A DNA stretch of 64,000 nucleotides from Streptomyces longispororuber (GTDB lineage Bacteria > Actinomycetota > Actinomycetes > Streptomycetales > Streptomycetaceae). The translations under genes were made by a program, and so were the position numbers. The stretch lies in assembly GCF_014656095.1 (NCBI RefSeq), contig NZ_BNBT01000020.1:1-64000 (forward strand), in the 5' to 3' direction. Below, piece by piece: positions 1-64,000 of the stretch. Each line of letters starts with the position of its first letter. Within the stretch, counting starts at the first letter, position 1. Under the pieces are notes generated by a model. The model made no database searches. It saw only the letters and a list, made by a program, of their open reading frames with translations, and was not told the DNA's origin.

Positions 1-2
1 GT

Positions 3-890
3 GACGGCGCCGACCAGGTGACGGCGATCTCCCCGGCCGGGGCCACCGGGTCGCGGGCCCGGCTGCGGCAGGGGCGGCGCGGCGTACGACGGCGGCGGCA
101 GGCGGTGGGCGCGGGCGCCGGGGTCACGGCCATCGCCGCGCTGCTCGGTGCCATGCAGCTCGCCGACGACTCCCCCGACTCCTCCGACAAGGGCTCGGCG
201 GTGGCGCTGAAGTCGGACGAGTCCTCGCTGGCGCCGTCGGCCGAGGACGGGTCGAGCCCGTCGGCGTCGGCCTCCGCGTCGCCCTCGAAGTCCAAGAAGT
301 CCGATAGGTCGGACAAGTCCGAGAAGTCGAAGAAGGCGGAGAAGGGCCCGAAGGGCGACAAGGGCGAGAAGGCGAAGAAGTCCGAGCCGGCCGAGGGTCC
401 CTCGCGCGCGGACCGGAAGAAGGCGGGGAAGCCCGCGCGGCCCGCCCCCGCCACGACGTCCACCGCGCCCCGCCCCACCCGGAAGGCGCCCGTCCCCGCG
501 GCACCGTCCGGGTCGAAGGCCCGGCAGGTCCTGAGCCTGGTGAACGCCGAACGGGCCAAGGCCGGATGCGGTCCGCTCACGCACAACAGCAAGCTCGCCA
601 CCGCCGCGCAGCGGCACTCGGCGGACATGCGGGCGCGCAACTACTTCGACCACACGTCGCCCGACGGCACCGACCCCGGTCGGCGGATCACGGCGGCGGG
701 CTACAAGTGGAGCACCTACGGCGAGAACATCGCCCGGGGCCAGCAGTCCGCCGCCGCGGTGATGAAGTCCTGGATGAACAGCGACGGCCACCGCGCGAAC
801 ATCCTCAACTGCTCCTTCAAGGAGCTCGGCGTGGGGATCGAGGAGGGTTCCGGGGGGCCTTGGTGGACGCAGAACTTCGGGGCGCGCTGA
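3..890 (+). CDS. CAP-domain (SCP/PR1-like) secreted or membrane-anchored protein, 5' end probably outside the window
   Basis: The last third is a CAP domain (about residues 166-290 counted from a GTG at 18). It has the family pattern of an LVNAERAKAG start, HSADMRARNYFDH, the GENIARG segment and a final WWTQNFG. Upstream are an Arg-rich stretch, one hydrophobic segment (GAGVTAIAALLGAMQLA) and a long Ser/Lys/Asp-rich linker, so the CAP domain is probably displayed outside the membrane on a flexible stalk. The frame is open to the window edge and the GTG at 18 has no ribosome binding site, so the gene probably begins upstream. Bacterial CAP proteins are extracellular; their biochemical role is mostly unknown. 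The domain call is firm, the start is not. Confidence 0.85.
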   Translation, partial: DGADQVTAISPAGATGSRARLRQGRRGVRRRRQAVGAGAGVTAIAALLGAMQLADDSPDSSDKGSAVALKSDESSLAPSAEDGSSPSASASASPSKSKKSDRSDKSEKSKKAEKGPKGDKGEKAKKSEPAEGPSRADRKKAGKPARPAPATTSTAPRPTRKAPVPAAPSGSKARQVLSLVNAERAKAGCGPLTHNSKLATAAQRHSADMRARNYFDHTSPDGTDPGRRITAAGYKWSTYGENIARGQQSAAAVMKSWMNSDGHRANILNCSFKELGVGIEEGSGGPWWTQNFGAR

Positions 891-947
891 CCGGACGGCC
901 TCGCTGACCGGCCGGGCCCGACCGACCGGCCGGGCCTGGCCGACGGA

Positions 948-1037
948 CTGGGCCCGGTCGACGTGCTGGGCCCGGCCGACGTGCTGGGCCCGGCCGACGT
1001 GCTGGGCCCGGCCGACGGGCTGGGCCCGGCCGACCGG
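948..1037. repeat. 18-bp tandem repeat, 5 copies
   Basis: Five head-to-tail copies of CTGGGCCCGGCCGACGTG occur with one or two changes in the first and last copies. Degenerate GGCC/GACC-rich copies flank the array on both sides. It lies 57 bp downstream of the CAP gene and inside no supported gene. The stretch 891-1306 otherwise holds only a second repeat block (1103-1153) and the leader of the metalloprotease gene. Confidence 0.9.
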
Positions 1038-1102
1038 TCGGCCTCGGTGAACGGACGACTTCGCCGACCGGCGGGCCTGCTGACCGGCAGGCCTCGCTGA
1101 CC

Positions 1103-1153
1103 GGCAGGGCCGCACCCCTGGCAGGGCCGCACCCCCGGCAAGGCCGCACCCCC
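1103..1153. repeat. 17-bp tandem repeat, 3 copies
   Basis: Three copies of GGCAGGGCCGCACCCCC occur with single-base differences, followed by a partial fourth copy. The block sits between the CAP gene and the M6-like protease gene. No coding sequence is supported here. Confidence 0.85.
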
Positions 1154-1306
1154 GGCAGGGCGCGGGCGTCGCCCCGGCCGCACCGCTCCACCGCACCAGG
1201 CAGAACCGTCCCGAAAGGCTGTTGACTCCCCAGAGGTACCGGGCGGAGGGTACCGCTGAACGGCTTGTCATGTTCTTGTCCACCCCCATCAGGCAAGAGG
1301 TGACCC

Positions 1307-3412
1307 TTGTTCCTCCGTCGTCCGCACCCCTCGCGCTCCGCGCTCCCGCGCACCGCGCCCCCGCGCCGCGCCCGAGCGCGCCGTGTCCCGGCCCGCCGCC
1401 TCGGCCTCCTCGCGGCACTCGTGGGCCTCGCCGTCCCCGCCCTGGCCACCGGCGGCCCCGCCCAGGCGGCCCCCGAGCCCACGCGCCGTCCGCCCCTCGT
1501 GCAGCCCATCGACCCGCAGCGCTGGCAGAACCCCGACGACATGACGTGGGCCGACCACCGGTCCGTGCCCGGCACCGACTGGGCGAACCCCGACCTGAAG
1601 CCCACGCAGCGCACCTTCAAGGGCGCCCTGGTGCTCCTCGACTACCCCGACGAGGAGTTCACGGTCAGCAAACCGGCTGGATCCAGCCTCTTCGGCAATC
1701 CGCAGCCGAGCGCCTCCGGCGTGCCGCGCTCCCGACTGCCCGCCTTCTACCGGGACCTGCTCAACAAGCCCGGCAAGCTGAACCACGGCCACACCATCAA
1801 CGAGTACTGGATGGAGGACTCCGGCGGCCGCATCGGCGTCGACCTGACCGCGTTCGGCGTCTACCGCATGCCGCACAAGTCCTTCCAGTACGGCATCGAG
1901 GACCAGATGAACCCGGGCGCGTGTCCGCTCCGCGCGAGCTGCGGCAAGGACATCCGCGCCGACGGCAAGGCCGCCTGGACCGCCGACGTGGGCGGCGGCG
2001 AGACCGCCAAGTACGACTTCGTCTTCTTCCTCACCGCCGGGCAGGACGAGTCGTCCGTGTGGCAGGAGTTCGGGCAGATGAAGTTCGCCTCGCCGCAGGC
2101 CGTGCCGCCCGCCTGGGGCCCGCCCTCGCCCATCGCCTCCGGCGCCAACTGGGCGGAGACCCGGTACGTGCCGTGGACCTCATGGGCGGCGGCGGCCCGC
2201 ATCTGGCCCAACGCCACGTCCGGCTCCTCGACGCAGGCCGAGAGCTCCGGGATGGGCGTGTACGCGCACGAACTCAGCCACATCCTGGGGATCGGCGACA
2301 ACTACAACAACCCGTACGCCAAGCCGCTGCGCCGCGCCTACACCGGCATCTGGAGCATGCTCTCGCGCGGCTCCTTCAACGGACCCGGCGGCCCGCACAC
2401 CCGCTGGCAGATCCCGGCCACCAACGGCGGGTCCATGGGCTCCCAGCACATCCTGCGCGACAAGCTCAAGCTCGGCATCGTCGACGAGAAGAACGTGCTG
2501 CGCCTGGACCGCGACGCGCTCAAGGACTCCGGCACGGTCGTGGCCCGCGTGACGGCGCGGTCGGCGCCGCCCGGCGCGAAGGGGCTGAGCGGCGTCAACA
2601 TCGCCATGGGCCGCGACCTGTCCCCCGCCTGCTCCCCGGACCGGGACCCGCTGTGCGACGGCGGCGGCTACGAGAACTACACCGTCGAGGTCGTGGACCG
2701 CATGGGCATGGACTCCTTCACGCCCGACCACGGGGTGCTGCTGGCCAAGACCAAGAACCAGGACCGGGCGCCGTTCGCGTGGGTGGTCGACGCGCACCCC
2801 GAGGACATCGACATGGTCGACTTCAAGCGGCCCGACGGCACCCTCCAGAAGATCACCATGGGTGACTACCGGCAGCTCAGCGACGCCCTGCTGCACGCCG
2901 GAGCCGACTCCGGCAGCTCGTACGAGTACGTCGACAGGGCCAACCGGCTGCACTTCTACGTCCTCGACATCGACCGCCGCCGCGACGGGGTGCTCTCGTA
3001 CACCCTCGCCGTCAAGTCGCTCGACGGCGCGGGCCCGCAGCGCCGGGGCGTCGCGCTCGACCGCGGGCACGCCACGGGCACGGCCGAACGCCGGGCCGTG
3101 TGCTCCTTCGACCTCACCAACACCGGGCGCGGGGCGCCGTCGGGCTCCGGGCACCCCGAGAAGGTGGACCGCTACCTGCGCTCCGACGTCTACCGCCTCT
3201 CCGCCCAGGCGTCCGGGCACGGCTGGTCCGCCTGGCTGCCCAACCGCCTCGCCACCGCACGGGCCGGCCACTCCGCGGAGGTCGACGTCGCCGTGAGCGC
3301 GCGGCGCGACGCCGACCGGCACGGCCGGGTGACGCTCACCGCCCGGTCGGAGAGCGACCCGCGCAAGTCCGCGAAGGCCGTCTGCACGCTGAAGAAGCGC
3401 GGCCACCACTAG
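1307..3412 (+). CDS. secreted M6-like (immune inhibitor A type) metalloprotease
   Basis: The 701-residue product starts with an Arg-rich n-region and a hydrophobic core ending in GGPAQAAPE, a likely signal peptide, so it should act outside the cell. The zinc site of the M6 group is intact: HELSHILGIGD at residues 321-331 (HExxHxxGxxD). The following Trp/Ser/Gly-rich part and a C-terminal beta-rich region (after about residue 560) agree with a catalytic domain plus accessory domain. I chose the TTG at 1307 because AGAGG sits six bases upstream and no ATG or GTG start in this frame gives a complete signal peptide. A strong hairpin follows the stop. Substrate unknown. Confidence 0.85.
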   Translation: MFLRRPHPSRSALPRTAPPRRARARRVPARRLGLLAALVGLAVPALATGGPAQAAPEPTRRPPLVQPIDPQRWQNPDDMTWADHRSVPGTDWANPDLKPTQRTFKGALVLLDYPDEEFTVSKPAGSSLFGNPQPSASGVPRSRLPAFYRDLLNKPGKLNHGHTINEYWMEDSGGRIGVDLTAFGVYRMPHKSFQYGIEDQMNPGACPLRASCGKDIRADGKAAWTADVGGGETAKYDFVFFLTAGQDESSVWQEFGQMKFASPQAVPPAWGPPSPIASGANWAETRYVPWTSWAAAARIWPNATSGSSTQAESSGMGVYAHELSHILGIGDNYNNPYAKPLRRAYTGIWSMLSRGSFNGPGGPHTRWQIPATNGGSMGSQHILRDKLKLGIVDEKNVLRLDRDALKDSGTVVARVTARSAPPGAKGLSGVNIAMGRDLSPACSPDRDPLCDGGGYENYTVEVVDRMGMDSFTPDHGVLLAKTKNQDRAPFAWVVDAHPEDIDMVDFKRPDGTLQKITMGDYRQLSDALLHAGADSGSSYEYVDRANRLHFYVLDIDRRRDGVLSYTLAVKSLDGAGPQRRGVALDRGHATGTAERRAVCSFDLTNTGRGAPSGSGHPEKVDRYLRSDVYRLSAQASGHGWSAWLPNRLATARAGHSAEVDVAVSARRDADRHGRVTLTARSESDPRKSAKAVCTLKKRGHH

Positions 3413-3502
3413 AGCCGCGTCCGCCGGGCCCCGGCCGACGCCGCGCGGCCCGGCACGCCCACCCGCCGCTTCGACCGGGGCGTCCCGCGCGACGCACCGC
3501 GA

Positions 3503-3550
3503 CGCGGCGGCCCTCGTACCGGATCGACGTCCGGTACGAGGGCCGCCGCG
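3503..3550. terminator. perfect long hairpin terminator after the M6-like protease gene
   Basis: Two 21-base arms (3503-3523 and 3530-3550) are exact reverse complements around a 6-base loop. The hairpin lies about 90 bp downstream of the protease stop. It has no long T tract, as is common for terminators in this GC range. Confidence 0.8.
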
Positions 3551-3666
3551 GCACGAGGCCACCCCGCGCGGCCGCCCGCGCACACCTCTCGGCGGCCGCG
3601 CGGACGCCTCACGAGGCCGTCCGCGGGCGTCTCACGGGGCCGTCGCAGAACGGCCGACCGCACGCA

Positions 3667-3695
3667 TTGACAGGTACACCACACGCTCCTAGCGT
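3667..3695 (+). promoter_or_regulatory. vegetative-type promoter for the sugar dehydrogenase gene
   Basis: A TTGACA hexamer (3667-3672) and a TAGCGT hexamer (3690-3695) are separated by exactly 17 bases, the spacing used by the principal sigma factor. The start codon follows about 98 bases later. This is the clearest -35/-10 pair I saw in the window. Confidence 0.6.
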
Positions 3696-3792
3696 GCCCC
3701 ACCGACAGGAAGGGTTCCTAACTGCCAGGGCCGTCGATCCCCTCCCCCACGCCCCCACGTACCGATCGATCCCCCACTCCCTGGAGGACACC

Positions 3793-4923
3793 GTGTCATT
3801 CACCCGACGCCACCCGTCCCGTACGTCCAGCGTGCTGGTGGCCGCGGCCACCGCCCTCGCGCTCGGTGCCGCCCTGCCCGCGGCCGACGCGGCTCCGGCC
3901 CCCGAGCCGGGCACCCCCGAGCCCGGCAAGGTCACCGCCCTCACGAGCGGCGCCGACGTGCCGTGGGGCCTGGCGTTCCTGCCGGACGGATCGGGGGTCT
4001 ACACCGAGCGCAACACCGCCAACGTCTACCGCCTGACCAAGTCCGGCCAGCGCACGCTCCTCGGCAAGGTCCCGCAGTCCCAGGCCACGGGCGGCGAGGG
4101 CGGCCTGATGGGCCTGGAGGTCTCGCCGACCTTCGCCACCGACCACTACCTGTACTTCCTGCACACCTCCACCGAGGGCAACCGCATCGCCCGTATGAAG
4201 CTGGAGAACGACAGGCTCAGCGGGTACACCGTGCTCCTCAGGGGCATGGCCAAGAACCGCTACCACAACGGCGGCCGGCTGCGGTTCGGCCCCGACGGCA
4301 AGCTGTACGCCGGCATGGGCGACGCGCAGAACACCTCGCTGGCGCAGGACCGCACCTCCCTCAACGGCAAGATCCTGCGCATCAACCCGGACGGCTCGAT
4401 CCCCGCGGACAACCCCTTCGGCAACGCCGTGTGGTCCATCGGCCACCGCAATCCGCAGGGCCTTGACTTCGACTCGCAGGGCCGCCTGTGGCAGGCGGAG
4501 TTCGGCAACAACGTCATGGACGAGGTCAACCTGGTCCATAAGGGCGGCAACTACGGCTGGCCGAACTGCGAGGGAACCAACGGCAGTTGCGCCGGGTACA
4601 TCGCGCCGAAGAAGACCTGGCCGGTGTCCGCGGGCTCGCCCAGCGGCCTGACGGTCGTCAACGACCACGTGTTCGTGGCGACCACGCGGGGCCAGCGCCT
4701 GTACCGCATGCGCATCGACGCCGGCTCCAACCTGGTCGACGAGAGGACGTACTTCTCGGGCACGTACGGCCGTCTGCGCACCCCGGAGGTCGACCGTGAC
4801 GGCGACATCTGGCTGACCACGTCCGCGGACCGGGACACCACGCCGGGCAACGACCGGGTCCTGCTGGTCGACGTCGTGTACTCGGGCACCGCCCGGCCCA
4901 CGGGCACGGCCGCCCCGCGCTGA
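3793..4923 (+). CDS. secreted PQQ-dependent sugar dehydrogenase (glucose/sorbosone dehydrogenase family)
   Basis: The 376-residue product has a twin-arginine-poor signal peptide (hydrophobic VLVAAATALALGAALPAADA, cut near AAPAPEP) and a six-bladed beta-propeller pattern. Family hallmarks are VPWGLAFLPDG, GGEGGLMGLEVSP, YHNGGRLRFGPDGKLY, LNGKILRINPDGS, GHRNPQGLDF and GGNYGWP. Members oxidise sugars with PQQ; here both the cofactor and the substrate are inferred from the family. The GTG start is set by GGAGG at 3783-3787. The gene has its own promoter and leader, and converges on the large NTPase gene. Confidence 0.88.
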   Translation: MSFTRRHPSRTSSVLVAAATALALGAALPAADAAPAPEPGTPEPGKVTALTSGADVPWGLAFLPDGSGVYTERNTANVYRLTKSGQRTLLGKVPQSQATGGEGGLMGLEVSPTFATDHYLYFLHTSTEGNRIARMKLENDRLSGYTVLLRGMAKNRYHNGGRLRFGPDGKLYAGMGDAQNTSLAQDRTSLNGKILRINPDGSIPADNPFGNAVWSIGHRNPQGLDFDSQGRLWQAEFGNNVMDEVNLVHKGGNYGWPNCEGTNGSCAGYIAPKKTWPVSAGSPSGLTVVNDHVFVATTRGQRLYRMRIDAGSNLVDERTYFSGTYGRLRTPEVDRDGDIWLTTSADRDTTPGNDRVLLVDVVYSGTARPTGTAAPR

Positions 4924-4934
4924 CCGTCGGCGCA

Positions 4935-4988
4935 CACGCCCCGGGGACGCGGTCGACCCCGTCCCCCCTGCCGCGCCGCCGGGGCGTG
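4935..4988. terminator. bidirectional terminator between convergent genes
   Basis: The 10-base arms CACGCCCCGG (4935-4944) and CCGGGGCGTG (4979-4988) are perfect complements. A second hairpin, GGGGACG/CGTCCCC (4943-4949 and 4960-4966), is nested inside. It lies in the 107-bp gap between the convergent sugar dehydrogenase and NTPase genes. Confidence 0.65.
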
Positions 4989-5030
4989 CAGCGGAGCCCG
5001 GCCCTTCCGGCCCCGGGGCGGACGACGGCA

Positions 5031-8000
5031 TCAGGGCCACCAGCGCACCACGTCCTCGACCGCGCTGACGCACTCCTGGGCGGCCGCCATGCCGCCGTGG
5101 TGGCCCACGTGCGGCGCGGCGGCCCGCACCACCGCGAGCAGACCGGGCCGGGTGAGGTCCGCGAGGAGTTCGCGTACCGGGGGGAGGCCGTTCGCGGTGC
5201 TCCCGTTCCACGACACCGCGTGCGGAGCCGCCGAGGGGGAGTCCAGCGCCGCGGCGACCGCGTGGGCCCTGTGCACGGGCCGGTACCGGGCCTCCTCGAC
5301 GAGGGCCCGGAGGAACGGCTGGTCCGCGTGGGCCGCCACGGCGGTGAAGTCCTCCCCCGGCAGCTTGAGTCGCTCGGGCAGCAGCGCGGCCCCCGCCGCC
5401 AGGGCGCGGGCGCGCTGCCGCTCCGACAGGGAGGGGAGCATCCTGGCGAGGAGGTCGTACGGCCACTGAGCCCGTTCCAGCCGGGGCAGGACGGCGTCGA
5501 GGAGCCCGTCACGTTCGGGTGCGGTCATCACCTGGGCGAGCGCGCCGACGGCGTGGGCGTCCACCCGCGTGGCGGAGCGGAGGTCGGCGAGGACCTGGCG
5601 GACGACACGCGCGCGGTCGGGCCCGGTGAGCCGGTGCGCCAGCGCGGCCAGCGGAAGGGCCCGTACCGCCTCGTGCCGCCGCTCGGCCGCTGACGACATC
5701 GCGGCGACGGCCTTCGCGGGTACGTGCGGTGCGAGCAGGGCGATGCACTGGGCGATCTCGTGCTCCCCGCCGCGCCGGAGCCCCTTGTACGCGGCCTTCT
5801 GCGGCTTCTTCAGGAGCCGGTGGCCCGTGCGGCCCGGCGGTGCCAGCGCGGCCCAGACGTCGAGGCCCTCCCAGCCCCGGCCCGGGGTCCAGCGGGCGGC
5901 GTCCACCAGCCGGTCGCGGACCTCCCGGTCGGTGAGGACGGGCCGTACCGCGCGCAGCCTGTCGAGGAAGCCGTGGTCGCCGGGTTCGCCTCTCGCGGGG
6001 ACGAGGTCGGCGGCGCGGCGCAGCACCTCGTCGTGTTCCCTGGCCGGGAGCGCGGCGGCCAGGGTGATCAGCGGGCCGGCCCGGTCCTGCGGGGCGAGCG
6101 ACGTCAGGAGCTCCTCGACGCGGCGGCGCAGGCGGGGCCGCTCACCCGTGGGGACCTGGCCCGCCAGCGCGGCGAGCGCGGCCGCCTGGGGCAGGTGGTC
6201 GTGGATCCGCCCGGCGGCGCGCAGGGCGTGGCACAGCTCCTCCTCGTGCCCGGCGCCGACGGCGAGGGCGTCGAGCGCGGCGTCCCGGTACTCCTGGTCC
6301 GCCTTGTCGTGGCCGACGCCCGCCACCAGCTCGAACGCCCGCAGGCGGGTCCGGTGGTCCAGGTGCGGGGCGACCTCGATGAGGATGTCCGCGCGCCGTC
6401 GGCCGTGGTGTCGGGCGGCGATCGCGAGGGCCTCCTCGCGCAGCCGTACGCCCGCGTGCCCCGGCCCGCGGCCGGCCAGCAGGGCGAGCGGCCCCGCCCG
6501 TTCGGTCTCCGCCAGGTCCCGGACCAGGTCCTCCACCCGGGAGGTGTGCTCCTCGTCGACGTGGCCGGCCAGCGCACGGAGCGTCTCCCCGCGTCGGTGG
6601 TCGTCGGCGGAGCCCCGGGCGGGCAGCGTCCGGAGCACCTCGGCGACCAGGTCCGGCCGGTGCCGATCCGGGACCGCGGGCAGCAGCGCGGCCAGCGCCC
6701 CGGCCCTGGCGCCGGGGTGGTGGACCGGGGAGAGGGAGCGGGCCGTCGCGAGCGCCCGGTCCACCGGTGGCCCGGACAGGAACCCGCCGATCCCGGCGAG
6801 CATCCCGGTGATCCCCCAGTGCCGCTGCTCGGCGATCCGGTCCAGCACGGTGTCCAGCACCCGGGTGCGGCGGGAGGCGTCCAGGGCCGTCAGCAGCGCC
6901 CGGATCGGGCCGGTGTCGGGCACGGGGCGAGCGGCCGTGACGGTGACCAGCCCCAGGCCGTCGTGCATCAGCGCGAACAGCTCGGCCGTGACGTGTGCGG
7001 CCACCCGGTCCGGGTGGAGGTCCTCGGCGGCCAGGCGCAGCGCGAGCGCCCGGTGCGTGAGTCCCCATCCGGGCGCCTGCGGGGGCCGGCCGTCGACGGC
7101 GGGGAGGATCCGCTCCAGGGCGGCCCGCGGGACGTGGGGCAGCAGCGCGGTCAGCGCGGCGGCGGTGTGCCGCTCGTCGTCGCCCGCCGCCAGCACCGCG
7201 TCCACGGCGGCGTCGAGGTCCGCCTCGCCCGGGCAGCCCGCGAGCGTGCCGAGGACCAGCGTCCGCCCGGGGGTCGAGGGGTCGAGCCCGCGGCGCAGAT
7301 GTTCCGCGGCGATCGCGGCCCGGCGCGGTCCGGGCAGGCGGGGCAGCAGCTCGCCCGCCACCGTGTACGCCCGCGGGGTGTCCAGGGGCTGGAGCAGGTC
7401 CCACGCGGCCACGGCGTCCTCCCCGGACAGGCAGGGGCCGCCGTCGTCGCGCCGCGCCCGCACCAGCGCGGCGAGGAGGTTGAGCGGGGTTCGCGGATCG
7501 CGCACCGCCTGGACGCGGTCGAGGGCCTTCGCGGGGTCCCATACGCGTTCCTCGACCAGCCTGCACAGCACGGCCTGCGTGACGTTGGCGTCGCTCGCCC
7601 GGACGATCGACGCCACGCCGGCGTCCATGAGCGCGTACCGGACCTCCCGGCCGATCGACGTGGCGCGCCTGCCGCGGGCCAGGTCGTGGTCGGTCGTGCG
7701 GGCCGCCAGCCGGCGCGCGAGGGCCACGTCGTTCCGGTACGCGCCCAGGGAGTCGTGCCGCTCGTGGGCGGCGAACCAGATGTTCGTGGGGGCGCCGGGC
7801 CCGTCCCCCGGGAGCACGGCCTCGGCCGCGAGCAGTCGGTGGAGCGCCTCGGTCTTTCCGGCGGTCTCCAGGTGCCGGGCGAGGTTGCGCAGCCCGTAGC
7901 CGCCGTCCATCCGGCCCAGCTCGGCCGGGTGCGCCGCCAGGGCGCGCGGGAAGTCGTCCCAGGTGCCGAACAGCGCCAGCACGTAGCGGTCGACGATCCG

Positions 8001-9482
8001 GTGCCGTGCCCGGTCGACCGCGTCCCGGAGCAGGTCGAGCCGCGGCTCGTCGCCGGTCATGGCGCGGTCCGGGAGCCGGCCCGTGAAGTAGTCGCGCACG
8101 CTGCCGTGGTCGGGGGCGTAGCGGGTGGCCTCCCCGTCGCCCTCGGTCACGACGAACTGCCGGAGCCGTCCCGCCACCATGGCCCGCAGCTCGCGCCGGT
8201 GCCGGGCGGTGTCCTCGATGCCCGCCAGCGCCACCACGGTGTCCAGCGGCAGCGGCTCCTCGGCGCAGGCGAGGGTGCTCAGCGCCGGCAGGGCCAGGTC
8301 GAGCTCCTCGGGTGTCAGCTCGTCGAGCTTGTGGCTGTAGTGGGTCCACAGGCGCCCGGGCAGCGTGGGCAGGGCCTCGGGCCGGATCAGCCCGGCGCGG
8401 AGCTCGTCGAGCAGGTGCCGCAGCAGGATCCACAGGCCCGCGCAGTGCCGTGCGAGCACCTCGCGGAACGCGGCGGGCGGCATGGGCCTGATCCGGTCGC
8501 GCAGCACCTCGTCGGACTCCAGGGCCCGGTCGATGTGGCGGCGCATGTCGTCCAGGGACTGCTCGGCATGCGCGCCGATGTGGACGTGGTCGCGCGGGGG
8601 CCTGCGGCCGTGCAGGGGGAAGCCGTCGGCGAGGGTGGCGATCACGTAGGCGTTGTCGGGCAGCTCGTCGGGCAGGCCGAGGGGCATCGGCCGGTGCTCG
8701 TCAGCGAGTTCGAGGCCGTCGACGAGCAGCACCGCCTTCCGTCCCCGCTGCCTCGCCGCCTCGGCGGCCGCGCACAGGACCCTGCGGAAGGCGACCGGGT
8801 GGCCGGCCCCGACGAGGTCGCCGAGGTCGCCGGACTCCTCCAGGCCGTACCGTGCGGCCAGTTGGCCGCCGAGGCTGCGCAGCGCGTCCTCGGTCCTGCG
8901 GCGGCTACTGTGGCCCGCGGTGAAGTGGTGCGGATGGCCGCGGTCCGCGGCGAGCCGGGCGATCAGCGTGGTCTTGCCCACCCCGGTCCCGCCCTCGACG
9001 AAGAAGTAGCCGCGCGGCCGGTCCGCGACGAAGGCGTCGATCCGGTCGGTCAGCCAGGGCCGCTCGGTGAACGGGGTGCCGTCCAGCCGGTCGAACACGT
9101 CGCCGTACGCGCCGTGGCCGCCGGGGCGGTTCCGCGGTGGGGACGGCGTCCCCTGCCGGCCGCGCGATCGCTGGGCCCGGCCGACCAGGTCCAGCCAGGC
9201 CCGCTTGTCCGGTGTCTCCCCGGCCCAGTCGCTCCATAGGCGCACCAGTTGCCACACGGTCTGCTCGCTGCCCTCGGCGGGGACCTGTGCCTTGGCGAAT
9301 TCCTCGGGGATCCAGGCGCTGATCCGCTGGCCGTTGAAGTCCGGGTGGTCGTACGGCGGTCGCGCCAGGGCCTTCTCCACGGCGCGTTGCGAGAAGGGCT
9401 CGCCCCTCGCCTTCCGGGCCGTGGTGGCTCTCTGCCGCAGTACGCGCAGCGCGTCGTAGAGCGCGCGGGCGTCCCTCGTCAT
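5031..9482 (-). CDS. large STAND/NACHT-like NTPase with N-terminal HTH-like domain and HEAT-like repeats
   Basis: The 1,483-residue product is the largest in the window. Residues 1-100 form an all-helical domain with the pattern of inactive HTH-like heads seen on actinobacterial STAND proteins (FSQRAVEKALA...ISAWIPEEFAKAQ...WQLVRLWSDWAG). Residues 160-172 hold Walker A (EGGTGVGKTT), and residues 251-258 Walker B (VLLVDGLE). About 1,000 residues of Leu/Ala/Arg-rich helical pairs follow, resembling HEAT/TPR-type sensor repeats. No transmembrane segment or nuclease motif was seen. The ATG at 9482 follows GAGGGAG with good spacing; an upstream extension in frame lacks a start signal. STAND proteins are NTP-dependent switches, some in phage defence, but nothing here fixes a role. 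It stands alone between convergent and divergent neighbours. Confidence 0.75.
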   Translation of the reverse strand: MTRDARALYDALRVLRQRATTARKARGEPFSQRAVEKALARPPYDHPDFNGQRISAWIPEEFAKAQVPAEGSEQTVWQLVRLWSDWAGETPDKRAWLDLVGRAQRSRGRQGTPSPPRNRPGGHGAYGDVFDRLDGTPFTERPWLTDRIDAFVADRPRGYFFVEGGTGVGKTTLIARLAADRGHPHHFTAGHSSRRRTEDALRSLGGQLAARYGLEESGDLGDLVGAGHPVAFRRVLCAAAEAARQRGRKAVLLVDGLELADEHRPMPLGLPDELPDNAYVIATLADGFPLHGRRPPRDHVHIGAHAEQSLDDMRRHIDRALESDEVLRDRIRPMPPAAFREVLARHCAGLWILLRHLLDELRAGLIRPEALPTLPGRLWTHYSHKLDELTPEELDLALPALSTLACAEEPLPLDTVVALAGIEDTARHRRELRAMVAGRLRQFVVTEGDGEATRYAPDHGSVRDYFTGRLPDRAMTGDEPRLDLLRDAVDRARHRIVDRYVLALFGTWDDFPRALAAHPAELGRMDGGYGLRNLARHLETAGKTEALHRLLAAEAVLPGDGPGAPTNIWFAAHERHDSLGAYRNDVALARRLAARTTDHDLARGRRATSIGREVRYALMDAGVASIVRASDANVTQAVLCRLVEERVWDPAKALDRVQAVRDPRTPLNLLAALVRARRDDGGPCLSGEDAVAAWDLLQPLDTPRAYTVAGELLPRLPGPRRAAIAAEHLRRGLDPSTPGRTLVLGTLAGCPGEADLDAAVDAVLAAGDDERHTAAALTALLPHVPRAALERILPAVDGRPPQAPGWGLTHRALALRLAAEDLHPDRVAAHVTAELFALMHDGLGLVTVTAARPVPDTGPIRALLTALDASRRTRVLDTVLDRIAEQRHWGITGMLAGIGGFLSGPPVDRALATARSLSPVHHPGARAGALAALLPAVPDRHRPDLVAEVLRTLPARGSADDHRRGETLRALAGHVDEEHTSRVEDLVRDLAETERAGPLALLAGRGPGHAGVRLREEALAIAARHHGRRRADILIEVAPHLDHRTRLRAFELVAGVGHDKADQEYRDAALDALAVGAGHEEELCHALRAAGRIHDHLPQAAALAALAGQVPTGERPRLRRRVEELLTSLAPQDRAGPLITLAAALPAREHDEVLRRAADLVPARGEPGDHGFLDRLRAVRPVLTDREVRDRLVDAARWTPGRGWEGLDVWAALAPPGRTGHRLLKKPQKAAYKGLRRGGEHEIAQCIALLAPHVPAKAVAAMSSAAERRHEAVRALPLAALAHRLTGPDRARVVRQVLADLRSATRVDAHAVGALAQVMTAPERDGLLDAVLPRLERAQWPYDLLARMLPSLSERQRARALAAGAALLPERLKLPGEDFTAVAAHADQPFLRALVEEARYRPVHRAHAVAAALDSPSAAPHAVSWNGSTANGLPPVRELLADLTRPGLLAVVRAAAPHVGHHGGMAAAQECVSAVEDVVRWWP

Positions 9483-9671
9483 GCGTCGGCTCCCTCGTTG
9501 CTGCCCGTGCCGGGGACGTGCCCGTTGCGGGCACCGGCCGGGCAGGCGCTGAGCAGCAACGTAGGAGAGTTCCGCCCGGTGTGCCCGGTGTCCTGGCATG
9601 CCCGTGGGCACCGCCGACAAGGTGGCGCCCACACCCCGGCAGCGGGCCGGGCGCCACAGAGGGGGCTCCTC

Positions 9672-9803
9672 GTGCGGAACGCCAGGAACACCACGATCCG
9701 GCGGCTCGGCCGCACTGCCGCGCACGGCGCGGTCCGCGGTTTCGCGACGGCGGCCGGGGCCGCGGTCGTCACTTTGTTCACCTGGTGGGTACGGAACCGG
9801 TGA
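9672..9803 (+). CDS. 43-residue basic membrane peptide of unknown function
   Basis: A GTG start at 9672 follows GAGGGGG at six bases. The product is a basic N-terminus (RNARNTTIRRLGRTAAHG), one hydrophobic segment (GFATAAGAAVVTLFTWWV) and a basic tail, ending in TGA at 9803. The architecture suggests a single-pass membrane peptide with positive charges on both sides. The rest of 9483-9833 contains no other supported gene. I do not recognise a family with certainty, and coding status rests on the ribosome binding site and the sensible topology. Confidence 0.5.
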   Translation: MRNARNTTIRRLGRTAAHGAVRGFATAAGAAVVTLFTWWVRNR

Positions 9804-9833
9804 GGGGACGTTGTCGGCCGGGCGCCGTGTCCG

Positions 9834-11237
9834 TCAGCGCTGCGGCGCCGGGAACGCCACCGGGCTGCGCAGGCCCGCGCGGTTCACCGCGCGGACGCCG
9901 AAGAACACGTTGTCCTTGGACAGGTCGACGGTGTGGCGGGTGGTGTCGCCGACCGGCGTGGCGTGGGTCCACTCCGGCGAGGTCGTCTCGCGCCACACGA
10001 CCTCGTAGCCCGCCAGGTCCGGCTCGGTGCCCCGCTCCCAGACCAGTTCCGTCTCGTTGGTCAGCGCCGCCGTCAGGATCCTGGCGCCGCGCGGGGTGCC
10101 CGGCGCCTGGGCCAGGCTCCACAGGGTCGCGGCGTTCACCCGGGCGACGCGCGCGATGAACGGGAAGTCGCAGAACTCGGGCAGGTCCCCGTACTGCTTG
10201 CCGTCGACGACGCGGACGTCCTGGTGCTGGTGGGCGTAGTCCTCGGCGGGCTCGGTGAACCGGGCGGCCGGGTAGGCGCGTTCGAGGAACGGGATGTGGT
10301 CGCCGCCGCGCAGGTAGCGGTCGCGGCGGTGGATCACGCGGACCTCCATCCCGGTCGCACGGGGGTCGGCGACGTCCCGGACGAACCGGGCGAGCTGACG
10401 TGCGGGCGAGTCGTTCTCGCCGCCGACGGAGCGCCGGACCTCGGCTTCCTGCGGGGTCTCGGAGGTGGGCACGCCCTCGGCGAACAGCCGGATCGTGTGC
10501 GGGTCGCGGGTGCCGTCGTCGGCGGTGGAGCTGCCCACGATGTCGTTGGTGAACATCCCCTGGACGTCGGCCCGCCGCTCCTTGTAGCTCTGCGCGAGGT
10601 GGGCGGCGCCGTACAGGCCCTGCTCCTCGCCCGCGACGGCGGCGAAGACCAGGGTCGCGCCGGTCCTGCGGGTGGCCATGACGCGGGCCAGTTCCATGAC
10701 GACGGCGACCCCGGAGGCGTCGTCGTCGGCGCCCGGGGCGTCGCTGGTGTGGTCCATGACGTCGCTGACGCGGGAGTCGTAGTGCCCGGAGACCACGTAC
10801 AGACGGTCGGGGGACGTCGTGCCGCGCAGGGTGGCGACGACGTTCGAGATCCTGGTCGGCGCCGGGATGCGGGGGCCCGGCTGCTGCACGTAGGACTGGA
10901 GCTCGACGGTCATCCGGCCGCCGGACGCCCGGGCGTACTCCCGCAGGCGCGCGAGGATCCAGTCGCGGGCCGCGCCGATGCCGCGCTCGGGGTCGTCCTG
11001 CGCGGAGAGGGTGTGCCGGGTGCCGAAGGCGACCAGGCGCCGCACGGTCGCCTCGATGCGGCGGTGGTCGATCTCCCGCAGCAGGGCGCGCAGTTCGCGC
11101 GGGGGCCGCTGCGGCGCGAGCCGGACCCGCTCGCCCGCCGCGGCCGCGCCGGTGGACTGGACGGCGACGGCCGCGGCCGCCGTGGCCGCCGCGCCGGTGA
11201 GGAGGGTACGCCGAGGGGTGCCCGTCGGATTCACCAT
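9834..11237 (-). CDS. exported M28-family zinc aminopeptidase with C-terminal fibronectin-III-like domain
   Basis: The 467-residue product begins with a Tat-like signal ([18 protein letters not shown]). The M28 dimetal core is visible in order: GHYDSR (His), GADDDASGV (bridging Asp), AGEEQGLYG (catalytic and ligand Glu), NDIVG (Asp) and YAHQHQD (His). About 85 residues at the end ([21 protein letters not shown] onward) look like a fibronectin type III module, which probably helps surface or substrate binding. It should release N-terminal amino acids from peptides outside the cell. I chose the ATG at 11237 because it puts the twin Arg near the N-terminus. Confidence 0.88.
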
Positions 11238-11369
11238 GCCGCCATCGTCATGCACGCAACAACCGCCCCGCAAGATGCGCGCCGCCCCGGGCGCCCGGCC
11301 CGTGTTCACGGGGGCACGGGAGGGCGCGCCCGGGCCGTCCCAAGGCCCCCGGGTCCCGCGGGGGCCGCC

Positions 11370-12164
11370 TCAGGGCTTGCGCGCCACGCCGCCGAAGTCG
11401 TCGACCTCGGCGGGCGGGCGGGCCGCGCCCGGCGCCGGGCGCCAGCGGGAGACGGACACCACGCCGGGCTCCAGGAGCTCCAGGCCGTCGAAGAAGCGGG
11501 CGAGCTGCTCCGGGCTGCGGTTGACGCGCGGGTTGTCGCCCGCCTCGTTCCACTGCCGGATCATCTCGCGCATCCCCTCGGGGTCGAGCACCTCGGTGTC
11601 GTCGCACAGCACGAGGTGGCTGCCCGACGGCAGGGCGTCCACCAGGCGGCCGACGAGCGCGTAGACGGAGTCGTCCGTCACGTGGGCGGTGATGCCGAGC
11701 AGCAGCAGGGCCACGGGCCGGGTGAAGTCCAGGGTGGCGGCGGCCTGTTCCAGGATGGTGCCGGGGTCGCGCAGGTCCGCGTCGATGTACCCGGTCGCGC
11801 CCTCGGGGGTGCTGGTGAGCAGCGCCTCGGCGTGGGAGAGCACGATCGGGTCGTGGTCGACGTAGACGATGCGTGACTCCGGGGCGAGGCGCTGGGCGAC
11901 CTCGTGGGTGTTGTCCGCGGTGGGCAGCCCCGTGCCGACGTCCAGGAACTGGCGGATGCCCGCCTCGCGCACGAGGAACTCCACCGCACGCACGAGGAAG
12001 GCCCGCTGGGCGCGCGCGATGTCCACGATCCCCGGGTTGGCCGCGCGGATCCGGTCCCCCACCTCGCGGTCGACGGCGTAGCAGTCCTTGCCGCCCAGCC
12101 AGTGGTTCCAGATGCGGGCGGAGTGCGGCACGCTGCTGTTGACGCGTGCGGCGTCGTACGGCAT
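11370..12164 (-). CDS. SAM-dependent methyltransferase of the DUF574 group
   Basis: The 264-residue product has the family start (SSVPHSARIWNHWLGGKDCYAVDR), a SAM-binding motif FLDVGTGLPTADNTHEVA near residues 93-110, and YVDHDPIVLSHAEALL as the motif II acidic loop. This actinobacterial family is abundant in Streptomyces. No member's natural substrate can be inferred from sequence. The ATG at 12164 follows AGGAG. It is divided from the M28 gene by 132 bp and reads in the same direction. Confidence 0.85.
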   Translation of the reverse strand: MPYDAARVNSSVPHSARIWNHWLGGKDCYAVDREVGDRIRAANPGIVDIARAQRAFLVRAVEFLVREAGIRQFLDVGTGLPTADNTHEVAQRLAPESRIVYVDHDPIVLSHAEALLTSTPEGATGYIDADLRDPGTILEQAAATLDFTRPVALLLLGITAHVTDDSVYALVGRLVDALPSGSHLVLCDDTEVLDPEGMREMIRQWNEAGDNPRVNRSPEQLARFFDGLELLEPGVVSVSRWRPAPGAARPPAEVDDFGGVARKP

Positions 12165-12268
12165 GAGGGCTCCTGGGAGTCGACCGGCGAGGGTGGATCA
12201 GGAGGGCCGGCGCGGCGGCCCCCGCGGCCCTTGCGGGACCGCCGGAACCGGCCCGCTCCGCGCGCGGC

Positions 12269-13069
12269 TCAGGATACGTGTCCCGGTTCCCGGCCGGGGG
12301 TGTCCTTCCCCAGACCGCGGCGGATCGCGATCTCCACGGGGGCGTACGCGCCGTCGGACCGCTCCAGGTCGTACGGCGCGGCCGGCAGCAGCGGCGGCTG
12401 GGCCATGAAGCGCGGGCGCGTCCCGTGGTGCGGCTGCGCCGCGTGCACCAGGAACGGATGGCACAGGTAGACGTCGCCCGGGGATCCGGTGGCGAGGGCG
12501 AGCGGCCGGTGGTCGGAGGCCGCCACGAGAGCGGGCGCGAGGGCGAGGCCGCTCGCCCCGTCCTCCCCGTACGGCGCGAGGACCTTCGGGGCGTCGAGGT
12601 GCGAGCCGACCCGGATCCGGGTCGGGGCGTCCTCCTCGCCGACCTCGCTGAACAGGAACAGCATCAGCAGCGCCCGGCCCCGGGAGCGCAGGTTCGTGAA
12701 GGACCAGCTCTCGCCCTCCGGGAGGTAGCTGCCCTCGATGTGCCAGCCCGCGTCGTCCGGCTCCTCCGCGTGCGGGAAGCGCAGCGGGAACGTGCCCAGG
12801 GAGTAGCGCGGCTCCCAGCGTCCGGGGCCGACGAGCAGGTCGTACGCGTGGTGCAGGGCCGGGGAGTTGGGGGCGGCGGCGAACGGCCCCTGTGCCATGC
12901 CGCCCACCCAGTGCACGGGCCGTGTCCACGTCGCGGGGTCGTTGGGGTCGCAGCCCATCTCCCGCCACAGCAGGCGCGCGCAGTCCGCGGCCACGCGCGG
13001 CGCGACCGCGCCCTCCACCTTCACGAAGCCGTCGCGGAGGAAACGGGATACCAAGGTCGTGTCGTCCAT
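12269..13069 (-). CDS. PhyH (phytanoyl-CoA dioxygenase)-like Fe(II)/2-oxoglutarate oxygenase
   Basis: The 266-residue product shows a PhyH-like fold: an N-terminal FLRDGFVKVEGAV start, GWHIEGSY, and the distal GDVYLCHPFLVHAAQPHHGTR segment with the second His and the 2-oxoglutarate-binding Arg. The usual HxD pair appears as HxE (His-Ile-Glu), an Asp-to-Glu change in the metal site. Family members hydroxylate small molecules; the substrate is unknown. The ATG at 13069 was chosen because the fold starts there; longer in-frame starts would run into the divergent SDR control region. Confidence 0.75.
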   Translation of the reverse strand: MDDTTLVSRFLRDGFVKVEGAVAPRVAADCARLLWREMGCDPNDPATWTRPVHWVGGMAQGPFAAAPNSPALHHAYDLLVGPGRWEPRYSLGTFPLRFPHAEEPDDAGWHIEGSYLPEGESWSFTNLRSRGRALLMLFLFSEVGEEDAPTRIRVGSHLDAPKVLAPYGEDGASGLALAPALVAASDHRPLALATGSPGDVYLCHPFLVHAAQPHHGTRPRFMAQPPLLPAAPYDLERSDGAYAPVEIAIRRGLGKDTPGREPGHVS

Positions 13070-13337
13070 GCGGCCATCGTGCTCCGGCACCGGCCCCGGC
13101 CACCCGACATCCTCCGCACCGCCTTTGTCGGGTGCGGGGCGCGTCCAGCACCCGGGTGGGGTGCCGTGGCCGGGCAGCCGGGCCCGGCCATGGGGTTCTC
13201 TTTCTTCCCATAAGCATAGAAACACCCGAAAGCGGCTACACGCCATGAGGGCCCGCACCCCTCTCTCGCCACCTGCCCCCGGTGGGCGGCGAGGTCCGCG
13301 AGGGCGGGCCTCCGCACGTCGTCGGCAGGAGGACTCC

Positions 13338-14177
13338 ATGAACCAGCCCCCGCAGCAGCAGACCCCGCCCGGCGCCACCGGCCCGATGCGCCCACGGCCC
13401 GACCACGGCGAGGAGACGTACCGCGGCTCCGGACGCCTCGCGGGCAAGGCCGCCGTGATCACCGGCGGCGACAGCGGGATCGGACGGGCCGTGGCCATCG
13501 CCTTCGCCCGCGAGGGCGCGGACGTCCTGATCTCCTACCTCGACGAGCACGAGGACGCCCGCGAGACGGCGCAGTGGGTCGAGCGGGCCGGCCGCAAGGC
13601 GGTGCTCGTCCCCGGCGACCTCGCCGACCCGGCGCACTGCCGCGCGGTGGTGCGCACGGCGGCGGAGACCTTCGGCCGCATCGACGTCCTCGTGTCCAAC
13701 GCGGCGTACCAGATGACCCGCGAGGCGCTGGAGGACATCCCCGACGAGGAGTGGGACCACACGCTCGCGACCAACCTCAGCGCGCTGTTCCACCTGTGCA
13801 AGGCCGCCGTCCCGCACATGCGGCCGGGCGCGTCGGTCATCGCCACCACCTCCGTCAACTCCGACATGCCGCCCCCGCAGCTCCTGCCGTACGACGTCAC
13901 CAAGGCCGGCATCGCGAACTTCGTCGGGGCCGCGTCGCAGCTCCTCGCGGAGAAGGGCATCCGGGTCAACAGCGTCGCGCCGGGCCCGATCTGGACGCCG
14001 CTCATCCCCTCGACCATGCCGGAGGACCAGGTGGAGGGGTTCGGGAAGGACGTACCGCTCGGCCGGCCCGGCCAGCCCGCCGAGGTGGCGCCGGTGTACG
14101 TCCTGCTCGCCTCCGACGAGGGCAGCTACGTGTCCGGGGCCCGCATCGCGGTCACCGGCGGCCAGCCCGTCCTGTAG
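13338..14177 (+). CDS. short-chain dehydrogenase/reductase (general-stress-protein-39-like)
   Basis: The 279-residue product has an N-terminal Pro/Gln-rich tail, then VITGGDSGIGRAVAIAFARE (TGxxxGIG NAD(P) site near residue 40), NAAY, and the catalytic Ser plus YDVTK (YxxxK). It ends with the typical YVSGARIAVTGG. The long tail and sequence style fit the YdaD/YhxD/GSP39 branch of stress-linked SDRs. AGGAGG ahead of the ATG is a near-perfect ribosome binding site. The manA-like gene starts 9 bp after the stop, so the two form an operon. The intergenic stretch 13070-13337 is AT-richer near 13200-13235 and probably holds divergent promoters. Confidence 0.85.
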   Translation: MNQPPQQQTPPGATGPMRPRPDHGEETYRGSGRLAGKAAVITGGDSGIGRAVAIAFAREGADVLISYLDEHEDARETAQWVERAGRKAVLVPGDLADPAHCRAVVRTAAETFGRIDVLVSNAAYQMTREALEDIPDEEWDHTLATNLSALFHLCKAAVPHMRPGASVIATTSVNSDMPPPQLLPYDVTKAGIANFVGAASQLLAEKGIRVNSVAPGPIWTPLIPSTMPEDQVEGFGKDVPLGRPGQPAEVAPVYVLLASDEGSYVSGARIAVTGGQPVL

Positions 14178-14186
14178 GGGCGCGCC

Positions 14187-15248
14187 ATGGACTGGTATCC
14201 CCTGCGGCTGACCACACCGGTCAAACAGCACGTCTTCGGCGGCCGGGCCGTCCCCGACCGGCTCGGGCGCACCGGCCTGCCCCCGGGGCGGATCGCCGAG
14301 ACGTGGGAGGTCAGCGACGTGGACGGCGACGGCGCGCGTGTGCGCGAGGGGCCGCTGGGCGGGGTGTCGCTGCGCGAGCTGACGGAACGCGACCCGCAGG
14401 GCCTGGTGGGCCGGGGGTGGCGGGGGCCGCGCTTCCCGCTGCTGACGAAGTTCATCGACGCGGCGGCGCCCCTGCCCGTGCATCTGCACCCCGACGACCG
14501 TGCCGCGCGCGGCCAGGGCGAGCCGAACGGCAAGACCGAGGCCTGGCACATCCTCGACGCCGAGCCCGGCGCCACCGCTCTGGTGGGCGTCCGCGAGGGC
14601 GTGTCCCGGGACGAGCTGCGCGACGCCCTGCTGGAGCAGGACTTCGACGCCGTGATGCGCCGTCTGCCGGTCCGCGCCGGGCAGACGCTGTACGTCCCGG
14701 CGGGCACCCTGCACAGCTTCGGCCCCGGCACCCTCGTCTACGAGATCGAGCAGACGTCCGACCTCCAGGAACACGCGATGCGCCACCGCATGGAGGACGG
14801 GTCCGCCCTTACCGACCAGGAGTGGCGCGCCAACATCGACGCCCTTCTGGAGCGCTGGAAGCCCGACCGGCGGCCGGATTTCGTCCCGGGCCTGCGCCTG
14901 CCCGTGGCCGACGGCGTCGACCGGGTGGTCCTGTGCGCCGGCCCCTACTTCGCGCTGGAACGCTGGCGGGTGCGGAGCGGGGCCGCGCTCGACCACGCCT
15001 TCGACACCGCCCACGTCGTGAGCAACGCGGGCGCCCCGGCCGCCCTCACCTGCGCCGGCCGGACGGTGGAGCTGGACCGGGCGCAGACCGTGCTGCTGCC
15101 GGCCGCCCTCGGCGGGGTGCGCGTCCACGGCCCCGCCGATGTGCTCGTCGGCTACCTGCCCGACCTCGACCACGACATCCGCGAGCCCCTGGCCCGCGCC
15201 GGGTACGGGCCGTCGGCGGTGGCCACGCTGGGCGAAGGGCTCGGCTGA
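14187..15248 (+). CDS. manA: class I mannose-6-phosphate isomerase-like protein
   Basis: The 353-residue cupin protein carries the expected zinc ligands: PLPVHLHPDD (His/His), KTEAWHIL (Glu) and GTLHSFG (His). It also has YEIEQTSDLQ, which lines the sugar-phosphate pocket in this family. It would interconvert mannose 6-phosphate and fructose 6-phosphate in the cytosol. It is co-transcribed with the SDR gene (9-bp gap), which suggests a carbohydrate or stress-related unit. It could be a second copy rather than the housekeeping enzyme, so the exact substrate is inferred. Confidence 0.82.
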   Translation: MDWYPLRLTTPVKQHVFGGRAVPDRLGRTGLPPGRIAETWEVSDVDGDGARVREGPLGGVSLRELTERDPQGLVGRGWRGPRFPLLTKFIDAAAPLPVHLHPDDRAARGQGEPNGKTEAWHILDAEPGATALVGVREGVSRDELRDALLEQDFDAVMRRLPVRAGQTLYVPAGTLHSFGPGTLVYEIEQTSDLQEHAMRHRMEDGSALTDQEWRANIDALLERWKPDRRPDFVPGLRLPVADGVDRVVLCAGPYFALERWRVRSGAALDHAFDTAHVVSNAGAPAALTCAGRTVELDRAQTVLLPAALGGVRVHGPADVLVGYLPDLDHDIREPLARAGYGPSAVATLGEGLG

Positions 15249-15417
15249 CGCAGGCCCGCACCCGGGGGCAACCAGGCGGAATCGGCCAAGATTCGATCGC
15301 GACTTGGACAAGGTCTCGGTTTGGTCTCGAACTCGTACGCGCTGAACGCCCCGCCGCGCCCGCTCCGTACTCACGCATCGAAAGCTCCCGACAGATGACG
15401 GAACGAAGGAGATCGCG

Positions 15418-16362
15418 ATGCTCGGCAGGACCCGCAAGACCACCACCCTGTTCGTCACCCTCGCGGCAGGGGGTGCCCTGGCACTGACGGCGTGTGGCGG
15501 CGACGGCTCGGGCTCCGGCAAGGCGTCCGGGGCGAAGGCGCCCGCCGCACCCTCGGCGTCCTCGTCCGGGCAGCCGGGCGCCCAGGGCGGGGCGGACTCC
15601 ATGGACCTCACCCTCCGGTCCGGCACGGCGCGGCAGAACAACGCGCCCCGCATGACGGGTGACTGGGCCAATCCACCGGGCAAGCCTGCCAGCCGGTCCG
15701 TGCAGCGCTCGTGGGTGCAGCTCTCGGCGTCCAGGGCAGGGAACCTCGATCCGGTGGTCGTCAACGGGGCCGGGTTCACCCTCTACCGGTTCGACAAGGA
15801 CACGGCCTCCCCGTCGAAGTCCACCTGCGCCGGCGCGTGCGCCACGACCTGGCCGCCGGTCCTCGTGAACCCGGGCGGCAAGGTCTTCGTCGACGGGGTG
15901 CGGCCGTCGGACGTCGGTGTCGTCGCGCGGGCCGACGGCACGCGCCAAATCACCGTCGGCGGCTGGCCCGTCTACCGGTTCAGCAAGGACCTCAAGCCGG
16001 GCGACACCAACGGCCAGGGCGTCGGCGGCACCTGGTTCGGCGTCGCCCCGAACGGGCAGAAGGCCGGGCAGCGGGGCGGCGGGGCCGAGACCGGCGGCGG
16101 GCAGCAGGGCGGCCCGGCCACCAGCGCCATCCTCTTCGACGAGCCCAACTTCTCCGACGACGGGCCCTCGCAGGGCGTCGCCGGCCGGGGCTGCCAGAAC
16201 GTCGCCCGCCCGAAGGTGACCTCCTCCGTCTCCGCGGACGGCTCGCTGCAACTGTGGTCCGGCCGCAACTGCACCGGCCAGTCCAAGACCATCAAGGGCA
16301 GTGTGGCCGACCTGTCCAGGATCGGCTTCGACAACAAGCTCAGCTCGGTCAGGTTCGGCTGA
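15418..16362 (+). CDS. lipoprotein with two 'secreted repeat of unknown function' units and a C-terminal I36/crystallin-like module
   Basis: The N-terminus (TLFVTLAAGGALALTAC) is a lipobox signal with Cys about 25 residues in, so the protein should be anchored outside the membrane. Two repeats of the Lipoprotein_15/COG4315 type follow: GFTLYRFDKDTASPSKSTC with GACATTWPPVL, then GWPVYRFSKDLKPGDTNGQG with GTWFGVAP. After a Gly/Gln linker, the last 80 residues (ILFDEPNFSD to NKLSSVRFG) resemble the beta/gamma-crystallin-like I36 family. That fusion looks unusual. The ATG follows GAAGGAG. Function unknown; redox or cell-envelope roles have been suggested for the repeat family. Confidence 0.8.
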   Translation: MLGRTRKTTTLFVTLAAGGALALTACGGDGSGSGKASGAKAPAAPSASSSGQPGAQGGADSMDLTLRSGTARQNNAPRMTGDWANPPGKPASRSVQRSWVQLSASRAGNLDPVVVNGAGFTLYRFDKDTASPSKSTCAGACATTWPPVLVNPGGKVFVDGVRPSDVGVVARADGTRQITVGGWPVYRFSKDLKPGDTNGQGVGGTWFGVAPNGQKAGQRGGGAETGGGQQGGPATSAILFDEPNFSDDGPSQGVAGRGCQNVARPKVTSSVSADGSLQLWSGRNCTGQSKTIKGSVADLSRIGFDNKLSSVRFG

Positions 16363-16604
16363 TCCACCGACCACCTTCCGCAGGCCGGGTCCCGCCACAC
16401 CGACCCCCGTTCGGGACCCGGCCGACCGCCGCCGCCGGGCGCGGCCGTCCCCCGCGGCCGGCCCGGCGGTGGCGCCCCGTACGCGCGGGCCGCGGCCGCT
16501 GATACGTGGCTCGACTACGCCCTCACGGGAGCCGGGTGGGGCGGGTGCAATGGGCTTGTCCGGGCGGAGCGCCGGTATCCGCCCCCGCAGGGAGGAGACC
16601 CACC

Positions 16605-17474
16605 ATGACAGCGGACGTCCACGGCGGCACGGCTCCGACCCCCGACGAGGTCGGGGCGATGTACGACAAGTACGGCGACATGCTGGCGATGACACTCGGG
16701 TCCAGCGCCGTGCACATCGGCATGTACGTGCCCCACGGGGCGCACACCCGCGTGACCAGCCTGGTCGGCCTGGCCGACGCCGCGCAGGACCGGCAGACGG
16801 AGTTCCTCGTCGAGGCGCTGGACCCGGCGCCCGGCTCGCGCGTCCTCGACATCGGCTGCGGGACCGGCGCCCCGGCCCTGCGGCTCGCGGAGCGCACCGG
16901 GTGCCACGTCACCGGCATCACGGTGAGCCGGAGCCAGCTCGCCCGCTGCCAGGAGCGGCGCCCGGACCATCCCGCCGGGGAGCGGGTCGAGTTCGCGTAC
17001 GGCAACGCCATGGCGCTGGAGTACCCGGACGCGTCGTTCGACGCCGCCTGGTCGATCGACTGCGTGCCCCACCTGTCCGACCGCGCCAAGGGCCTGCGGG
17101 AGGCGTGGCGCGTCCTGCGGCCGGGCGGGCGCTTCCTGTTCACCGAGTTCACGCTGCGCGGCACGCCCACCGAGGCGGAAGCGGGGGCGTACACCACGCT
17201 CTGGGCGTGTCCGCCGATACGGCCGCTGACCACGCTGGTGGGCGAGATCGCGGAGGCGGGCTTCCAGCTCGCGCGGACGCAGGACATGACCAGCAACGCG
17301 GCGCTGTGCGGCGAGCTGATGAGCGTGCTGTACCAGGACCGGCGGGACGAGATCGAGGAGCGCTACGGCAAGGAGGCGCTCGCCCACACCGACCCCCTCA
17401 TGGAGCCCTACCGCTCCTTCACCCGCAAGCACGTGGACTACCACCTCCTGGTCCTGCGCAAGCCCGAGGACTGA
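16605..17474 (+). CDS. class I SAM-dependent methyltransferase (sterol/rifamycin-O-methyltransferase-like)
   Basis: The 289-residue product carries SAM motif I (VLDIGCGTGAPALRLAE), motif post-I (TGITVSRSQL), the SIDCVPHL segment and VLRPGGRFLFTEF (motif III). Its N-terminal YDKYGDMLAMTLG...IGMYVP follows the pattern of small-molecule O/C-methyltransferases related to rifamycin and sterol enzymes. The start is fixed by GGAGGAG at 16591-16597. It is a single gene with no adjacent biosynthetic partner, so the substrate cannot be guessed. Confidence 0.85.
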   Translation: MTADVHGGTAPTPDEVGAMYDKYGDMLAMTLGSSAVHIGMYVPHGAHTRVTSLVGLADAAQDRQTEFLVEALDPAPGSRVLDIGCGTGAPALRLAERTGCHVTGITVSRSQLARCQERRPDHPAGERVEFAYGNAMALEYPDASFDAAWSIDCVPHLSDRAKGLREAWRVLRPGGRFLFTEFTLRGTPTEAEAGAYTTLWACPPIRPLTTLVGEIAEAGFQLARTQDMTSNAALCGELMSVLYQDRRDEIEERYGKEALAHTDPLMEPYRSFTRKHVDYHLLVLRKPED

Positions 17475-17635
17475 GGCACACAGCGAACACCGCGGTGGGC
17501 CGGGGCCCGGCCGCGAGGGCCCCTGCTCCGCGCTCGGGTCCGGTCTCGTCCGCCGCCCCGTCCCGGAAACGGCTCCGGCCCGCCTCCGTTCGTCGCGGGG
17601 GCGGGCCGGGGTCGGCGTGGGGTTCGAGGGCGGGG

Positions 17636-19081
17636 TCAGGCGGGTTCCTCCGCCTCCACCGGCTTCGGGATGAGGAAGGACGCCGCGAACGCCGCCGCGA
17701 TGAGGACGACCCCGGCGACCATGCCGGCGGAGTAGCCCGCCGCCGAGGTCTTGTCCGCCGGCGCGGCCGCGGTCTGCACCGCGTACAGGACGGCGAAGCT
17801 CAGCCCCGCGCCGAGGTTGAACGCGCCCGCGTTCAGGCCGGGCAGGAAGCCCGGGTTTTCCTTCGGCGACAGCACGATGCCGAGGCCGTTGAGGACGATG
17901 TTGGCGATGCCCGCGTACGTGACGCCGATCAGGACCGAGGAGACGAGCAGCAGCGGCCGCGAGTCGGCCTGGAGCGTGAGGAGCATCAGGGCGACCGTCC
18001 CCGCGGAGCCGACGAGGCCGAAGCGCAGGACCTTGCCGTAGCCGTGGGTGGCGGCGAGGCGGCCCGCGAGGGGGCCCATGGCCAGGCCCGCGAGGGCGTA
18101 CGGCGTCAGGGTCCACCAGGCGGACTCCTCGGCGGTCATGCCGAAGCCCGCGTCCGCGTTCTGCGCGAACGCCGGAATCATGCCGTTCATGACGGCGAAG
18201 ACGCCGGTCATGGTGAGCACGGTGGTCAGGAGCAGCGCCCACGTGGAGCGCTGCCGCAGGTGCCGGGTGGCCACCAGCGGGTGGCCGCTGCGGTCCTCGG
18301 CGCGCCAGAACAGGGCGAAGGCGGCCGCGGCGACGACGGCGAGACCGGCCACGAGGGGCCAGTTCGCGGCGCCGAGCTTGCCGGCCTCGTTGAGGGCGAT
18401 CAGGGCCGCGCCGACGGACACGACGAGGAGGGCCACGCCGGGCCAGTCCATGCGGGTGTCGCCCGCGGTGGCGGCCGTCGACTCGGGCGTGAGCGTGGCC
18501 ACGAGCAGCGCGGCCAGACCGGCGACGACGGCCATCACCCAGAACACGGACTGGAAGCCGTAGTGGTCGGCGAGGGAGCCGCCCGCGATGGAGTCGACGC
18601 CCGCGATGCCGCCGTTGACGGCGGTGATGACGCCGAGCAGGGTGCCGTACCGCTTGGGCTCGTGCACCTCGTTGCGGAGCATGATCAGGCACAGCGGGAC
18701 CGTCGGCCCGGACACGCCCTGGATGACGCGGCCCGCGAACAGCATCGGCACGCTCTGCGCGAGCGCGGCCACGACGCAGCCCACGGCCATCATCACCATC
18801 ATCGCGGCCAGCACCCGGCGGCGGCCGACGAGGTCGCCGAGGCGGGGCAGGAACAGCGAGAACAGCGCGGCCGAGGTGAAGAACGCCGTCTGCGTCAGGC
18901 CGACCTCGGCGGCGGTGGCGTCGAGGGAGTCCTCGACGCTCCTGAGGGCGGGGCTGAGCATGCTCGCGTTGAGCTGGAAGGCGAAGCACGCCGCGAGCAG
19001 CGCGGCGACCAGCACCCAGACGCGGACGGGGCGGCCCGGCGCCGCCGGGGACGCGGCGGGTCCGGTGAGGGAGGCGTTCAC
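17636..19081 (-). CDS. MFS transporter, probably exporting or importing nucleosides/related compounds
   Basis: The 481-residue protein has about 14 hydrophobic segments and MFS signatures (LPRLGDLVGRRRVLAA as the loop 2-3 motif, GRVIQGVSGPTVPL). This is DHA2-like architecture, usually drug or metabolite export. The GTG start overlaps the stop of the upstream nucleoside hydrolase gene in a GTGA junction, so translation is coupled. That pairing and the shared LacI-type control suggest a substrate linked to nucleosides or their analogues, which is inference from context only. Confidence 0.85.
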   Translation of the reverse strand: MNASLTGPAASPAAPGRPVRVWVLVAALLAACFAFQLNASMLSPALRSVEDSLDATAAEVGLTQTAFFTSAALFSLFLPRLGDLVGRRRVLAAMMVMMAVGCVVAALAQSVPMLFAGRVIQGVSGPTVPLCLIMLRNEVHEPKRYGTLLGVITAVNGGIAGVDSIAGGSLADHYGFQSVFWVMAVVAGLAALLVATLTPESTAATAGDTRMDWPGVALLVVSVGAALIALNEAGKLGAANWPLVAGLAVVAAAAFALFWRAEDRSGHPLVATRHLRQRSTWALLLTTVLTMTGVFAVMNGMIPAFAQNADAGFGMTAEESAWWTLTPYALAGLAMGPLAGRLAATHGYGKVLRFGLVGSAGTVALMLLTLQADSRPLLLVSSVLIGVTYAGIANIVLNGLGIVLSPKENPGFLPGLNAGAFNLGAGLSFAVLYAVQTAAAPADKTSAAGYSAGMVAGVVLIAAAFAASFLIPKPVEAEEPA

Positions 19082-20025
19082 GCGGGCACCTCGCCGATGC
19101 GCTCCAGGGCGTCGACGACCAGGTCCCAGAACCGGCCGTGGTCCAGGTCGACGGCGACCTGGGTACGGCAGTCCGCGGGGGCGGGGGCGCGGAAGTCGGC
19201 CACGGTCATGCCGAGGGTGAGGGTGCCGGTCAGCTCGATGTCCACGGGGGCCTTGCGCACGGTCATGACGTCGGGGTCGATGACGTACGCGACCGCGCAC
19301 GGGTCGTGCACCGGCGGGTGTTCGAAGCCTTGCTCCTTGAGGTACATGGCGCCGAAGAAGTCGAGGAGTTCGTTCACGAACGCGGCGGGCCGGGTGCCGA
19401 CGGCGGCGATGCGCCGGACGACCTCGGGGGTGGCGAGCGCCTGGTGGGTCAGGTCGAGGCCGACCATGGTGACGGGCCAGCGCTCGTTGAAGACGATGTG
19501 CGCGGCCTCGGGGTCGATCTTGATGTTGAACTCGGCGACGGCGCTCCAGTTGCCGGTGTGGTAGCCGCCGCCCATCAGGACGACCTCGCGGACGCGCTCG
19601 GCGATGCGGGGCTCCTTGCGCACGGCGAGGGCGATGTTGGTCAGGCCCGCCGTGGGGACGATGGTGATCTCGCCGGGCTCGTGGGACATCACCGTGTCGA
19701 TGATGAGGTCGACGGCGTGGCGGCCGTCGAGCTCCAGGACCGGCTCGGGCAGGACGGGGCCGTCCAGGCCGCTCTCCCCGTGGATGGTGTGGGCGACCTC
19801 GATGTCGCGCACCAGCGGGCGGGGGCAGCCTGCCGCGAAGGGCACGCCGGTGATGTTCGCGATGCGGGCCACCGACAGGGCGTTGCGGGTGACCTTCTCC
19901 AGGGTCTGGTTGCCGACGACGGTGGTGACCGCGACCAGTTCGACGTCCGGATTGCCGTGCGCCAGCAGCATGGCGATCGCGTCGTCATGCCCCGGGTCAC
20001 AGTCGAGGATGATCTTTCTGGCCAT
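19078..20025 (-). CDS. inosine-uridine-preferring nucleoside hydrolase
   Basis: The 315-residue product starts with the calcium-binding signature ILDCDPGHDDAIAMLLA (DxDPGxDD). It continues with PTAGLTNIALAV, VLMGGGYHTGNWSAVAEFNI and VHDPCAVAYVIDP, all characteristic of the IunH/RihA fold. It should hydrolyse ribonucleosides to base plus ribose in the cytosol, feeding salvage. The ATG at 20025 has AAGAGG upstream. It is first in an operon with the MFS transporter and divergent from a LacI regulator; matching operator-like sites lie in the shared control region. Confidence 0.9.
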   Translation of the reverse strand: MARKIILDCDPGHDDAIAMLLAHGNPDVELVAVTTVVGNQTLEKVTRNALSVARIANITGVPFAAGCPRPLVRDIEVAHTIHGESGLDGPVLPEPVLELDGRHAVDLIIDTVMSHEPGEITIVPTAGLTNIALAVRKEPRIAERVREVVLMGGGYHTGNWSAVAEFNIKIDPEAAHIVFNERWPVTMVGLDLTHQALATPEVVRRIAAVGTRPAAFVNELLDFFGAMYLKEQGFEHPPVHDPCAVAYVIDPDVMTVRKAPVDIELTGTLTLGMTVADFRAPAPADCRTQVAVDLDHGRFWDLVVDALERIGEVPA

Positions 20026-20075
20026 TCGCGGAACCTCTTTGTTCGGCTGAGGTGTCGCTGTGCGACGACACCTCG

Positions 20076-20087
20076 GAAAACGTTCTC
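20076..20087. promoter_or_regulatory. LacI-type operator 1
   Basis: GAAAACGTTCTC is an imperfect palindrome centred on AACGTT, 51 bp upstream of the nucleoside hydrolase start. Ten of its twelve bases match their reverse complement, and it differs from operator 2 at one position. The CG-centred palindrome is the form recognised by LacI-family proteins, which insert a Leu at the central CG. Confidence 0.65.
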
Positions 20088-20244
20088 CGAAGACTTTGTG
20101 CACGGCTGCGCATTATGTCAATGATTCGGAACACACCCGTCCGTTCCGACATCCACCGCTGTGACCTGCTGGTACGTGGCTCTTCGCGCGCGGCGGGCAC
20201 CGCGGAGGACCTCTCTGCCGCCCCTGGACGGCCGTACCGCCGCT

Positions 20245-20256
20245 GATAACGTTCTC
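20245..20256. promoter_or_regulatory. LacI-type operator 2
   Basis: GATAACGTTCTC is located 29 bp upstream of the lacI-like gene start. It shares 11 of 12 bases with the other site, and the next bases (CCG) also match. Two copies flanking the divergent promoters suggest that the regulator controls both the hydrolase/transporter operon and itself. Confidence 0.65.
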
Positions 20257-20284
20257 CGGAACGTACGAAGGGGGTGGCGCGGCC

Positions 20285-21301
20285 ATGGGCGATGCCACGC
20301 TCCGGGACGTGGCCCGGGCCGCCGGCTGCTCGGTCGCCACCGTCTCCCGGGTGCTCGCCGGGACCCGGCCCGTGGGCGCCGAGACCGCGCACCGCGTCCG
20401 CGAGGCCGCGGCCCGGCTCGGCTACCGGCCCAACCAGGCGGCCCGCGCGCTGCGCAGCCGCGCCACGGGCACCGTCGGCCTCGTCCTGCCGCAGATCACG
20501 AACCCCTTCTACCCGGCCCTCGTCCGCGAGCTGACGCACGCGCTGCACGCGGAGGGCCGCGCGGTGCTGCTCGCGGACTGCGACGACGACCCGGTGGCGG
20601 AGGCGGAGCGCATCGACGACCTGCTGAGCCGTCGCGTCGACGCGCTCCTGGTGATCCCGGCCGACGAGCGGCGCAGCCGGGAGGCGGTGGCCGCGGCGGC
20701 GGAGCGGGTGCCGCTGGTCCTGCTGGACCGGCGCTGCGGTCCTGGGGTCGCCGACTCCGTGGCCGTGGACAACGCCGCGGGCACGGCCCTCGTCCTGGAC
20801 CACCTCGCCGCCGCCGGGCGCCGGCGCCCGTGCTTCGTGGGCGCGCACGGCTCGGCGTCGGCCGCGGCCGAGCTGCGCGCGGCGTACGCGGCCGGGGCCG
20901 GGGCGCTCGATCCCCGGGCGCCGGAGCGGGTGGCGCTCGGCGACTTCTCCGTGGCGTGGGGCCGGGCCGCCGTCGACCAGGTCCTGCCGACCCGCCCGGA
21001 CGCGCTGGTGTGCGCCAACGACCTCATCGCGATCGGCGCGCTGCAGCGGCTGCACGAGCGGGGCGTGGACGTGCCGGGCGAGGTCGCCGTCACCGGCTTC
21101 GACGACATCCCGATGGCGGAACTGGCGTCGCCCGGTGTCACCACGGTCCGCCAGCCGGTCGCCGAACTGGCCGCCGAGGCCACGCAGTTGCTCACCCGCC
21201 GCCTCGGCGGCGACGGCGCGGGGCCGCGGCGCACGATACGGCTGGCGCCGGAGCTGGTGGTCCGCGGCTCCAGCGGGGCCCGCGACCGGGGCCGGGTCTA
21301 A
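20285..21301 (+). CDS. LacI-family transcriptional regulator
   Basis: The 338-residue product has the LacI head (TLRDVARAAGCSVATVSRVL, residues 5-24), the hinge helix (NQAARALRSR), and a periplasmic-binding-like core ending in TGFDDIPMAELASPGVTTV, PVAELAAEAT and PELVVRGSS. It probably represses the divergent nucleoside hydrolase/MFS operon and binds a nucleoside or sugar ligand. Start and promoter overlap the operator at 20245-20256. Its stop overlaps the stop of the convergent GrpB-like gene by three bases. Confidence 0.9.
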   Translation: MGDATLRDVARAAGCSVATVSRVLAGTRPVGAETAHRVREAAARLGYRPNQAARALRSRATGTVGLVLPQITNPFYPALVRELTHALHAEGRAVLLADCDDDPVAEAERIDDLLSRRVDALLVIPADERRSREAVAAAAERVPLVLLDRRCGPGVADSVAVDNAAGTALVLDHLAAAGRRRPCFVGAHGSASAAAELRAAYAAGAGALDPRAPERVALGDFSVAWGRAAVDQVLPTRPDALVCANDLIAIGALQRLHERGVDVPGEVAVTGFDDIPMAELASPGVTTVRQPVAELAAEATQLLTRRLGGDGAGPRRTIRLAPELVVRGSSGARDRGRV

Positions 21302-21837
21302 CGCGGCTCGCCTCCGGTGGCACGCCGGAGGATCCCGGCGACGACGGCGGACTTCGCGTCGGCGTAGTTCTGCGTGTAGTCCCAGGTGCGCGCGGCCAGT
21401 TCCCACTTGGTGCGGGCGTACAGGTCACGCTCGCCGGGGTGCGTGCGCAGCCGGTCGCGGAACGGCAGCATCCGCGCGGTCCCGGGGCAGTCGGGCGGGA
21501 AGACGTGGAGGTTGGCGGAGTCGGCGCCGGGGCCGGGGGCTCGCCTGCGCAGCACGCGGTGCTCGTACCAGGCGGGTTCCCGGAGGGCGAGCCGGTGGCC
21601 GAGCCGCTCCGGGACCGGTACGTACGCGGCCTCGTCGGCGGGGTCGGGGACGGTGAGCACCAGGTCGAGGACCGGTTGGGCGAGCAGCCCCGGCTCGGCG
21701 GTCGCGCCGATGGTGGCCGCCTCGATCTCCTCGGCGGTCATGGGCGCCTGCTGCCCGGCGGCCGGGGACAGGCACTCTTCGGCGGCCGCCGGCACGGCCT
21801 GGTGCCGTTCCCCGCGCTGACTTCCCTGTCCGGGCAT
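21298..21837 (-). CDS. GrpB-like (UPF0157) protein with an apparent internal deletion
   Basis: The C-terminal 130 residues follow the GrpB pattern well: QPVLDLVLTVPDPADEAAYV, REPAWYEHRVL, NLHVFPPDCPGTARMLPFRD and the final YTQNYADAKSAVV. In complete members, the MTxEEIxAATIG start is followed by a YDPxWP segment and a HxGST signature. Here MTAEEIEAATIGA runs directly into TAEPGLLAQPV. About 40-50 residues carrying the nucleotidyltransferase-like core are therefore absent, and the GST is altered. The product could be non-functional. The first ATG (21837) is chosen; another at 21741 is possible. Confidence 0.7.
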   Translation of the reverse strand: MPGQGSQRGERHQAVPAAAEECLSPAAGQQAPMTAEEIEAATIGATAEPGLLAQPVLDLVLTVPDPADEAAYVPVPERLGHRLALREPAWYEHRVLRRRAPGPGADSANLHVFPPDCPGTARMLPFRDRLRTHPGERDLYARTKWELAARTWDYTQNYADAKSAVVAGILRRATGGEPR

Positions 21838-21874
21838 GGCGGCTCCTCGTGTCGGCCTGCCTGTCGACACATTG

Positions 21875-21922
21875 CTCGGTCGGCTCAGTGCTTGGTCGAC
21901 TCAGTGCTCGGTCGATTCAGAG
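21875..21922. repeat. 16-bp degenerate tandem repeat, 3 copies
   Basis: Three units of CTCGGTCGGCTCAGTG with two or three changes each occur, followed by further scattered GGTCGACTC-like pieces to about 22010. The block lies in the 311-bp gap between the GrpB-like and DoxX genes, which holds no other supported gene. Confidence 0.7.
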
Positions 21923-22097
21923 GCTTGGTCGGTTCCGTGACAGGTCGACTCATGCACAGGTCGGCTCGTCGGTTCGCCGATTGGCTGAGAAGTCGACTCG
22001 TCGACCGTCAACTGCCCCTGTTGACGCGGGAACCAGCCTGCCGTCAAGGACGTGCCACCGCGGCCGCGGGTGCCTTCCGCCGTACGCCGTCGAGCGT

Positions 22098-22144
22098 GTG
22101 GGCGTACGCCGTCAGGCACCTGCACCCCACGCACGTACGCCCAC
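22098..22144 (-). terminator. hairpin downstream of the doxX-like gene
   Basis: The arms GTGGGCGTACG and CGTACGCCCAC are perfect 11-base complements around a 25-base loop, ending 5 bp beyond the DoxX stop codon on the minus strand. Confidence 0.5.
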
Positions 22145-22148
22145 GGCG

Positions 22149-22748
22149 TCAGTCGTGCAGGACCACCAGGACGAACGCCGCCGAGAGCGTGCCCAGGGCC
22201 ACGGCCGCGAGGCCGCGCGCGTAGCGGTGGTCGCGCAGGCCCGGCAGCAGGTGGTCGGCGGCGATGCGGCCGGGGCCGGTGAGGGCCAGGCAGACGGCGG
22301 CGGCGAGGAGCACCAGGTCGTACTCGACGCCCTCGGGGGAGAAGAAGCCGCCGTCCCACTTCACGGCGGTGGCGTTGACCATGATGCCGATGATGCCCGC
22401 GCCCGCGAGGGGGGTGAGCAGCCCCAGGACGAGACCGAGGCCGCAGAACGTCTCGGTGAGGGCGGCGACCCAGGCCATCGCCCTGGCGGCCTTGTAGCCG
22501 TCCGCGGCGAAGAAGGCCGTGGTGCCGTCGATGCCGCTCCCGTCGAACCAGCCGAAGAGCTTCTGCGTGCCGTGCGTGGCCATCGTCAGGCCCACCGCGA
22601 GCCGCAGGGCCAGGAGGCCGAGGTCGAGGCCGGGTTGGAGGGCGGGGGCCGGGGAGGCGGGGGCTGCGGGGTCCGCCCGGTGCGACGCGGGGTCGGTGGA
22701 CGCGGTCGGCTGCCCGGCGGGGCTCGAAGGGCGGTAGGGGGACGACAT
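22149..22748 (-). CDS. DoxX-family membrane protein
   Basis: The 199-residue protein has a Ser/Pro/Ala-rich cytosolic N-terminus and four hydrophobic segments. The DoxX landmarks are present: LRLAVGLTMATHGTQKLFGWF, AALTETFCGLGLVLGLLTPL and the Asn-Ala-Thr-containing third helix. DoxX relatives take part in thiol/redox or quinone-linked membrane functions; the specific role here is unknown. The ATG at 22748 follows GAGGAGG. The gene is a single unit with a hairpin at its end. Confidence 0.85.
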   Translation of the reverse strand: MSSPYRPSSPAGQPTASTDPASHRADPAAPASPAPALQPGLDLGLLALRLAVGLTMATHGTQKLFGWFDGSGIDGTTAFFAADGYKAARAMAWVAALTETFCGLGLVLGLLTPLAGAGIIGIMVNATAVKWDGGFFSPEGVEYDLVLLAAAVCLALTGPGRIAADHLLPGLRDHRYARGLAAVALGTLSAAFVLVVLHD

Positions 22749-22889
22749 GCTGGATGCCTCCTCGATGTGGGGGACGGAGGACCGCACGGCGAGCGGGCAC
22801 GCGTGCGCGTCCGCCGGTGCCCTCGGATGATAGGTCCAGACCAAGCCCCGCCATAGACGGCAACCAGCCTCATCCGCCCCACCGCGACC

Positions 22890-23402
22890 TCACACAGGGC
22901 GCCGCATGCACACCCGGGGCCACCGGTCCAGGCCGTGGGCGGCCTCCCCCGCCCGCACCGCCCTCAACTCGGGCCCGGCCGCCGCCTCGTCGAGGATCGT
23001 GAAGCCGCAGCGGGCGTAGTACGGCGCGTTCCACGGGACCTCGGCGAAGGTGGTGAGGGTGAGGGCCGGGAGCCCGCGTGCGCGCGCGACGCCGGCCGCG
23101 TGCTCGATGAGCGCGCGGCCGACGCCGCGGCGCGCGTGGTCGGGGTGCACGGAGACCTGCTCGACGTGCAGGTTCCCGTCGACGGGGTCGGCGAGGAGGT
23201 ACGCCACGGGCCGGCCGGGGTCGTCGTCGGCAGCGGCGACCCACGCGCGACCGGCCCGCTGGTAGCGCGCGAGGTCGTCCAGGGCGGGCGGCTCGTCGTC
23301 GGCTATCTCGGGCATGCCGATGTCGCGGAAACAGCGGCCCGCGGCCCTTTCGACGTCCTGGAGCACGGGCAGGTCGGTGGGGCGGGCCTCTCGGATCTGC
23401 AT
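22890..23402 (-). CDS. GNAT-family N-acetyltransferase
   Basis: The 170-residue protein shows the GNAT core: VEQVSVHPDHARRGVGRALIEHAAGVAR is the V/IxVxPxxRGxGxG acetyl-CoA loop, and APYYARCGFTIL is the motif B end. The N-terminus (MQIREARPTDLPVLQDVERAA) is typical. The acceptor substrate is unknown. The long open frame upstream only reads through a GC-rich repeat, so the ATG at 23402 is the better start. Confidence 0.85.
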   Translation of the reverse strand: MQIREARPTDLPVLQDVERAAGRCFRDIGMPEIADDEPPALDDLARYQRAGRAWVAAADDDPGRPVAYLLADPVDGNLHVEQVSVHPDHARRGVGRALIEHAAGVARARGLPALTLTTFAEVPWNAPYYARCGFTILDEAAAGPELRAVRAGEAAHGLDRWPRVCMRRPV

Positions 23403-23468
23403 GATCCGATTGTTCCGGCCCCGGAGGACGCGCGCCCGTCTTTTTCGGCGGGCCCGCCCCAGGTCTTC

Positions 23469-23540
23469 GGGGTGGGCAGGCCCCGGGTGTTCGGGGCGGG
23501 CAGGCCCCGGGCCTTCCGGGGGGGCAGGCCCCGGGCGCTC
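23469..23540. repeat. 24-bp GC-rich tandem repeat, about 3 copies
   Basis: The unit GGGCAGGCCCCGGGTGTTC plus its GGGG lead recurs three times with small changes. It sits between the GNAT start and the terminator of the ferredoxin gene. Confidence 0.75.
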
Positions 23541-23563
23541 GCCGCCACCTCCGTACACCCGTA

Positions 23564-23595
23564 CACGGGTGGGGCCCGGCCGGGCCCCACCCGTG
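23564..23595. terminator. perfect 32-bp palindrome after the ferredoxin gene
   Basis: The 16-base half CACGGGTGGGGCCCGG is followed directly by its exact reverse complement. It lies 3 bp past the ferredoxin stop on the minus strand, so it is placed to end the P450-ferredoxin transcript. Confidence 0.8.
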
Positions 23596-23598
23596 CCG

Positions 23599-23793
23599 TC
23601 ACTCGTCGGCGACGGTGATGGCCTGGACGGGGCAGGCGCGCGCCGCCTCCCGCACCATCGGGTCGCCCGCGCCGTCCAGCCCGCCGGGCAGGACCTCGCT
23701 GAAGCCGTCGTCGTCCTGGGTGAAGACGCGAGGGGCGGTGAGGACGCACTGGCCCGCTCCGATGCAGCGGTCCGTGTCGATGGCGATGCGCAT
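23599..23793 (-). CDS. 3Fe-4S ferredoxin, probable partner of the adjacent P450
   Basis: The 64-residue protein has three Cys ligands in the order expected for P450-linked ferredoxins: CIGAGQC (Cys10, Cys16) and ACPVQAI (Cys54), with an Ala in the position that holds the fourth Cys of 4Fe-4S forms. It would carry electrons to the P450 in the cytosol. The ATG overlaps the P450 stop by one base (TGATG), so the genes are translationally coupled. A perfect palindrome follows its stop. Confidence 0.9.
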   Translation of the reverse strand: MRIAIDTDRCIGAGQCVLTAPRVFTQDDDGFSEVLPGGLDGAGDPMVREAARACPVQAITVADE

Positions 23794-25082
23794 CAGGCGC
23801 GCCCCCAGGTGACGGGCAGCTCGATGAGCCCCTGGATGGTGTCGCCGGGTTTGATCGGGATCTGGTCCGGCGGCACGGCGAGCCGGAGGTCGGGGACGCG
23901 GGCGAAGAGGGAGGTGAAGGCGATCTCCAGTTCCAGGCGGGCGAGGTTCTGCCCCAGGCACTGGTGGATGCCGAAGCCGAACGCGAGGTGGTGCCGCGCG
24001 TTCCTGCGGATGTCCAGCTCGTCCGGGTCCGGGTAGACGGCGGTGTCGCGGTTGACGGCCGACGCCGCGAGGAACACGCCCTCGTCGGCGCGGATGGTCT
24101 GCCCGGCCACCTCGATGTCGGCGGTGGCGACCCGCTGGAGGCCGTCGGCGATGGACAGGAAGCGCAGCAGCTCCTCCACGGCGTCGGGGACGAGCCGGGG
24201 CTCGGCCCGCAGGGCGGCGAGCTGGTCGGGGTGTTCGAGCAGGGTGAAGGTGCCCAGCGAGATCATGTTGGCGGTCGTCTCGTGGCCGGCGACGAGCAGC
24301 ACCAGCGCGATCCGCGCCAGTTCGTCCCGGTCGAGCTCGCCCGTGCGCAGCCGTTCCCGCACGAGGTCGTCAAGCATGCCTCCACCGCCCTCGGCGACGT
24401 CGCCGGCAGCGGCACCGCCCGGGACGGTCTCACCGTCCGCGGGGCCGTCGGCCATGGCGCCACGGGCGGTGTCATCGGCGGCGGCCTCGCTCTTCCGGTC
24501 GACCAGGGCACCGAGGTACGCCATCAGCGCCTTCCGCGCCTCCTCGGCCTCGTCGGCGGTCTTGCCGCGCAGCAGGCGGCGCGAAGCCTCCTCGAAGAAC
24601 TCGTGGTCGGCGTACGGCACCCCGAGCAGTTCGCAGATCACCATGGACGGCACCGGCAGCGCGAACGCGGCCACCAGGTCGGCCGGCGGCCCCTGCTCGA
24701 GCATGGCGTCGAGGAGCTGGTCGACGATGTGCTGGACGCGGGGCCGCATCGCGGCCACCTGCTTCACGCCGAACGGCGGGATCAGCATGCGGCGCTGCCT
24801 GTTGTGCTCGGGGTCGTCCACGCCGAGGAGCGCGGTCCGCACCCGGCGGGCGATCTCGAACCGGGGTGCGAGCGAGGGGAAGGCCGGATTCTGCCGGTCG
24901 GTGGAGAGCCGGGGGTCCCTGAGCAGCGCCTTGGCCTCGGCGTGCCCGGTGACGAGCCACGCCTCGGTGTCGTCGTACAGGGTGATGCGGCTGAGCGGGC
25001 CCTGCTCGCTCAGCGGGCGGTAGCCGGCGGGCGGGTGGTAGGGACAGGTACGGTCCTGAGGGAAGGGAGCGGCTGGTGACAT
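23793..25082 (-). CDS. cytochrome P450, CYP105-like
   Basis: The 429-residue product carries all P450 landmarks: an I-helix AGHETT (residues 265-270), ExxR in AVEELLRF (Glu304/Arg307), PERF-region sequence DPDELDIRRNARHH, and the haem loop FGFGIHQCLG with Cys375. The N-terminal LSTDRQNPAFPS and the overall pattern fit CYP105, a family that hydroxylates xenobiotics and natural products. A roughly 35-residue Gly/Ala/Asp-rich insert (residues 199-235) between helices G and H lengthens it beyond the usual 400 or so. Electron supply is the coupled ferredoxin. A TetR gene 376 bp upstream reads in the same direction. Confidence 0.92.
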   Translation of the reverse strand: MSPAAPFPQDRTCPYHPPAGYRPLSEQGPLSRITLYDDTEAWLVTGHAEAKALLRDPRLSTDRQNPAFPSLAPRFEIARRVRTALLGVDDPEHNRQRRMLIPPFGVKQVAAMRPRVQHIVDQLLDAMLEQGPPADLVAAFALPVPSMVICELLGVPYADHEFFEEASRRLLRGKTADEAEEARKALMAYLGALVDRKSEAAADDTARGAMADGPADGETVPGGAAAGDVAEGGGGMLDDLVRERLRTGELDRDELARIALVLLVAGHETTANMISLGTFTLLEHPDQLAALRAEPRLVPDAVEELLRFLSIADGLQRVATADIEVAGQTIRADEGVFLAASAVNRDTAVYPDPDELDIRRNARHHLAFGFGIHQCLGQNLARLELEIAFTSLFARVPDLRLAVPPDQIPIKPGDTIQGLIELPVTWGRA

Positions 25083-25458
25083 GCGGATCTCCGGTTCTCC
25101 GGCGGGCGTACGGATCTGCCAGTCCCCCGAGGCGGTCCGTCCCTCCACTTCATGCCCTATGCAGCTATTCGGACCACGCACGCTTCGGCCAATGTCGCCC
25201 CGCATGTCCCTGGAGGACGGATTGAGGCCGAAAACGACACCACCGGAACGCGCCATGCCGCGCGAGCCGCAGGCATATCCGCGCCACTCCCCCGCGTACA
25301 CGTGCCACGCGACGGTACGAATTGGCTGGTTCTCGGCGGCGAGGCCCCCTCCGGGCAGGCGAACGCGTGAGCGGGCACGACGGGCGCACCACCCTCGTCG
25401 TACCCGCTGACCGTTGCGCCCGGAATCCGCCGTCGGCGCCCGGCTGTTCAGTGCGAGG
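25083..25458. other. 376-bp non-coding stretch between the P450 and TetR genes
   Basis: This stretch is less GC-rich than its neighbours around 25150-25320 and should include the P450 promoter. Short open frames are present on both strands, but none has a ribosome binding site or a recognisable protein. I saw no convincing operator palindrome. Confidence 0.5.
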
Positions 25459-26175
25459 TCACTGCCCGGCCCCCCGCGGCAGGCCGATGTACTCCCCCAT
25501 CGCCGCGGCGCCGTAGGAGAACACCGCGGTGGGGTCGGGGGCGATGTCCATGATGTGGCTGTTGACCTCGAAGCCCACCATGCCGTGGAGCTGGGTCCAC
25601 ACCACGAACATGCGGGCCATCACGCTCCTCGGCAGGCCTTCGAGGAGTCCGGCGGCGAGGGCGTCGACGTTCTGGCGCATCCCGTCGCTGAGGGGCTCCT
25701 CGCCGGGGCGGTCGCCGGTGAGCTCGCCCGCCTTGTGCGCGTCGCGCAGGACGGCCACCATCGAGAGCACGATCCGGGCGACCGCCTCCAGGGTCTCCGG
25801 CGGCGCCGTGTACCCGGGCACCGGGCGGCCCCAGAGCAGGACGTACTCCTCGGGGTGGGCCATGGCCCACTCGCGGATGCCGAGCCAGATGGCGACCCAG
25901 CGGCGCAGCGGGTCCGCGCCCTCCGCGAGGGCGGCCGCGGCGGCGGCCTCCGTGCTGTCCGCGAGTGAGGTGTAGGCGCCCAGGACCATGGCGGACAGCA
26001 GCGCGTCCCCGTCGGGGTAGTGCCGCTCCGCCTCCCGCGGGTCGACACCGGCGTCCCGGGCGACCGCACCGGGGTCCAGGTGGACCTTGTGCCGTTCCGT
26101 GAGGCGCCGTAACGCCTCCTCCTTCAGCCGCTCGACCACGGCGTCCCCTGCGTGCTGTGCCTCGGTGGAAGTCAT
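25459..26175 (-). CDS. TetR-family transcriptional regulator
   Basis: The 238-residue protein is all-helical. Residues about 12-62 correspond to the TetR DNA-binding head, but the HTH is divergent (LDPGAVARDAGVDPREAERHYPDGDALLSAMV). The C-terminal ligand domain includes MARMFVVWTQLHGMVGFEV, as in TetR regulators with a WHG-type C-terminus. It is read in the same direction as, and upstream of, the P450 operon, so it may control that operon; no operator was found to prove it. The start is the ATG at 26175; the longer frame lacks a ribosome binding site. Confidence 0.82.
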   Translation of the reverse strand: MTSTEAQHAGDAVVERLKEEALRRLTERHKVHLDPGAVARDAGVDPREAERHYPDGDALLSAMVLGAYTSLADSTEAAAAAALAEGADPLRRWVAIWLGIREWAMAHPEEYVLLWGRPVPGYTAPPETLEAVARIVLSMVAVLRDAHKAGELTGDRPGEEPLSDGMRQNVDALAAGLLEGLPRSVMARMFVVWTQLHGMVGFEVNSHIMDIAPDPTAVFSYGAAAMGEYIGLPRGAGQ

Positions 26176-26399
26176 GATCCGAACCCTCGCAGATACCGGA
26201 GGCGCTGTCGACGTCCTGCGGGGCGGGGCGAGGAGCGCGCCCCCGGCACCGCGCCGGACGCCAACTGCCGCCTTGCGCACGTCAGTTGCGGGTGCCGGGC
26301 GAGGTCGTCACCGGCGTCCGCACCACGACCCGTTCCGCGGGCTCCACCGCGGCTCCACCGCCGCTCGAGTCGGGCTCCGGCGGCGGCGCGGTGGGCGTC

Positions 26400-26960
26400 T
26401 CAGCGCGGTGCGGACGGGGCGGCGGCGTACCGGGGCGCCGCGAGGCCCTTGAGGTCGCGGACGTACCAGTTGTGGCAGGCGCCGTCGGCGTCCCGCACCT
26501 GCTTCATGTACGTGAAGCCCGCCCGCACCGCCACCGCCTCCGACGCGGCGTTGCCGGGGTCCACGCGGATCACGCCGACGCGCGCGCCCGCGGACGCCGT
26601 GTAGCGGCAGACGAGGTCGACCGCGCGGGTCGCGAGGCCCCGCCCCCGCCACGCCGGGTACAGGCCGTAGGCGATGTTGGCCGCGCCGGGGGCGAGGCCC
26701 CGCATGGCGAGCCGGACGTCGATGGTGCCCGCCAGCGTCGGGCCGTCCCCGGCGCGCACGCCGAAGGCGCGCAGGGAGCCCCCGGTGGCCCACTGGTCCG
26801 CGCAGTGGCGTACGTACTCCTCCGTGCTCTCGCGGGTGCTGGGCTCGCCGTTGAGCCAGCGCACCAGGAGGTCGTCCTCGCCTGCCAGGTGCGCGTCGAC
26901 GTCATCCAGGGTGAGGGGGGTCAGGGTGACCACGCCGTCCGACAGCTCGATGTTTCGCAC
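26400..26960 (-). CDS. GNAT-family acetyltransferase (RimJ/RimL-like)
   Basis: The 186-residue protein has NIAYGLYPAWRGRGLATRAVDLVCRY as the acetyl-CoA loop and VIRVDPGNAASEAVAVRAGF as the second strand-helix unit, which is the RimJ/RimL style. The N-terminus IELSDGVVTLTPLTLDDVDAH is typical of that group. I chose the GTG at 26960; an ATG at 27011 adds 17 residues that do not resemble the family. Acceptor unknown. The 224-bp gap to the TetR gene holds nothing recognisable. Confidence 0.8.
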   Translation of the reverse strand: MRNIELSDGVVTLTPLTLDDVDAHLAGEDDLLVRWLNGEPSTRESTEEYVRHCADQWATGGSLRAFGVRAGDGPTLAGTIDVRLAMRGLAPGAANIAYGLYPAWRGRGLATRAVDLVCRYTASAGARVGVIRVDPGNAASEAVAVRAGFTYMKQVRDADGACHNWYVRDLKGLAAPRYAAAPSAPR

Positions 26961-27019
26961 GGGGCGACTGTTTCCCCTCCCCGACGGGTGGGCAACCGAA
27001 TATCGGTTCACCGGACAGC

Positions 27020-27053
27020 GGAGCGCGGGCCCGCGGGTGCGGGCCCGCGCTCC
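27020..27053. terminator. perfect hairpin after the UvrA2-like gene
   Basis: Fifteen-base arms (27020-27034 and 27039-27053) are exact reverse complements around the loop GGGT. The hairpin begins 38 bp past the UvrA2-like stop on the minus strand and lies upstream of the GNAT gene. Confidence 0.85.
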
Positions 27054-27091
27054 GTGGCGTGGCTCGGCAGGCGCGTACCCCGGTGGAGACC

Positions 27092-29356
27092 TCAGGACGA
27101 GGTGACGTACTCCCGCAGGTGGCGCGCGGTCAGCGTGTCGCCGTGCGCGACCAGGTCGGCGGGGGTGCCGGTGAACACCACCTCGCCGCCGTCGTGTCCG
27201 CCGCCCGGACCGAGGTCGATGATCCAGTCGGCGTGGGCCATCACGGCCTGGTGGTGTTCGATGACGACGACCGAGTTACCGTCGTCGACGAGGCGGTCGA
27301 GCAGCGCGAGCAGTTGGTCCACGTCGGCCAGGTGCAGCCCGGTCGTCGGCTCGTCCAGGACGTACGTGGAGGACTTCTCGGCCATGTGGATCGCGAGCTT
27401 CAGGCGCTGCCGCTCGCCTCCGGAGAGCGTGTTGAGCGGCTGGCCGAGGCGCAGGTAGCTCAGCCCGACGTCCTTGAGGCGGCCGAGCACCGTGTGCGGC
27501 TGCCCGGAGGGAAAGAAGTCGTACGCCTCCGCCACCGACATGCCCAGGACCTCGCTGATGTTCTTGCCGCGCAGCGTGTACGTGAGCACCTCGGGCGTGA
27601 ACCGCTTGCCCTCGCACTCCTCGCACACCGACGCGACCTGCACGGTCGCGAGGTCGGTGTGGACGAGGCCGATGCCGTTGCACTTCGGGCAGGCGCCCGC
27701 CGAATTGGCGCTGAACAGCGCCGCCTTCACGCCGTTGGCCTTGGCGAACGCCGTGCGGATCGGGCCCAGGAGGTTCGTGTACGTCGCCGGGTTCGAGCGG
27801 CGGGAGCCGCGGATCGGCGCCTGGTCGGCGACCACGACGCCGTCCCGCCCGGACAGGTAGCCGTGGATCAGGGAACTCTTGCCCGAGCCCGCGACCCCGG
27901 TGACGACGGTGAGCACCCCGAGCGGTACGTCGACGTCGACGCCCTTCAGGTTGTGCAGGTCGGCGCCCTTGACGGACAACTGGCCGGTGGGCGTGCGGAC
28001 GTGCGGGCGCAGCGCCACCCGGTGGCCGAGGTGGCGTCCGGTGAGGGTGCCGGAGCGGCGCAGCCCCTCGACGTCGCCGGAGTAGCAGATCTCGCCGCCC
28101 GCCTCGCCGGCGCCGGGACCGAGGTCGACGACGTGGTCGGCGATCGCCACGACCTCCGGCTTGTGCTCGACCACCAGGACGGTGTTGCCCTTGTCGCGCA
28201 GCCGGAGCAGCAGGTCGTTCATGCGCCGGATGTCGTGCGGGTGCAGGCCGACGGTCGGTTCGTCGAAGACGTACGTGACGTCCGTGATGCTGGAGCCGAG
28301 GTGGCGCACCATCTTCACGCGCTGCGCCTCGCCGCCGGACAGCGTCCCGGAGGGCCGGTCCAGGCTGAGGTAGCCGAGGCCGATCTCGGTCAGCGAATCG
28401 AGCAGGTCCCGCAGGGAGGCGAGCAGCGGCGCCACGCTCGGCGCGTCGATGCCGCGGACGAACGCGGCCAGGTCGCTGATCTGCATCGCCGCGCACTGGG
28501 CGATGTTCCGTCCGTCGATCTTCGAGGCGAGCGCGGTCCGGGTCAGCCGGGTGCCCTCGCACAGGGGACACCGGGTGAAGACGACGGCCCGCTCGAGGAA
28601 GCTCCGGATGTGCGGTTGCAGCGCGTCCCGGTCCTTGGCCAGCCAGCTCCGCCGCATCTTCGTGACGAGGCCCTCGTACGTGAAGCCGTTCGAGCCGACC
28701 TTCACCTTGACGGGCTCCTTGTGCAGCAGGTCGTCCCACTCCCGGTCGGTGAAGTCGCGCAGCTTCTTGTCGGGGTCGTGGAAGCCGGATCCCACCACGA
28801 CCTGCCAGCTCCACGAGTCCACCGCGTAGTACGGCACGGTGATGGCGCCCTCGTTGAGCGAGAGGTCCCGGTCCACCAACTGGTCCACGTCGACGGCGGA
28901 TACCTCGCCCGTCCCCTCGCACTCCGGGCACATGCCGTCGGGCAGGTTGAAGCTGAACGCCCCCGGGGAGCCGATGTGCGGCTCGCCGATACGGCTGAAG
29001 ACGATCCGCAGCATCGTGTACGCGTCCGTGGCAGTGCCCACCGTGGAGCGCGCGTTGGCCCCCATCCGCTCCTGGTCGACGACGATCGCCGCGCTGAGGT
29101 TGCGCAGTTCGTCGACGTCGGGGCGGCCGAGGCTCGGCATGAACGACTGGACGAACGCGGTGTACGTCTCGTTGATGAGCCGCTGCGACTCGGCGGCGAT
29201 CGTGCCGAAGACCAGCGAGGACTTGCCGGACCCGGAGACTCCGGTGAACACGGTCAGCCGTCGCTTCGGCAGGTCGAGCGAGACGTCCTTCAGGTTGTTC
29301 TCGCGGGCGCCGCGGACCTGGATCACGGTGTGACTGTCGGCGGGGGTGACGTTCAC
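27092..29356 (-). CDS. UvrA2-like ABC ATPase (excinuclease A paralogue, DrrC-like)
   Basis: The 754-residue protein has two UvrA-type ABC cassettes. The first has Walker A GVSGSGKSS (residues 39-47) and signature LSGGEAQR; the second has GVAGSGKSS (near 487) and LSGGERQR. Zinc-finger cysteines are seen in CPECEGTG, CPLCEGTR, CPKCNGIG and CEECEGKR. At about 750 residues it is shorter than UvrA (about 950) and lacks the UvrB-binding region, as in UvrA2/DrrC proteins linked to tolerance of DNA-binding drugs. The GTG start is set by AGGAG at five bases. A perfect palindrome covers its promoter and a perfect hairpin ends the unit. Confidence 0.88.
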   Translation of the reverse strand: MNVTPADSHTVIQVRGARENNLKDVSLDLPKRRLTVFTGVSGSGKSSLVFGTIAAESQRLINETYTAFVQSFMPSLGRPDVDELRNLSAAIVVDQERMGANARSTVGTATDAYTMLRIVFSRIGEPHIGSPGAFSFNLPDGMCPECEGTGEVSAVDVDQLVDRDLSLNEGAITVPYYAVDSWSWQVVVGSGFHDPDKKLRDFTDREWDDLLHKEPVKVKVGSNGFTYEGLVTKMRRSWLAKDRDALQPHIRSFLERAVVFTRCPLCEGTRLTRTALASKIDGRNIAQCAAMQISDLAAFVRGIDAPSVAPLLASLRDLLDSLTEIGLGYLSLDRPSGTLSGGEAQRVKMVRHLGSSITDVTYVFDEPTVGLHPHDIRRMNDLLLRLRDKGNTVLVVEHKPEVVAIADHVVDLGPGAGEAGGEICYSGDVEGLRRSGTLTGRHLGHRVALRPHVRTPTGQLSVKGADLHNLKGVDVDVPLGVLTVVTGVAGSGKSSLIHGYLSGRDGVVVADQAPIRGSRRSNPATYTNLLGPIRTAFAKANGVKAALFSANSAGACPKCNGIGLVHTDLATVQVASVCEECEGKRFTPEVLTYTLRGKNISEVLGMSVAEAYDFFPSGQPHTVLGRLKDVGLSYLRLGQPLNTLSGGERQRLKLAIHMAEKSSTYVLDEPTTGLHLADVDQLLALLDRLVDDGNSVVVIEHHQAVMAHADWIIDLGPGGGHDGGEVVFTGTPADLVAHGDTLTARHLREYVTSS

Positions 29357-29398
29357 GGATGCTCCTCGCGCACTTGTTCGACAAGGAGGCACAGCGTA

Positions 29399-29417
29399 CA
29401 TCGTACTCAGTACGATG
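29399..29417. promoter_or_regulatory. 19-bp perfect palindrome, probable operator of the UvrA2-like gene
   Basis: CATCGTACT, C, AGTACGATG is a perfect 9-base inverted repeat around one base, 43 bp upstream of the GTG start. On the gene's strand it contains TACGAT, a plausible -10, so a bound TetR/MarR-type repressor would block transcription. A second small inverted repeat, CTTGT-TCG-ACAAG (29373-29385), lies next to the ribosome binding site. No regulator gene is adjacent. Confidence 0.6.
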
Positions 29418-29614
29418 GGGGCGGCTTCGCGGAAGTCCGTACCGGGGCAGGCGTGCGCCAGAGCATCACGCCCCGAATGCACAGAAAGGGTTCCTCTCCC
29501 CCATGCGTCAGCCCTTCAGGTGAATGCCCGAATGATCCGGGGGCCGCAGGGGGAGCCTGGCCGTGCCCGCCGACCCGTCACGGGCCGCCAACTCCCAGCG
29601 CCGCAAAGGTACTT

Positions 29615-29992
29615 ATGTTCCGAAAACTCGTCCTGACGGCCGTGGCCGCGGCCGCCGCCCTCACCCCCGCACTCGCCACCGCGGCCCCGGCCGCCGCGGC
29701 CGGACCCGACGTCGCGCGCGGCCCCGGCGAAGTGTGCTTCTGGACCCAGCCGGGCCAGCACGGCACGGGCTTCTGCTACCGGCCTCCGGGCTACCGGGAC
29801 CTGCCCGAGTCCCACCACGACAAGACGGCGTCGTTCCGATCGGACGTGAACCAGAACATCTACGCGATCGACTGGGGCCGGCACGACTGCTACTACCGCC
29901 TCATCCGGCCCTACGACTTCAGCGACAACTGGTCGTGGGGGTCGCGGATCGACGGGGTGTCCGACAAGACGGAGGGCTGCCAGGCGGCCTGA
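29615..29992 (+). CDS. secreted peptidase-inhibitor-I36/crystallin-like small protein
   Basis: The 125-residue product has a clear signal peptide (LVLTAVAAAAALTPALATAAP). The mature chain begins GPGEVCFWTQPGQHGTGFC, then DKTASFRSDVNQNIYAIDW. The C-F/L-W-x(5)-G-x-G arrangement is that of the I36 family, which folds like a beta/gamma-crystallin; some members inhibit metalloproteases. The mature protein has four Cys, which could form two disulphides. AAAGG precedes the ATG. A paralogue begins 241 bp downstream on the same strand. Confidence 0.75.
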   Translation: MFRKLVLTAVAAAAALTPALATAAPAAAAGPDVARGPGEVCFWTQPGQHGTGFCYRPPGYRDLPESHHDKTASFRSDVNQNIYAIDWGRHDCYYRLIRPYDFSDNWSWGSRIDGVSDKTEGCQAA

Positions 29993-30233
29993 CCGGCCGG
30001 GCGAGCACGGACGCGCCGGTGGCTTCGCGCCGCCCGCGTCGAACCGCGCGGTTCGCGCGGCCCGCGCCGTCCGGGGCGTCGGTGCCGCTCCCGTAGCTCT
30101 CGCAGACCTCACAGCGCCCGCGGTCCCCGCAGCACACACCACACACGCCGTACGCCCCGTACACGCTGTACACCCGTACACGCGGCAACCCGAATCCAGA
30201 ACCTCGTACCGACCGGAAAGGTCTCCACCGCCC

Positions 30234-30620
30234 ATGACCGCACAGCCCGTCAAGCGCACCTTCCTCGCGGCCGTTGCCGCCGCCCTCCTGATGACCGGCA
30301 GCCTCGCGGCGGCCGCCCCGGCCGGTGCCGCCGACTGCCCGAGTGGCCACTTCTGCGCCTGGGAGCACGCCAACTACGACGGCCAGCGCGCCAACTGGTC
30401 CGGCGACGACGGCTGGTGGGAGAGCTATATCGCCGACGAGGACTCCTCCTGGGCCAACCACGGCATCTCGGGCCCCGGTGTCAAGGACCACGTCAAGGTG
30501 TACTCCCGCGCTCACCAGGGCGGCCACATGACCATCTGCCTCACGCCCGGCCAAGAGGTCCACTACAACGGCGCCGCCAACGACAACGGTGACTCCCACA
30601 CCTGGGCCATGAGCTGCTGA
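30234..30620 (+). CDS. secreted peptidase-inhibitor-I36-like small protein
   Basis: The 128-residue product has a signal peptide (TFLAAVAAALLMTGSLAAAAP) and a classical I36 start after it: DCPSGHFCAWEHANYDG, with WANHGISGPGVKDHVKVY later. Four Cys in the mature part suggest disulphides. It should be extracellular; inhibition of a metalloprotease is known for the family founder, not shown here. It follows the paralogue at 29615 and has its own terminator. The leader (29993-30233) contains several GTACAC repeats of unknown meaning. Confidence 0.85.
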   Translation: MTAQPVKRTFLAAVAAALLMTGSLAAAAPAGAADCPSGHFCAWEHANYDGQRANWSGDDGWWESYIADEDSSWANHGISGPGVKDHVKVYSRAHQGGHMTICLTPGQEVHYNGAANDNGDSHTWAMSC

Positions 30621-30635
30621 CCGGCATACGACCGC

Positions 30636-30668
30636 ACGGGCCCGCCGCCCTCCGGAGTGCGGGCCCGT
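30636..30668 (+). terminator. terminator of the I36-like gene
   Basis: ACGGGCCCGC and GCGGGCCCGT are perfect 10-base complements around a 13-base loop, beginning 15 bp past the stop codon. Confidence 0.75.
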
Positions 30669-30727
30669 CTGCTACGCCTTCCGTACGGCGGTCATGGGCC
30701 CGGCCCGCGACCGCCGTACGGCCCGCC

Positions 30728-31525
30728 TCACTTCCGCAGCCAGTAGCTGACGGTCTCCCGCCACTGCTCCAGCAGGGCGCGGTCCCCGATGACCTCGGCG
30801 CCCTCGGCGGGCACCGCCTCGCGCCCGTACAGGAGCAGCAGCAGGGCGGCGGCCGGGCCGCGCACCGCGACCGCGGCCTTCTCGTGGGCGCGCCGGGTGG
30901 TGATGGCGTCGCCCGTGAGGTCGACCAGCCACTCCCCCGCCCCCGGCTCGACGTCGGTCGCGTGGAAGTGGACGGTGCGGCCCGGGCCGAGCAGCGCGCG
31001 CAGGTGCTCGGGGGACTCGTAGACCTGCGGCAGGACGGTGAACTCCATCCACTCGTCCACCCCGGCCTGGGCGGTCCCCGGGTCGAGCACGTACGTGCCG
31101 CCGACGGCGGCGACCGCGTCCGCGCGGTGCAGGACCACCTCGAACAGCATGCGGCGCGCCCAGAACACCGGTGTGCCGCCCGGCGCCGGCGTCCACACCG
31201 CCGCCTCCGGCCCCGCCGCCCGCAGGGTGCCTGCCAGCAGCGCCGCGCCCTCGGCCACCCAGTCGCCGAGGGCCGCGGCGTCGGCGGTGTCGTCCCCGGC
31301 GACGTCGTCGACCTGGTCGTGGGAGACCGGTCCGGCCGACCGGGTGCGGACGACGCGCTCGGCCCAGCGGTGCGCGCCGCCGACGTGCCGCAGCAGGTTG
31401 CCGAGGCTCCAGCCGGGGCAGGTCGGCACGGGCGCGGCGAGGTCGGCGGCTGTGACGTGCTTCCTCAACTGATCGGCCTGCGCGACGATTTCGGAGGCGT
31501 AGCGCTCAAGAGTCACATGGCTCAT
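30728..31525 (-). CDS. mycothiol-dependent maleylpyruvate-isomerase-family (DinB-like) protein
   Basis: The 265-residue protein has the family's N-terminal four-helix bundle, with PTCPGWSLGNLLRHVGGAHRW carrying the metal-binding His, and the second half (RRMLFEVVLHRADAVAAVGG) with the other His pair. Family members use mycothiol, the actinobacterial thiol, in isomerase or S-transferase chemistry. The substrate is unknown. The ATG at 31525 is preceded by a weak GTGAGG. Direct repeats (ACCACGGCCGCGC...) lie just upstream near 31600-31660. Confidence 0.8.
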   Translation of the reverse strand: MSHVTLERYASEIVAQADQLRKHVTAADLAAPVPTCPGWSLGNLLRHVGGAHRWAERVVRTRSAGPVSHDQVDDVAGDDTADAAALGDWVAEGAALLAGTLRAAGPEAAVWTPAPGGTPVFWARRMLFEVVLHRADAVAAVGGTYVLDPGTAQAGVDEWMEFTVLPQVYESPEHLRALLGPGRTVHFHATDVEPGAGEWLVDLTGDAITTRRAHEKAAVAVRGPAAALLLLLYGREAVPAEGAEVIGDRALLEQWRETVSYWLRK

Positions 31526-31727
31526 GGCCTCACGGTAGATCACGGGCCCCCGCGCCCGCGCGGGCATTACCGGCGGGGCGGGCCGAGGGTCGGCCGAGCA
31601 GCACCACGGCCGCGCGGGTGGCACGGCGGTCGCGCGGTCACCACGGCCGCGCAGGTGGCGCGGGGCCCGCGCAGGCATGACGCCCGTGCGCCCACCGCCT
31701 CCTCCCGCGGCGTATGCCGTACGGGCG

Positions 31728-33728
31728 TCACGGCGCCGTCGCCAGGAACTGGGTCGCCGCCAGCTCCCCGTACAGCGGGTCCCCCGCGACCAGTTCGTCG
31801 TGGGTGCCCATGGCCCGTACGCGGCCCGCGTCCATCACCACGATGCGGTCGGCGAGCGTGACCGTCGACAGGCGGTGCGCCACGACCAGGACCGTGACGT
31901 CGCGGGCCACCTCGGCGACGACGTCGCGCAGCGCGAGCTCGTTCACGGCGTCGAGCTGGGAGGTGGCCTCGTCGAGGAGCAGCAGGCGCGGCCGGCGCAG
32001 CAGCGCGCGGGCGATGGCCACGCGCTGGCGCTCACCGCCGGAGAGCTTGGAGCCGCGGTGGCCGACCACGGTGTCGAGGCCCTCGGGCAGCCGCTCGACG
32101 AGGGTGTCGAGGCGGGCCCGGGCGAGGACGTCGCGCAGGTCGTCCTCGGTGGCGTCCGGGGCGGCGAACACGAGGTTCTCGCGGAGCGTGCCCGCGAGCA
32201 CCGGCGCGTCCTGCTCGACGTAGCCGATGGCGGCGCGCAGGTCGGCGAGGGGCCACTCCCGGACGTCCTGGCCGTCGACGAGGACCCGGCCGCCGGTCGG
32301 CTCGTAGAACCGCTCGACGAGTCCGAACACGGTGGTCTTGCCCGCGCCGGACGGGCCGACGAACGCGGTCATGCCGGGGCTCGGGACGGTGAAGCTCACG
32401 CCGTCGTGGACGAGCGGCAGCCCGGGCTGGTAGCGGAAGGTCACGTCCTCGAAGGCCACGGACGCGGGCGCGCGCTCCGCCGCGGGCGCGGGCGGTGACG
32501 GCGCGGCGAGTTCCTCGGTCTCCATCCGCTCGGCCCGCACGATGCGGGCGACGGCGGCGGACCCGACCTGGTACTGGGTGATCGCGTCGACGAGCCGGCT
32601 CACCGGGTCGATCAGGTAGAACAGGAGCATCAGGAACGCCACCAGGGTCGCGACGGAGATCGCGTCGGAGGCGACGCGCGCGCCGCCGACACCGAGCACC
32701 GCGAGGAACGCCACCTGGACGGCGAATCCCATCGAACTCCACGCCACGGCCTGCCACTTGGCCGACTTCACACCGTGCCGCCACGCCTCCTGGGCGGCGG
32801 CCGACACGGCGGCCGTCTCGCGCTGCTCGGCGCCGGATGCCTTCAGCGTACGGAAGGCGCCGAAGGCCCGTTCCAGGGCGGTGGAGATCTCGCCGACGGC
32901 CTCCTGGGACCGCTCGGTCGCCTTGGAGATCTTCGGCATGACGAAGGCGGTGGCGGCCCCGATGAGCGCGATCACGCCCAGGGTCACGCCGAGCAGCACC
33001 GGGTCCATGTAGGCCATCATCACGATCGTCGCGACGATGGTGAGGGCGCCGGAGAACGCCGACACGACGGCCTGCGTGGTGACCGCCTGGAGCAGCGTGG
33101 TGTCGGAGGTGACGCGCGACATCAGATCGCCCGGCTGGACGCGTTCGAGCTCGCCGACCTTCAGGCGCAGCAGGCGCCGGATGAGCGAGCGCCGGGAGTC
33201 GAGGACGACGGACTGCGCGGTGCGCTCCAGGATGTAGCCGCCGATGGACTCGACGGCGGTGCCGACGACGAGCAGGACGGACAGGACGACGAGGATCGAG
33301 GTGATCGACTCGTCGTCGGACAGGCGGTTGACGAGCGCCTCGACGGCCACCGGCTGCGCGACGGCCGCGGCCGCGCCGATCAGCGTGAACAGGCCGCCCA
33401 GCGCCACGACGCCGCGGTGCGGCCGCACATGACGGTAGAGGACGCTCCAGGTCTCCCTGGCGGACAGGCGTTCGTCCTTCTTTCCGGCGGCCGACAGGCG
33501 TTCGTCCTTCGCCCGGGCGGCGTACAGGCCTTCGTCCGTCGCCCCGGCGGGCGGGTGCCCGTCCGTCTCCCCCGCGGGCGGGTGCCCGTCCGTTCCCCCC
33601 GCAGGCGGGCGTTCGTCCGTTCCCCCCGCGGGCGGGCGTCCGTCCTCGGCCTCTCCCTGCGCGGGTTCCCCCGTGGTCACGGGTGCGGCCGTGGGTATCG
33701 GCCGGTCCTTGCCCTGGTGTTCGGTCAC
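31728..33728 (-). CDS. ABC exporter half-transporter (fused membrane and ATPase domains)
   Basis: The 666-residue protein has a repetitive Pro/Gly/Asp-rich N-terminal tail (about 90 residues), six transmembrane segments, and an ATPase domain. In the ATPase domain are Walker A FVGPSGAGKTT, Q-loop IGYVEQDAPV, signature LSGGERQR, Walker B LLLLDEATS and the H-loop AHRLST. It is a typical dimeric exporter of the MsbA/LmrA style; the substrate is unknown. The GTG at 33728 is a best guess, since the tail is low-complexity and no strong ribosome binding site is seen. The C-terminus ends at a possible long-loop hairpin (31678-31730). Confidence 0.85.
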   Translation of the reverse strand: MTEHQGKDRPIPTAAPVTTGEPAQGEAEDGRPPAGGTDERPPAGGTDGHPPAGETDGHPPAGATDEGLYAARAKDERLSAAGKKDERLSARETWSVLYRHVRPHRGVVALGGLFTLIGAAAAVAQPVAVEALVNRLSDDESITSILVVLSVLLVVGTAVESIGGYILERTAQSVVLDSRRSLIRRLLRLKVGELERVQPGDLMSRVTSDTTLLQAVTTQAVVSAFSGALTIVATIVMMAYMDPVLLGVTLGVIALIGAATAFVMPKISKATERSQEAVGEISTALERAFGAFRTLKASGAEQRETAAVSAAAQEAWRHGVKSAKWQAVAWSSMGFAVQVAFLAVLGVGGARVASDAISVATLVAFLMLLFYLIDPVSRLVDAITQYQVGSAAVARIVRAERMETEELAAPSPPAPAAERAPASVAFEDVTFRYQPGLPLVHDGVSFTVPSPGMTAFVGPSGAGKTTVFGLVERFYEPTGGRVLVDGQDVREWPLADLRAAIGYVEQDAPVLAGTLRENLVFAAPDATEDDLRDVLARARLDTLVERLPEGLDTVVGHRGSKLSGGERQRVAIARALLRRPRLLLLDEATSQLDAVNELALRDVVAEVARDVTVLVVAHRLSTVTLADRIVVMDAGRVRAMGTHDELVAGDPLYGELAATQFLATAP
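33460..33650. repeat. in-frame tandem repeats (30-bp x3 and 27-bp x4) in the N-terminal tail of the ABC exporter
   Basis: Two adjacent blocks are seen. A 30-bp unit encodes KDERLSAAGK-like sequence three times, and a 27-bp unit encodes DGHPPAGGT-like sequence four times. Both periods are multiples of three, so copy number can change without breaking the frame. The tail lies before the first membrane helix and is probably cytosolic and disordered. Confidence 0.85.
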
Positions 33729-33900
33729 GTTCTGCTCAGCCCTGGTCTGCTCGGTCGGTTCTCTCGGCGTGCGGTCGCCCGGCGACGGCCGGGTCCGGTG
33801 TCGGTCACACGTGGCAGGACGCAGCGGAGAGCGCCTCACCTGACACTTCGGGGCGAACTTCCGACCGGTGCGCCGCCCCGGTGGTCGTCCGCGCGCGGGG

Positions 33901-34821
33901 TCAACCCGTGGGCTCCGCGCGCATGGAGTCCACGGCGGCCCTGGCCGCGGTCACGAAGGCGGCGATCGCCGGGTGGGCGCCGCCGCCCGCGCGGAAGGCG
34001 ACCTTCGAGCGGCGGTACAGCGGCAACCTGGTCAGCACCACGCCCGCGGGGCACCCGTCGGTGGCCATCTCCGGTACGAGTCCGGCGCCCTGCCCCGTGG
34101 CGGCCAGGCCGAGCACCGTGCGGAAGTCGTTGACCTGGTGGCGGATGCGGGGCTGGAACCCGGCCGCCTGGCAGGCGCGCACGGCCATCGCGTGCCCGGT
34201 CGTGCCGTCCCGCGCGGTGATCCACGGGGTACCGGCGAAGGGCCCGAGCAGCTCGCCCAGCGATCCACCGCGGCCCGCGGCCCCGGCCGCCGCGGGGGTG
34301 ACCAGGTACATGGGCTCCTCAAGAAGAGGCACCTCGTCCACCGTGGTGTCCGGAGTCGCCGGTACGAAGTCGTAGTCGTGGACGAGGGCCACGTCGAGCT
34401 CGCCCGCCCGCAGGCCGTCGGAGACGCGCGCCGAGTCGATCTCCTGGACCATCGGTTCGAGCTTGGGGTGGTGTCGCGTCAGCTCGGCCAGCGCGGCGGG
34501 CACGATGGTGTGGCCGCCGGAGGGGAAGGTCCCGATCCGCAGCGGCCCGCCGATGCCCTCCCGGGCTCCGGCCAGCTCGGCGACCGCGAGTTCGAGGCGT
34601 TCGAGGACGGCGTCGGCGTGCGTCACGAGGGACCGGCCCGCGGGCGTGAGGACCACCCGCCTGCCGCTGCGCTCCAGCAAGGGCACCCCCGCCTCCCGCT
34701 CCAGCACGCCCAACTGCTGGGAGACCGCGGACGCGGTGAAGGTCAGCGCCTCGGCCACGGCGGCGATGGTGCCGCGCCGGTGGAGTTCGCGCAGCAGGTG
34801 GAGACGGCGTACATCGAGCAT
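33901..34821 (-). CDS. LysR-family transcriptional regulator
   Basis: The 306-residue protein has an N-terminal winged HTH (LHLLRELHRRGTIAAVAEAL, then SAVSQQLGVLEREAGVPLLER) and a two-lobe effector domain starting LRIGTFPSGGHTIVPAAL. LysR proteins usually activate a divergent target, and here the DapA-like gene starts 72 bp away on the other strand. That makes the aldolase/lyase gene its most likely target. Its ligand is unknown. Confidence 0.88.
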   Translation of the reverse strand: MLDVRRLHLLRELHRRGTIAAVAEALTFTASAVSQQLGVLEREAGVPLLERSGRRVVLTPAGRSLVTHADAVLERLELAVAELAGAREGIGGPLRIGTFPSGGHTIVPAALAELTRHHPKLEPMVQEIDSARVSDGLRAGELDVALVHDYDFVPATPDTTVDEVPLLEEPMYLVTPAAAGAAGRGGSLGELLGPFAGTPWITARDGTTGHAMAVRACQAAGFQPRIRHQVNDFRTVLGLAATGQGAGLVPEMATDGCPAGVVLTRLPLYRRSKVAFRAGGGAHPAIAAFVTAARAAVDSMRAEPTG

Positions 34822-34892
34822 CAGTTCAGCTTACGTGTGGGGGTAGAAATCAGAAATGGATCTACAGGGTGTGGTGGGCCAGGGTGGACGGC

Positions 34893-35804
34893 ATGAAGCC
34901 CGAACCTGAGTTCACCGGTCTGTACGTCCCCCTGGTCACTCCGTTCACGGACGATCTGCGCCTGGACCCCGACGCGCTGGCCCGCCTCGCCGACGAGGCG
35001 CTGGCGGCCGGGGCCTCCGGTCTGGTCGCCCTCGGCACCACCGCGGAGGCCGCCACGCTGACCCCGGAGGAGCAGCGGACCGTGGTGCGCGTGTGCGCGG
35101 CGGTCTGCCGGGAGCACGGCGCCCCGCTGGTCGTCGGGGTCGGCACCGCCGACACCGCCGCCGCCCTCGCGTCGCTGCGCGCCCTGGCGGACACCGGTGG
35201 CGTCGCCGCGGCACTGGTCCCGGCGCCGCCCTACGTCCGGCCCGGCGAGGCGGGCACCGTGGCGCACTTCACGGCGCTGGCCGAGGGCGGTGGCGTACCG
35301 CTGATCGTGTACGACATCCCGTACCGCACCGGGCAGGCGCTCGGCCCGGGCACGGTCGCCGCGCTCGGCCGCCTGCCGGGGGTCGTGGGGACGAAGCACG
35401 CGACGGGTGCGCTCGACGCGGCCACGATGGAGCTGCTGGACTGCGCCCCGCCCGGCTTCGCCGTCCTCGGCGGTGACGACGCCGTCATCTCCCCGCTCCT
35501 CGCGGCGGGCGCCCACGGCGGGATCATCGCGTCCGCCAACCTCCGCACCGCCGACCACGCCGAGCTGATCGCGTTGTGGCGGCACGGCTCGGGCACCTCC
35601 GCGCGCCCGCTGGGGGCCGAGCTGGCCCGGTTGTCCGCCGCCCTGTTCGCCGAGCCCAACCCGACGGTCATCAAGGGCGTGCTGCACGCACAGCGGCGCA
35701 TCCCCAGCCCCGCCGTGCGGCTGCCGCTCCTGGCGGCCTCCGCCGACGCGGTGCGCCGCGCCGCCCTCCTCGCCACCGTACCCGTGCTCGCGGTGCAGCG
35801 GTGA
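34893..35804 (+). CDS. dihydrodipicolinate synthase/N-acetylneuraminate lyase family protein
   Basis: The 303-residue TIM-barrel protein has GLYVPLVTPF at its start, GASGLVALGTTAEAATL (substrate carboxylate loop; the usual GTTGE reads GTTAE), YDIPYRTG (active-site Tyr) and VVGTKHATG with the Schiff-base Lys168. It should catalyse a pyruvate or other 2-oxoacid aldol or lyase reaction. Because the GE motif is changed and it has its own LysR regulator, it is probably not the lysine-pathway DapA. The ATG at 34893 is preferred over the GTG at 34869 because AGGGTGG sits just upstream of it. An amino-acid permease gene is convergent. Confidence 0.85.
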   Translation: MKPEPEFTGLYVPLVTPFTDDLRLDPDALARLADEALAAGASGLVALGTTAEAATLTPEEQRTVVRVCAAVCREHGAPLVVGVGTADTAAALASLRALADTGGVAAALVPAPPYVRPGEAGTVAHFTALAEGGGVPLIVYDIPYRTGQALGPGTVAALGRLPGVVGTKHATGALDAATMELLDCAPPGFAVLGGDDAVISPLLAAGAHGGIIASANLRTADHAELIALWRHGSGTSARPLGAELARLSAALFAEPNPTVIKGVLHAQRRIPSPAVRLPLLAASADAVRRAALLATVPVLAVQR

Positions 35805-35814
35805 CCGCGCGGGC

Positions 35815-37095
35815 TCACCGCCTCCCGCGGGCCGCCAGGGCCCCGCGGATGCCGTACGCGGCGGCGCCCGCGGCCAGGACCGCGGCCCCGGAGACCACCG
35901 AGGACGGCGGCAGGGCGAAGGCCAGGAGCAGGCAGCCGGCCAGACCGACGACGGGGACGACGCGCGGCGGGCGGCCCTCGGCGGGGGTGAGCGTCCAGGC
36001 GGCGGCGTTGGCGACGGCGTAGTAGGCGAGCACGCCGAAGGACGAGAAGCCGATGGCGCCACGCACGTCCACCGTGGCCGCGAGCACCGCGACGACGGCG
36101 CCGACCGCGAGTTCGGCGCGGTGCGGCACCCTGAACCTCGGGTGCACGGCGGCCAGGGCGCCCGGCAGGTGCCGGTCGCGGGCCATCGCCAGGGTCGTCC
36201 GCGACACCCCGAGGATCAGCGCGAGCAGCGAGCCGAGCGCGGCCACGGCGGCGCCCGCCCGCACCACCGGCGCCAGCCACTCCGCGCCCGCGGCCCGCGC
36301 CGTGTCCGCCAGCGGCGCGGTGGAGCCGGCCAGGTCCGCCGGGCCCAGCACCACCAGGACGGTGACGGCGACGGCGGCGTAGACGCACAGCGTGATGCCC
36401 AGCGCGAGCGGCACGGCCCGCGGGATGGTGCGGGCGGGGTCGCGCACCTCCTCGCCCAGGGTGGCGATCCGCGCGTAGCCGGCGAAGGCGAAGAACAGCA
36501 GGCCCGCCGCCTGGAGGACCCCGCCGAAGCCGGCGTCGGCCCCGGCGTCCAGGCGCGCGGCGTCCGCCGCGCCGGAGGTGAGGCCGACGACCACCACGGC
36601 GGCGAGCACCGCGAGGACGACCGCGACGACGGCGCGGGTGAACAGGGCGGACTTCTGGACGCCCGCGTAGTTGACCGCGGTCAGCGCCACCACCGCGGCG
36701 ACCGCCACCGCGTGCGCGTGGTCCGGCCAGGCGTACGCGCCGACGGTGAGGGCCATCGCGGCGCAGGAGGCGGTCTTGCCGACGACGAACGCCCAGCCCG
36801 CCAGGTGGCCCCAGAACTCCCCGAGCCGCTCGCGGCCGTAGACGTAGGTGCCGCCCGAGGCCGGGTAGCGGGCCGCGAGCCGGGCTGAGGAGGTCGCGTT
36901 GCAGTACGCGACGGCGGCGGCCAGGGCCAGGCCGGGCAGCAGTGCGGAGCCGGCCGCGTCGGCGGCCGGGGCGAGCGCGGCGAAGATGCCCGCGCCGATC
37001 ATCGCGCCCAGGCCGATCGTCACCGCGTCGGACAGCCCCAGGTGCCGCCGCAACGCGTCCGGGTCCCCGGCCGCGGTCGATGCCCTGCTGTTCAT
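35815..37095 (-). CDS. APC-family amino acid/polyamine permease
   Basis: The 426-residue membrane protein has about 11-12 hydrophobic segments. It begins with the APC signature (LGLSDAVTIGLGAMIGAGIFAAL) and has LLFFAFAGYARIATLGEEVRDP, the loop typical of APC symporters. It would import an amino acid or similar compound. The ATG at 37095 follows AGGGG. It converges with the DapA-like gene (10-bp gap), so the two may serve the same pathway; that is inference. Confidence 0.85.
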   Translation of the reverse strand: MNSRASTAAGDPDALRRHLGLSDAVTIGLGAMIGAGIFAALAPAADAAGSALLPGLALAAAVAYCNATSSARLAARYPASGGTYVYGRERLGEFWGHLAGWAFVVGKTASCAAMALTVGAYAWPDHAHAVAVAAVVALTAVNYAGVQKSALFTRAVVAVVLAVLAAVVVVGLTSGAADAARLDAGADAGFGGVLQAAGLLFFAFAGYARIATLGEEVRDPARTIPRAVPLALGITLCVYAAVAVTVLVVLGPADLAGSTAPLADTARAAGAEWLAPVVRAGAAVAALGSLLALILGVSRTTLAMARDRHLPGALAAVHPRFRVPHRAELAVGAVVAVLAATVDVRGAIGFSSFGVLAYYAVANAAAWTLTPAEGRPPRVVPVVGLAGCLLLAFALPPSSVVSGAAVLAAGAAAYGIRGALAARGRR

Positions 37096-37233
37096 CAGCT
37101 CACCCCTTGGCGGCACGGCGACGCCTCTCGCCGTGTCCCGCCCTGCCTCGACGGCCTCACGACGGCCCGCGACCGCCTCCGACGTCGCCAGACGATACGC
37201 GCTCACGCCCTCCCGGTGCCGCCCGGGACCCGG

Positions 37234-39030
37234 TCAGCTCAGGCGTGGCCGCAGCTCCCCGACGCGCAGCAGCCGGGCGAGGAGGAGGTAGCCGAGGGCC
37301 ATCGCGGCGGCGCCCGCGGCGAGCGCGAGGGCGGTCCGCGCGGTGCCCGCGGCGGTGTCGTCCGCCAGGGCCCGCGCCACCGCCCAGGCCAGCGCCCCGG
37401 CGGGTGCCGCGGCGAGGGCGAGCTTGCCGTAGGTGCGCAGCAGCCGGGTGCCGTCCATGCGGCCGCCGAGCCGCCTGCGCAGCAGACACGCCGTCAGCAG
37501 CAGTCCCACCGCGTACGAGAGGGTGTACGCGCCCGCCATGCCGACGACCGCCCAGCGGGCCGGGAGCAGGTGGTGGCAGGCGGTGGCCAGGGCGATGTTG
37601 ACGGCGGCGATCCACGCGGCCGTCCAGAACGGGGTGCGGGTGTCCTCGAAGGCGTAGAAGCCGCGCAGCAGCACGTACTGGGCGGAGAACGGGACGAGGC
37701 CGAGGCCGAAGGCCTGGAGCATCTGGCCGAGCGGCTGCGCGGAGGCGGCGTCGGCGGCGCCGTGCCCGAACAGCAGCGTCGCGGTCTGCGGGCCGAGGGC
37801 GAGGAAGAAGAACCCGGCGGGCACGAGGACGGCGCCGGTCGTGCGCAGCGCCCGGGACAGCTCCCCGCGCAGGTCGTCCGTGCGGCCCTGCGCCGCCGCC
37901 GTGCTCAGGCGCGGCAGCAGCGCGGTGACCAGCGACACGGTCACGATGGACTGCGGCAGCAGCCAGATGGTCTGCGCGTACGAGTACGCCGTGTGGCCCG
38001 CGCCCGCCGTGGGCAGTCGCTGATCGGCGGCGTTGGCGTAGTTCGTGACGACGGTCAGGGCGACCTGGTTGACGAGGACGAACAGCAGCGTCCAGCGGGC
38101 CGCCCGGACGCTCTCGCGCAGCCCCGACCCGCGCCAGTCGAAGCGTGGCCGGAAGCGGAAGCCCGCCGCGCGGACGTACGGGACCAGGGCGAGGGCCTGG
38201 AGGGCGATGCCGCAGGTGGTGCCGAGCCCCAGGAGCCGCACCTGGGCCGCCGAGACGTCTCCCACGGTGTCGGGGGCGGTCATCAGGCCGAGGTAGGCGG
38301 CGAACATCCCGATGAGGACGAGGTTGTTGAGGACCGGCGTCCACATCATGGCACCGAACCGCTCGCGGGCGTTGAGGACCTGCCCCAGCATGCCGAACAT
38401 GCCGTAGAAGAAGATCTGCGGCAGCAGGAAGCGCGCGAAGACGACGGTGAGCTCGAACGCCTCGTAGTTGTCCGGGGTGTCGCGCATGTAGAGGCCGACG
38501 ATCTCCGGTGCCGCCCACACGGCGAGCACCGTCCCCGCGGCGAGCAGGCACAGCACGAGGGTGACCAGCCGCTGCTCGTAGGCCCGGCCGCCGTCGGGGT
38601 GCGTGGTCCGGGCGCGGACGAGCTGCGGCACGAGCACGGCGTTGAGCGCGCCGCCGATGAGCAGGGTGTACAGGCCGGTGGGCACGGTGTTGGCCGTGTT
38701 GTACGTACTGGCCAGCAGGCCGGTGCCGAGCGCCGCGCCCTGGAGGACCTGGCGGATCAGGCCGGTCGCCCGGGACACCAGGGTGCCCCCGGCCATCAGG
38801 AGCGAGGAGCGGGCGAGGCCGCCCTTCGCCCCCGAGCCGCCGGCGCCCCCGGCTCTCCCGGTGCGCCCGGCTCTGTGGGCTCCGCGGGCCGTTGTGGCCG
38901 CGTCGGCTCCCCCGGGGCGCGCGTGTCCCTGCGACGTCCCGGCCCCGCGGGATGTCCTGGCCTTCCTGGTCCCCTTGGGCGCCGCGTGCCTGCCGCGCTT
39001 GCCCCGCGTGGTGTTGATCCCCTCCGTCAT
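37234..39030 (-). CDS. murJ: MurJ/MviN-family lipid II flippase-like protein
   Basis: The 598-residue protein has a 70-residue Arg/Gly/Ala-rich N-terminal tail, then about 14 hydrophobic segments with MOP-superfamily features: GTLVSRATGLIRQVLQG, GALNAVLVPQLVR, ARFLLPQIFFYGMFGMLGQVLNA and SQYVLLRGFYAFEDTRTPF (written as AQYVLLRGFYAFEDTRTPF). MurJ flips the peptidoglycan precursor lipid II. Streptomycetes carry more than one MurJ-like gene; the context here is not the usual housekeeping one, so this may be the extra paralogue. Confidence 0.82.
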   Translation of the reverse strand: MTEGINTTRGKRGRHAAPKGTRKARTSRGAGTSQGHARPGGADAATTARGAHRAGRTGRAGGAGGSGAKGGLARSSLLMAGGTLVSRATGLIRQVLQGAALGTGLLASTYNTANTVPTGLYTLLIGGALNAVLVPQLVRARTTHPDGGRAYEQRLVTLVLCLLAAGTVLAVWAAPEIVGLYMRDTPDNYEAFELTVVFARFLLPQIFFYGMFGMLGQVLNARERFGAMMWTPVLNNLVLIGMFAAYLGLMTAPDTVGDVSAAQVRLLGLGTTCGIALQALALVPYVRAAGFRFRPRFDWRGSGLRESVRAARWTLLFVLVNQVALTVVTNYANAADQRLPTAGAGHTAYSYAQTIWLLPQSIVTVSLVTALLPRLSTAAAQGRTDDLRGELSRALRTTGAVLVPAGFFFLALGPQTATLLFGHGAADAASAQPLGQMLQAFGLGLVPFSAQYVLLRGFYAFEDTRTPFWTAAWIAAVNIALATACHHLLPARWAVVGMAGAYTLSYAVGLLLTACLLRRRLGGRMDGTRLLRTYGKLALAAAPAGALAWAVARALADDTAAGTARTALALAAGAAAMALGYLLLARLLRVGELRPRLS

Positions 39031-39147
39031 CTCGTCAACCTACCCGGCGCCGGTCAACGGAGGCGCGCCTGGAAGGTGGTGACACCGGTCTCGCCCACGC
39101 GGCCGCCGGCCGTCCCCGAGGGGAGCGGCCGACGGCCGGTCCCCTGC

Positions 39148-39462
39148 TTACTGCTGGGGGATCTCGCCGTGGGTGCTCAGCGCCTCCAGGGTCGCGGGCA
39201 GGGTCTGGGTGACCCGCTCGGCGACGTCGTCCGTGCTGGTGCCGAGGAGCGCGGCGACGCGGCCGACGGTGTCACCCAGGGCCTTGCCGACCTCGTCGGC
39301 GGTCAGCGGCTGGTTCTCGCCCGAGCCGAGCCAGGAGTCGACCTTGTCACCGAGGCCGGCCTGACGCAGCTCCTCTATCGCGGCAGTGGCGGTGCTGCCG
39401 TCGTAGAGAGTCGCGATGATGAACTGCTCGAGGGGCGTCGCCGGCGTGTCGATGGCAGCCAT
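39148..39462 (-). CDS. YidB/DUF937-like small protein
   Basis: The 104-residue protein lacks cysteine and membrane segments. It fits the YidB pattern: a helical start, IEELRQAGLGDKVDSWLGSGENQPLTADEV, and LGDTVGRVAALLGTSTDDVAERVTQTLP. In this family, tandem helical units like these form a small fold of unknown function. The ATG at 39462 follows GGGAG. It is read alone, downstream of a 325-bp gap. Confidence 0.75.
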   Translation of the reverse strand: MAAIDTPATPLEQFIIATLYDGSTATAAIEELRQAGLGDKVDSWLGSGENQPLTADEVGKALGDTVGRVAALLGTSTDDVAERVTQTLPATLEALSTHGEIPQQ

Positions 39463-39787
39463 GTTTCTCCCATGTGTAGCAATCACGTGTGTCATCGGTT
39501 CCGAGGCGCGGCGGGCGGCGGGGCCTGGCGTCGCCAGGCGTGTCCGCGCCGCGGCGCCTCCGTGAGACCAGACGTGGGTGTGGTGCCGGAGGGTTGCCCG
39601 CTGCCGCCAAGTTGATGTGAACAGTGGGTGAAGGCAGGTGAGTTGGCCGTTCACCTGCGCCTTCATGGCTCAACTCGGCGGGTGTCAGGCGACGTTCCCC
39701 TCAGTCGACATGAGGCGGCGTGCAACTCGGTTGTCGAGTGGTGGTGTTCGGCTCGACCGGCATTAGGCGCGGCGTTCGGCTCGGGCG
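39463..39787. other. 325-bp gap with an inverted repeat
   Basis: The only structure I see is an inverted repeat at 39630-39664: GAAGGCAGGTGA against TCACCTG-CG-CCTTC, with a two-base bulge and a nine-base loop. It lies downstream of the F420-type reductase gene and upstream of the yidB-like gene, so it could end the former or regulate the latter. Short open frames here have no ribosome binding site. Confidence 0.5.
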
Positions 39788-40447
39788 TCAGGCGCGGAAC
39801 TCCTCGGTGCGCTCCGGGCTCGCGGCCGCCAGTGCCTTGGTGACCTCGGCGACGCCCGCCCGCAGGCCGTAGACGGGCGTGCCGGGCTGCTGGCGCCAGG
39901 ACTCGTCGACGGAGCCCGCGTCGACGGTGTCGAAGCCGAGTTCGTCGATCAGGTCGCGGACGACGCGCTTGGCCGCCGCGTCGTCCCCGGCGACGGGCAG
40001 CGCCATGCGGCCGGGGTCGCCCGCGGGCAGCGGCTTGTCGAGGATGTCCTGGGCGTAGGTGCCGTTGAACGCCTTCACGACGGGGTGCCCGAGGTGCTGC
40101 TGGGTCCAGCGGCTCTCGGTGAGGCCGTTCTCGATGGCCTCGATCCTGCCGTCGCGCTGCTTCGGGTAGTAGTTGCCGGTGTCGATGACGGCGAACCCGT
40201 CGGCGGCCTCGTCGAACAGGCCCGCCGGCAGGTCCGGGACGTTCTTGAGCGGGATCGTCACGACGACGACCTGGGCGCCGCGGGCCGCCTCGGCGACCGT
40301 GACGGGGGTGGCGCCGGTCTCCTCGGCGAGGGCGGTCAGCGTCTGCGGGCCGCGCGAGTTCGCCACGGACACGTCGTGGCCGAGGGCGGTCAGGCGGCGG
40401 GTGAGGTTGCCGCCGATGTGGCCCGCGCCGATGATGCCGATCTTCAT
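39788..40447 (-). CDS. NADP-binding reductase related to F420-dependent NADP reductase
   Basis: The 219-residue protein starts with a Rossmann motif (MKIGIIGAGHIGGNLTRRL) and has SRGPQTL, which binds the NADP phosphate. It continues with VVVVTIPLKNVPDLP and VVKAFNGTYAQDI, as in COG2085 and F420-dependent NADP reductases. It probably reduces or oxidises NADP(H) with F420 or a small substrate. GAGGACTCC gives the ribosome binding site ahead of the ATG. A DJ-1-like gene is divergent 245 bp away. Confidence 0.82.
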   Translation of the reverse strand: MKIGIIGAGHIGGNLTRRLTALGHDVSVANSRGPQTLTALAEETGATPVTVAEAARGAQVVVVTIPLKNVPDLPAGLFDEAADGFAVIDTGNYYPKQRDGRIEAIENGLTESRWTQQHLGHPVVKAFNGTYAQDILDKPLPAGDPGRMALPVAGDDAAAKRVVRDLIDELGFDTVDAGSVDESWRQQPGTPVYGLRAGVAEVTKALAAASPERTEEFRA

Positions 40448-40692
40448 GGAGTCCTCCGCAGCCGGGTGCGCCGGGACCGGGTGCCGTCGGCGCATGTGTG
40501 TCTGCAACTGCCGGGGCGGCGCGTCTATTTCCCATCCGACTTGCCGTGATCTCGCTTCTGGCCTGGTGCGACACGCCGCAGCGGCGGACGGACGCCCGGT
40601 GCTGCGTATTCCCGTCGGGCCATCGGATGTCCGATGGCTGCCACGTGTTTCCCTATTGGTTTCCTATGGCGGGTGCGGCCTACGGTCACGGC

Positions 40693-41388
40693 ATGTCGAA
40701 GATTCTTTTCGTGATGACCGGCGCCGCGCACTGGACTCTCGCCGACGGAACGCTCCACCCCACCGGGTTCTGGGCGGAGGAGGCGGTCGTACCGTACGCG
40801 GCGCTGAAGGAGGCGGGCCACGAGGTCGTGGTCGCCACGCCGGGGGGCGTCGTACCGCCCGTGGACCGAGGCAGCCTGGCGCCGGAGGCCAACGGCGGGC
40901 AGGAGGGGGCCGACGGTGTCGCGGCCGCGCTCGCCGCCTTCCACGAGCTCGCGGCCCCCGTCCGGCTGGAGGACGTCGACCTGGACGACTACGCCGCCGT
41001 GTTCTGCCCCGGCGGCCACGGCCCGATGGAGGACCTGGCCGTCGACGCCGTCTCCGGGGCGCTGCTGGCCCGCGCCCTGGAGTCGGGCAAGCCCCTCGCG
41101 ACCGTGTGCCACGCCACGGCCGCGCTGCTCGCCGCCACGGCGGCGGACGGCACCAACGCCTTCGCGGGCTACCGCCTCACCGGCTTCACCAACGCCGAGG
41201 AGACCGGGGCCGGGCTCGCGGACAAGGCCCCGTGGCTCCTCCAGGACCGCCTGGTCGCGGCGGGCGCCGCCTTCGAGGAGGGCGAGCCGTGGGCCCCGCA
41301 CGTGGTCGTGGACCGGAACCTGATCACGGGCCAGAACCCGGCGTCCTCCGGGCCGGTGGCGGCGGAGCTCGTACGACGGCTCGCGTGA
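40693..41388 (+). CDS. DJ-1/PfpI-family class I glutamine-amidotransferase-like protein (Hsp31/YajL type)
   Basis: The 231-residue protein has the nucleophile elbow TVCHATAALLAA (Cys139 followed by His), AVFCPGGHGPMEDLA (the acidic/backbone hole) and ITGQNPASSGPVAAELV. This is the type 1 glutamine-amidotransferase-domain group related to Hsp31 and glyoxalase III. It may detoxify reactive carbonyls or act as a chaperone; the sequence alone cannot tell. The start is the ATG at 40693. A stretch of 31-bp direct repeats follows its stop. Confidence 0.85.
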   Translation: MSKILFVMTGAAHWTLADGTLHPTGFWAEEAVVPYAALKEAGHEVVVATPGGVVPPVDRGSLAPEANGGQEGADGVAAALAAFHELAAPVRLEDVDLDDYAAVFCPGGHGPMEDLAVDAVSGALLARALESGKPLATVCHATAALLAATAADGTNAFAGYRLTGFTNAEETGAGLADKAPWLLQDRLVAAGAAFEEGEPWAPHVVVDRNLITGQNPASSGPVAAELVRRLA

Positions 41389-41396
41389 CGCACAGC

Positions 41397-41483
41397 CCGG
41401 TGGCGGCGCCCACGGCCCTCCTCCCTCCCGGGTGGCGGCGCCACGGCCCTCCCCCCTCCCGGGTGGCGGCGCCCACGGCCCCG
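41397..41483. repeat. 31-bp direct repeats, nearly 3 copies
   Basis: The unit CCCGGGTGGCGGCGCCCACG plus CCCTCCTCCCT occurs twice and then partly a third time, with single-base changes. It lies just past the DJ-1-like stop and holds no supported gene. Confidence 0.85.
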
Positions 41484-41635
41484 CCGCGCCGTGTCGGGCC
41501 GTGCCCGGTCGTCCCGTGCCCTGTCCTGTCCGACGTGACGCCCCGTCCCACCAGGGCGTACGAGGTGGCGGCGGACGCTGCCGGGGCGGGGCCGCGTCGC
41601 CCCGGGCGCCGTCCAGCGCATAGGTTCGGTGGCAC

Positions 41636-41660
41636 ACACCTGGTGGCATCCACCAGGTGT
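41636..41660. promoter_or_regulatory. 25-bp near-perfect palindrome upstream of the aldo-keto reductase gene
   Basis: ACACCTGGTGG, CAT, CCACCAGGTGT is an exact 11-base inverted repeat with a 3-base spacer, 49 bp before the reductase start. The outer bases (GGCACACAC and GTGTGTCAC) extend the symmetry imperfectly. It could be a repressor operator or the terminator of the DJ-1-like gene; its place near the next start favours an operator. Confidence 0.5.
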
Positions 41661-41708
41661 CATCCGTGTGTCACCCGTACGCAGTGAACGTCGTGAAAGG
41701 ACCGCTCC

Positions 41709-42581
41709 ATGAGCACCCCGAACACCTCGCGCCCCGCCGACGCCTCGGGCTCGTTCGCCCTCGGCGGCGACCTGCCCGTCAACCGCCTCGGGTACGGCGC
41801 CATGCAGCTCACCGGGCCCGGCGTCTGGGGCGAGCCGAAGGACCGGGACGAGGCCCTGCGGGTCCTGCGCCGCGCCGTCGAACTCGGCGTGACGTTCATC
41901 GACACCGCCGACTCCTACGGCCCCTTCGTCAACGAGGTCCTCATCAAGGAGGCACTGCACCCGTACGCCGACGACCTGGTCATCGCGACCAAGGCCGGGC
42001 TGACCCGCTCGGGCCCGGACGACTGGCGCGCGGTGGGCCGGCCCGAGTACCTGCGCCAGCAGGCCGAGTTGAGCCTGCGGCACCTCGGTGTGGAGCGCAT
42101 CGACCTGTTCCAGCTCCACCGCATCGACGCGCAGGTGCCGCTCGCCGATCAGCTCGGCGAGCTCGTGCTGCTCCAGAAGGAGGGCAAGATCCGGCACATA
42201 GGCCTGTCCGAGGTGACGGTCGAGCAGCTCGAGCAGGCCCGCGAGATCGCCGACATCGTCTCCGTGCAGAACAAGTACAACCTGGCCGACCGCTCCGCCG
42301 AGGACGTCCTGGAGTACGCCGAGCGCGAGAACATCGCGTTCATCCCGTGGTACCCGATGGCCACCGGCGAACTCGCCCGCCCGGGCGGCCCGCTCGACGC
42401 CGCCGCCAAGGAGCACGGCGCGACCGCGTCGCAGCTCGCGCTCGCCTGGCTGCTGCGCCGCTCGCCGGTGATGCTGCCCATCCCGGGGACCTCCCGCGTG
42501 GCGCACCTGGAGCAGAACACGGCGGCCGCCGGGATCACACTGACGGACGCCCAGTTCGAGGCGCTGGCGGCCGCGGTCTGA
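41709..42581 (+). CDS. aldo/keto reductase
   Basis: The 290-residue protein has the AKR signatures: [22 protein letters not shown] (catalytic Asp and Tyr), VIATKAG (Lys), LFQLHRID (His) and IRHIGLSEV. It should reduce aldehydes or ketones with NADPH. The start is ATG with AAAGGA in front. The neighbouring DJ-1 and reductase genes suggest a carbonyl or oxidative-stress theme, which is inference. Confidence 0.9.
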
Positions 42582-42599
42582 CCCGGCCGCCCGGGCCGC

Positions 42600-42621
42600 G
42601 CCGGAGCCGCCCGGCTCCGGC
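42600..42621. terminator. terminator between the convergent aldo-keto reductase and MFS genes
   Basis: GCCGGAGCC and GGCTCCGGC are exact 9-base complements around GCCC, 18 bp past the reductase stop. It also lies beyond the end of the convergent MFS gene. Confidence 0.7.
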
Positions 42622-42650
42622 TCCGGCCCCGGCTGGACCCGGCCCGGCGC

Positions 42651-43859
42651 TCACCCTTCTCGGTGGGCGCCGGGCCGCGCGCACGCCACCGGCACCGCGA
42701 GGGCCGCGACCAGGCCCCCGGCCGACATCACCGCCGCCGTGGACGCCCGGTCCACCACCGCCCCGCCCGCCAGGGCGCCCAGCGAGATGGTCGCCTGGAA
42801 GGAGGCGGTGAACAGCACCGAGGCCGCCTCCGGCGCACCGGGGGCCGCCCCGGCGAACCAGGTCTGCGAGCACACCGGCACGGCACCGTAGGCGGCTCCC
42901 CACACGACGAGCAGCACGACCGCACCGCCCGGCCACCGCCCCGCCCAGGGCAGCAGCAGCGTGGCGAGGGCGATCAGCCCCGCGGCGCAGGCGAAGGCCG
43001 CGCGCGGGGCGCGGGCCGCCGCCGCGCGGGCGGCGAAGTTGACGCCGACCCCGGCGGCCCCGTACACCAGCAGGAACACCGTCACGAGGCCCGGGCCGGC
43101 CCCTGTCACCTCGTCCAGGAAGGGCGCGACGTACGTGTAGGCGCCGAAGTGCGCGAGGACGACGAGGAACGTCATGACGAGCGCCAGGCGGACCCGCGGG
43201 CGCCGCAGCAGCCCGCTCAGGACCGCCGGGCGGAGGGGTTCGGCCGGCGGCAGCGGCGGCAGGACCGCGAGCAGCGCCGCCCCCGCGGCCACGGCCAGGG
43301 CCCCCAGGAGCGCGAACGCGGTCCGCCATCCGGCGACGTCCCCGACGAGGGTGCCGAGGGGCACGCCGAGCACCGAGCCCAGCGGTACCGCGGAGAAGAC
43401 GACCGCCTTGGCCCGGCCGGCCGACTCCCCCGGCACCAGGCGCTCGGCCAGTCCGGCGGCGATCGGCCAGAAGCCGCCGATGGCGACCCCGACCGCGACG
43501 CGCGACACCAGCACGAGCCAGTAGGCGGGCGCCGCCGCGGCGAGGACGTTCGCCGCCGCGAGCAGCAGCATGAGGGCGCCGAGCAGCGCCCGCCGGTCGA
43601 CGCGCGCGGTGGCCGTCGTGACGACGGGCGCGGCGAGCGCGGCCAGGAGCCCCGGCATGGTCATCGTCAGCCCGGCCGTGCCGTCCGTGACCGCGAAGTC
43701 GTCCCGGATGGCGGGGAGCAGGCCGATGGGCAGGATCTCCACCGTCACGAGGGCGAAGATCCCCGTCGTGACCGAGGCGACGGCGAGCCACCGCCCCCGT
43801 GGCGGCCGACCGGCCGGGATGGAGGGCGCCGGGGCGGTGGCGGGAGGCGAGAGGGGCAT
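42651..43859 (-). CDS. MFS transporter of the AraJ/multidrug DHA1 type
   Basis: The 402-residue protein has about 12 hydrophobic segments. It shows the DHA1 style: TVEILPIGLLPAIRDDF, VTTATARVDRRALLGALM (loop 2-3), SRVAVGVAIGGFWPIAAGLA and VFSAVPLGSVLGVPLGT in helix 5. Such proteins export drugs, sugars or amino acids. The ATG at 43859 gives a short cytosolic N-terminus; longer starts in this frame would only add Arg/Pro-rich sequence. It is divergent from the Met-tRNA synthetase unit. Confidence 0.85.
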   Translation of the reverse strand: MPLSPPATAPAPSIPAGRPPRGRWLAVASVTTGIFALVTVEILPIGLLPAIRDDFAVTDGTAGLTMTMPGLLAALAAPVVTTATARVDRRALLGALMLLLAAANVLAAAAPAYWLVLVSRVAVGVAIGGFWPIAAGLAERLVPGESAGRAKAVVFSAVPLGSVLGVPLGTLVGDVAGWRTAFALLGALAVAAGAALLAVLPPLPPAEPLRPAVLSGLLRRPRVRLALVMTFLVVLAHFGAYTYVAPFLDEVTGAGPGLVTVFLLVYGAAGVGVNFAARAAAARAPRAAFACAAGLIALATLLLPWAGRWPGGAVVLLVVWGAAYGAVPVCSQTWFAGAAPGAPEAASVLFTASFQATISLGALAGGAVVDRASTAAVMSAGGLVAALAVPVACARPGAHREG

Positions 43860-44135
43860 GGTTCCGTCCTGGGCGTGGTGGGGTGTCCGGGGGTGCCGCG
43901 GTGCTGGTCCGCCGGCGGCGGTACCGAGTCCACCAGGGGCGCCGCGCCCCGGTCTGGCAGCTACGCGACGGCATGGTCGGGCCGGAGGCACGCCACCCGT
44001 GCGAGGTCCGACGCGCGCCGACGACGAGCACCCCGGGGGCTGTGGGCCGCCGCCCGCTGACGCGGGGCCGCGGGTGCGGGAGGGCCGCCCGGAAAACGCC
44101 GGGCCCCCGCGTGGGGCGGCTGTTAGCATCGCCGC

Positions 44136-44189
44136 ATGATCACGTTCGAGTGCCGCCGCGCCATGATGCCCCGTCGACGGGGCTGCTGA
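44136..44189 (+). CDS. 17-residue leader peptide with tandem Met codons (attenuator of the Met-tRNA synthetase gene)
   Basis: The reading frame encodes MITFECRRAMMPRRRGC and stops at 44187-44189. The two adjacent Met codons (44163-44168) end exactly where the first stem of a hairpin begins. A TAGCAT hexamer (44124-44129) ends seven bases before the ATG, so transcription may start at or next to the A of the start codon. The leader could then be translated from a leaderless mRNA; no ribosome binding site is visible. Coding status is inferred from its match to attenuation logic. Confidence 0.6.
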   Translation: MITFECRRAMMPRRRGC

Positions 44190-44230
44190 CACCGGACGTT
44201 CATGTTTCCGAGGCCCCGAGTCGGGGCCTC
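44163..44230 (+). promoter_or_regulatory. ribosome-mediated transcription attenuator of the Met-tRNA synthetase gene
   Basis: Segments 1 and 2 form GCCCCG-TCGA-CGGGGC (44168-44183). Segments 3 and 4 form a terminator stem GAGGCCCCG/CGGGGCCTC (44210-44218, 44222-44230), followed by GTTCCGT. Segment 2 (CGGGGC at 44178-44183, extended by CGA before it) can pair instead with segment 3 (GCCCCG at 44213-44218, extended by TCG after a two-base bulge), which would break the terminator. A ribosome stalled at the tandem Met codons would cover segment 1 and favour that antiterminator. This is trp-like logic responding to low charged Met-tRNA. Confidence 0.6.
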
Positions 44231-44279
44231 GTTCCGTACGCAGCGGTTCCGGAGCCCCGCCTCACTCCTGGAGGTTCCG

Positions 44280-45869
44280 ATGACCCCACGCCGTACGTAC
44301 GTCACGACGACGATCCCCTACGTCAACGCCCGCCCGCACCTGGGCTTCGCCCTCGAACTCGTGCAGGCCGACGTGCTCGCCCGCCACCGGCGCCAGCGGG
44401 GCGACGAGGTGCGCCTGCTGAGCGGGACGGACGACAACTCACTGAAGAACGTCCTGGCCGCCGAGGCGCGGAACGTGCCGGTGGCGGAGTTCGTCGACCG
44501 CAACGCGCGGGCCTTCGCGGCGCTCGGCACCCCGCTCGCCCTGTCCCTCGACGACTTCATCCGCACCAGCGCCGACCCGCGCCACCGCGTCGGCGTGGAG
44601 TGGCTGTGGCGCCGGTGCGCGGCTGCCGGGGACCTGTACCGCAAGCACTACGAAGGCCTGTACTGCGTCGGCTGCGAGCAGTTCCTCACCCCCGCCGAAC
44701 TCGTCGCCGGCCGCTGCGCCGAGCACGGCACCGCGCCGCAGCCCGTCGCGGAGGAGAACTGGTTCTTCCGGCTTTCCCGGTACGCGGACCGGCTGTACGA
44801 GCTGATCTCGTCGGGCGCGCTGCGCGTCGAACCGGCCGCGCGCCGCAACGAGGTGCTCGCCCTCGTCGCGGGCGGCCTGCACGACTTCTCCGTGTCCCGC
44901 TCGCACACCCGGGCCCGCGGCTGGGGCATCCCCGTCCCAGACGACCCCGGCCAGGTCGTGTACGTGTGGTGGGACGCCCTCGGCAACTACGTCACCAGCC
45001 TCGGCCTCGGCACCGACGACCCCGCCTACGGCCGCTGGTGGGAGGGGAGCACCCGCCGCTGTCACGTCGTCGGCAAGGGCGTCGTCCGCTTCCACGCCGT
45101 GTACTGGCCCGCCATGCTCCTGTCGGCGGGGCTGCCGCTGCCCACGGACGTCCTCGTCCACGACTACCTCACCGTCGACGGCCGCAAGATCAGCAAGTCC
45201 GGCGGGGCGACCGTCGACCCGGTGGAGCTGGTCGCCGCGTACGGCACGGACCCGGTGCGCTGGTGGCTGCTGCGGGACGTGCCGCGGGTCGGTGACGCGG
45301 ACTTCACGCGGGAGCGGCTCGTCGCGCGGGCCGACGCCGACTTCGCCGGAGGGCTCGGGAACCTCGTCAACCGGGTCGTGACGATGGCCCACCGGTTCCG
45401 GGACGGCCGGCTGCGGCGTGCCGAACCGGCGGCCGGGGGCGGGGGGCGACCCTCTGTCGAGGCCGCAACCGTGGTGGGGACCGAGCGCCTCGCCGCTGCC
45501 TGCCACCGCGTCCGGGGCGACGTCGACGCGGCTCTGGAGGACTTCGACTTCCGCCGGGCCACGGCCGCGGTGTGGCGCGTCGTGGAGGAGGCCAACCGCT
45601 GTATCGACGTGACGCGCCCCTGGGAGCTGGCCAAGGCCGAGCGGGCGGGTGACCCCCGGGCGGGTGCCCGTCTCGACGCGGTCCTCACCGCCCTGGTCGA
45701 CGCGTGCCGGGTACTCGCCGAGGAACTGGGTCCGTTCGTGCCGGAGTCCGCCGCCAGGATCGCCGCGCAGTGCGCCGGGACCGACGAGATCGACGGGGCC
45801 GACGGGGCCGACGGACGGCTCCCGGCGGCACGGCCGCTGTTCGCGCGGCTCGGCGACGCGGCGGGGTGA
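44280..45869 (+). CDS. metG: methionyl-tRNA synthetase (class I)
   Basis: The 529-residue protein has the class I signatures: PHLGF near residues 19-23 (HIGH motif) and KISKS at 303-307 (KMSKS motif). Also present are RKHYEGLYCVGCEQFL with one Cys-type zinc knuckle, VYVWWDALGNYVT, and a C-terminal helical anticodon domain (NRCIDVTRPWELAK). It charges tRNA-Met in the cytosol. GGAGG precedes the ATG. It lacks a C-terminal tRNA-binding domain. It may be the second MetRS copy that some streptomycetes carry. An attenuator-like leader lies upstream. Confidence 0.9.
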   Translation: MTPRRTYVTTTIPYVNARPHLGFALELVQADVLARHRRQRGDEVRLLSGTDDNSLKNVLAAEARNVPVAEFVDRNARAFAALGTPLALSLDDFIRTSADPRHRVGVEWLWRRCAAAGDLYRKHYEGLYCVGCEQFLTPAELVAGRCAEHGTAPQPVAEENWFFRLSRYADRLYELISSGALRVEPAARRNEVLALVAGGLHDFSVSRSHTRARGWGIPVPDDPGQVVYVWWDALGNYVTSLGLGTDDPAYGRWWEGSTRRCHVVGKGVVRFHAVYWPAMLLSAGLPLPTDVLVHDYLTVDGRKISKSGGATVDPVELVAAYGTDPVRWWLLRDVPRVGDADFTRERLVARADADFAGGLGNLVNRVVTMAHRFRDGRLRRAEPAAGGGGRPSVEAATVVGTERLAAACHRVRGDVDAALEDFDFRRATAAVWRVVEEANRCIDVTRPWELAKAERAGDPRAGARLDAVLTALVDACRVLAEELGPFVPESAARIAAQCAGTDEIDGADGADGRLPAARPLFARLGDAAG

Positions 45870-46071
45870 CCTCCGGGGAGGCGTGCGGGGCGTGCCGCGG
45901 GCTGGGCGGGCCGTGGGGTGTGGGGGCAGGGGCGCGCCGCGGGCTGGGCGGGCCGTGAGGGACGGGCGTCGCGGGGCGTGGGCGTCGCGGAGGGCGCGTG
46001 GCCCCGCGTGGCAGGAAAGGTGGGTTTCTCGTCATTGCCGCCATGCCGGGCCCGGCACAAGAATCCCTGGC

Positions 46072-46812
46072 ATGACGCGAGACGGCACGAACCCGCAGAC
46101 GGCACCGGCTGGTCCGACGAGCACCGACACGGACGCCCCCTCGGACACCGCCTGGGGCGCCCTCCGGGAACTCGGCTTCCCGGAGAGCGCCTTGGCGCTG
46201 GAGGCCGTCCGGTACGTCCGGTCCCTCGAAGCACCGGCGCTCTTCCACCACAGCATGCGCACCTACCTGTACGGCCGCCACATCGGCGAGCGGCAGGGCC
46301 TGGTGCCCGGCCGCGACTACGACGACGAACTGTTCTTCCTGGGCTCGGTCCTGCACGACCTGGGCCTGACCGAGGAGGGCGACCGCGACCAGCGCTTCGA
46401 CGTCGACGGGGCGGACGTGGCTGCGGAGTTCCTGACCCGGCACGGCGTGGCGGCGGACCGGGTGGAGGTCGTGTGGGACGCGATCGCGCTGCACACCTCC
46501 GAGGGCATCGCCTCGCGCAAGCGGCCGGAGATCGCCCTGGTGAGCGCGGGCACCCGGCTGGACATCGCGGGCGACGCCGGGCAGCTCCCGCCCGGGTACG
46601 CCGACCGTGTGCACGCGGTGCTCCCGCGCCTGCACGCGGCGCCCGTGCTGCGCGCCGCGATCGTCTCCCAGGCCCTCGCCAAGCCGGGCAAGGCCCCGCT
46701 GTACAGCCTGCCCGGCGAGCTCACGCGCCAGTGGACCGGGGCGCCGGCGCCGACGTGGGAGCAGGTGACACAGGCCCCCGGCTGGAATGACTACGAGGGC
46801 TACGAGGGCTAG
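46072..46812 (+). CDS. HD-domain phosphohydrolase-like protein (cyanamide-hydratase-type fold)
   Basis: The 246-residue protein carries the HD metal site: FHHSMRTYLYG (first His), LHDLGL near residue 95 (His-Asp) and the distal AIALHTSEGIAS (His). Sequence style and length match the HD group that includes cyanamide hydratase-like enzymes. It could hydrolyse a nucleotide or small amide; the substrate is unknown. The start is the ATG at 46072. Two 20-bp direct repeats (near 45898 and 45940) lie in the gap before it. Confidence 0.8.
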   Translation: MTRDGTNPQTAPAGPTSTDTDAPSDTAWGALRELGFPESALALEAVRYVRSLEAPALFHHSMRTYLYGRHIGERQGLVPGRDYDDELFFLGSVLHDLGLTEEGDRDQRFDVDGADVAAEFLTRHGVAADRVEVVWDAIALHTSEGIASRKRPEIALVSAGTRLDIAGDAGQLPPGYADRVHAVLPRLHAAPVLRAAIVSQALAKPGKAPLYSLPGELTRQWTGAPAPTWEQVTQAPGWNDYEGYEG

Positions 46813-46849
46813 GCTCGGCCGCCCGACCCCGCGAGGAGGCGGACGGACG

Positions 46850-47239
46850 ATGTGGCCACGGGTCGACGGCATGCGCTCCCTGGAGCTGGGCGCGCCCGGC
46901 GAGCTGCGCGAGGAGCTCAACGCCTTGGTGCTGTCCGGCGCCAAGACCACGACGACGGGCCTCCTGGAGGACTACGCCCAGGAGACCGAGGGCCTGGAGT
47001 TCGTCGGCGAACGCCTCGCCGTCCTGGACGACGACGGCCGGTCCGTCGCCACGGTCGAGATCACCGCGGTGGAGGTCACGGACTTCGCCGAGGTCACGTG
47101 GGAACACGCCGACGGCGAGGGGGAGGGCTTCACCACCCTGGCCGATTGGCGCGCGGCCCACCACCGCTACTGGGACGACCTGGGCGCAGCGGTCCGCGAC
47201 GACACGCGTGTGGTCTGCCTGACGTTCCGGCTGGTCTGA
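46850..47239 (+). CDS. ASCH-domain protein
   Basis: The 129-residue protein has the small beta-barrel ASCH pattern: LVLSGAKTTTTGLLEDY (the GxKxxT loop), RLAVLDDDGRSVATVEITAVEV, FAEVTWEHADGEGEGF and VCLTFRLV. ASCH proteins are thought to bind RNA or modified nucleotides. GAGGAGG lies 11 bases before the ATG at 46850, and a second ATG at 46871 is possible. It follows the HD gene by 37 bp in the same direction and meets the CGNR gene with only 2 bp between stops. Confidence 0.82.
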   Translation: MWPRVDGMRSLELGAPGELREELNALVLSGAKTTTTGLLEDYAQETEGLEFVGERLAVLDDDGRSVATVEITAVEVTDFAEVTWEHADGEGEGFTTLADWRAAHHRYWDDLGAAVRDDTRVVCLTFRLV

Positions 47240-47241
47240 GG

Positions 47242-48042
47242 TCAGGCAGGCCCCGGCCGCTTCGCCCTGCGGTGGTGCGCCACCCGTTCGCGCGTCGCGC
47301 ACCGGCGCGAGCAGTAGCGCCGCGCAGTGCCGGGGCCGACCGCCAGGTACACGTGGGCGCAGCTCGGCGACGCGCACAGGCCGCCGGGCGGCCGCTGGCG
47401 GTCCCAGAGCAGGACGGTCAGGGCCATGCACGACGAGGCGAGGAACCACTCCCCCCAGGGCGCCGCGTCGTCGCTGTCGAGGTGCGGGTGCCAGGGTGTC
47501 CCGCCGCCGTGCGAGGTGAGCCGGAGCGGGCCGCAGCCAGCGGCCAGGAGCCGGTTGAGGCGGTGCGCGGCGGTGTCGGTGTCGGGCGCGGCGAAGACCT
47601 CGCGCAGGGACACGGCGGCGGCACGCATCTCCTCCACGCCGTCGGCCGAGAGGTGCAGCGGGTCCGTCTCGCCGTACTCGCGCAGCACCGCCTCGACCGC
47701 CGCCACCGTCGGCGCCGCGTCGCAGAGGACGTTGACGAGGGCGGCGGTGCGCCGGGCGGTACGCAGCACGGAGTGCCGGGTCGACCACTCGTCGGCACCC
47801 GGCCCGTCCTGACGGGCACTGCTCGACTGCCCCGCGTCGCGCCCGTGCTCCCGCCCGTCTCCGAGCCCCGCTTCATGCTCGTACTCGTGCTCGTGCTCGT
47901 ACTCGTGCTCGTGCTTGCTCAGGGTTCCCCCTCGGGTCCGCTCTCGCGCCTTGTTCCACGAGTGAGCGGCGAGCGCGCTCTCGTGCTCCTGCCCGTGCTC
48001 CTCCGTGTGCTCCGTCGCGCGCCCCGCCGTGGAGCGACGCAC
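47242..48042 (-). CDS. ABATE/CGNR zinc-finger regulator with a His/Glu-rich N-terminal tail
   Basis: The 266-residue protein ends in the CGNR-type zinc finger: LCASPSCAHVYLAVGPGTAR and YCSRRCATRERVAHHRRAK, with four Cys in two pairs. Before that lies the ABATE domain (ALVNVLCDAAPTV... YGETDPLHLSADGVEEMRAAA). The N-terminus is an odd Glu/His/Tyr repeat (KHEHEYEHEHEYEHEAG) that could bind metal ions. Family members are thought to be stress-responsive regulators. It is divergent from an MFS exporter, with a GTTAC-type palindrome in between, so regulation of that exporter is likely. The GTG start is uncertain. Confidence 0.72.
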   Translation of the reverse strand: MRRSTAGRATEHTEEHGQEHESALAAHSWNKARERTRGGTLSKHEHEYEHEHEYEHEAGLGDGREHGRDAGQSSSARQDGPGADEWSTRHSVLRTARRTAALVNVLCDAAPTVAAVEAVLREYGETDPLHLSADGVEEMRAAAVSLREVFAAPDTDTAAHRLNRLLAAGCGPLRLTSHGGGTPWHPHLDSDDAAPWGEWFLASSCMALTVLLWDRQRPPGGLCASPSCAHVYLAVGPGTARRYCSRRCATRERVAHHRRAKRPGPA

Positions 48043-48075
48043 GCGCGCACACTGTAACGCCCTTCCCTACTTTTT

Positions 48076-48092
48076 ACGTTACCTCGTAACGT
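48076..48092. promoter_or_regulatory. 17-bp palindrome between CGNR and MFS genes
   Basis: ACGTTAC, CTC, GTAACGT is an exact 7-base inverted repeat eight bases before the MFS start codon. A third GTAACG half-site is at 48054, and CGTTAC recurs inside the start of the MFS gene at about 48109. It sits between the divergent CGNR regulator and exporter, so it is the natural operator for both. Confidence 0.6.
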
Positions 48093-48099
48093 CCCCCGC

Positions 48100-49344
48100 A
48101 TGATGAAGCGTTACCGCATGGTGGCCTACCTGGGCGGCGCGGCGGCCGCGAGGACCGGGGACGAGATGTCGGGGCCCGCGCTGCTGCTGGCCGGGCTCGC
48201 GGCCACCGGATCGGCGGCGACCGGATCCGCGCTGTTGTCCGGGATCACGCTGTCCGCCGCCCTGGGCGGCCCCGTCTTCGGCGCGATGCTCGACCGGTCC
48301 GCGCGGCCCGGGCGGCTGCTCGCCGGTGCGGTCGCCGCCTACGCGGCCGCGCTCCTGGCCGTCCTGCTGGGCCTCGGCCGCGTGCCCCTGCCGCTGGTCG
48401 TCGCCACGGCCGTGCTCGGCGGGCTGCTCGGGCCCGCGCTCGCCGGCGGCTGGACGTCCCAACTGCCCCGCGTGGTGGCTTCGGAGGCCCTGCCGCGCGC
48501 CAACGCCCTCGACGCGCTGACCTACAACGCCGCCGGTCTGGCGGGCCCGGCCCTCGCGGGTCTCGTGGCCCTGTTGGCCGGCCCTGCGGCGGGGGTGGTG
48601 GCGTCCCTCGCGTTGATCCTGCTCGCGCTGCCGGCGGCCTGGGCGCTTCCCGGCCGTCCGGCGGCGACACCCGACGGCCCCGCCTCCTCGGTCCTCGCCG
48701 ACCTGGCCTCCGGCTTCGTCGCCATCGGCAGCACCCGGCCCCTGGCGCGGGCGACGCTGACGTCCGTCGTGTCGTACGTCGGCGTCGGCATGCTGGTGGC
48801 CTGTACTCCCCTGCTCGGCGAGGAGGCGTGGGGCTCGTCCCACGCCGGTACGTTCCTGCTGACAGCCCTGGCGGCGGCCTCGCTGACGGCCAACGCCCTG
48901 CTCGCCCGGCGGCCCGAGCTGCTGCGGCCCGACGCCACCGTCCTCGCGAGCACGCTCGTCCTGGCCGCAGCGCTCCTCCTGGCGGCGACGGCCGCGCCCG
49001 TGCCGCTGGCCGCCGCGATGGTGGTCGCGGGGGCCGGGGCGGGGCCCCAGCTCACCGCGCTGTTCGCCGTGCGGCACCGCGAGGCCCCGGAGCGGCTGCG
49101 CGGCCAGGTCTTCACCACGGGCGCCAGCTTGAAGATCACGGGGTACGCGGTCGGCGCGGGCCTCGGCGGCCCGCTGGCCACCTGGTCGCTGCCCGGCGCC
49201 CTGCTCGTGGCCGCCGGGTGCGAGGTGCTGGCCGCGGCGGGCTACTTGGCCTGCACGGCGCCGTCCCGGCCCGCCGACGGACCGTCACACGGGCCGCCGG
49301 ACGGAGCGCCGCCGACACCCGCCCCTGAGAGGCGGCACCCATGA
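48100..49344 (+). CDS. MFS exporter
   Basis: The 414-residue protein has about 12 hydrophobic segments with two 6-helix halves. It starts MMKRYRMVAYLGGAAAARTGDEM, and FGAMLDRSARPGRLL is a loop 2-3 variant. It lacks long soluble domains and resembles small-molecule efflux proteins. Two adjacent ATGs (48100, 48103) compete for the start; no strong ribosome binding site is seen. Its last codons run into a 16-bp tandem repeat. It is probably controlled by the divergent CGNR protein. Confidence 0.8.
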   Translation: MMKRYRMVAYLGGAAAARTGDEMSGPALLLAGLAATGSAATGSALLSGITLSAALGGPVFGAMLDRSARPGRLLAGAVAAYAAALLAVLLGLGRVPLPLVVATAVLGGLLGPALAGGWTSQLPRVVASEALPRANALDALTYNAAGLAGPALAGLVALLAGPAAGVVASLALILLALPAAWALPGRPAATPDGPASSVLADLASGFVAIGSTRPLARATLTSVVSYVGVGMLVACTPLLGEEAWGSSHAGTFLLTALAAASLTANALLARRPELLRPDATVLASTLVLAAALLLAATAAPVPLAAAMVVAGAGAGPQLTALFAVRHREAPERLRGQVFTTGASLKITGYAVGAGLGGPLATWSLPGALLVAAGCEVLAAAGYLACTAPSRPADGPSHGPPDGAPPTPAPERRHP

Positions 49345-49453
49345 GAGGCAGCATCCCTGAGAGGCAGCACGCCTGAGAGGCAGCATCCCTGAGAGGCGGC
49401 ACGCCTGAGAGGCAGCACACCTGAGAGGCAGCACACCTGAGAGGCGGCGCCCA
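49326..49453. repeat. 16-bp tandem repeat, 8 copies
   Basis: Eight uninterrupted copies of TGAGAGGCAGCATCCC occur, differing at up to five positions. The first copy overlaps the end of the MFS gene and its stop codon (TGA at 49342-49344 is part of copy two). A 16-bp period rotates the reading frame, so the block is not coding beyond the stop. It ends 35 bp before the stop of the AraC-like gene on the opposite strand. Confidence 0.95.
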
Positions 49454-49487
49454 CCGCCGCGCCTGCCGGCGCACGGGGCGACCGCCC

Positions 49488-50330
49488 TCACCACCCCTGC
49501 TGCCACACGCCGTCCGGGTCCCGTCGCATCCGCCCCGCCAGCACGGCCGGGGTGCACCCGGCGAAGGCCCGTACGTCCCGGTGCAAATGGGACTGGTCGG
49601 CGTACCCGCAGGACTCGGCCGTCTCGGCGGCGCCCGTGCCCGTGGACAGGGCGCGTACGGCACGGTCGAAGCGGACCAGCATCGCGGCGCGCTTGGGCGT
49701 CAGGCCGACCTGGGCGGTGAACCGTGACCAGAGCCGCTTGCGGCTCCAGCCGCACGCCGCCGCGAGGTCGTCGACCCGTACCCGGCCGCGCCGGGCCACG
49801 ATGGCCGACCAGGACGCGGCGACCTCGGCCGTCATCCGCGGGGCCGCGTCCCAGCGGCGGGCGAGGAACGCGTCGACCAGGGCGAGGCGGTCCTCCCAGC
49901 GCGCGCACGTAGCCATCCGCTCCCGCAGATGCGTCTCGGGGCGCCCCCACAGGTCCCGCAGTCCGACGACCGCGCCGTCCAGGTCGGCCGGGGCGGTGCC
50001 GAGCAGGGAGTAGGCCGCCACCGGCGACATGCGCACCTCGACGCAGCTCACCCGCTCGCCCCGGATGCGCGCGCCCGCCGGTGCGAGACCGGCGACGAGG
50101 CCCTCCAGTCCGCGCCGCCCGTCGGACGTCTCGACGGCCAGAGGGTCTCCGCCGAAGGTGAGGACGAGGGTCAGCCGCGGCTGCGGGAGCACGCGCATGT
50201 CGACGCCGGCCGCCCCCGTGTCGCGGTACCCCACCACCTCCACGCCGCGCAGGAGCCTTGCCCCGCCCGGCCGTACGACCTCCCACGCCCCTGCGCGCTC
50301 CCGCCGGAGCCGGTCCGCTGCCACGCCCAC
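49488..50330 (-). CDS. AraC-family transcriptional regulator
   Basis: The 280-residue protein has a C-terminal AraC HTH pair: VDDLAAACGWSRKRLWSRFTAQ (first HTH), and AAETAESCGYADQSHLHRDVRAFAGCTPA (second). The N-terminal sensor domain (MRVLPQPRLTLVLTFGGDPL) has no recognised ligand. The start is unclear: the GTG at 50330 is chosen, and a second GTG six bases later is as likely. The target is not evident from the neighbours. Confidence 0.75.
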   Translation of the reverse strand: MGVAADRLRRERAGAWEVVRPGGARLLRGVEVVGYRDTGAAGVDMRVLPQPRLTLVLTFGGDPLAVETSDGRRGLEGLVAGLAPAGARIRGERVSCVEVRMSPVAAYSLLGTAPADLDGAVVGLRDLWGRPETHLRERMATCARWEDRLALVDAFLARRWDAAPRMTAEVAASWSAIVARRGRVRVDDLAAACGWSRKRLWSRFTAQVGLTPKRAAMLVRFDRAVRALSTGTGAAETAESCGYADQSHLHRDVRAFAGCTPAVLAGRMRRDPDGVWQQGW

Positions 50331-50605
50331 CAGCGTACGTCCGGGCACCCGGGCCCCGCGGATGCCTGGGTCCACACGGTCGCCGGCGGCTTCTTCCCGT
50401 GGGCCGCGACACGTCTCACCGAGGACAGCGAGGGCGCACGGCGCGCACTGCCGGAGCACTGGGGTACGGGGTTCCTCCCCGCGTGAATCAGCGTGCCTTG
50501 GTGAGCCCCCGCGGCGATGAGTCGCAGCGCGCGCCGGAGTCATTAATCGTACTAGGGGGGTGCCGCAGCGAGCGGCGCCGCAGAACAGCGACCCGGAGGT
50601 GCGCC

Positions 50606-50935
50606 ATGTGTGCCCATCAGCCGCCGTGCCCATCCGCCGACGGATCCGACCGGGATGCCGCGCGCGTCGTCAGCGCCCACCCCGAGCAGGGTTGGAGCCT
50701 GCTGTGCAACGGCACGATCGTCTTCGACGACACCGGTGAACTCCTGCCCGACGGGCGCGTGGTGCCCCCGCTGCGTCCGCTCGCGCCCCGGCCCCCGAAG
50801 CTGACGATAGCCAGGCACCGGATGCTTCAGGTGCCCGACCGCTCCGACGGACGAGCCGCGGCCGGAGGTCCTGCGGCATCAGGTGAGGCGTTCCGCGACG
50901 CGCAGCCGGTAGAGAGGCACGCGCGAGGCGCTTGA
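50606..50935 (+). CDS. DUF5999-type small protein with a C-terminal extension
   Basis: The first 60 residues match the actinobacterial DUF5999 style: MCAHQPPCPSADGSDRDAAR, then ARVVSAHPEQGWSLLCNGTI and GELLPDGRVVPPLRP. The N-terminal Cys-x(5)-Cys pair could bind a metal. Known members are close to 70 residues, and this one is 109 because of an Ala/Gly/Arg-rich tail. GGAGG precedes the ATG. Upstream, CATTAATCGTACTAG (near 50540) is AT-rich and may be the promoter. Function unknown. Confidence 0.7.
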   Translation: MCAHQPPCPSADGSDRDAARVVSAHPEQGWSLLCNGTIVFDDTGELLPDGRVVPPLRPLAPRPPKLTIARHRMLQVPDRSDGRAAAGGPAASGEAFRDAQPVERHARGA

Positions 50936-51015
50936 GGGGCAATTGTCAGACCCGTGCGCGAGAGTGGGTGTCGCACCGTCACACACAGGACTCACGGGTT
51001 GAGGAGCCACGCGAC

Positions 51016-51258
51016 ATGACCGGCACGACGTATCCCGAACTGGCGGCCGCGCAGGCCTGCTTGCGGCTGCTGCACACCGCGCGCGCCGCGCTGTCCGACC
51101 CCGTGGCGCCGGGCGCCGCGCTGCTGCTCGCCGGGCCGATCGCGGAGGCCGACGAGGCCCTGCGCAAGGCGGGCCTCGCGGGCAACGAGGCGGCGCTGCT
51201 CGACCGCGTCTACGACCTCGCGCCGCTGCCCGCCCCGCGCGCGGAGCGCCTGCGGTGA
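51016..51258 (+). CDS. 80-residue hypothetical protein coupled to the GST-like gene
   Basis: The product is a short helical protein (ELAAAQACLRLLHTARAALS... IAEADEALRKAGLAGNEAALLDRVYDLAP) without signal peptide or cysteine pairs. The start is ATG with a plausible GAGGAG upstream. Its stop overlaps the GTG of the next gene (GTGA), so it is translationally coupled to the glutathionyl-hydroquinone-reductase-like gene and probably works with it. I do not recognise a family. Confidence 0.65.
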   Translation: MTGTTYPELAAAQACLRLLHTARAALSDPVAPGAALLLAGPIAEADEALRKAGLAGNEAALLDRVYDLAPLPAPRAERLR

Positions 51259-52346
51259 GCGCCGCCGAGGACGCGCGTGCCGGGGCGGCGGGAGCCCGGG
51301 GCACGGGGACGGATGACGGGGACACGGCGAAGAGCAACGCCACGTACGGCAGGAAGCCGTTCAAACGCTCCAAGAGCCACTTCGCGGACCGGATCACGGC
51401 CGACGCCCGGGACGGCTGGCCGGTGGAGGCGGGGCGCTACCGCCTGGTGGTCAGCCGCGCCTGCCCGTGGGCGAGCCGCGCGCTGGTCTCCCGCCGACTG
51501 CTCGGCCTGGAGGACGCGATCTCGCTGGCGGTCACGGACCCGATCCAGGACGACCGGAGCTGGCGCTTCACCCTCGACCCGGACGACCGGGACCCGGTCC
51601 TCGGCATCCGCTACCTGAGCGAGGCGTACGACGCCCGGGAGACCGGCTACCCGGGCGGGGTGAGCGTGCCCGCCCTCGTGGACACGGGCAGCGGCAAGCT
51701 CGTCACGAACGACTACCAGCAGCTCACGCTGGACCTGGCCACGGAGTGGACGTCCCTGCACCGGCCGGGCGCGCCCGACCTGTACCCCGAGCCGCTGCGC
51801 GACGAGATCGACACCGTGATGGACGGCATCTACCGCGACGTCAACAACGGCGTGTACCGCGCGGGGTTCGCCGCCGGGCAGAGCGAGTACGAGTCCGCGT
51901 GCCGGGACGTGTTCCGGCGCCTGGAGGAGACCTCGGCGCGGCTGGAGCGCCGCCGCTACCTCGTCGGCGACACGATCACCGAGGCCGACATCCGGCTGTT
52001 CACGACCCTGGTGCGCTTCGACGCCGTCTACCACGGCCACTTCAAGTGCAACGTACGGAAGCTGACCGAGGACCCGGTGCTGTGGGCGTACGCCCGGGAC
52101 CTGTTCCAGACGCCGGGCTTCGGCGACACGGTCGACTTCGACCACATCAAGCGGCACTACTACCAGGTGCACACGGGCATCAACCCCACGGCTGTCGTAC
52201 CGCTCGGGCCGGACCTCTCCGGCTGGCTGACCCCGCACCACCGCGAGCAGTTGGGCGGACGCCCGTTCGGCGAGGGGACGGCACCGGGGCCGGTCCCGCA
52301 GGGTGAGGAGGTGCCGCCGGAGGGACGGCCGGAGCGGCGGCGGTGA
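51255..52346 (+). CDS. S-glutathionyl/mycothionyl-hydroquinone-reductase-like GST (xi class)
   Basis: The 363-residue protein is twice the length of ordinary GSTs, as in xi-class reductases. It has the catalytic motif SRACPWASRALVSRRLLGL (Cys70), PALVDTGSGKLVTNDY, and the C-terminal RRYLVGDTITEADIRLFTTL and YHGHFKCNVRKL. These enzymes reduce thiol adducts of hydroquinones. Actinobacteria lack glutathione, so mycothiol adducts are the likely substrate here (inference). The GTG start overlaps the previous stop. Confidence 0.85.
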   Translation: MSAAEDARAGAAGARGTGTDDGDTAKSNATYGRKPFKRSKSHFADRITADARDGWPVEAGRYRLVVSRACPWASRALVSRRLLGLEDAISLAVTDPIQDDRSWRFTLDPDDRDPVLGIRYLSEAYDARETGYPGGVSVPALVDTGSGKLVTNDYQQLTLDLATEWTSLHRPGAPDLYPEPLRDEIDTVMDGIYRDVNNGVYRAGFAAGQSEYESACRDVFRRLEETSARLERRRYLVGDTITEADIRLFTTLVRFDAVYHGHFKCNVRKLTEDPVLWAYARDLFQTPGFGDTVDFDHIKRHYYQVHTGINPTAVVPLGPDLSGWLTPHHREQLGGRPFGEGTAPGPVPQGEEVPPEGRPERRR

Positions 52347-52421
52347 CGTGCCGGGGCGGGACCGGGGCCGGGACGCCCTCCGCCACCCCGCCGTGACGAA
52401 GTCCCCCCGGCCCCCGTCGCC

Positions 52422-53642
52422 TCACCCGCGCTCCAGGCTCTCCACGGCCTTGAGGGCCTGCCCGGCCGCGTCCTCCGTGGCCATCGCGCGGGCGACGGCC
52501 CGGGCGGCGGACGCGTACGCGGGGTCGCGGACCGCGCGGGTGAGCGCGTCGGCGAGGCCGTCCGCGGTGAGCCTCCGGAACGGGACGGGGCCGGGCGCGG
52601 CGCCGACCGCTGTCAGGCGCGCCGCCCAGAAGGGCTGGTCGGCGGTGACGGGCACGGGGACGGCCGGGACCCCGGCGCGCAGCCCCGCCGCCGTGGTCCC
52701 CGCGCCCGCGTGGTGCACCACGGCCGCCAGCCGCGGGAACAGCAGGGCGTGCGGCACCTCACCGATCGTCAGGACCTGGTCGCTCGCGGCCCGGAGCCCG
52801 GCCCGGCCGGACTGCAGGACGCCCCGGAGGCCTGCCCGGCGCAGGGCCGCCACGGCGAGTTCGCCCAGCCGCTCCCCCTCACCCGCCGCCATGCTGCCGA
52901 AGCCGATGAACACGGGGGGCGGGCCGTCGGCCAGGAACTCCTCGACGGCCGGTGGCAGCCGGGCGTCGGCGGCCAGGTGCGGCCACCAGTTGCCCACGAC
53001 GTCGAGCCCGGCGCGCCAGTCGGCGGGACGGGCCACGACCGCCGCGGAGAAGCCGTACAGGACGGGCCAGTGTGCTCGTTCCCGACGGGCGCGGACCGTG
53101 GCCGGGGCGGCGGCGGGCAGGTCGAGCCGGGCCCGCAGGTCCCGGACCGCGTCGGCGTAGACCCGGTCGACCATGCGCAGGGAGAAGCGCCCCGCCGTCC
53201 GGTTGCCCCAGCCGCCGAGGGAGCGCGCGCCGCTCACCACGGGGGCGAAGGCCCGGGTGGGGTGGGCGGGCTGGAGGTAGGCGCCGAGCGCCGGCACGTC
53301 CATGGCTTCCGCGAGCTGCCATCCGAGGGGCGCCGTGGTGGCGGACAGGACGAGCGCGTCGGCCCCTTCCCCGGCCACGTCGACGAGCCCGGCGCCGAGC
53401 TCCCGTACGAACGCGGTCGCGGTGCGCAGCAGCTCCTTGCGCCCGCCGGCCGCCGTCGGTCCCCGTCGGCCGGGGTCGCCGGGCAGAGCGCGGAACCGGA
53501 GGCCGGAAGCGCGTACGAGCGGGGCGAACGTGTCGTGGGCGGCGAGCGTGACGTCATGGCCCGCCGCGCGCAGACGGGCGCCGAGGCCCGTGTACGGGGC
53601 GACATCACCGTACGAACCGGCCGTGGTGATCAGGATCTTCAT
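52422..53642 (-). CDS. macrolide-type (MGT/UGT, GT1) glycosyltransferase
   Basis: The 406-residue GT-B protein starts MKILITTAGSYGDVAPYTGL and has FIGFGSMAAGEGERLGELAV. Its C-terminal donor-binding signature is HHAGAGTTAAGLRAGVPAVP, followed by VTADQPFWAARL. Such enzymes transfer a sugar, often glucose, to natural products or drugs and can confer resistance. The ATG overlaps the stop of the upstream MerR/TipA-like gene (ATGA), so the two are coupled. The acceptor is unknown. Confidence 0.88.
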   Translation of the reverse strand: MKILITTAGSYGDVAPYTGLGARLRAAGHDVTLAAHDTFAPLVRASGLRFRALPGDPGRRGPTAAGGRKELLRTATAFVRELGAGLVDVAGEGADALVLSATTAPLGWQLAEAMDVPALGAYLQPAHPTRAFAPVVSGARSLGGWGNRTAGRFSLRMVDRVYADAVRDLRARLDLPAAAPATVRARRERAHWPVLYGFSAAVVARPADWRAGLDVVGNWWPHLAADARLPPAVEEFLADGPPPVFIGFGSMAAGEGERLGELAVAALRRAGLRGVLQSGRAGLRAASDQVLTIGEVPHALLFPRLAAVVHHAGAGTTAAGLRAGVPAVPVPVTADQPFWAARLTAVGAAPGPVPFRRLTADGLADALTRAVRDPAYASAARAVARAMATEDAAGQALKAVESLERG

Positions 53643-54613
53643 CGGTGTCCTCGGGGTGCGGCGTGTCCTCGGGGTGCGGCGTGCCCTGGGGATGCGGGAC
53701 GGGTTTCCTCGGCATCGGCCCTGGGGGTGCGCGCCCGGGTACGCGCCCCGGCCACAGGGGTACGCGACCGAGTACGGGCCTCCACGGGGTCCGACGGGGC
53801 GACACCGTCAACCTCAGGTCCAGGGTGAGACTTCGGCTCGTGGACGCCGTGCGCGGCGGCGTTCGCGCGCACGGCCTCCGCCAGGTACGCGGCGAGTCCG
53901 GGCCGCTGCTGCGGCTCCGGTACGAGCAGGGCGAAGGCGCGCGGGTCGGCCACGAAGTCGGCGGCGACGCGCAGGTGCGTGTCGGGCGGGCAGTCGGTGA
54001 ACCAGCGCTCGATGTGGTTCCGGTGCCGTTCGGCGAGGGCCGTGGCCGTCGGCCCGTCGGCGGGCTCGCCGGCGTCGAAGGCCGCGAGCACCTCCTCGCG
54101 CCAGGCCGCGGCCTCGGCCATGATGCGGGCCCAGTCCTCCTTGGTGTGCTCGGAGGCGCGGGCCATGGCCTGCCGGTGGGCGGCGCTCCCCTGCCACTTG
54201 AGTCCGGCCTCGGTGGCGTAGCTGAGGTCGAAGGTGAGGTCGCCGAACACCTCGGACCGCTCGCGCGGGCTGAGCCGCACGCCGGTCCGCTGCACCTCCA
54301 TCGCCCGCTCGGTGACCTCCACCAGCCGCTCCAGCTCGGCGATCCGCGCACGCAGGGCCGCGCGCCGGGCCCGGAGCCGGTCCAGGGCGTCGGCCCCCGG
54401 GTCCGCGAGGATCTCCGCGATCTCGTCGAGCGCGAAGCCCAGCTCCCGGTAGAACAGGATCTGCTGGAGGCGCGCCAGGTCGGCGTCGCCGTAGAGCCGG
54501 TAGCCGCCGGGGCTGCGCTCGCTCGGCGTGAGCAGTCCGGCGCGGTCGTAGTGGTGCAGGGTCCGGACCGTGACCCCGGCGAAGCCGGCCACCTGCCCGA
54601 CGGTGTAACTCAT
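53639..54613 (-). CDS. MerR/TipA-like drug-sensing regulator
   Basis: The 324-residue protein has the MerR head (YTVGQVAGFAGVTVRTLHHYDR, then GGYRLYGDADLARLQQILFY), a coiled-coil region, and a TipAS-like ligand domain (SEHTKEDWARIMAEAAAWREE... FTDCPPDTHLRVAADFVADP). TipA regulators sense cyclic thiopeptides and activate multidrug genes. TipAL is about 250 residues. This protein has about 70 extra C-terminal residues, ending in in-frame repeats (PRGHAA units). The next gene, a glycosyltransferase, starts within its stop (ATGA), so both are one operon. Confidence 0.85.
   Translation of the reverse strand: MSYTVGQVAGFAGVTVRTLHHYDRAGLLTPSERSPGGYRLYGDADLARLQQILFYRELGFALDEIAEILADPGADALDRLRARRAALRARIAELERLVEVTERAMEVQRTGVRLSPRERSEVFGDLTFDLSYATEAGLKWQGSAAHRQAMARASEHTKEDWARIMAEAAAWREEVLAAFDAGEPADGPTATALAERHRNHIERWFTDCPPDTHLRVAADFVADPRAFALLVPEPQQRPGLAAYLAEAVRANAAAHGVHEPKSHPGPEVDGVAPSDPVEARTRSRTPVAGARTRARTPRADAEETRPASPGHAAPRGHAAPRGHR
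53645..53698. repeat. 18-bp in-frame tandem repeat, 3 copies, at the end of the MerR/TipA-like gene
   Basis: Two identical GTGTCCTCGGGGTGCGGC units and a third diverged one encode repeated PRGHAA-like hexapeptides at the C-terminus of the regulator, just before the glycosyltransferase start. Confidence 0.85.
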
Positions 54614-54742
54614 GGCGTTCACCCTTTCGTCGACGCCCAGCCTGCGGCCTGACGTGACGTGAGGGTCAACCGGGGGCCGGACGCGGTGTCCGCGGGCGAC
54701 CACGTGATGGCCAACCGCCGCCACGGCGGCCCCGGCACATGT

Positions 54743-54775
54743 CTGCGCCCCTTCGCCCAGGGCGAAGGGGCGCAG
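54743..54775 (-). terminator. perfect hairpin downstream of the I36-like gene at 54895
   Basis: CTGCGCCCCTTCGCC and GGCGAAGGGGCGCAG are exact 15-base complements around a three-base loop. It lies 120 bp past the stop codon of the I36-like gene on the minus strand, before the MerR/TipA-like gene begins. Confidence 0.75.
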
Positions 54776-54894
54776 GGGCGAAGTGCCTCCGGGCACGGGT
54801 GCGCCGCAGGAGGGAACCCGCCCGGCCGGTGAACCCGCCCGGCCGCGGGCGCCGCGCGGACGGCCTGGACGCTGCCGGTCCGCGCGGGCAGGGG

Positions 54895-55272
54895 TCAGCA
54901 GCGGATCGAGGACGCAGTGTCGTTCTCGTTCCCCGGAAGGTTGACGCGGAAGCCGTTCCTCATGTCGTGCGAAGCGCCCCGGAAGTGCTCGTGCTCGAAC
55001 CAGTAGCAGGTGACGCCGGAGTCGTTGGACCACGAGGTCATCTGGTCGTTCATACGGACGTTGTGCAGCGACCAGAGCTCGTCCCCGCGCTCGAAGGCGA
55101 CGCCGCCGCCCCGGAAGTTGCCGTCCTTGTAGATGCAGAGGCTGCGGGACGGGCAGTTGGACCCGGAGAAGTGGGTGATGGCGGACGGGCCCTTGGAGGG
55201 TTCGGCCGTCGCCGGACCGGCGCCGAGACCGACGGTCATCAGCGCGGCGGCCAATAAGGCGGTGCGGAACAT
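54895..55272 (-). CDS. secreted peptidase-inhibitor-I36/crystallin-like small protein
   Basis: The 125-residue product has a signal peptide (TALLAAALMTVGLGAGPATAEP). The mature part reads NCPSRSLCIYKDGNFRGGG, FERGDELWSLHNVRMNDQM and CYWFEHEHFRGASHDMRNG, with two Greek-key-like halves. Four Cys could form disulphides. This fits the I36 peptidase-inhibitor family better than the 29615 protein does. AAGGGGAG precedes the ATG. It should be extracellular, and its target is unknown. A 14-bp tandem repeat lies upstream. Confidence 0.82.
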   Translation of the reverse strand: MFRTALLAAALMTVGLGAGPATAEPSKGPSAITHFSGSNCPSRSLCIYKDGNFRGGGVAFERGDELWSLHNVRMNDQMTSWSNDSGVTCYWFEHEHFRGASHDMRNGFRVNLPGNENDTASSIRC

Positions 55273-55364
55273 GAGTACTCCCCTTCTTGGTGTCGAAGTG
55301 AGGTGTGCCGAACGTGCCGAAGTGTGGTGCGGCGTGTTGCGGCGCTGGGTGTTCCGGACCCGCG

Positions 55365-55490
55365 GGAACGGGCTCGCAGGAACGGGCCTGCGGGAACGGG
55401 CCTGCGGAAGCGGGCCTGCGGAAGCGGGCCTGCGGAAGCGGGCTTATGGGAACGGGCCTGCGGGAACGGGCCTGCGGGAACGGGCCTATG
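55365..55490. repeat. 14-bp tandem repeat, 9 copies
   Basis: Nine uninterrupted units of GGAACGGGCCTGCG occur, with two main variants (GGAAC and GAAGC starts). The block lies in the 436-bp gap between the divergent I36-like gene and the hypothetical gene at 55709. The rest of that gap has no supported gene and should hold both promoters. Confidence 0.95.
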
Positions 55491-55708
55491 GAAAGGTGGC
55501 CGGAAAGGGGCCCGGCGCTGCGGTATTCGCGTTCGCTGTGGCGCGTACGGCCGAGAGGCATGCACGGTGCGTCAGCAACCGGAGTCGGCTCACTCGCAGG
55601 CTCGCGACGACTGCTGCGCAAACAGTCACCGACACGGGCTGCTCGTACCGTTCTACAACCGACTCGTCCGACGTGGTACGTCCGTACCCCCACGGGAACT
55701 GACCGAGT

Positions 55709-56098
55709 ATGACCGGCCTCGCCCCCGACGGCCCGACGCCCGACGTGTCCGAACGACGGCCACGATCACACCACCGGCGCCCGCCGGGCGGCCCGTTCCC
55801 TGTCCGTAGAGCGGGGCGAGGTCGGGGCCCCTTGCAGGCGCTCACTCGGCTGCTCGTGAACTGGTGCCCGGAGACCCTGCGCTGGCTGCTCCCCGAGGAC
55901 GTGGCAACGCTCCGTCGCTTCTGGGCCCAGGTGGAACGTGACCTGCCGTCCCTGCGCGGTCCCTTCGCACAGCACGTCCCCGAGCCCGCGGGGCAGATCA
56001 TCAGCTTCTCGTCGTTCGCTGCCCTCGTCACCGAATGGGGCGAGGTGGTCACCGAAGCCGCGGAACGCGGGTGGGGCATCATCGGCCTGCAGTGCTGA
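55709..56098 (+). CDS. hypothetical protein, 129 residues
   Basis: I do not recognise a family. The first 40 residues are Pro/Arg-rich and disordered. The rest is a compact helical unit (PLQALTRLLVNWCPETLRWLLPE, DVATLRRFWAQVERDLPSLRG, GQIISFSSFAALVTEWGEVV). No signal peptide, membrane segment or metal motif is present. The ribosome binding site is weak, so a later start is possible. It stands alone between a tandem-repeat gap and a gene remnant. Confidence 0.5.
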   Translation: MTGLAPDGPTPDVSERRPRSHHRRPPGGPFPVRRAGRGRGPLQALTRLLVNWCPETLRWLLPEDVATLRRFWAQVERDLPSLRGPFAQHVPEPAGQIISFSSFAALVTEWGEVVTEAAERGWGIIGLQC

Positions 56099-56300
56099 CG
56101 TGGCTGCCCGAGCCGGGGTGGCAGCCCCGGCCACGCCGCGGTGCCGGTGGGCAGGCGGCGCCGGGCCGAGCGCCCGGCGCGTCCGCCGTTCCAGGGCAGG
56201 GGCCTGCGCGGGAAGAACGCTCCGCCGTCTTCAGCGGCACTGCCCGCCGACCACAGAGGCCGACGCGCCCCCGCCCTCAGGGTTCGCGCACCGCGGGCTC

Positions 56301-56681
56301 TCAGAACTCCGCGCGGGCGGAGGGTTCGCGGCCGTCCTGGGCCTGTTGTGCGCGCTCGGTGATCATCCGGGCCAGGGCGGTCAGGGCCGCGGGGTCGAGG
56401 GAGTCGCCCGAGCGGTACGTGGTCCAGGTGACGACGGTGCCCACGCGGACGCCCACCTCCGCGCCCGCCCCGTTCACGATCTCCTTGCGGTAGGCGACGC
56501 GCTCGTCGCCCAGCGGCTCCACCGGCATCGGATCGAGCCCGTCGGTGTTCTTCCCCTTGTCCGCGCGGACGCCGTCGAACCGCGCGGCGGCGTGGTCGGC
56601 GGTGTCGTACGCCTGGACGTGGAAGAACGCCCCCGCGGGAGTTGCGCACTCCGCGCACGCTTTTGTTAATGGAAGCCATTT
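56301..56681 (-). pseudogene. 5'-truncated remnant of a secreted or lipoprotein-type gene
   Basis: The minus-strand frame is open from its stop at 56301 up to 56681, where an in-frame TGA appears. There is no start codon upstream that would give a full gene. It encodes coherent protein: [40 protein letters not shown] and VGVRVGTVVTWTTYRSGDSL. This resembles the C-terminal half of an actinobacterial extracytoplasmic sensor-type domain. An internal ATG at 56528 could still make 75 residues. The 5' end stops at the Zur-box region of rpmF, which suggests loss of the front by deletion. Confidence 0.6.
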
Positions 56682-56684
56682 TCA
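56664..56684. promoter_or_regulatory. Zur box upstream of the L32 gene
   Basis: TGTTAATGGAAGCCATTTTCA lies 47 bp before the L32 start. It matches the actinobacterial Zur consensus (TGAAAATGATAATCATTTTCA) at 15 of 21 positions and keeps the AATG/CATTTTCA core. It is the lowest-GC spot in this part of the window. It predicts zinc-dependent repression of the cysteine-free L32. Confidence 0.7.
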
Positions 56685-56730
56685 TGTACGGTCGGGGTGT
56701 CCCACCCGCCCCGTGCCCCGGAGGATCACC

Positions 56731-56901
56731 ATGGCCGTTCCCAAGCGGAAGATGTCCCGCAGCAACACCCACCACCGCCGCGCCCAGTGGAAGGCGAGCA
56801 CGGCACAGCTCGTGCCCGTCACGGTCGACGGTGTCACGCACCTCGTACCGCAGCGCCTGGTGAAGGCGTACGAGCGCGGGCTGATCCCGGTCGAGCGCTG
56901 A
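56731..56901 (+). CDS. rpmF: 50S ribosomal protein L32, cysteine-free (zinc-independent) paralogue
   Basis: The 56-residue protein starts [20 protein letters not shown] and ends [18 protein letters not shown]. It has no Cys at all, whereas the housekeeping zinc form carries four. Cys-free ribosomal proteins are made under zinc shortage to release zinc from ribosomes, and in streptomycetes they are Zur-regulated. The Zur-like box upstream agrees. GGAGG precedes the ATG. Confidence 0.92.
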
Positions 56902-56943
56902 CCCGGTGCCACGGCTCCCCCGGCCCCGGGGGATCATGCCGGG

Positions 56944-57474
56944 ATGACCGACCATGTGACCGGCCCGGCGGCGGCCGTACGGCTCGCGGAGTACACGCGC
57001 GCCGACCAGGACCAGATCCTCGGCGCGGGCCCCGACCCCTTCGGCGTCGCGGACACCGGCCTGACGTGGCTCCCCAAGGAGGAGCACTTCGGCATCCGGC
57101 TGGCGGGCCGCCTGGTGGCACACACCGGGCTGCGCCGCATACCTCTGACGGTCGGCGGCGCCAGGACCGAGGCCGTGGGCGTCGGCGGAGTGGCGGTCGC
57201 GCCGGACGTGCGCGGGCGCGGACTCGCGCGGGCCGTCGTCGCGGCGGCCCTGGACCACGCCCGGACGATGGGCCCGCACCACGGCCTGCTCTTCTGCCGT
57301 CCGCCCCTCGTCGCCCTGTACGAGCGCCTCGGCTGGCGGACGCTCGACCGCGAGGTGTACGTCGAGCAGCCCGCCGGGCCCGTCGTCATGCCCCTGCGCA
57401 CCATGTGGACGCCGCTGCGCGCGGGCGCGGAGTGGGCGGACGGCGACGTACGCCTCCTCTCGTACCCCGTGTGA
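56944..57474 (+). CDS. GNAT-family acetyltransferase (aminoglycoside/NodA-like fold)
   Basis: The 176-residue protein has VGGVAVAPDVRGRGLARAVVAAALDHAR (the acetyl-CoA loop VAVxPxxRGxGLA) and LLFCRPPLVALYERLGWRTLDREVYVEQP. The latter is the motif of GNATs related to aminoglycoside 2'-acetyltransferases and similar enzymes. The acceptor is unknown. The start is ATG at 56944, 42 bp after rpmF, so it may be co-transcribed with rpmF. Confidence 0.8.
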   Translation: MTDHVTGPAAAVRLAEYTRADQDQILGAGPDPFGVADTGLTWLPKEEHFGIRLAGRLVAHTGLRRIPLTVGGARTEAVGVGGVAVAPDVRGRGLARAVVAAALDHARTMGPHHGLLFCRPPLVALYERLGWRTLDREVYVEQPAGPVVMPLRTMWTPLRAGAEWADGDVRLLSYPV

Positions 57475-57609
57475 CGCCGCCCCTCGTGCGAGGTCGCACT
57501 TCATGTGCGCCACCCCCCGTACGCCGCCCCCGCACCCCTCCCCCCGCACACCTCCCCCGCGCGAGGCCTGCGCGTCGCGGCCCCCGCCCCCGGAGACGGA
57601 CTCCGGCCG

Positions 57610-58521
57610 TCAGGCGCCGGGAGCGTGCGCCGACGCCGCCTCCCGCAGGGCCTCCAGGCCGGTTCTGACGAGGGGGTGCTCGGCGCTGCCGCGGCGCACG
57701 GCGGTCAGCAACTGCCGTACGGGGGCCGGCGCGCCGGTCACGGGGACCCGCGTCACCGCGTGCCGGGGCAGCGGCACGATCCGCGGGACGAGGCAGATTC
57801 CGAGGCCCTCAGCGACGAGGGCGGAGACCGCGTACCACTCCTTGACCTGGTGCACGACACGAGGGGTGAAGCCGGCGGCCGCGCACGCCGCGAGCACCAG
57901 GGGGTGGGTGTCGTTGTCGCGCGCCTTGACGATCCACGCCTCCTCGGCCGCCGCGCCGAGCGGGACCCCTTCGGGCCGGGCGAGCCGATGGCACTCGGGC
58001 ACCAGCAGGTCCTGGTGGTCCGTCAGCAAGGGCGTCTGCTCGAAGCGGGGGTCGGTAACCGGCGGCGCGTCCGGGCCGGGGAGCACCAGGGCCACGTCCG
58101 CCTCCTCGGCGAGCAGCAGGCGGTAGCACTCGCCGCTCTCCTCCTCGACGAGCAGGGGCTCCACCAGCGGGTGCGCCGTCCGCAGTCGGGCCACGGCCGG
58201 GGCCGCCAGCGTGGCCAGCGCGGAGGACACCCCGCACAGCCGCAGCACGCCCCGAGGGCCCGCGCCCTGCTGGGCCAGCTCCGCCCGGGCCGCCTCCCAT
58301 TGCAGCCGCAGCGCGTCGGCGTGGCGCAGCGCGATGTGCGCGGCCGGTGTCAGCCGCACGCGCCGCCCCTCCGGCCGGAGCAGTTCCACCCCCAGGTCCC
58401 GGCCGAGCAGCCGCAACTGCTGCGAGACGGCCGAGGGCGTCAGATGCAGCGCGGCCGCGGCGGCGGTCACGGTGCCGTGCTCGGCGAGTGTCTTCAGGAC
58501 GTGCAGCCGACGGTCAATCAT
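57610..58521 (-). CDS. LysR-family transcriptional regulator
   Basis: The 303-residue protein has the LysR HTH (LHVLKTLAEHGTVTAAAAALHL, then SAVSQQLRLLGRDLGVELL) and an effector domain with VLRLCGVSSALATLAAPAV. It is divergent from an EamA-type exporter gene (73-bp gap), which is probably its target. Its inducer is unknown. The ATG at 58521 gives the normal N-terminus. Confidence 0.88.
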   Translation of the reverse strand: MIDRRLHVLKTLAEHGTVTAAAAALHLTPSAVSQQLRLLGRDLGVELLRPEGRRVRLTPAAHIALRHADALRLQWEAARAELAQQGAGPRGVLRLCGVSSALATLAAPAVARLRTAHPLVEPLLVEEESGECYRLLLAEEADVALVLPGPDAPPVTDPRFEQTPLLTDHQDLLVPECHRLARPEGVPLGAAAEEAWIVKARDNDTHPLVLAACAAAGFTPRVVHQVKEWYAVSALVAEGLGICLVPRIVPLPRHAVTRVPVTGAPAPVRQLLTAVRRGSAEHPLVRTGLEALREAASAHAPGA

Positions 58522-58594
58522 GTAGCCGAGCCTAAACAGTTGGCCGTACGAGACGTCGCTGGACGTGGACGGTCGCGGTGCCAAGCCTGGAGTG

Positions 58595-59434
58595 ATGACG
58601 AAGCTTCCTGCTCCCGCGCTGATGCTGGGGAGCGTGCTGAGCATCCAGTTCGGGCAGGCCGTCGGCAAGCAGCTCGCCGGTGCGGTGGGCGCGTCGGGCG
58701 TCGTGGCCCTGCGTCTCGGGACGGCCGCCGTGGTCCTGCTGCTCCTGTACCGACCGTCGCTGCCGCGCAGCCGTACGGACGCGTGCCTGGTGCTCGGCTT
58801 CGGTACGGCCGTCGCGGGCATGAACCTGGTCTACCCCGCGATGGTCCTGCTGCCGCTGGGCCTGGCCAGCGCCCTGCAGATCCTCGGTCCCCTCACGTTG
58901 GCGCTGCTGACCGCGCGTCGCGCCCGCGAGGCGGGGTGCGCTCTCCTGGCCGGGGGCGGGGTGTGGCTTTTCCACGCCCCGCAGGGCACCGGGTTCCCGC
59001 TCGGCGGCGTCCTGCTGGCGCTGGCCTCCGGGGCCTGCATGGCCGCCTACCTGGTCCTGAGCAGGCGAGCGGGGGCCGCCGGCGGCGGCGGGGACACCCT
59101 GGCCCTGGCGGTGGCCTGGGCGGCGGTGCTCACCGTGCCGCTGGGCGTGGCACGGCACGGGACGCGCCTGTTCGCCCCGGACGTGCTGCTGCCCGGGGCG
59201 GTGGTGGCGGTGCTGTCGGCCGTGCTCCCGTACGCGCTGGAGCTGGCCGCCCTGCGCCGCCTGCCGACGCGGACGGTCGGCGTGCTGGCCGCCCTCGAAC
59301 CGGCGAGCGCGGGCCTCGCGGGGACGCTGGTCCTCGACGAGCACCTCCGGGCCACGCAGTGGGCGGCCCTGGCCTGTGTGGGCGCGGCGAGTGCCGGGAC
59401 GGTCGTGGGGCGACCGCGCTCGGAGGCTTCCTGA
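58595..59434 (+). CDS. EamA/DMT-superfamily transporter
   Basis: The 279-residue protein has ten hydrophobic segments in two EamA repeats. The first half is QFGQAVGKQLAGAVGASGVVALRL and the second begins LGGVLLALASGACMAAYLVL. LAALEPASAGLAGTLVLDEHL is the C-terminal EamA signature. Such RhaT/YdcZ-like proteins usually export amino acids or metabolites. The ATG at 58595 is chosen; a GTG one codon upstream is possible. Control is probably by the divergent LysR. Confidence 0.87.
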   Translation: MTKLPAPALMLGSVLSIQFGQAVGKQLAGAVGASGVVALRLGTAAVVLLLLYRPSLPRSRTDACLVLGFGTAVAGMNLVYPAMVLLPLGLASALQILGPLTLALLTARRAREAGCALLAGGGVWLFHAPQGTGFPLGGVLLALASGACMAAYLVLSRRAGAAGGGGDTLALAVAWAAVLTVPLGVARHGTRLFAPDVLLPGAVVAVLSAVLPYALELAALRRLPTRTVGVLAALEPASAGLAGTLVLDEHLRATQWAALACVGAASAGTVVGRPRSEAS

Positions 59435-59509
59435 GGGCCCACCGGGACGGCGAGGCAGCGAAAACCCCTCCTGGGGAGGCGAACAGGGGTGCGGCTAGGC
59501 TCCCTTGGC

Positions 59510-60457
59510 ATGCATGTAGTCGCGGTCCTCGCGCTCGACGGGGTGTCGGCCTTCGACCTCACCATCCCCTGCCAGGTGTTCGCTCTCGCGCATCTGCCCG
59601 ACGGCTCCCCGGCGTACGACGTGCGCGTCTGTGCCGACCGGTCCGTGACGGCCATGGCCGGGCCCTCGGCGCCGTTCCAGCTCTCGTCCCCGTACGGCGT
59701 GGAGGACGCGCGGTCCGCGGACACCGTCGTCGTCCCGGGAGTGCCCTCCGAGCGCGTCCCGCACCCGCGTGCCGTACGGGTGTTGCGGCAGGCGGCGGAC
59801 CGCGGGGCCCGCATTGCGTCCATCTGCACCGGCGCGTTCGCCCTCGCGCACGCCGGGCTCCTCGCGGGGCGGCCCGCGACGACGCACTGGCACTTCGCCG
59901 CCGCCCTGGCCGAGCGGTACCCGGACGTCCGCGTCGACCCCTCGGTGCTCTACGTCGACGACGGGCAGGTGCTCACCTCGGCCGGGATCGCCGCAGGCCT
60001 CGATCTGTGCCTGCACATGGTCCGTGTCGACCACGGCGCGGCCGTCGCGGCCCGGGTCGCGCGGATGCTGGTGATGGCGCCCCAACGTACCGGCGGCCAG
60101 GCGCAGTTCATCGAGTACCGCACGCCCGGGTGCGACTCCGCGGACCTCGGGCCCACGCTGCGGTGGATGCGGGACAAGCTCGGCGAGCCCCTCAGCCTCG
60201 CCGACATCGCCGCCCACGCCCTGATGAGCCGGCGCAGCCTGGCACGCCACTTCCGGGCCCAGACGGGCACCACGCCGTTGCGCTGGCTGCTCGCGCAACG
60301 CGTGCAGCGGGCCCGGGAGCTGCTGGAGACGACGTCGCTGCCGCTGACGCGGGTGGCGGAGGCCACCGGCTTCGGCTCCCTCGAAACCCTCCGCCACCAC
60401 TTCGTCCGCCAGGTGGGTACGACGCCCTCCGCCTACCGGGCGGCCTTCCGCGGGTGA
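59510..60457 (+). CDS. GlxA-type AraC regulator with N-terminal DJ-1/PfpI domain
   Basis: The 315-residue protein is a DJ-1-like domain (VVAVLALDGVSAFDLTIPCQVF, SICTGAFALAHAGLLAGRPA with Cys106) fused to an AraC HTH pair (PLSLADIAAHALMSRRSLARHF and LTRVAEATGFGSLETLRHHF). GlxA regulators sense small molecules through the DJ-1 part. The start is the ATG at 59510. Two stand-alone DJ-1-like genes follow on the same strand, so they are candidate targets. Confidence 0.87.
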   Translation: MHVVAVLALDGVSAFDLTIPCQVFALAHLPDGSPAYDVRVCADRSVTAMAGPSAPFQLSSPYGVEDARSADTVVVPGVPSERVPHPRAVRVLRQAADRGARIASICTGAFALAHAGLLAGRPATTHWHFAAALAERYPDVRVDPSVLYVDDGQVLTSAGIAAGLDLCLHMVRVDHGAAVAARVARMLVMAPQRTGGQAQFIEYRTPGCDSADLGPTLRWMRDKLGEPLSLADIAAHALMSRRSLARHFRAQTGTTPLRWLLAQRVQRARELLETTSLPLTRVAEATGFGSLETLRHHFVRQVGTTPSAYRAAFRG

Positions 60458-60501
60458 ACGCGCGTGCGCAGGCAGGAGAGGCCTCCGGTCGCGTGCGGGC
60501 G

Positions 60502-60521
60502 GGCCGCCCACGCGGGCGGCC
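60502..60521 (+). terminator. terminator of the GlxA-type regulator gene
   Basis: GGCCGCCC and GGGCGGCC form a perfect 8-base stem around ACGC, 45 bp past the stop. The following 300 bp to the next gene hold a tandem repeat but no supported gene. Confidence 0.6.
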
Positions 60522-60718
60522 TGGCCGTATCTTGCGCGTTCCCGGCACGGGTGCCGGTGCCGTCGGCCGCCGGGCGCGGCAAGACTGACGACGTCCCGGC
60601 GCCCCGGCTCGGCCCGGTCCGCACTCCCTGCGGCCCGGGCCGAACACGGGTCCCGGCCTTGGTCCTGGATCTGCTCATGTCCCGGCCCGGCCTTGCCCGG
60701 CTTGGGCCCGGCCCTGGC

Positions 60719-60793
60719 CCTGCCGGTCCTGACCCTGCCGGTCCTGACCCTGCCGGCCCTGTCCTTGTCGGTCCTGTCCTTGTCGGTCCCGTC
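60719..60793. repeat. 15-bp tandem repeat, 5 copies, ahead of the first DJ-1-like gene
   Basis: Five units of CCTGCCGGTCCTGAC occur, with the later two changed to CTTGTCGGTCCTGTC. The array ends 43 bp before the start codon at 60837, so it lies in the 5' untranslated region or promoter. A 15-bp period means it could also be read as repeated codons, but no start precedes it in frame. Confidence 0.9.
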
Positions 60794-60836
60794 CGGCGGA
60801 ACCGCGCCGCCCCGTCGACCTCCCGGAGGCTCCTCC

Positions 60837-61490
60837 ATGCCGTCCCCGTCCCGTACCGCTCCCCCGCCGTCCTCCTCGGCCGGCCACCGTCGCCCACGGC
60901 GCCTGCGGGTGCACACCGTGCTCTACGACGGCGTGGAGGAGCAGGACTTCGCCGGGCACGTGGAGGTGTTCGGCATCGTGGGCGAGGAACGGCTCGCGCA
61001 GTCCTTCGTCACCGTGGACGACTCGCGCCGGGTGCGGACCTCCGCCGGGATCGACATCGTCTGCCGGGACCCGTGGTCGCCCCGCGCGGCCGACGTGATC
61101 GTCGTCCCCGGCGCGGGGTACGGCGACGGCTCGGCGCTCCAGCGCGAAGTGCGGCGCGGCGTCCTGCCCGCCGCGCTGGCGGCGGCCCGCGGGAGAGGCC
61201 TCGTCCTGGCGGGCGTGTGCACGGGCACCATGCTGCTGTCCGCCGCCGGGCTCACCGCCCGACGCCCCTGCACCACCCACCACATCGCCCTGGACGACCT
61301 GCGCGAGCAGGGCGGGCGCGTGACCGCGGGCCGGGTCGTCGACGACGGCGACCTGGTCACCTGCGGGGGCGTCACCTCCGGTATCGACCTGGGGCTCTGG
61401 CTCATCGAGCGCTTCTTCGGCGCCGACACGGCCCTGTTCGCCGAGGAGGTCCTCGAGTACGAACGCCGCGGCACGGTCCACGTGGCGTAG
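60837..61490 (+). CDS. DJ-1/PfpI-family protein (isonitrile-hydratase-like)
   Basis: The 217-residue protein has LYDGVEEQDFAGHVEVFGIV, DVIVVPGAGYGDG, and the nucleophile elbow LAGVCTGTMLLSAAGLTARR (Cys128). Then come TTHHIALDDLREQGG and RVVDDGDLVTCGGVTSGIDL. Its Cys-Thr-Gly elbow and TTHH are shared with isonitrile-hydratase-like DJ-1 enzymes, but the activity is not proved. It is cytosolic, with a short Pro/Arg-rich tail. The ATG follows GGAGG. It is paralogous to the next gene. Confidence 0.82.
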   Translation: MPSPSRTAPPPSSSAGHRRPRRLRVHTVLYDGVEEQDFAGHVEVFGIVGEERLAQSFVTVDDSRRVRTSAGIDIVCRDPWSPRAADVIVVPGAGYGDGSALQREVRRGVLPAALAAARGRGLVLAGVCTGTMLLSAAGLTARRPCTTHHIALDDLREQGGRVTAGRVVDDGDLVTCGGVTSGIDLGLWLIERFFGADTALFAEEVLEYERRGTVHVA

Positions 61491-61587
61491 CCCCCCGCCC
61501 CCCCGGCCCCTCCTGTTCCTCCTGTTCCTCCTGTCCCTCGCCACTGTCCCCACCTGTTCCCCCACCACCACGAGAAGAGACGAACGC

Positions 61588-62343
61588 ATGAACCGACGTA
61601 CTGTGCTGCGCACCGCGACGGCCCTGGGGGCCGCGGGTCTCACGACCGGCGCCTCCCTCGACGCGGCCTCCGCGGCCGACACGGCCGAGGCGACAGGGGC
61701 GACCGGCTCGTCCGCCGCGCGCCCCCGCGGCCCGCTCCGTGTGCACGTCGTGCTGTTCCCAGGCGTGGAGGAGCTCGACCTCGCCGCGCCCTACGAAGTG
61801 CTCAGCGCCTCCGACCACTTCACGGACCGCGACGTCGAGGTCCGCTACGTCACCGTGGACGGCCGCCGCGCCGTCGACGCCGCCTTCGGCACCACCTTGC
61901 GCGTCCGCCACGGGTGGGCCCCGGAGGAGGCGGACCTCCTCGTCGTCCCCGGCGGCGGATACGCCCGCAAGGACCAGCCCGGGGTCTGGGCGGAGATCCG
62001 GCGCGGCACCCTGCCCCGGGCCCTCGCCGAGGCGCGCCGGCCGGGGCTGACCATCGCCGGTCTGTGCACCGGCGTGATGCTGCTCGCCGCCGGCGGCGTC
62101 ACCCGCGGCCGCCCCTGCACGACCCATCACAAGGCGCGCCCCGACCTGGAACGACAGGGAGGCGTACTGAAGAACGCGCGCGTCGTCGACGACGGCGACC
62201 TGGTGACCGCGGGCGGTGTCACCTCGGGCCTCGACCTCGCGCTGTGGCTGGTCCGCCGCGAACTGGGCGTCGACGCCGCCCTGGGCCTGGAGGCCATGCT
62301 GGAGTACGAGGCCCGCGGCACGGTCTGGACGTCCCGCTCCTAG
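61588..62343 (+). CDS. exported DJ-1/PfpI-family protein with Tat-like signal
   Basis: The 251-residue protein begins MNRRTVLRTATALGAAGLTT, a twin-arginine-type signal, then an Ala/Thr-rich linker and a DJ-1 domain: LFPGVEELDLAAPYEVLSAS, LLVVPGGGYARKDQPG, AGLCTGVMLLAAGGVTRGRP (Cys160), TTHHKARPDLERQGG and RVVDDGDLVTAGGVTSGLDL. It is clearly a paralogue of the gene before it. Export of a DJ-1 enzyme is unusual. GAGAAGAG precedes the ATG. Transcription is probably shared with the preceding gene. Confidence 0.82.
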   Translation: MNRRTVLRTATALGAAGLTTGASLDAASAADTAEATGATGSSAARPRGPLRVHVVLFPGVEELDLAAPYEVLSASDHFTDRDVEVRYVTVDGRRAVDAAFGTTLRVRHGWAPEEADLLVVPGGGYARKDQPGVWAEIRRGTLPRALAEARRPGLTIAGLCTGVMLLAAGGVTRGRPCTTHHKARPDLERQGGVLKNARVVDDGDLVTAGGVTSGLDLALWLVRRELGVDAALGLEAMLEYEARGTVWTSRS

Positions 62344-62518
62344 GAGCTTCTCCACTTCTCGGTGTTTCTCCCCGCCGGTGAGACGACGGGACATTTTCTG
62401 GAGCGTGCGAGATATTCAACGGCTCGTTCGATCTTCCTAGGGTTGAGCACATCAACCAGCCGGGCCGGTACGCGGAACGACTCCGCGGCCGCGCCCTCAC
62501 CCTCAGGGAGACCCTGTC

Positions 62519-63445
62519 ATGCGCGCTGTCATCCAGAAGTCCTTCGGCGGTCCCGAGGTCCTGGAGACCGTCGAGACCGAGCGCCCCGCGCCGCTCGGCG
62601 GCGAAGTCCTCGTCCGGGTGCACGCCAGCGGCGTCAACCCGGTCGACCTGGCTGTCAGGTCGGGCGCGTACCCGCTGCTCGGCCAGCCTCCGTACGGCGT
62701 GGGCTGGGACATCTCCGGCGTCGTCGAGGAGGCGGGCCCCGGCGCCCGGTTCAAGCCGGGCGACGAGGTGTTCGGCATGCCGTTCTTCCCGCGTGCGGCC
62801 ACCGCGTACGCGGACTACGTCGCCGTGCCGTCGCGGCAGGTGGCCCGCAAGCCCGCCTCCGTCGACCACGTGCACGCCGCCGCCCTCCCGCTGGCCGCGC
62901 TCACCGCCTGGCAGGGCCTGGTCGACGCGGCCGGGCTCGAGGCGGGGCAGCGGGTGCTGGTCCACCGCGCGGCGGGCGGCGTCGGGCACTTCGCGGTGCA
63001 GATCGCGAAGGCGCGCGGCGCGCACGTGACGGCGCTGGCGAGCGCCCCCAAGCACGCGTTCGTACGCGAACTGGGCGCCGACGAGGTCGTCGACTACCGG
63101 GCCGTCGACTTCACCGAGGCGGTCGGGGACCTCGACGTCGTCTTCGACTCCTCGTCCGAGGGCACGCGTTCGCTGTCGGTGCTGCGCCCCGGCGGAACCC
63201 TGGTGAGCATCATGGAGCACGGCGACCGGGAGCTGGCCGCGCGGGTCGAGGAGGCGGGCCGCCGCTTCGCGGGGGTCTCCGTCGAGCCGGACTACGCCTC
63301 GCTGGAGGCGATCGCGCGGCTCGTCGACGCCGGGCGCGTCCGGCCGCACGTGTCGGCGACGTTCGACCTGACCGAGGCAGCCCGGGCCCACGAGCTGGTC
63401 GCGTCCGGCCGTACGCAGGGCAAGGTGGTGCTGACGGTGGCCTGA
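62519..63445 (+). CDS. NADP-dependent quinone-oxidoreductase-like MDR protein
   Basis: The 308-residue protein has the medium-chain reductase layout without zinc ligands: VHASGVNPVDLAVRSGAYPL, GWDISGVVEEAGPGARFKPG, then the Rossmann part RVLVHRAAGGVGHFAVQIAK. The end VRPHVSATFDLTEAARAHEL and KVVLTVA is typical. It probably reduces quinones or enones with NADPH. AGGGAG precedes the ATG. The upstream gap (62344-62518) is AT-richer near 62395-62450 and likely holds the promoter. Confidence 0.88.
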   Translation: MRAVIQKSFGGPEVLETVETERPAPLGGEVLVRVHASGVNPVDLAVRSGAYPLLGQPPYGVGWDISGVVEEAGPGARFKPGDEVFGMPFFPRAATAYADYVAVPSRQVARKPASVDHVHAAALPLAALTAWQGLVDAAGLEAGQRVLVHRAAGGVGHFAVQIAKARGAHVTALASAPKHAFVRELGADEVVDYRAVDFTEAVGDLDVVFDSSSEGTRSLSVLRPGGTLVSIMEHGDRELAARVEEAGRRFAGVSVEPDYASLEAIARLVDAGRVRPHVSATFDLTEAARAHELVASGRTQGKVVLTVA

Positions 63446-63503
63446 GCGGGTGGCGCTAGGGTGGCGGGCCGGTGATCGTGTGCGGGGGACGGAGGGGCGG
63501 GAC

Positions 63504-64000
63504 GTGGACATCCTGACCGAGGCGCTGGCGTCGATGCGGACCGGGAGTCCCACGTCCGTGCGCACCGAGGGCCGGGCCCCCTGGGGCCTGCGCCTGCCCG
63601 CCGTCGCCGGTGCCGGGTTCCACGTGGTGCTGTCCGGCACCTGCTGGCTGGTCCCGCTGGACGCGCCGCACCTGTCGCCGCTCGCGCTCAGCGCCGGCGA
63701 CGTGGTGTTCCTGCGTGACGGCACCGCCCACGCCCTCGCCGACCACCCCTCCACACCGGCCGAGCCGGAGCGGCCCGAGCAGTTCAGTCCCGGCTCGCCG
63801 CTCGGGACGGTCACGCTCGGCGGGGACGGCCCCCGCGCCAGCCTGCTGTGCGGCAACTACCACCTCGACCGGGGGCGCCCGCACCCGCTCGTGCGCCAGC
63901 TCCCCGAGGTCGTGCGCCTGTCCACCGGCCACGGCCGCCACCCCCAGCTCGGCGCCGCCGTCCAGCTCCTCGGCACCGAGCTGGAGCACCCCCGCCTCGG
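63504..64000 (+). CDS. AraC-family regulator, cupin-type sensor domain, truncated by the window edge
   Basis: The frame starts with GTG at 63504 behind GGAGGGG and is open to the window end (165 codons). It encodes the N-terminal cupin-like sensor domain of AraC regulators: MDILTEALASMRTGSPTSVR, WGLRLPAVAGAGFHVVLSGT, LALSAGDVVFLRDGTAHAL, LLCGNYHLDRGRPHPLVRQL and the VVRLSTGHGRHPQLGAAVQL stretch. The HTH part lies outside the window. It begins 58 bp after the reductase gene on the same strand. Confidence 0.8.
   Translation, partial: MDILTEALASMRTGSPTSVRTEGRAPWGLRLPAVAGAGFHVVLSGTCWLVPLDAPHLSPLALSAGDVVFLRDGTAHALADHPSTPAEPERPEQFSPGSPLGTVTLGGDGPRASLLCGNYHLDRGRPHPLVRQLPEVVRLSTGHGRHPQLGAAVQLLGTELEHPRL

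Follow-up and report, generated by a model that had tools for sequence, protein, structure and literature searches.

A putative trp-type attenuator with tandem Met codons upstream of an accessory methionyl-tRNA synthetase gene in Streptomyces longispororuber and its relatives

The gene of an accessory methionyl-tRNA synthetase (MetRS) in Streptomyces longispororuber is preceded by an element that, as judged from conservation and modelled base pairing, most probably (probability about 0.85) acts as a trp-type, ribosome-mediated attenuator that senses charged elongator Met-tRNA and controls the accessory enzyme. The window, i.e. the whole stretch of 64,000 nt that was analysed, comprises positions 1-64,000 of NZ_BNBT01000020.1, and the element is located at 44124-44282. 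Its parts and the adjoining gene are listed in the order of the sequence.

44124-44129, + strand: TAGCAT, the -10 box of a promoter presumed to give a leaderless transcript (sequence; TAnnnT is kept in relatives)
44136-44189, + strand: leader ORF MITFECRRAMMPRRRGC with its stop codon (a uORF with at least one Met at the same place is found in 75/81 upstream regions)
44163-44168, + strand: tandem Met control codons (MM in 62/81 regions, shuffle mean 0.76)
44168-44173, + strand: segment 1, GCCCCG, partner of segment 2 (arm permutation, z 6.0)
44178-44183, + strand: segment 2, CGGGGC, partner of segment 1 or 3 (base-pair probabilities)
44187-44189, + strand: leader stop codon TGA (sequence)
44209-44218, + strand: segment 3, CGAGGCCCCG (leader alignment and window sequence)
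44222-44231, + strand: segment 4, CGGGGCCTCG; 3:4 is a terminator-like hairpin of 10 pairs
44250-44259, + strand: segment 5, CGGAGCCCCG, kept across the alignment of 51 leaders, of unsure role
44270-44274, + strand: Shine-Dalgarno (SD) sequence GGAGG of metG (sequence)
44280-45869, + strand: accessory methionyl-tRNA synthetase, 529 aa, motif GTDDNSLKN (TIGR00398 and sequence comparison)

Much of this layout had been proposed by a sequence-only reading of the window and was borne out. The leader of 17 codons with adjacent Met codons in front of a MetRS gene is found at 44136-44189, far above chance expectation. The Met codons (44163-44168) meet the first stem at 44168, where segment 1 begins. 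Both stems are perfect, 3:4 comprising ten pairs, one more than the nine given before, with AGT as the loop between segments 3 and 4. TAGCAT precedes the leader ATG at a distance of seven, with six bases in between, and the metG ATG at 44280 is located 90 bases past the leader stop.

The encoded protein reaches 386.2 bits with the metG model TIGR00398, over the cut-off of 336.35. Among PDB sequences, it is matched best by a MetRS chain of entry 5xet, the MetRS of Mycobacterium tuberculosis. A second MetRS, 40% identical to that of the window, is encoded on another contig of the same genome; a -10-like TAGGAT is found upstream of its start, and the 300 nt upstream of it contain no MM uORF. The window gene is therefore regarded as the accessory copy. 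Genes in its vicinity include those of an MFS transporter, an aldo/keto reductase, an HD-domain protein and an ASCH-domain protein. Since no neighbor within 3 kb is generally common to the 80 relatives described below, no link to a biosynthetic cluster is seen within that distance. Clusters with shared neighbors occur within single genera or close kin, and one aldo/keto reductase group extends over two genera. PADLOC matched no family.

To collect relatives, one genome per species was scanned, and the best 80 of at least 542 matches together with the window yielded 81 upstream regions of 260 nt. An ATG- or GTG-initiated uORF of 8-40 aa with MM is present in 62/81 of them, whereas 50 dinucleotide shuffles of the same regions contain 0.76 on average and never more than 3. 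The second most common uORF doublet is Arg-Arg, with 48. Among the 19 regions without MM, 13 hold a single Met at the same place of the uORF, as judged by eye (L017, L026, L039, L046, L061, L063, L065-L068, L071, L078 and L083). Exceptions without any leader are six of the 81, namely L038, L041 and L080 (Pseudonocardiaceae) and L075, L081 and L082 (Thermomicrobiota). The MM codons singled out by the sequence-only reading are thus conserved across relatives (62/81, and a single Met in another 13), and so is the position of the stem, which in 68/75 leaders starts 3-8 nt downstream of the first Met-site base. Leader types largely follow the MetRS tree: three leader classes, to which 51 main-type rows do not belong and in a tree that does not contain the rhizobial copies, require 4 changes as compared with a mean of 15.6 for shuffled labels, none of 200 shuffles being as low.

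The promoter pattern is conserved as well. TAnnnT is located 12-13 nt upstream of the leader start in 70/75 leaders, a count slightly inflated by the choice of the uORF start among in-frame starts, as compared with 28/5703 ATG or GTG triplets in the upstream flanks of the relatives. Because this spacing is kept, leaderless initiation, already assumed for the window on account of its -10 box, is likely a trait of the leader family. A scan of the window for promoter and terminator consensus sequences returned no match. In the 70 leaders with TAnnnT, the stretch some 33 to 29 bases upstream of the -10 box is rich in A (64% A at -30), and a G is located two bases before the box in 80%. This stretch and the G suggest an extended -10 promoter with an upstream element.

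For covariation of the stems, a check that the sequence-only reading had asked for, the outcome is divided. Column covariation in the 26-leader core alignment (26/75 leaders) does not exceed that of shuffles, as there is little variation in the stems, and no compensatory support is therefore claimed from these 26 rows. The 51-row alignment (51/75 leaders) yielded stem 3:4 only; for 2/8 of its pairs, a single sequence has both partners altered. In an alignment-free permutation of arms among 65/75 leaders (42-64 distinct pairs per test, relatedness not controlled), by contrast, both 1:2 and 3:4 are supported. Arms 1 and 2, which were cut at fixed distances from the Met codons, match better within than across leaders (z 6.0, reached in 0/2000 permutations), and z is 12.2 for the 3:4 arms, which were fitted. 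The 2:3 arms have no co-variation of their own (z -2.3), and the control pairings 1:4, 3:5 and 2:5 yield z -1.0, 0.6 and -1.7, respectively. Compared with its own shuffles, all 20 of them are beaten by stem 1:2 alone in 23/75 leaders and by 3:4 in 55/75.

The minimum-energy fold of the whole window leader contains 3:4. The plain 1:2 hairpin, the other structure that had been proposed, is absent from it, and the 5' part of the leader pairs with 44190-44203. This fold is more stable than shuffled sequences (z -2.31 and -2.69 in two runs, with 1/200 shuffles as stable in each). The switch was modelled for 63/75 leaders by base-pair probabilities in the nascent RNA up to the 3:4 loop, assuming that the ribosome covers 29 nt and that its footprint extends to 12 nt past the first base of the codon in the A site. 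Leaders with variant layouts or poorly assigned arms were left out (L051, L053, L056, L058, L060, L061, L062, L064, L069, L072, L074 and L077). When the first Met codon occupies the A site, the probability of the 2:3 pairing, P(2:3), exceeds 0.5 in 62/63 leaders, the exception being L070, and with the second Met codon in 58/63. The same holds for only 2/63 leaders without a ribosome and for 1/63 with a ribosome at the stop codon. In the window, P(2:3) is 0.00 without a ribosome, 0.99 and 0.83 at the first and second Met codon, 0.00 at the stop codon and 0.46 with the ribosome further upstream. A ribosome whose edge is three bases before the Met codons yields P(2:3) >0.5 in 24/63 leaders, so that in the model the switch can to some extent also be triggered from a position other than the Met codons. 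When segment 4 is included, 3:4 reaches at least 0.85 at equilibrium in 19/20 leaders computed, even with a stalled ribosome, and the model therefore needs co-transcriptional timing.

A search of plasmid-encoded proteins located the gene with its MM leader on linear plasmids of a Streptomyces and an Embleya. The same search identified nine Rhizobiaceae plasmids with copies of 46-50% identity, seven of them full length; further plasmid matches at 33-39% identity are other MetRS, and L133 (Sphingomonas, 38% identical) was left out of the analysis. All 7/7 full-length rhizobial copies have three consecutive Met codons in their leader (MNRSLANATMMMPRS and relatives); six of the leaders are distinct, L124 being the same as L132. 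In a switch model with looser segment bounds than for the actinobacterial leaders, P(2:3) amounts to 0.00-0.24 in the free RNA, 0.65-0.99 with a ribosome decoding the first Met codon and 0.00-0.32 at the stop codon, i.e. 7/7 leaders switch. Five or more T follow a CCGCC/GGCGG hairpin in 5/7 of these copies. Two further proposals of the sequence-only reading are thereby reproduced in silico: segment 2 can pair with segment 3 instead of segment 1 (62/63 leaders stalled at the first Met codon), and stalling at the Met codons is predicted to favor the antiterminator (62/63 actinobacterial and 7/7 rhizobial leaders). On a plasmid of Rhizobium sp. T1473, one of the two truncated matches, a decayed rhizobial metG (L131), was observed, in which the match begins at residue 88 and the preceding stretch is not open.

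In the proposed mechanism, transcription would start at or adjacent to the leader AUG, as the -10 box indicates, and a ribosome would initiate at once on this leaderless AUG. With ample Met-tRNA, the ribosome would reach the stop codon and cover segments 1 and 2; alternatively, it would leave, and segment 2 would be held by segment 1 or by the 5' part of the leader. With segment 2 occupied in either way, 3:4 would form and, as is presumed for the window, transcription would end. When elongator Met-tRNA is scarce, the ribosome would stall on the Met codons, cover segment 1 and leave segment 2 free, as simulated in silico. According to the same simulations, 2:3 could then pair before segment 4 is made, and the polymerase would continue into metG. 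The product would be a spare MetRS with an altered inhibitor pocket, most likely made at times when the housekeeping MetRS is inhibited or overloaded. A point against this mechanism is that translation of the leader itself depends on fMet-tRNA for its start, so that the sensor should fail under severe starvation.

The output of the sensor could also be of another kind. In the window, the tail behind 3:4 (TTCCGTACGC) is without a U-run, and a terminator scan called none at 3:4; across 64 leaders, the ten bases past the hairpin contain 34% T, compared with 17% in leaders overall. A translational output of the same sensor, with little or no termination and with the leader fold, segment 5 and the SD region gating the ribosome site of metG, would agree with the uncalled terminator but is rather unlikely. 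The SD region is on average 43% unpaired without a ribosome (63 leaders), which would suit such a gate, and the conserved segment 5 (CGGAGCCCC) upstream of the SD may pair with the SD region or with segment 4. Within leaders, its weak tie to the SD reaches z 3.0 (5/2000 permutations reach it) and the 4:5 pairing z 2.0, but relatedness is not controlled in these permutation tests. Further points against translational gating are that SD accessibility shifts by more than 0.1 between the free and the stalled state in only 3/20 leaders computed and that a U-run terminator is found in 5/7 rhizobial copies.

Termination at the actinobacterial 3:4 that is Rho-dependent or results from uncoupled transcription, the leader acting by keeping ribosomes on the RNA and not through 2:3, is held to be unlikely. 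While it would account for a window without U-run, a family tail that is merely T-enriched and the absence of independent 2:3 covariation, it is at odds with the placement of the stem right behind the Met codons (68/75), with the in silico switch at these codons and with the orthodox terminators of 5/7 rhizobial copies. It is highly improbable that the leader ORF encodes a conserved small protein or is a promoter-proximal remnant without function in regulation. The last residues, which are kept in many Streptomyces copies (PRRRGC and similar), would speak for it, but PRRRGC is the translation of the 1:2 hairpin, and peptides end variably past the Met codons, immediately in MMPR and MMAP and later in MMPRRRGC, whereas the Met codons and the stem are constant.

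The distribution of the attenuator was assessed with a leader model (R1) built on 26 rows including the window; its genome searches used stricter filters and give lower bounds. In 150 Streptomyces genomes, 16 have a match with E <=0.01, four of them below 1e-15 and the others above 6e-4. The same four genomes, S. longispororuber included, hold a MetRS that is at least 74% identical to that of the window. Four of 150 is a lower bound because the MetRS search found any MetRS in only 76/150 genomes. Among 296 genomes of the class, eight contain matches; besides the one of S. longispororuber, L116, L117, L118 and L120 precede metG. The matches L119, L121 and L122 look like chance and were discarded as leaders. 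R1 yielded no second target gene in the 150 Streptomyces and 296 class genomes (again lower bounds). In the genomes of 48 relatives, 3 of which are without leader, two or more MetRS copies are found in 41/48 and one in 7/48. The latter are two Crossiella, three Frankia, Actinorugispora and a Pseudonocardiales metagenome bin that is possibly incomplete. The element would therefore control a spare enzyme or, in a few lineages, what is seemingly the sole one.

A member of the same MetRS family from Thermomicrobiales (L075) has a T-box match (RF00230) upstream of its gene at L075:2700-2957, with 77.4 bits and E 2.8e-17, under the gathering score of 93. The window leader has no match to this T-box family, and an Rfam search at gathering score of the window and 15 loci returned nothing. 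A permissive Rfam search had a weak miRNA match to the window leader as its sole outcome, which was rejected.

In S. aureus MetRS, Asp51, Lys56 and Ile57 are among the residues lining an auxiliary pocket entered by inhibitors, according to the accessible part of PMC9071491. Counted from Asp51 in S. aureus numbering, this pocket has Asn57 in 80/80 relatives, Asn53 in 79/80, and at position 54 Ser in 60 and Ala in 20 of 80. The housekeeping MetRS of the S. longispororuber genome reads DEHGQKI at this motif. Position 57 is not fixed among ordinary MetRS, since DEHGLKV is found in the mycobacterial chain. In S. aureus, MetRS mutants resistant to REP8839 reportedly include G54S and I57N, and positions 54 and 57 of the accessory MetRS presumably correspond to the sites of these resistance changes. 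An auxiliary, drug-insensitive enzyme is a known plan, as exemplified by trpRS1 and indolmycin in the excerpts of PMC9437257 and PMC4787780. The altered pocket and the trpRS1-like plan suggest, by analogy, inducible resistance. More specifically, the unit may be a mobile, self-contained resistance cassette of Met-tRNA attenuator and pocket-altered MetRS, present in two phyla, partly plasmid-borne and induced by poisoning of the housekeeping MetRS; this proposal is tentative and, in our estimate, somewhat doubtful. If it holds, the spread of the cassette would imply that soil harbors an undiscovered natural antibiotic directed at MetRS, and the cassette would have taken the place of the housekeeping enzyme altogether in Frankia and Crossiella. 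If the accessory MetRS is drug-insensitive, the leader could be used directly to detect MetRS inhibitors and might point the way to natural ones not yet known.

The closest known system is trpRS1 of Streptomyces, reportedly an auxiliary drug-insensitive aminoacyl-tRNA synthetase (aaRS) under ribosome-mediated attenuation (Vecchione and Sello 2010). The likeness consists in an auxiliary aaRS under this type of attenuation in Streptomyces and may, by analogy, extend to drug insensitivity of the MetRS. The systems differ in that tryptophan and indolmycin are involved there, compared with methionine and an unknown inhibitor or none here, and in that the present one is found in Rhizobiaceae, too. 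Leader peptides on leuS, trpS, alaS, thrS and metNIQ, some without a clear U-run, are on record for S. lividans (excerpts of PMC8079986), and attenuators were predicted on trpS and leuS of some Streptomyces in PMC1262725, whose accessible part reports no conserved RNA structures upstream of the methionine operons of the genomes used there. Like the present leaders, those listed in these excerpts have cognate codons and are mostly said to be leaderless, and several are without a clear U-run. In contrast, none of those listed there is located on a MetRS gene, and the metNIQ leader of S. lividans, as far as the excerpt goes, has scattered Met codons and precedes a transporter operon.

T-box leaders of aaRS genes likewise report the charging of the cognate tRNA, and one is found on the Thermomicrobiales member of the MetRS family, but they bind the tRNA directly and do so without a leader peptide. 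A replacement of the T-box by a leader peptide on a paralogous aaRS gene is described for hisS paralogues of bacilli, there for histidine and in Firmicutes (accessible part of PMC2965389). The present MetRS family is a further example of an aaRS family that is under a T-box in one lineage and under a leader peptide in others. In the open-licence literature searched, which leaves most subscription papers outside, no attenuator on a MetRS gene was found described, and within this scope the putative Met-sensing leader on MetRS in two phyla is a newly described variation on known aaRS attenuators. Methionine is an awkward case for a leader peptide, as initiation depends on fMet-tRNA while the reporting is done by elongator Met-tRNA. 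With a conserved attenuator of this kind, the sharing of methionine between the two tRNAs under stress would become testable. The met T-box of S. aureus, according to the available excerpt of PMC3771891, prefers the initiator tRNA.

Two further groups of sequences were observed beside the leader family. In two Streptomyces, L105 (genome G069) and L106 (G023) represent a further accessory MetRS subfamily that is 51-53% identical to the window protein; no Met leader of either was seen by eye, and their motifs read GSDENSLKN and GTDENSLKN, respectively. Variant Met-rich leaders are located upstream of metG in L051, L053, L056, L058, L060, L061, L064, L069, L072 and L077. No other MetRS was seen in 7/10 of the genomes with these variants, and several of the ten have their Met codons within a CCGG-type stem.
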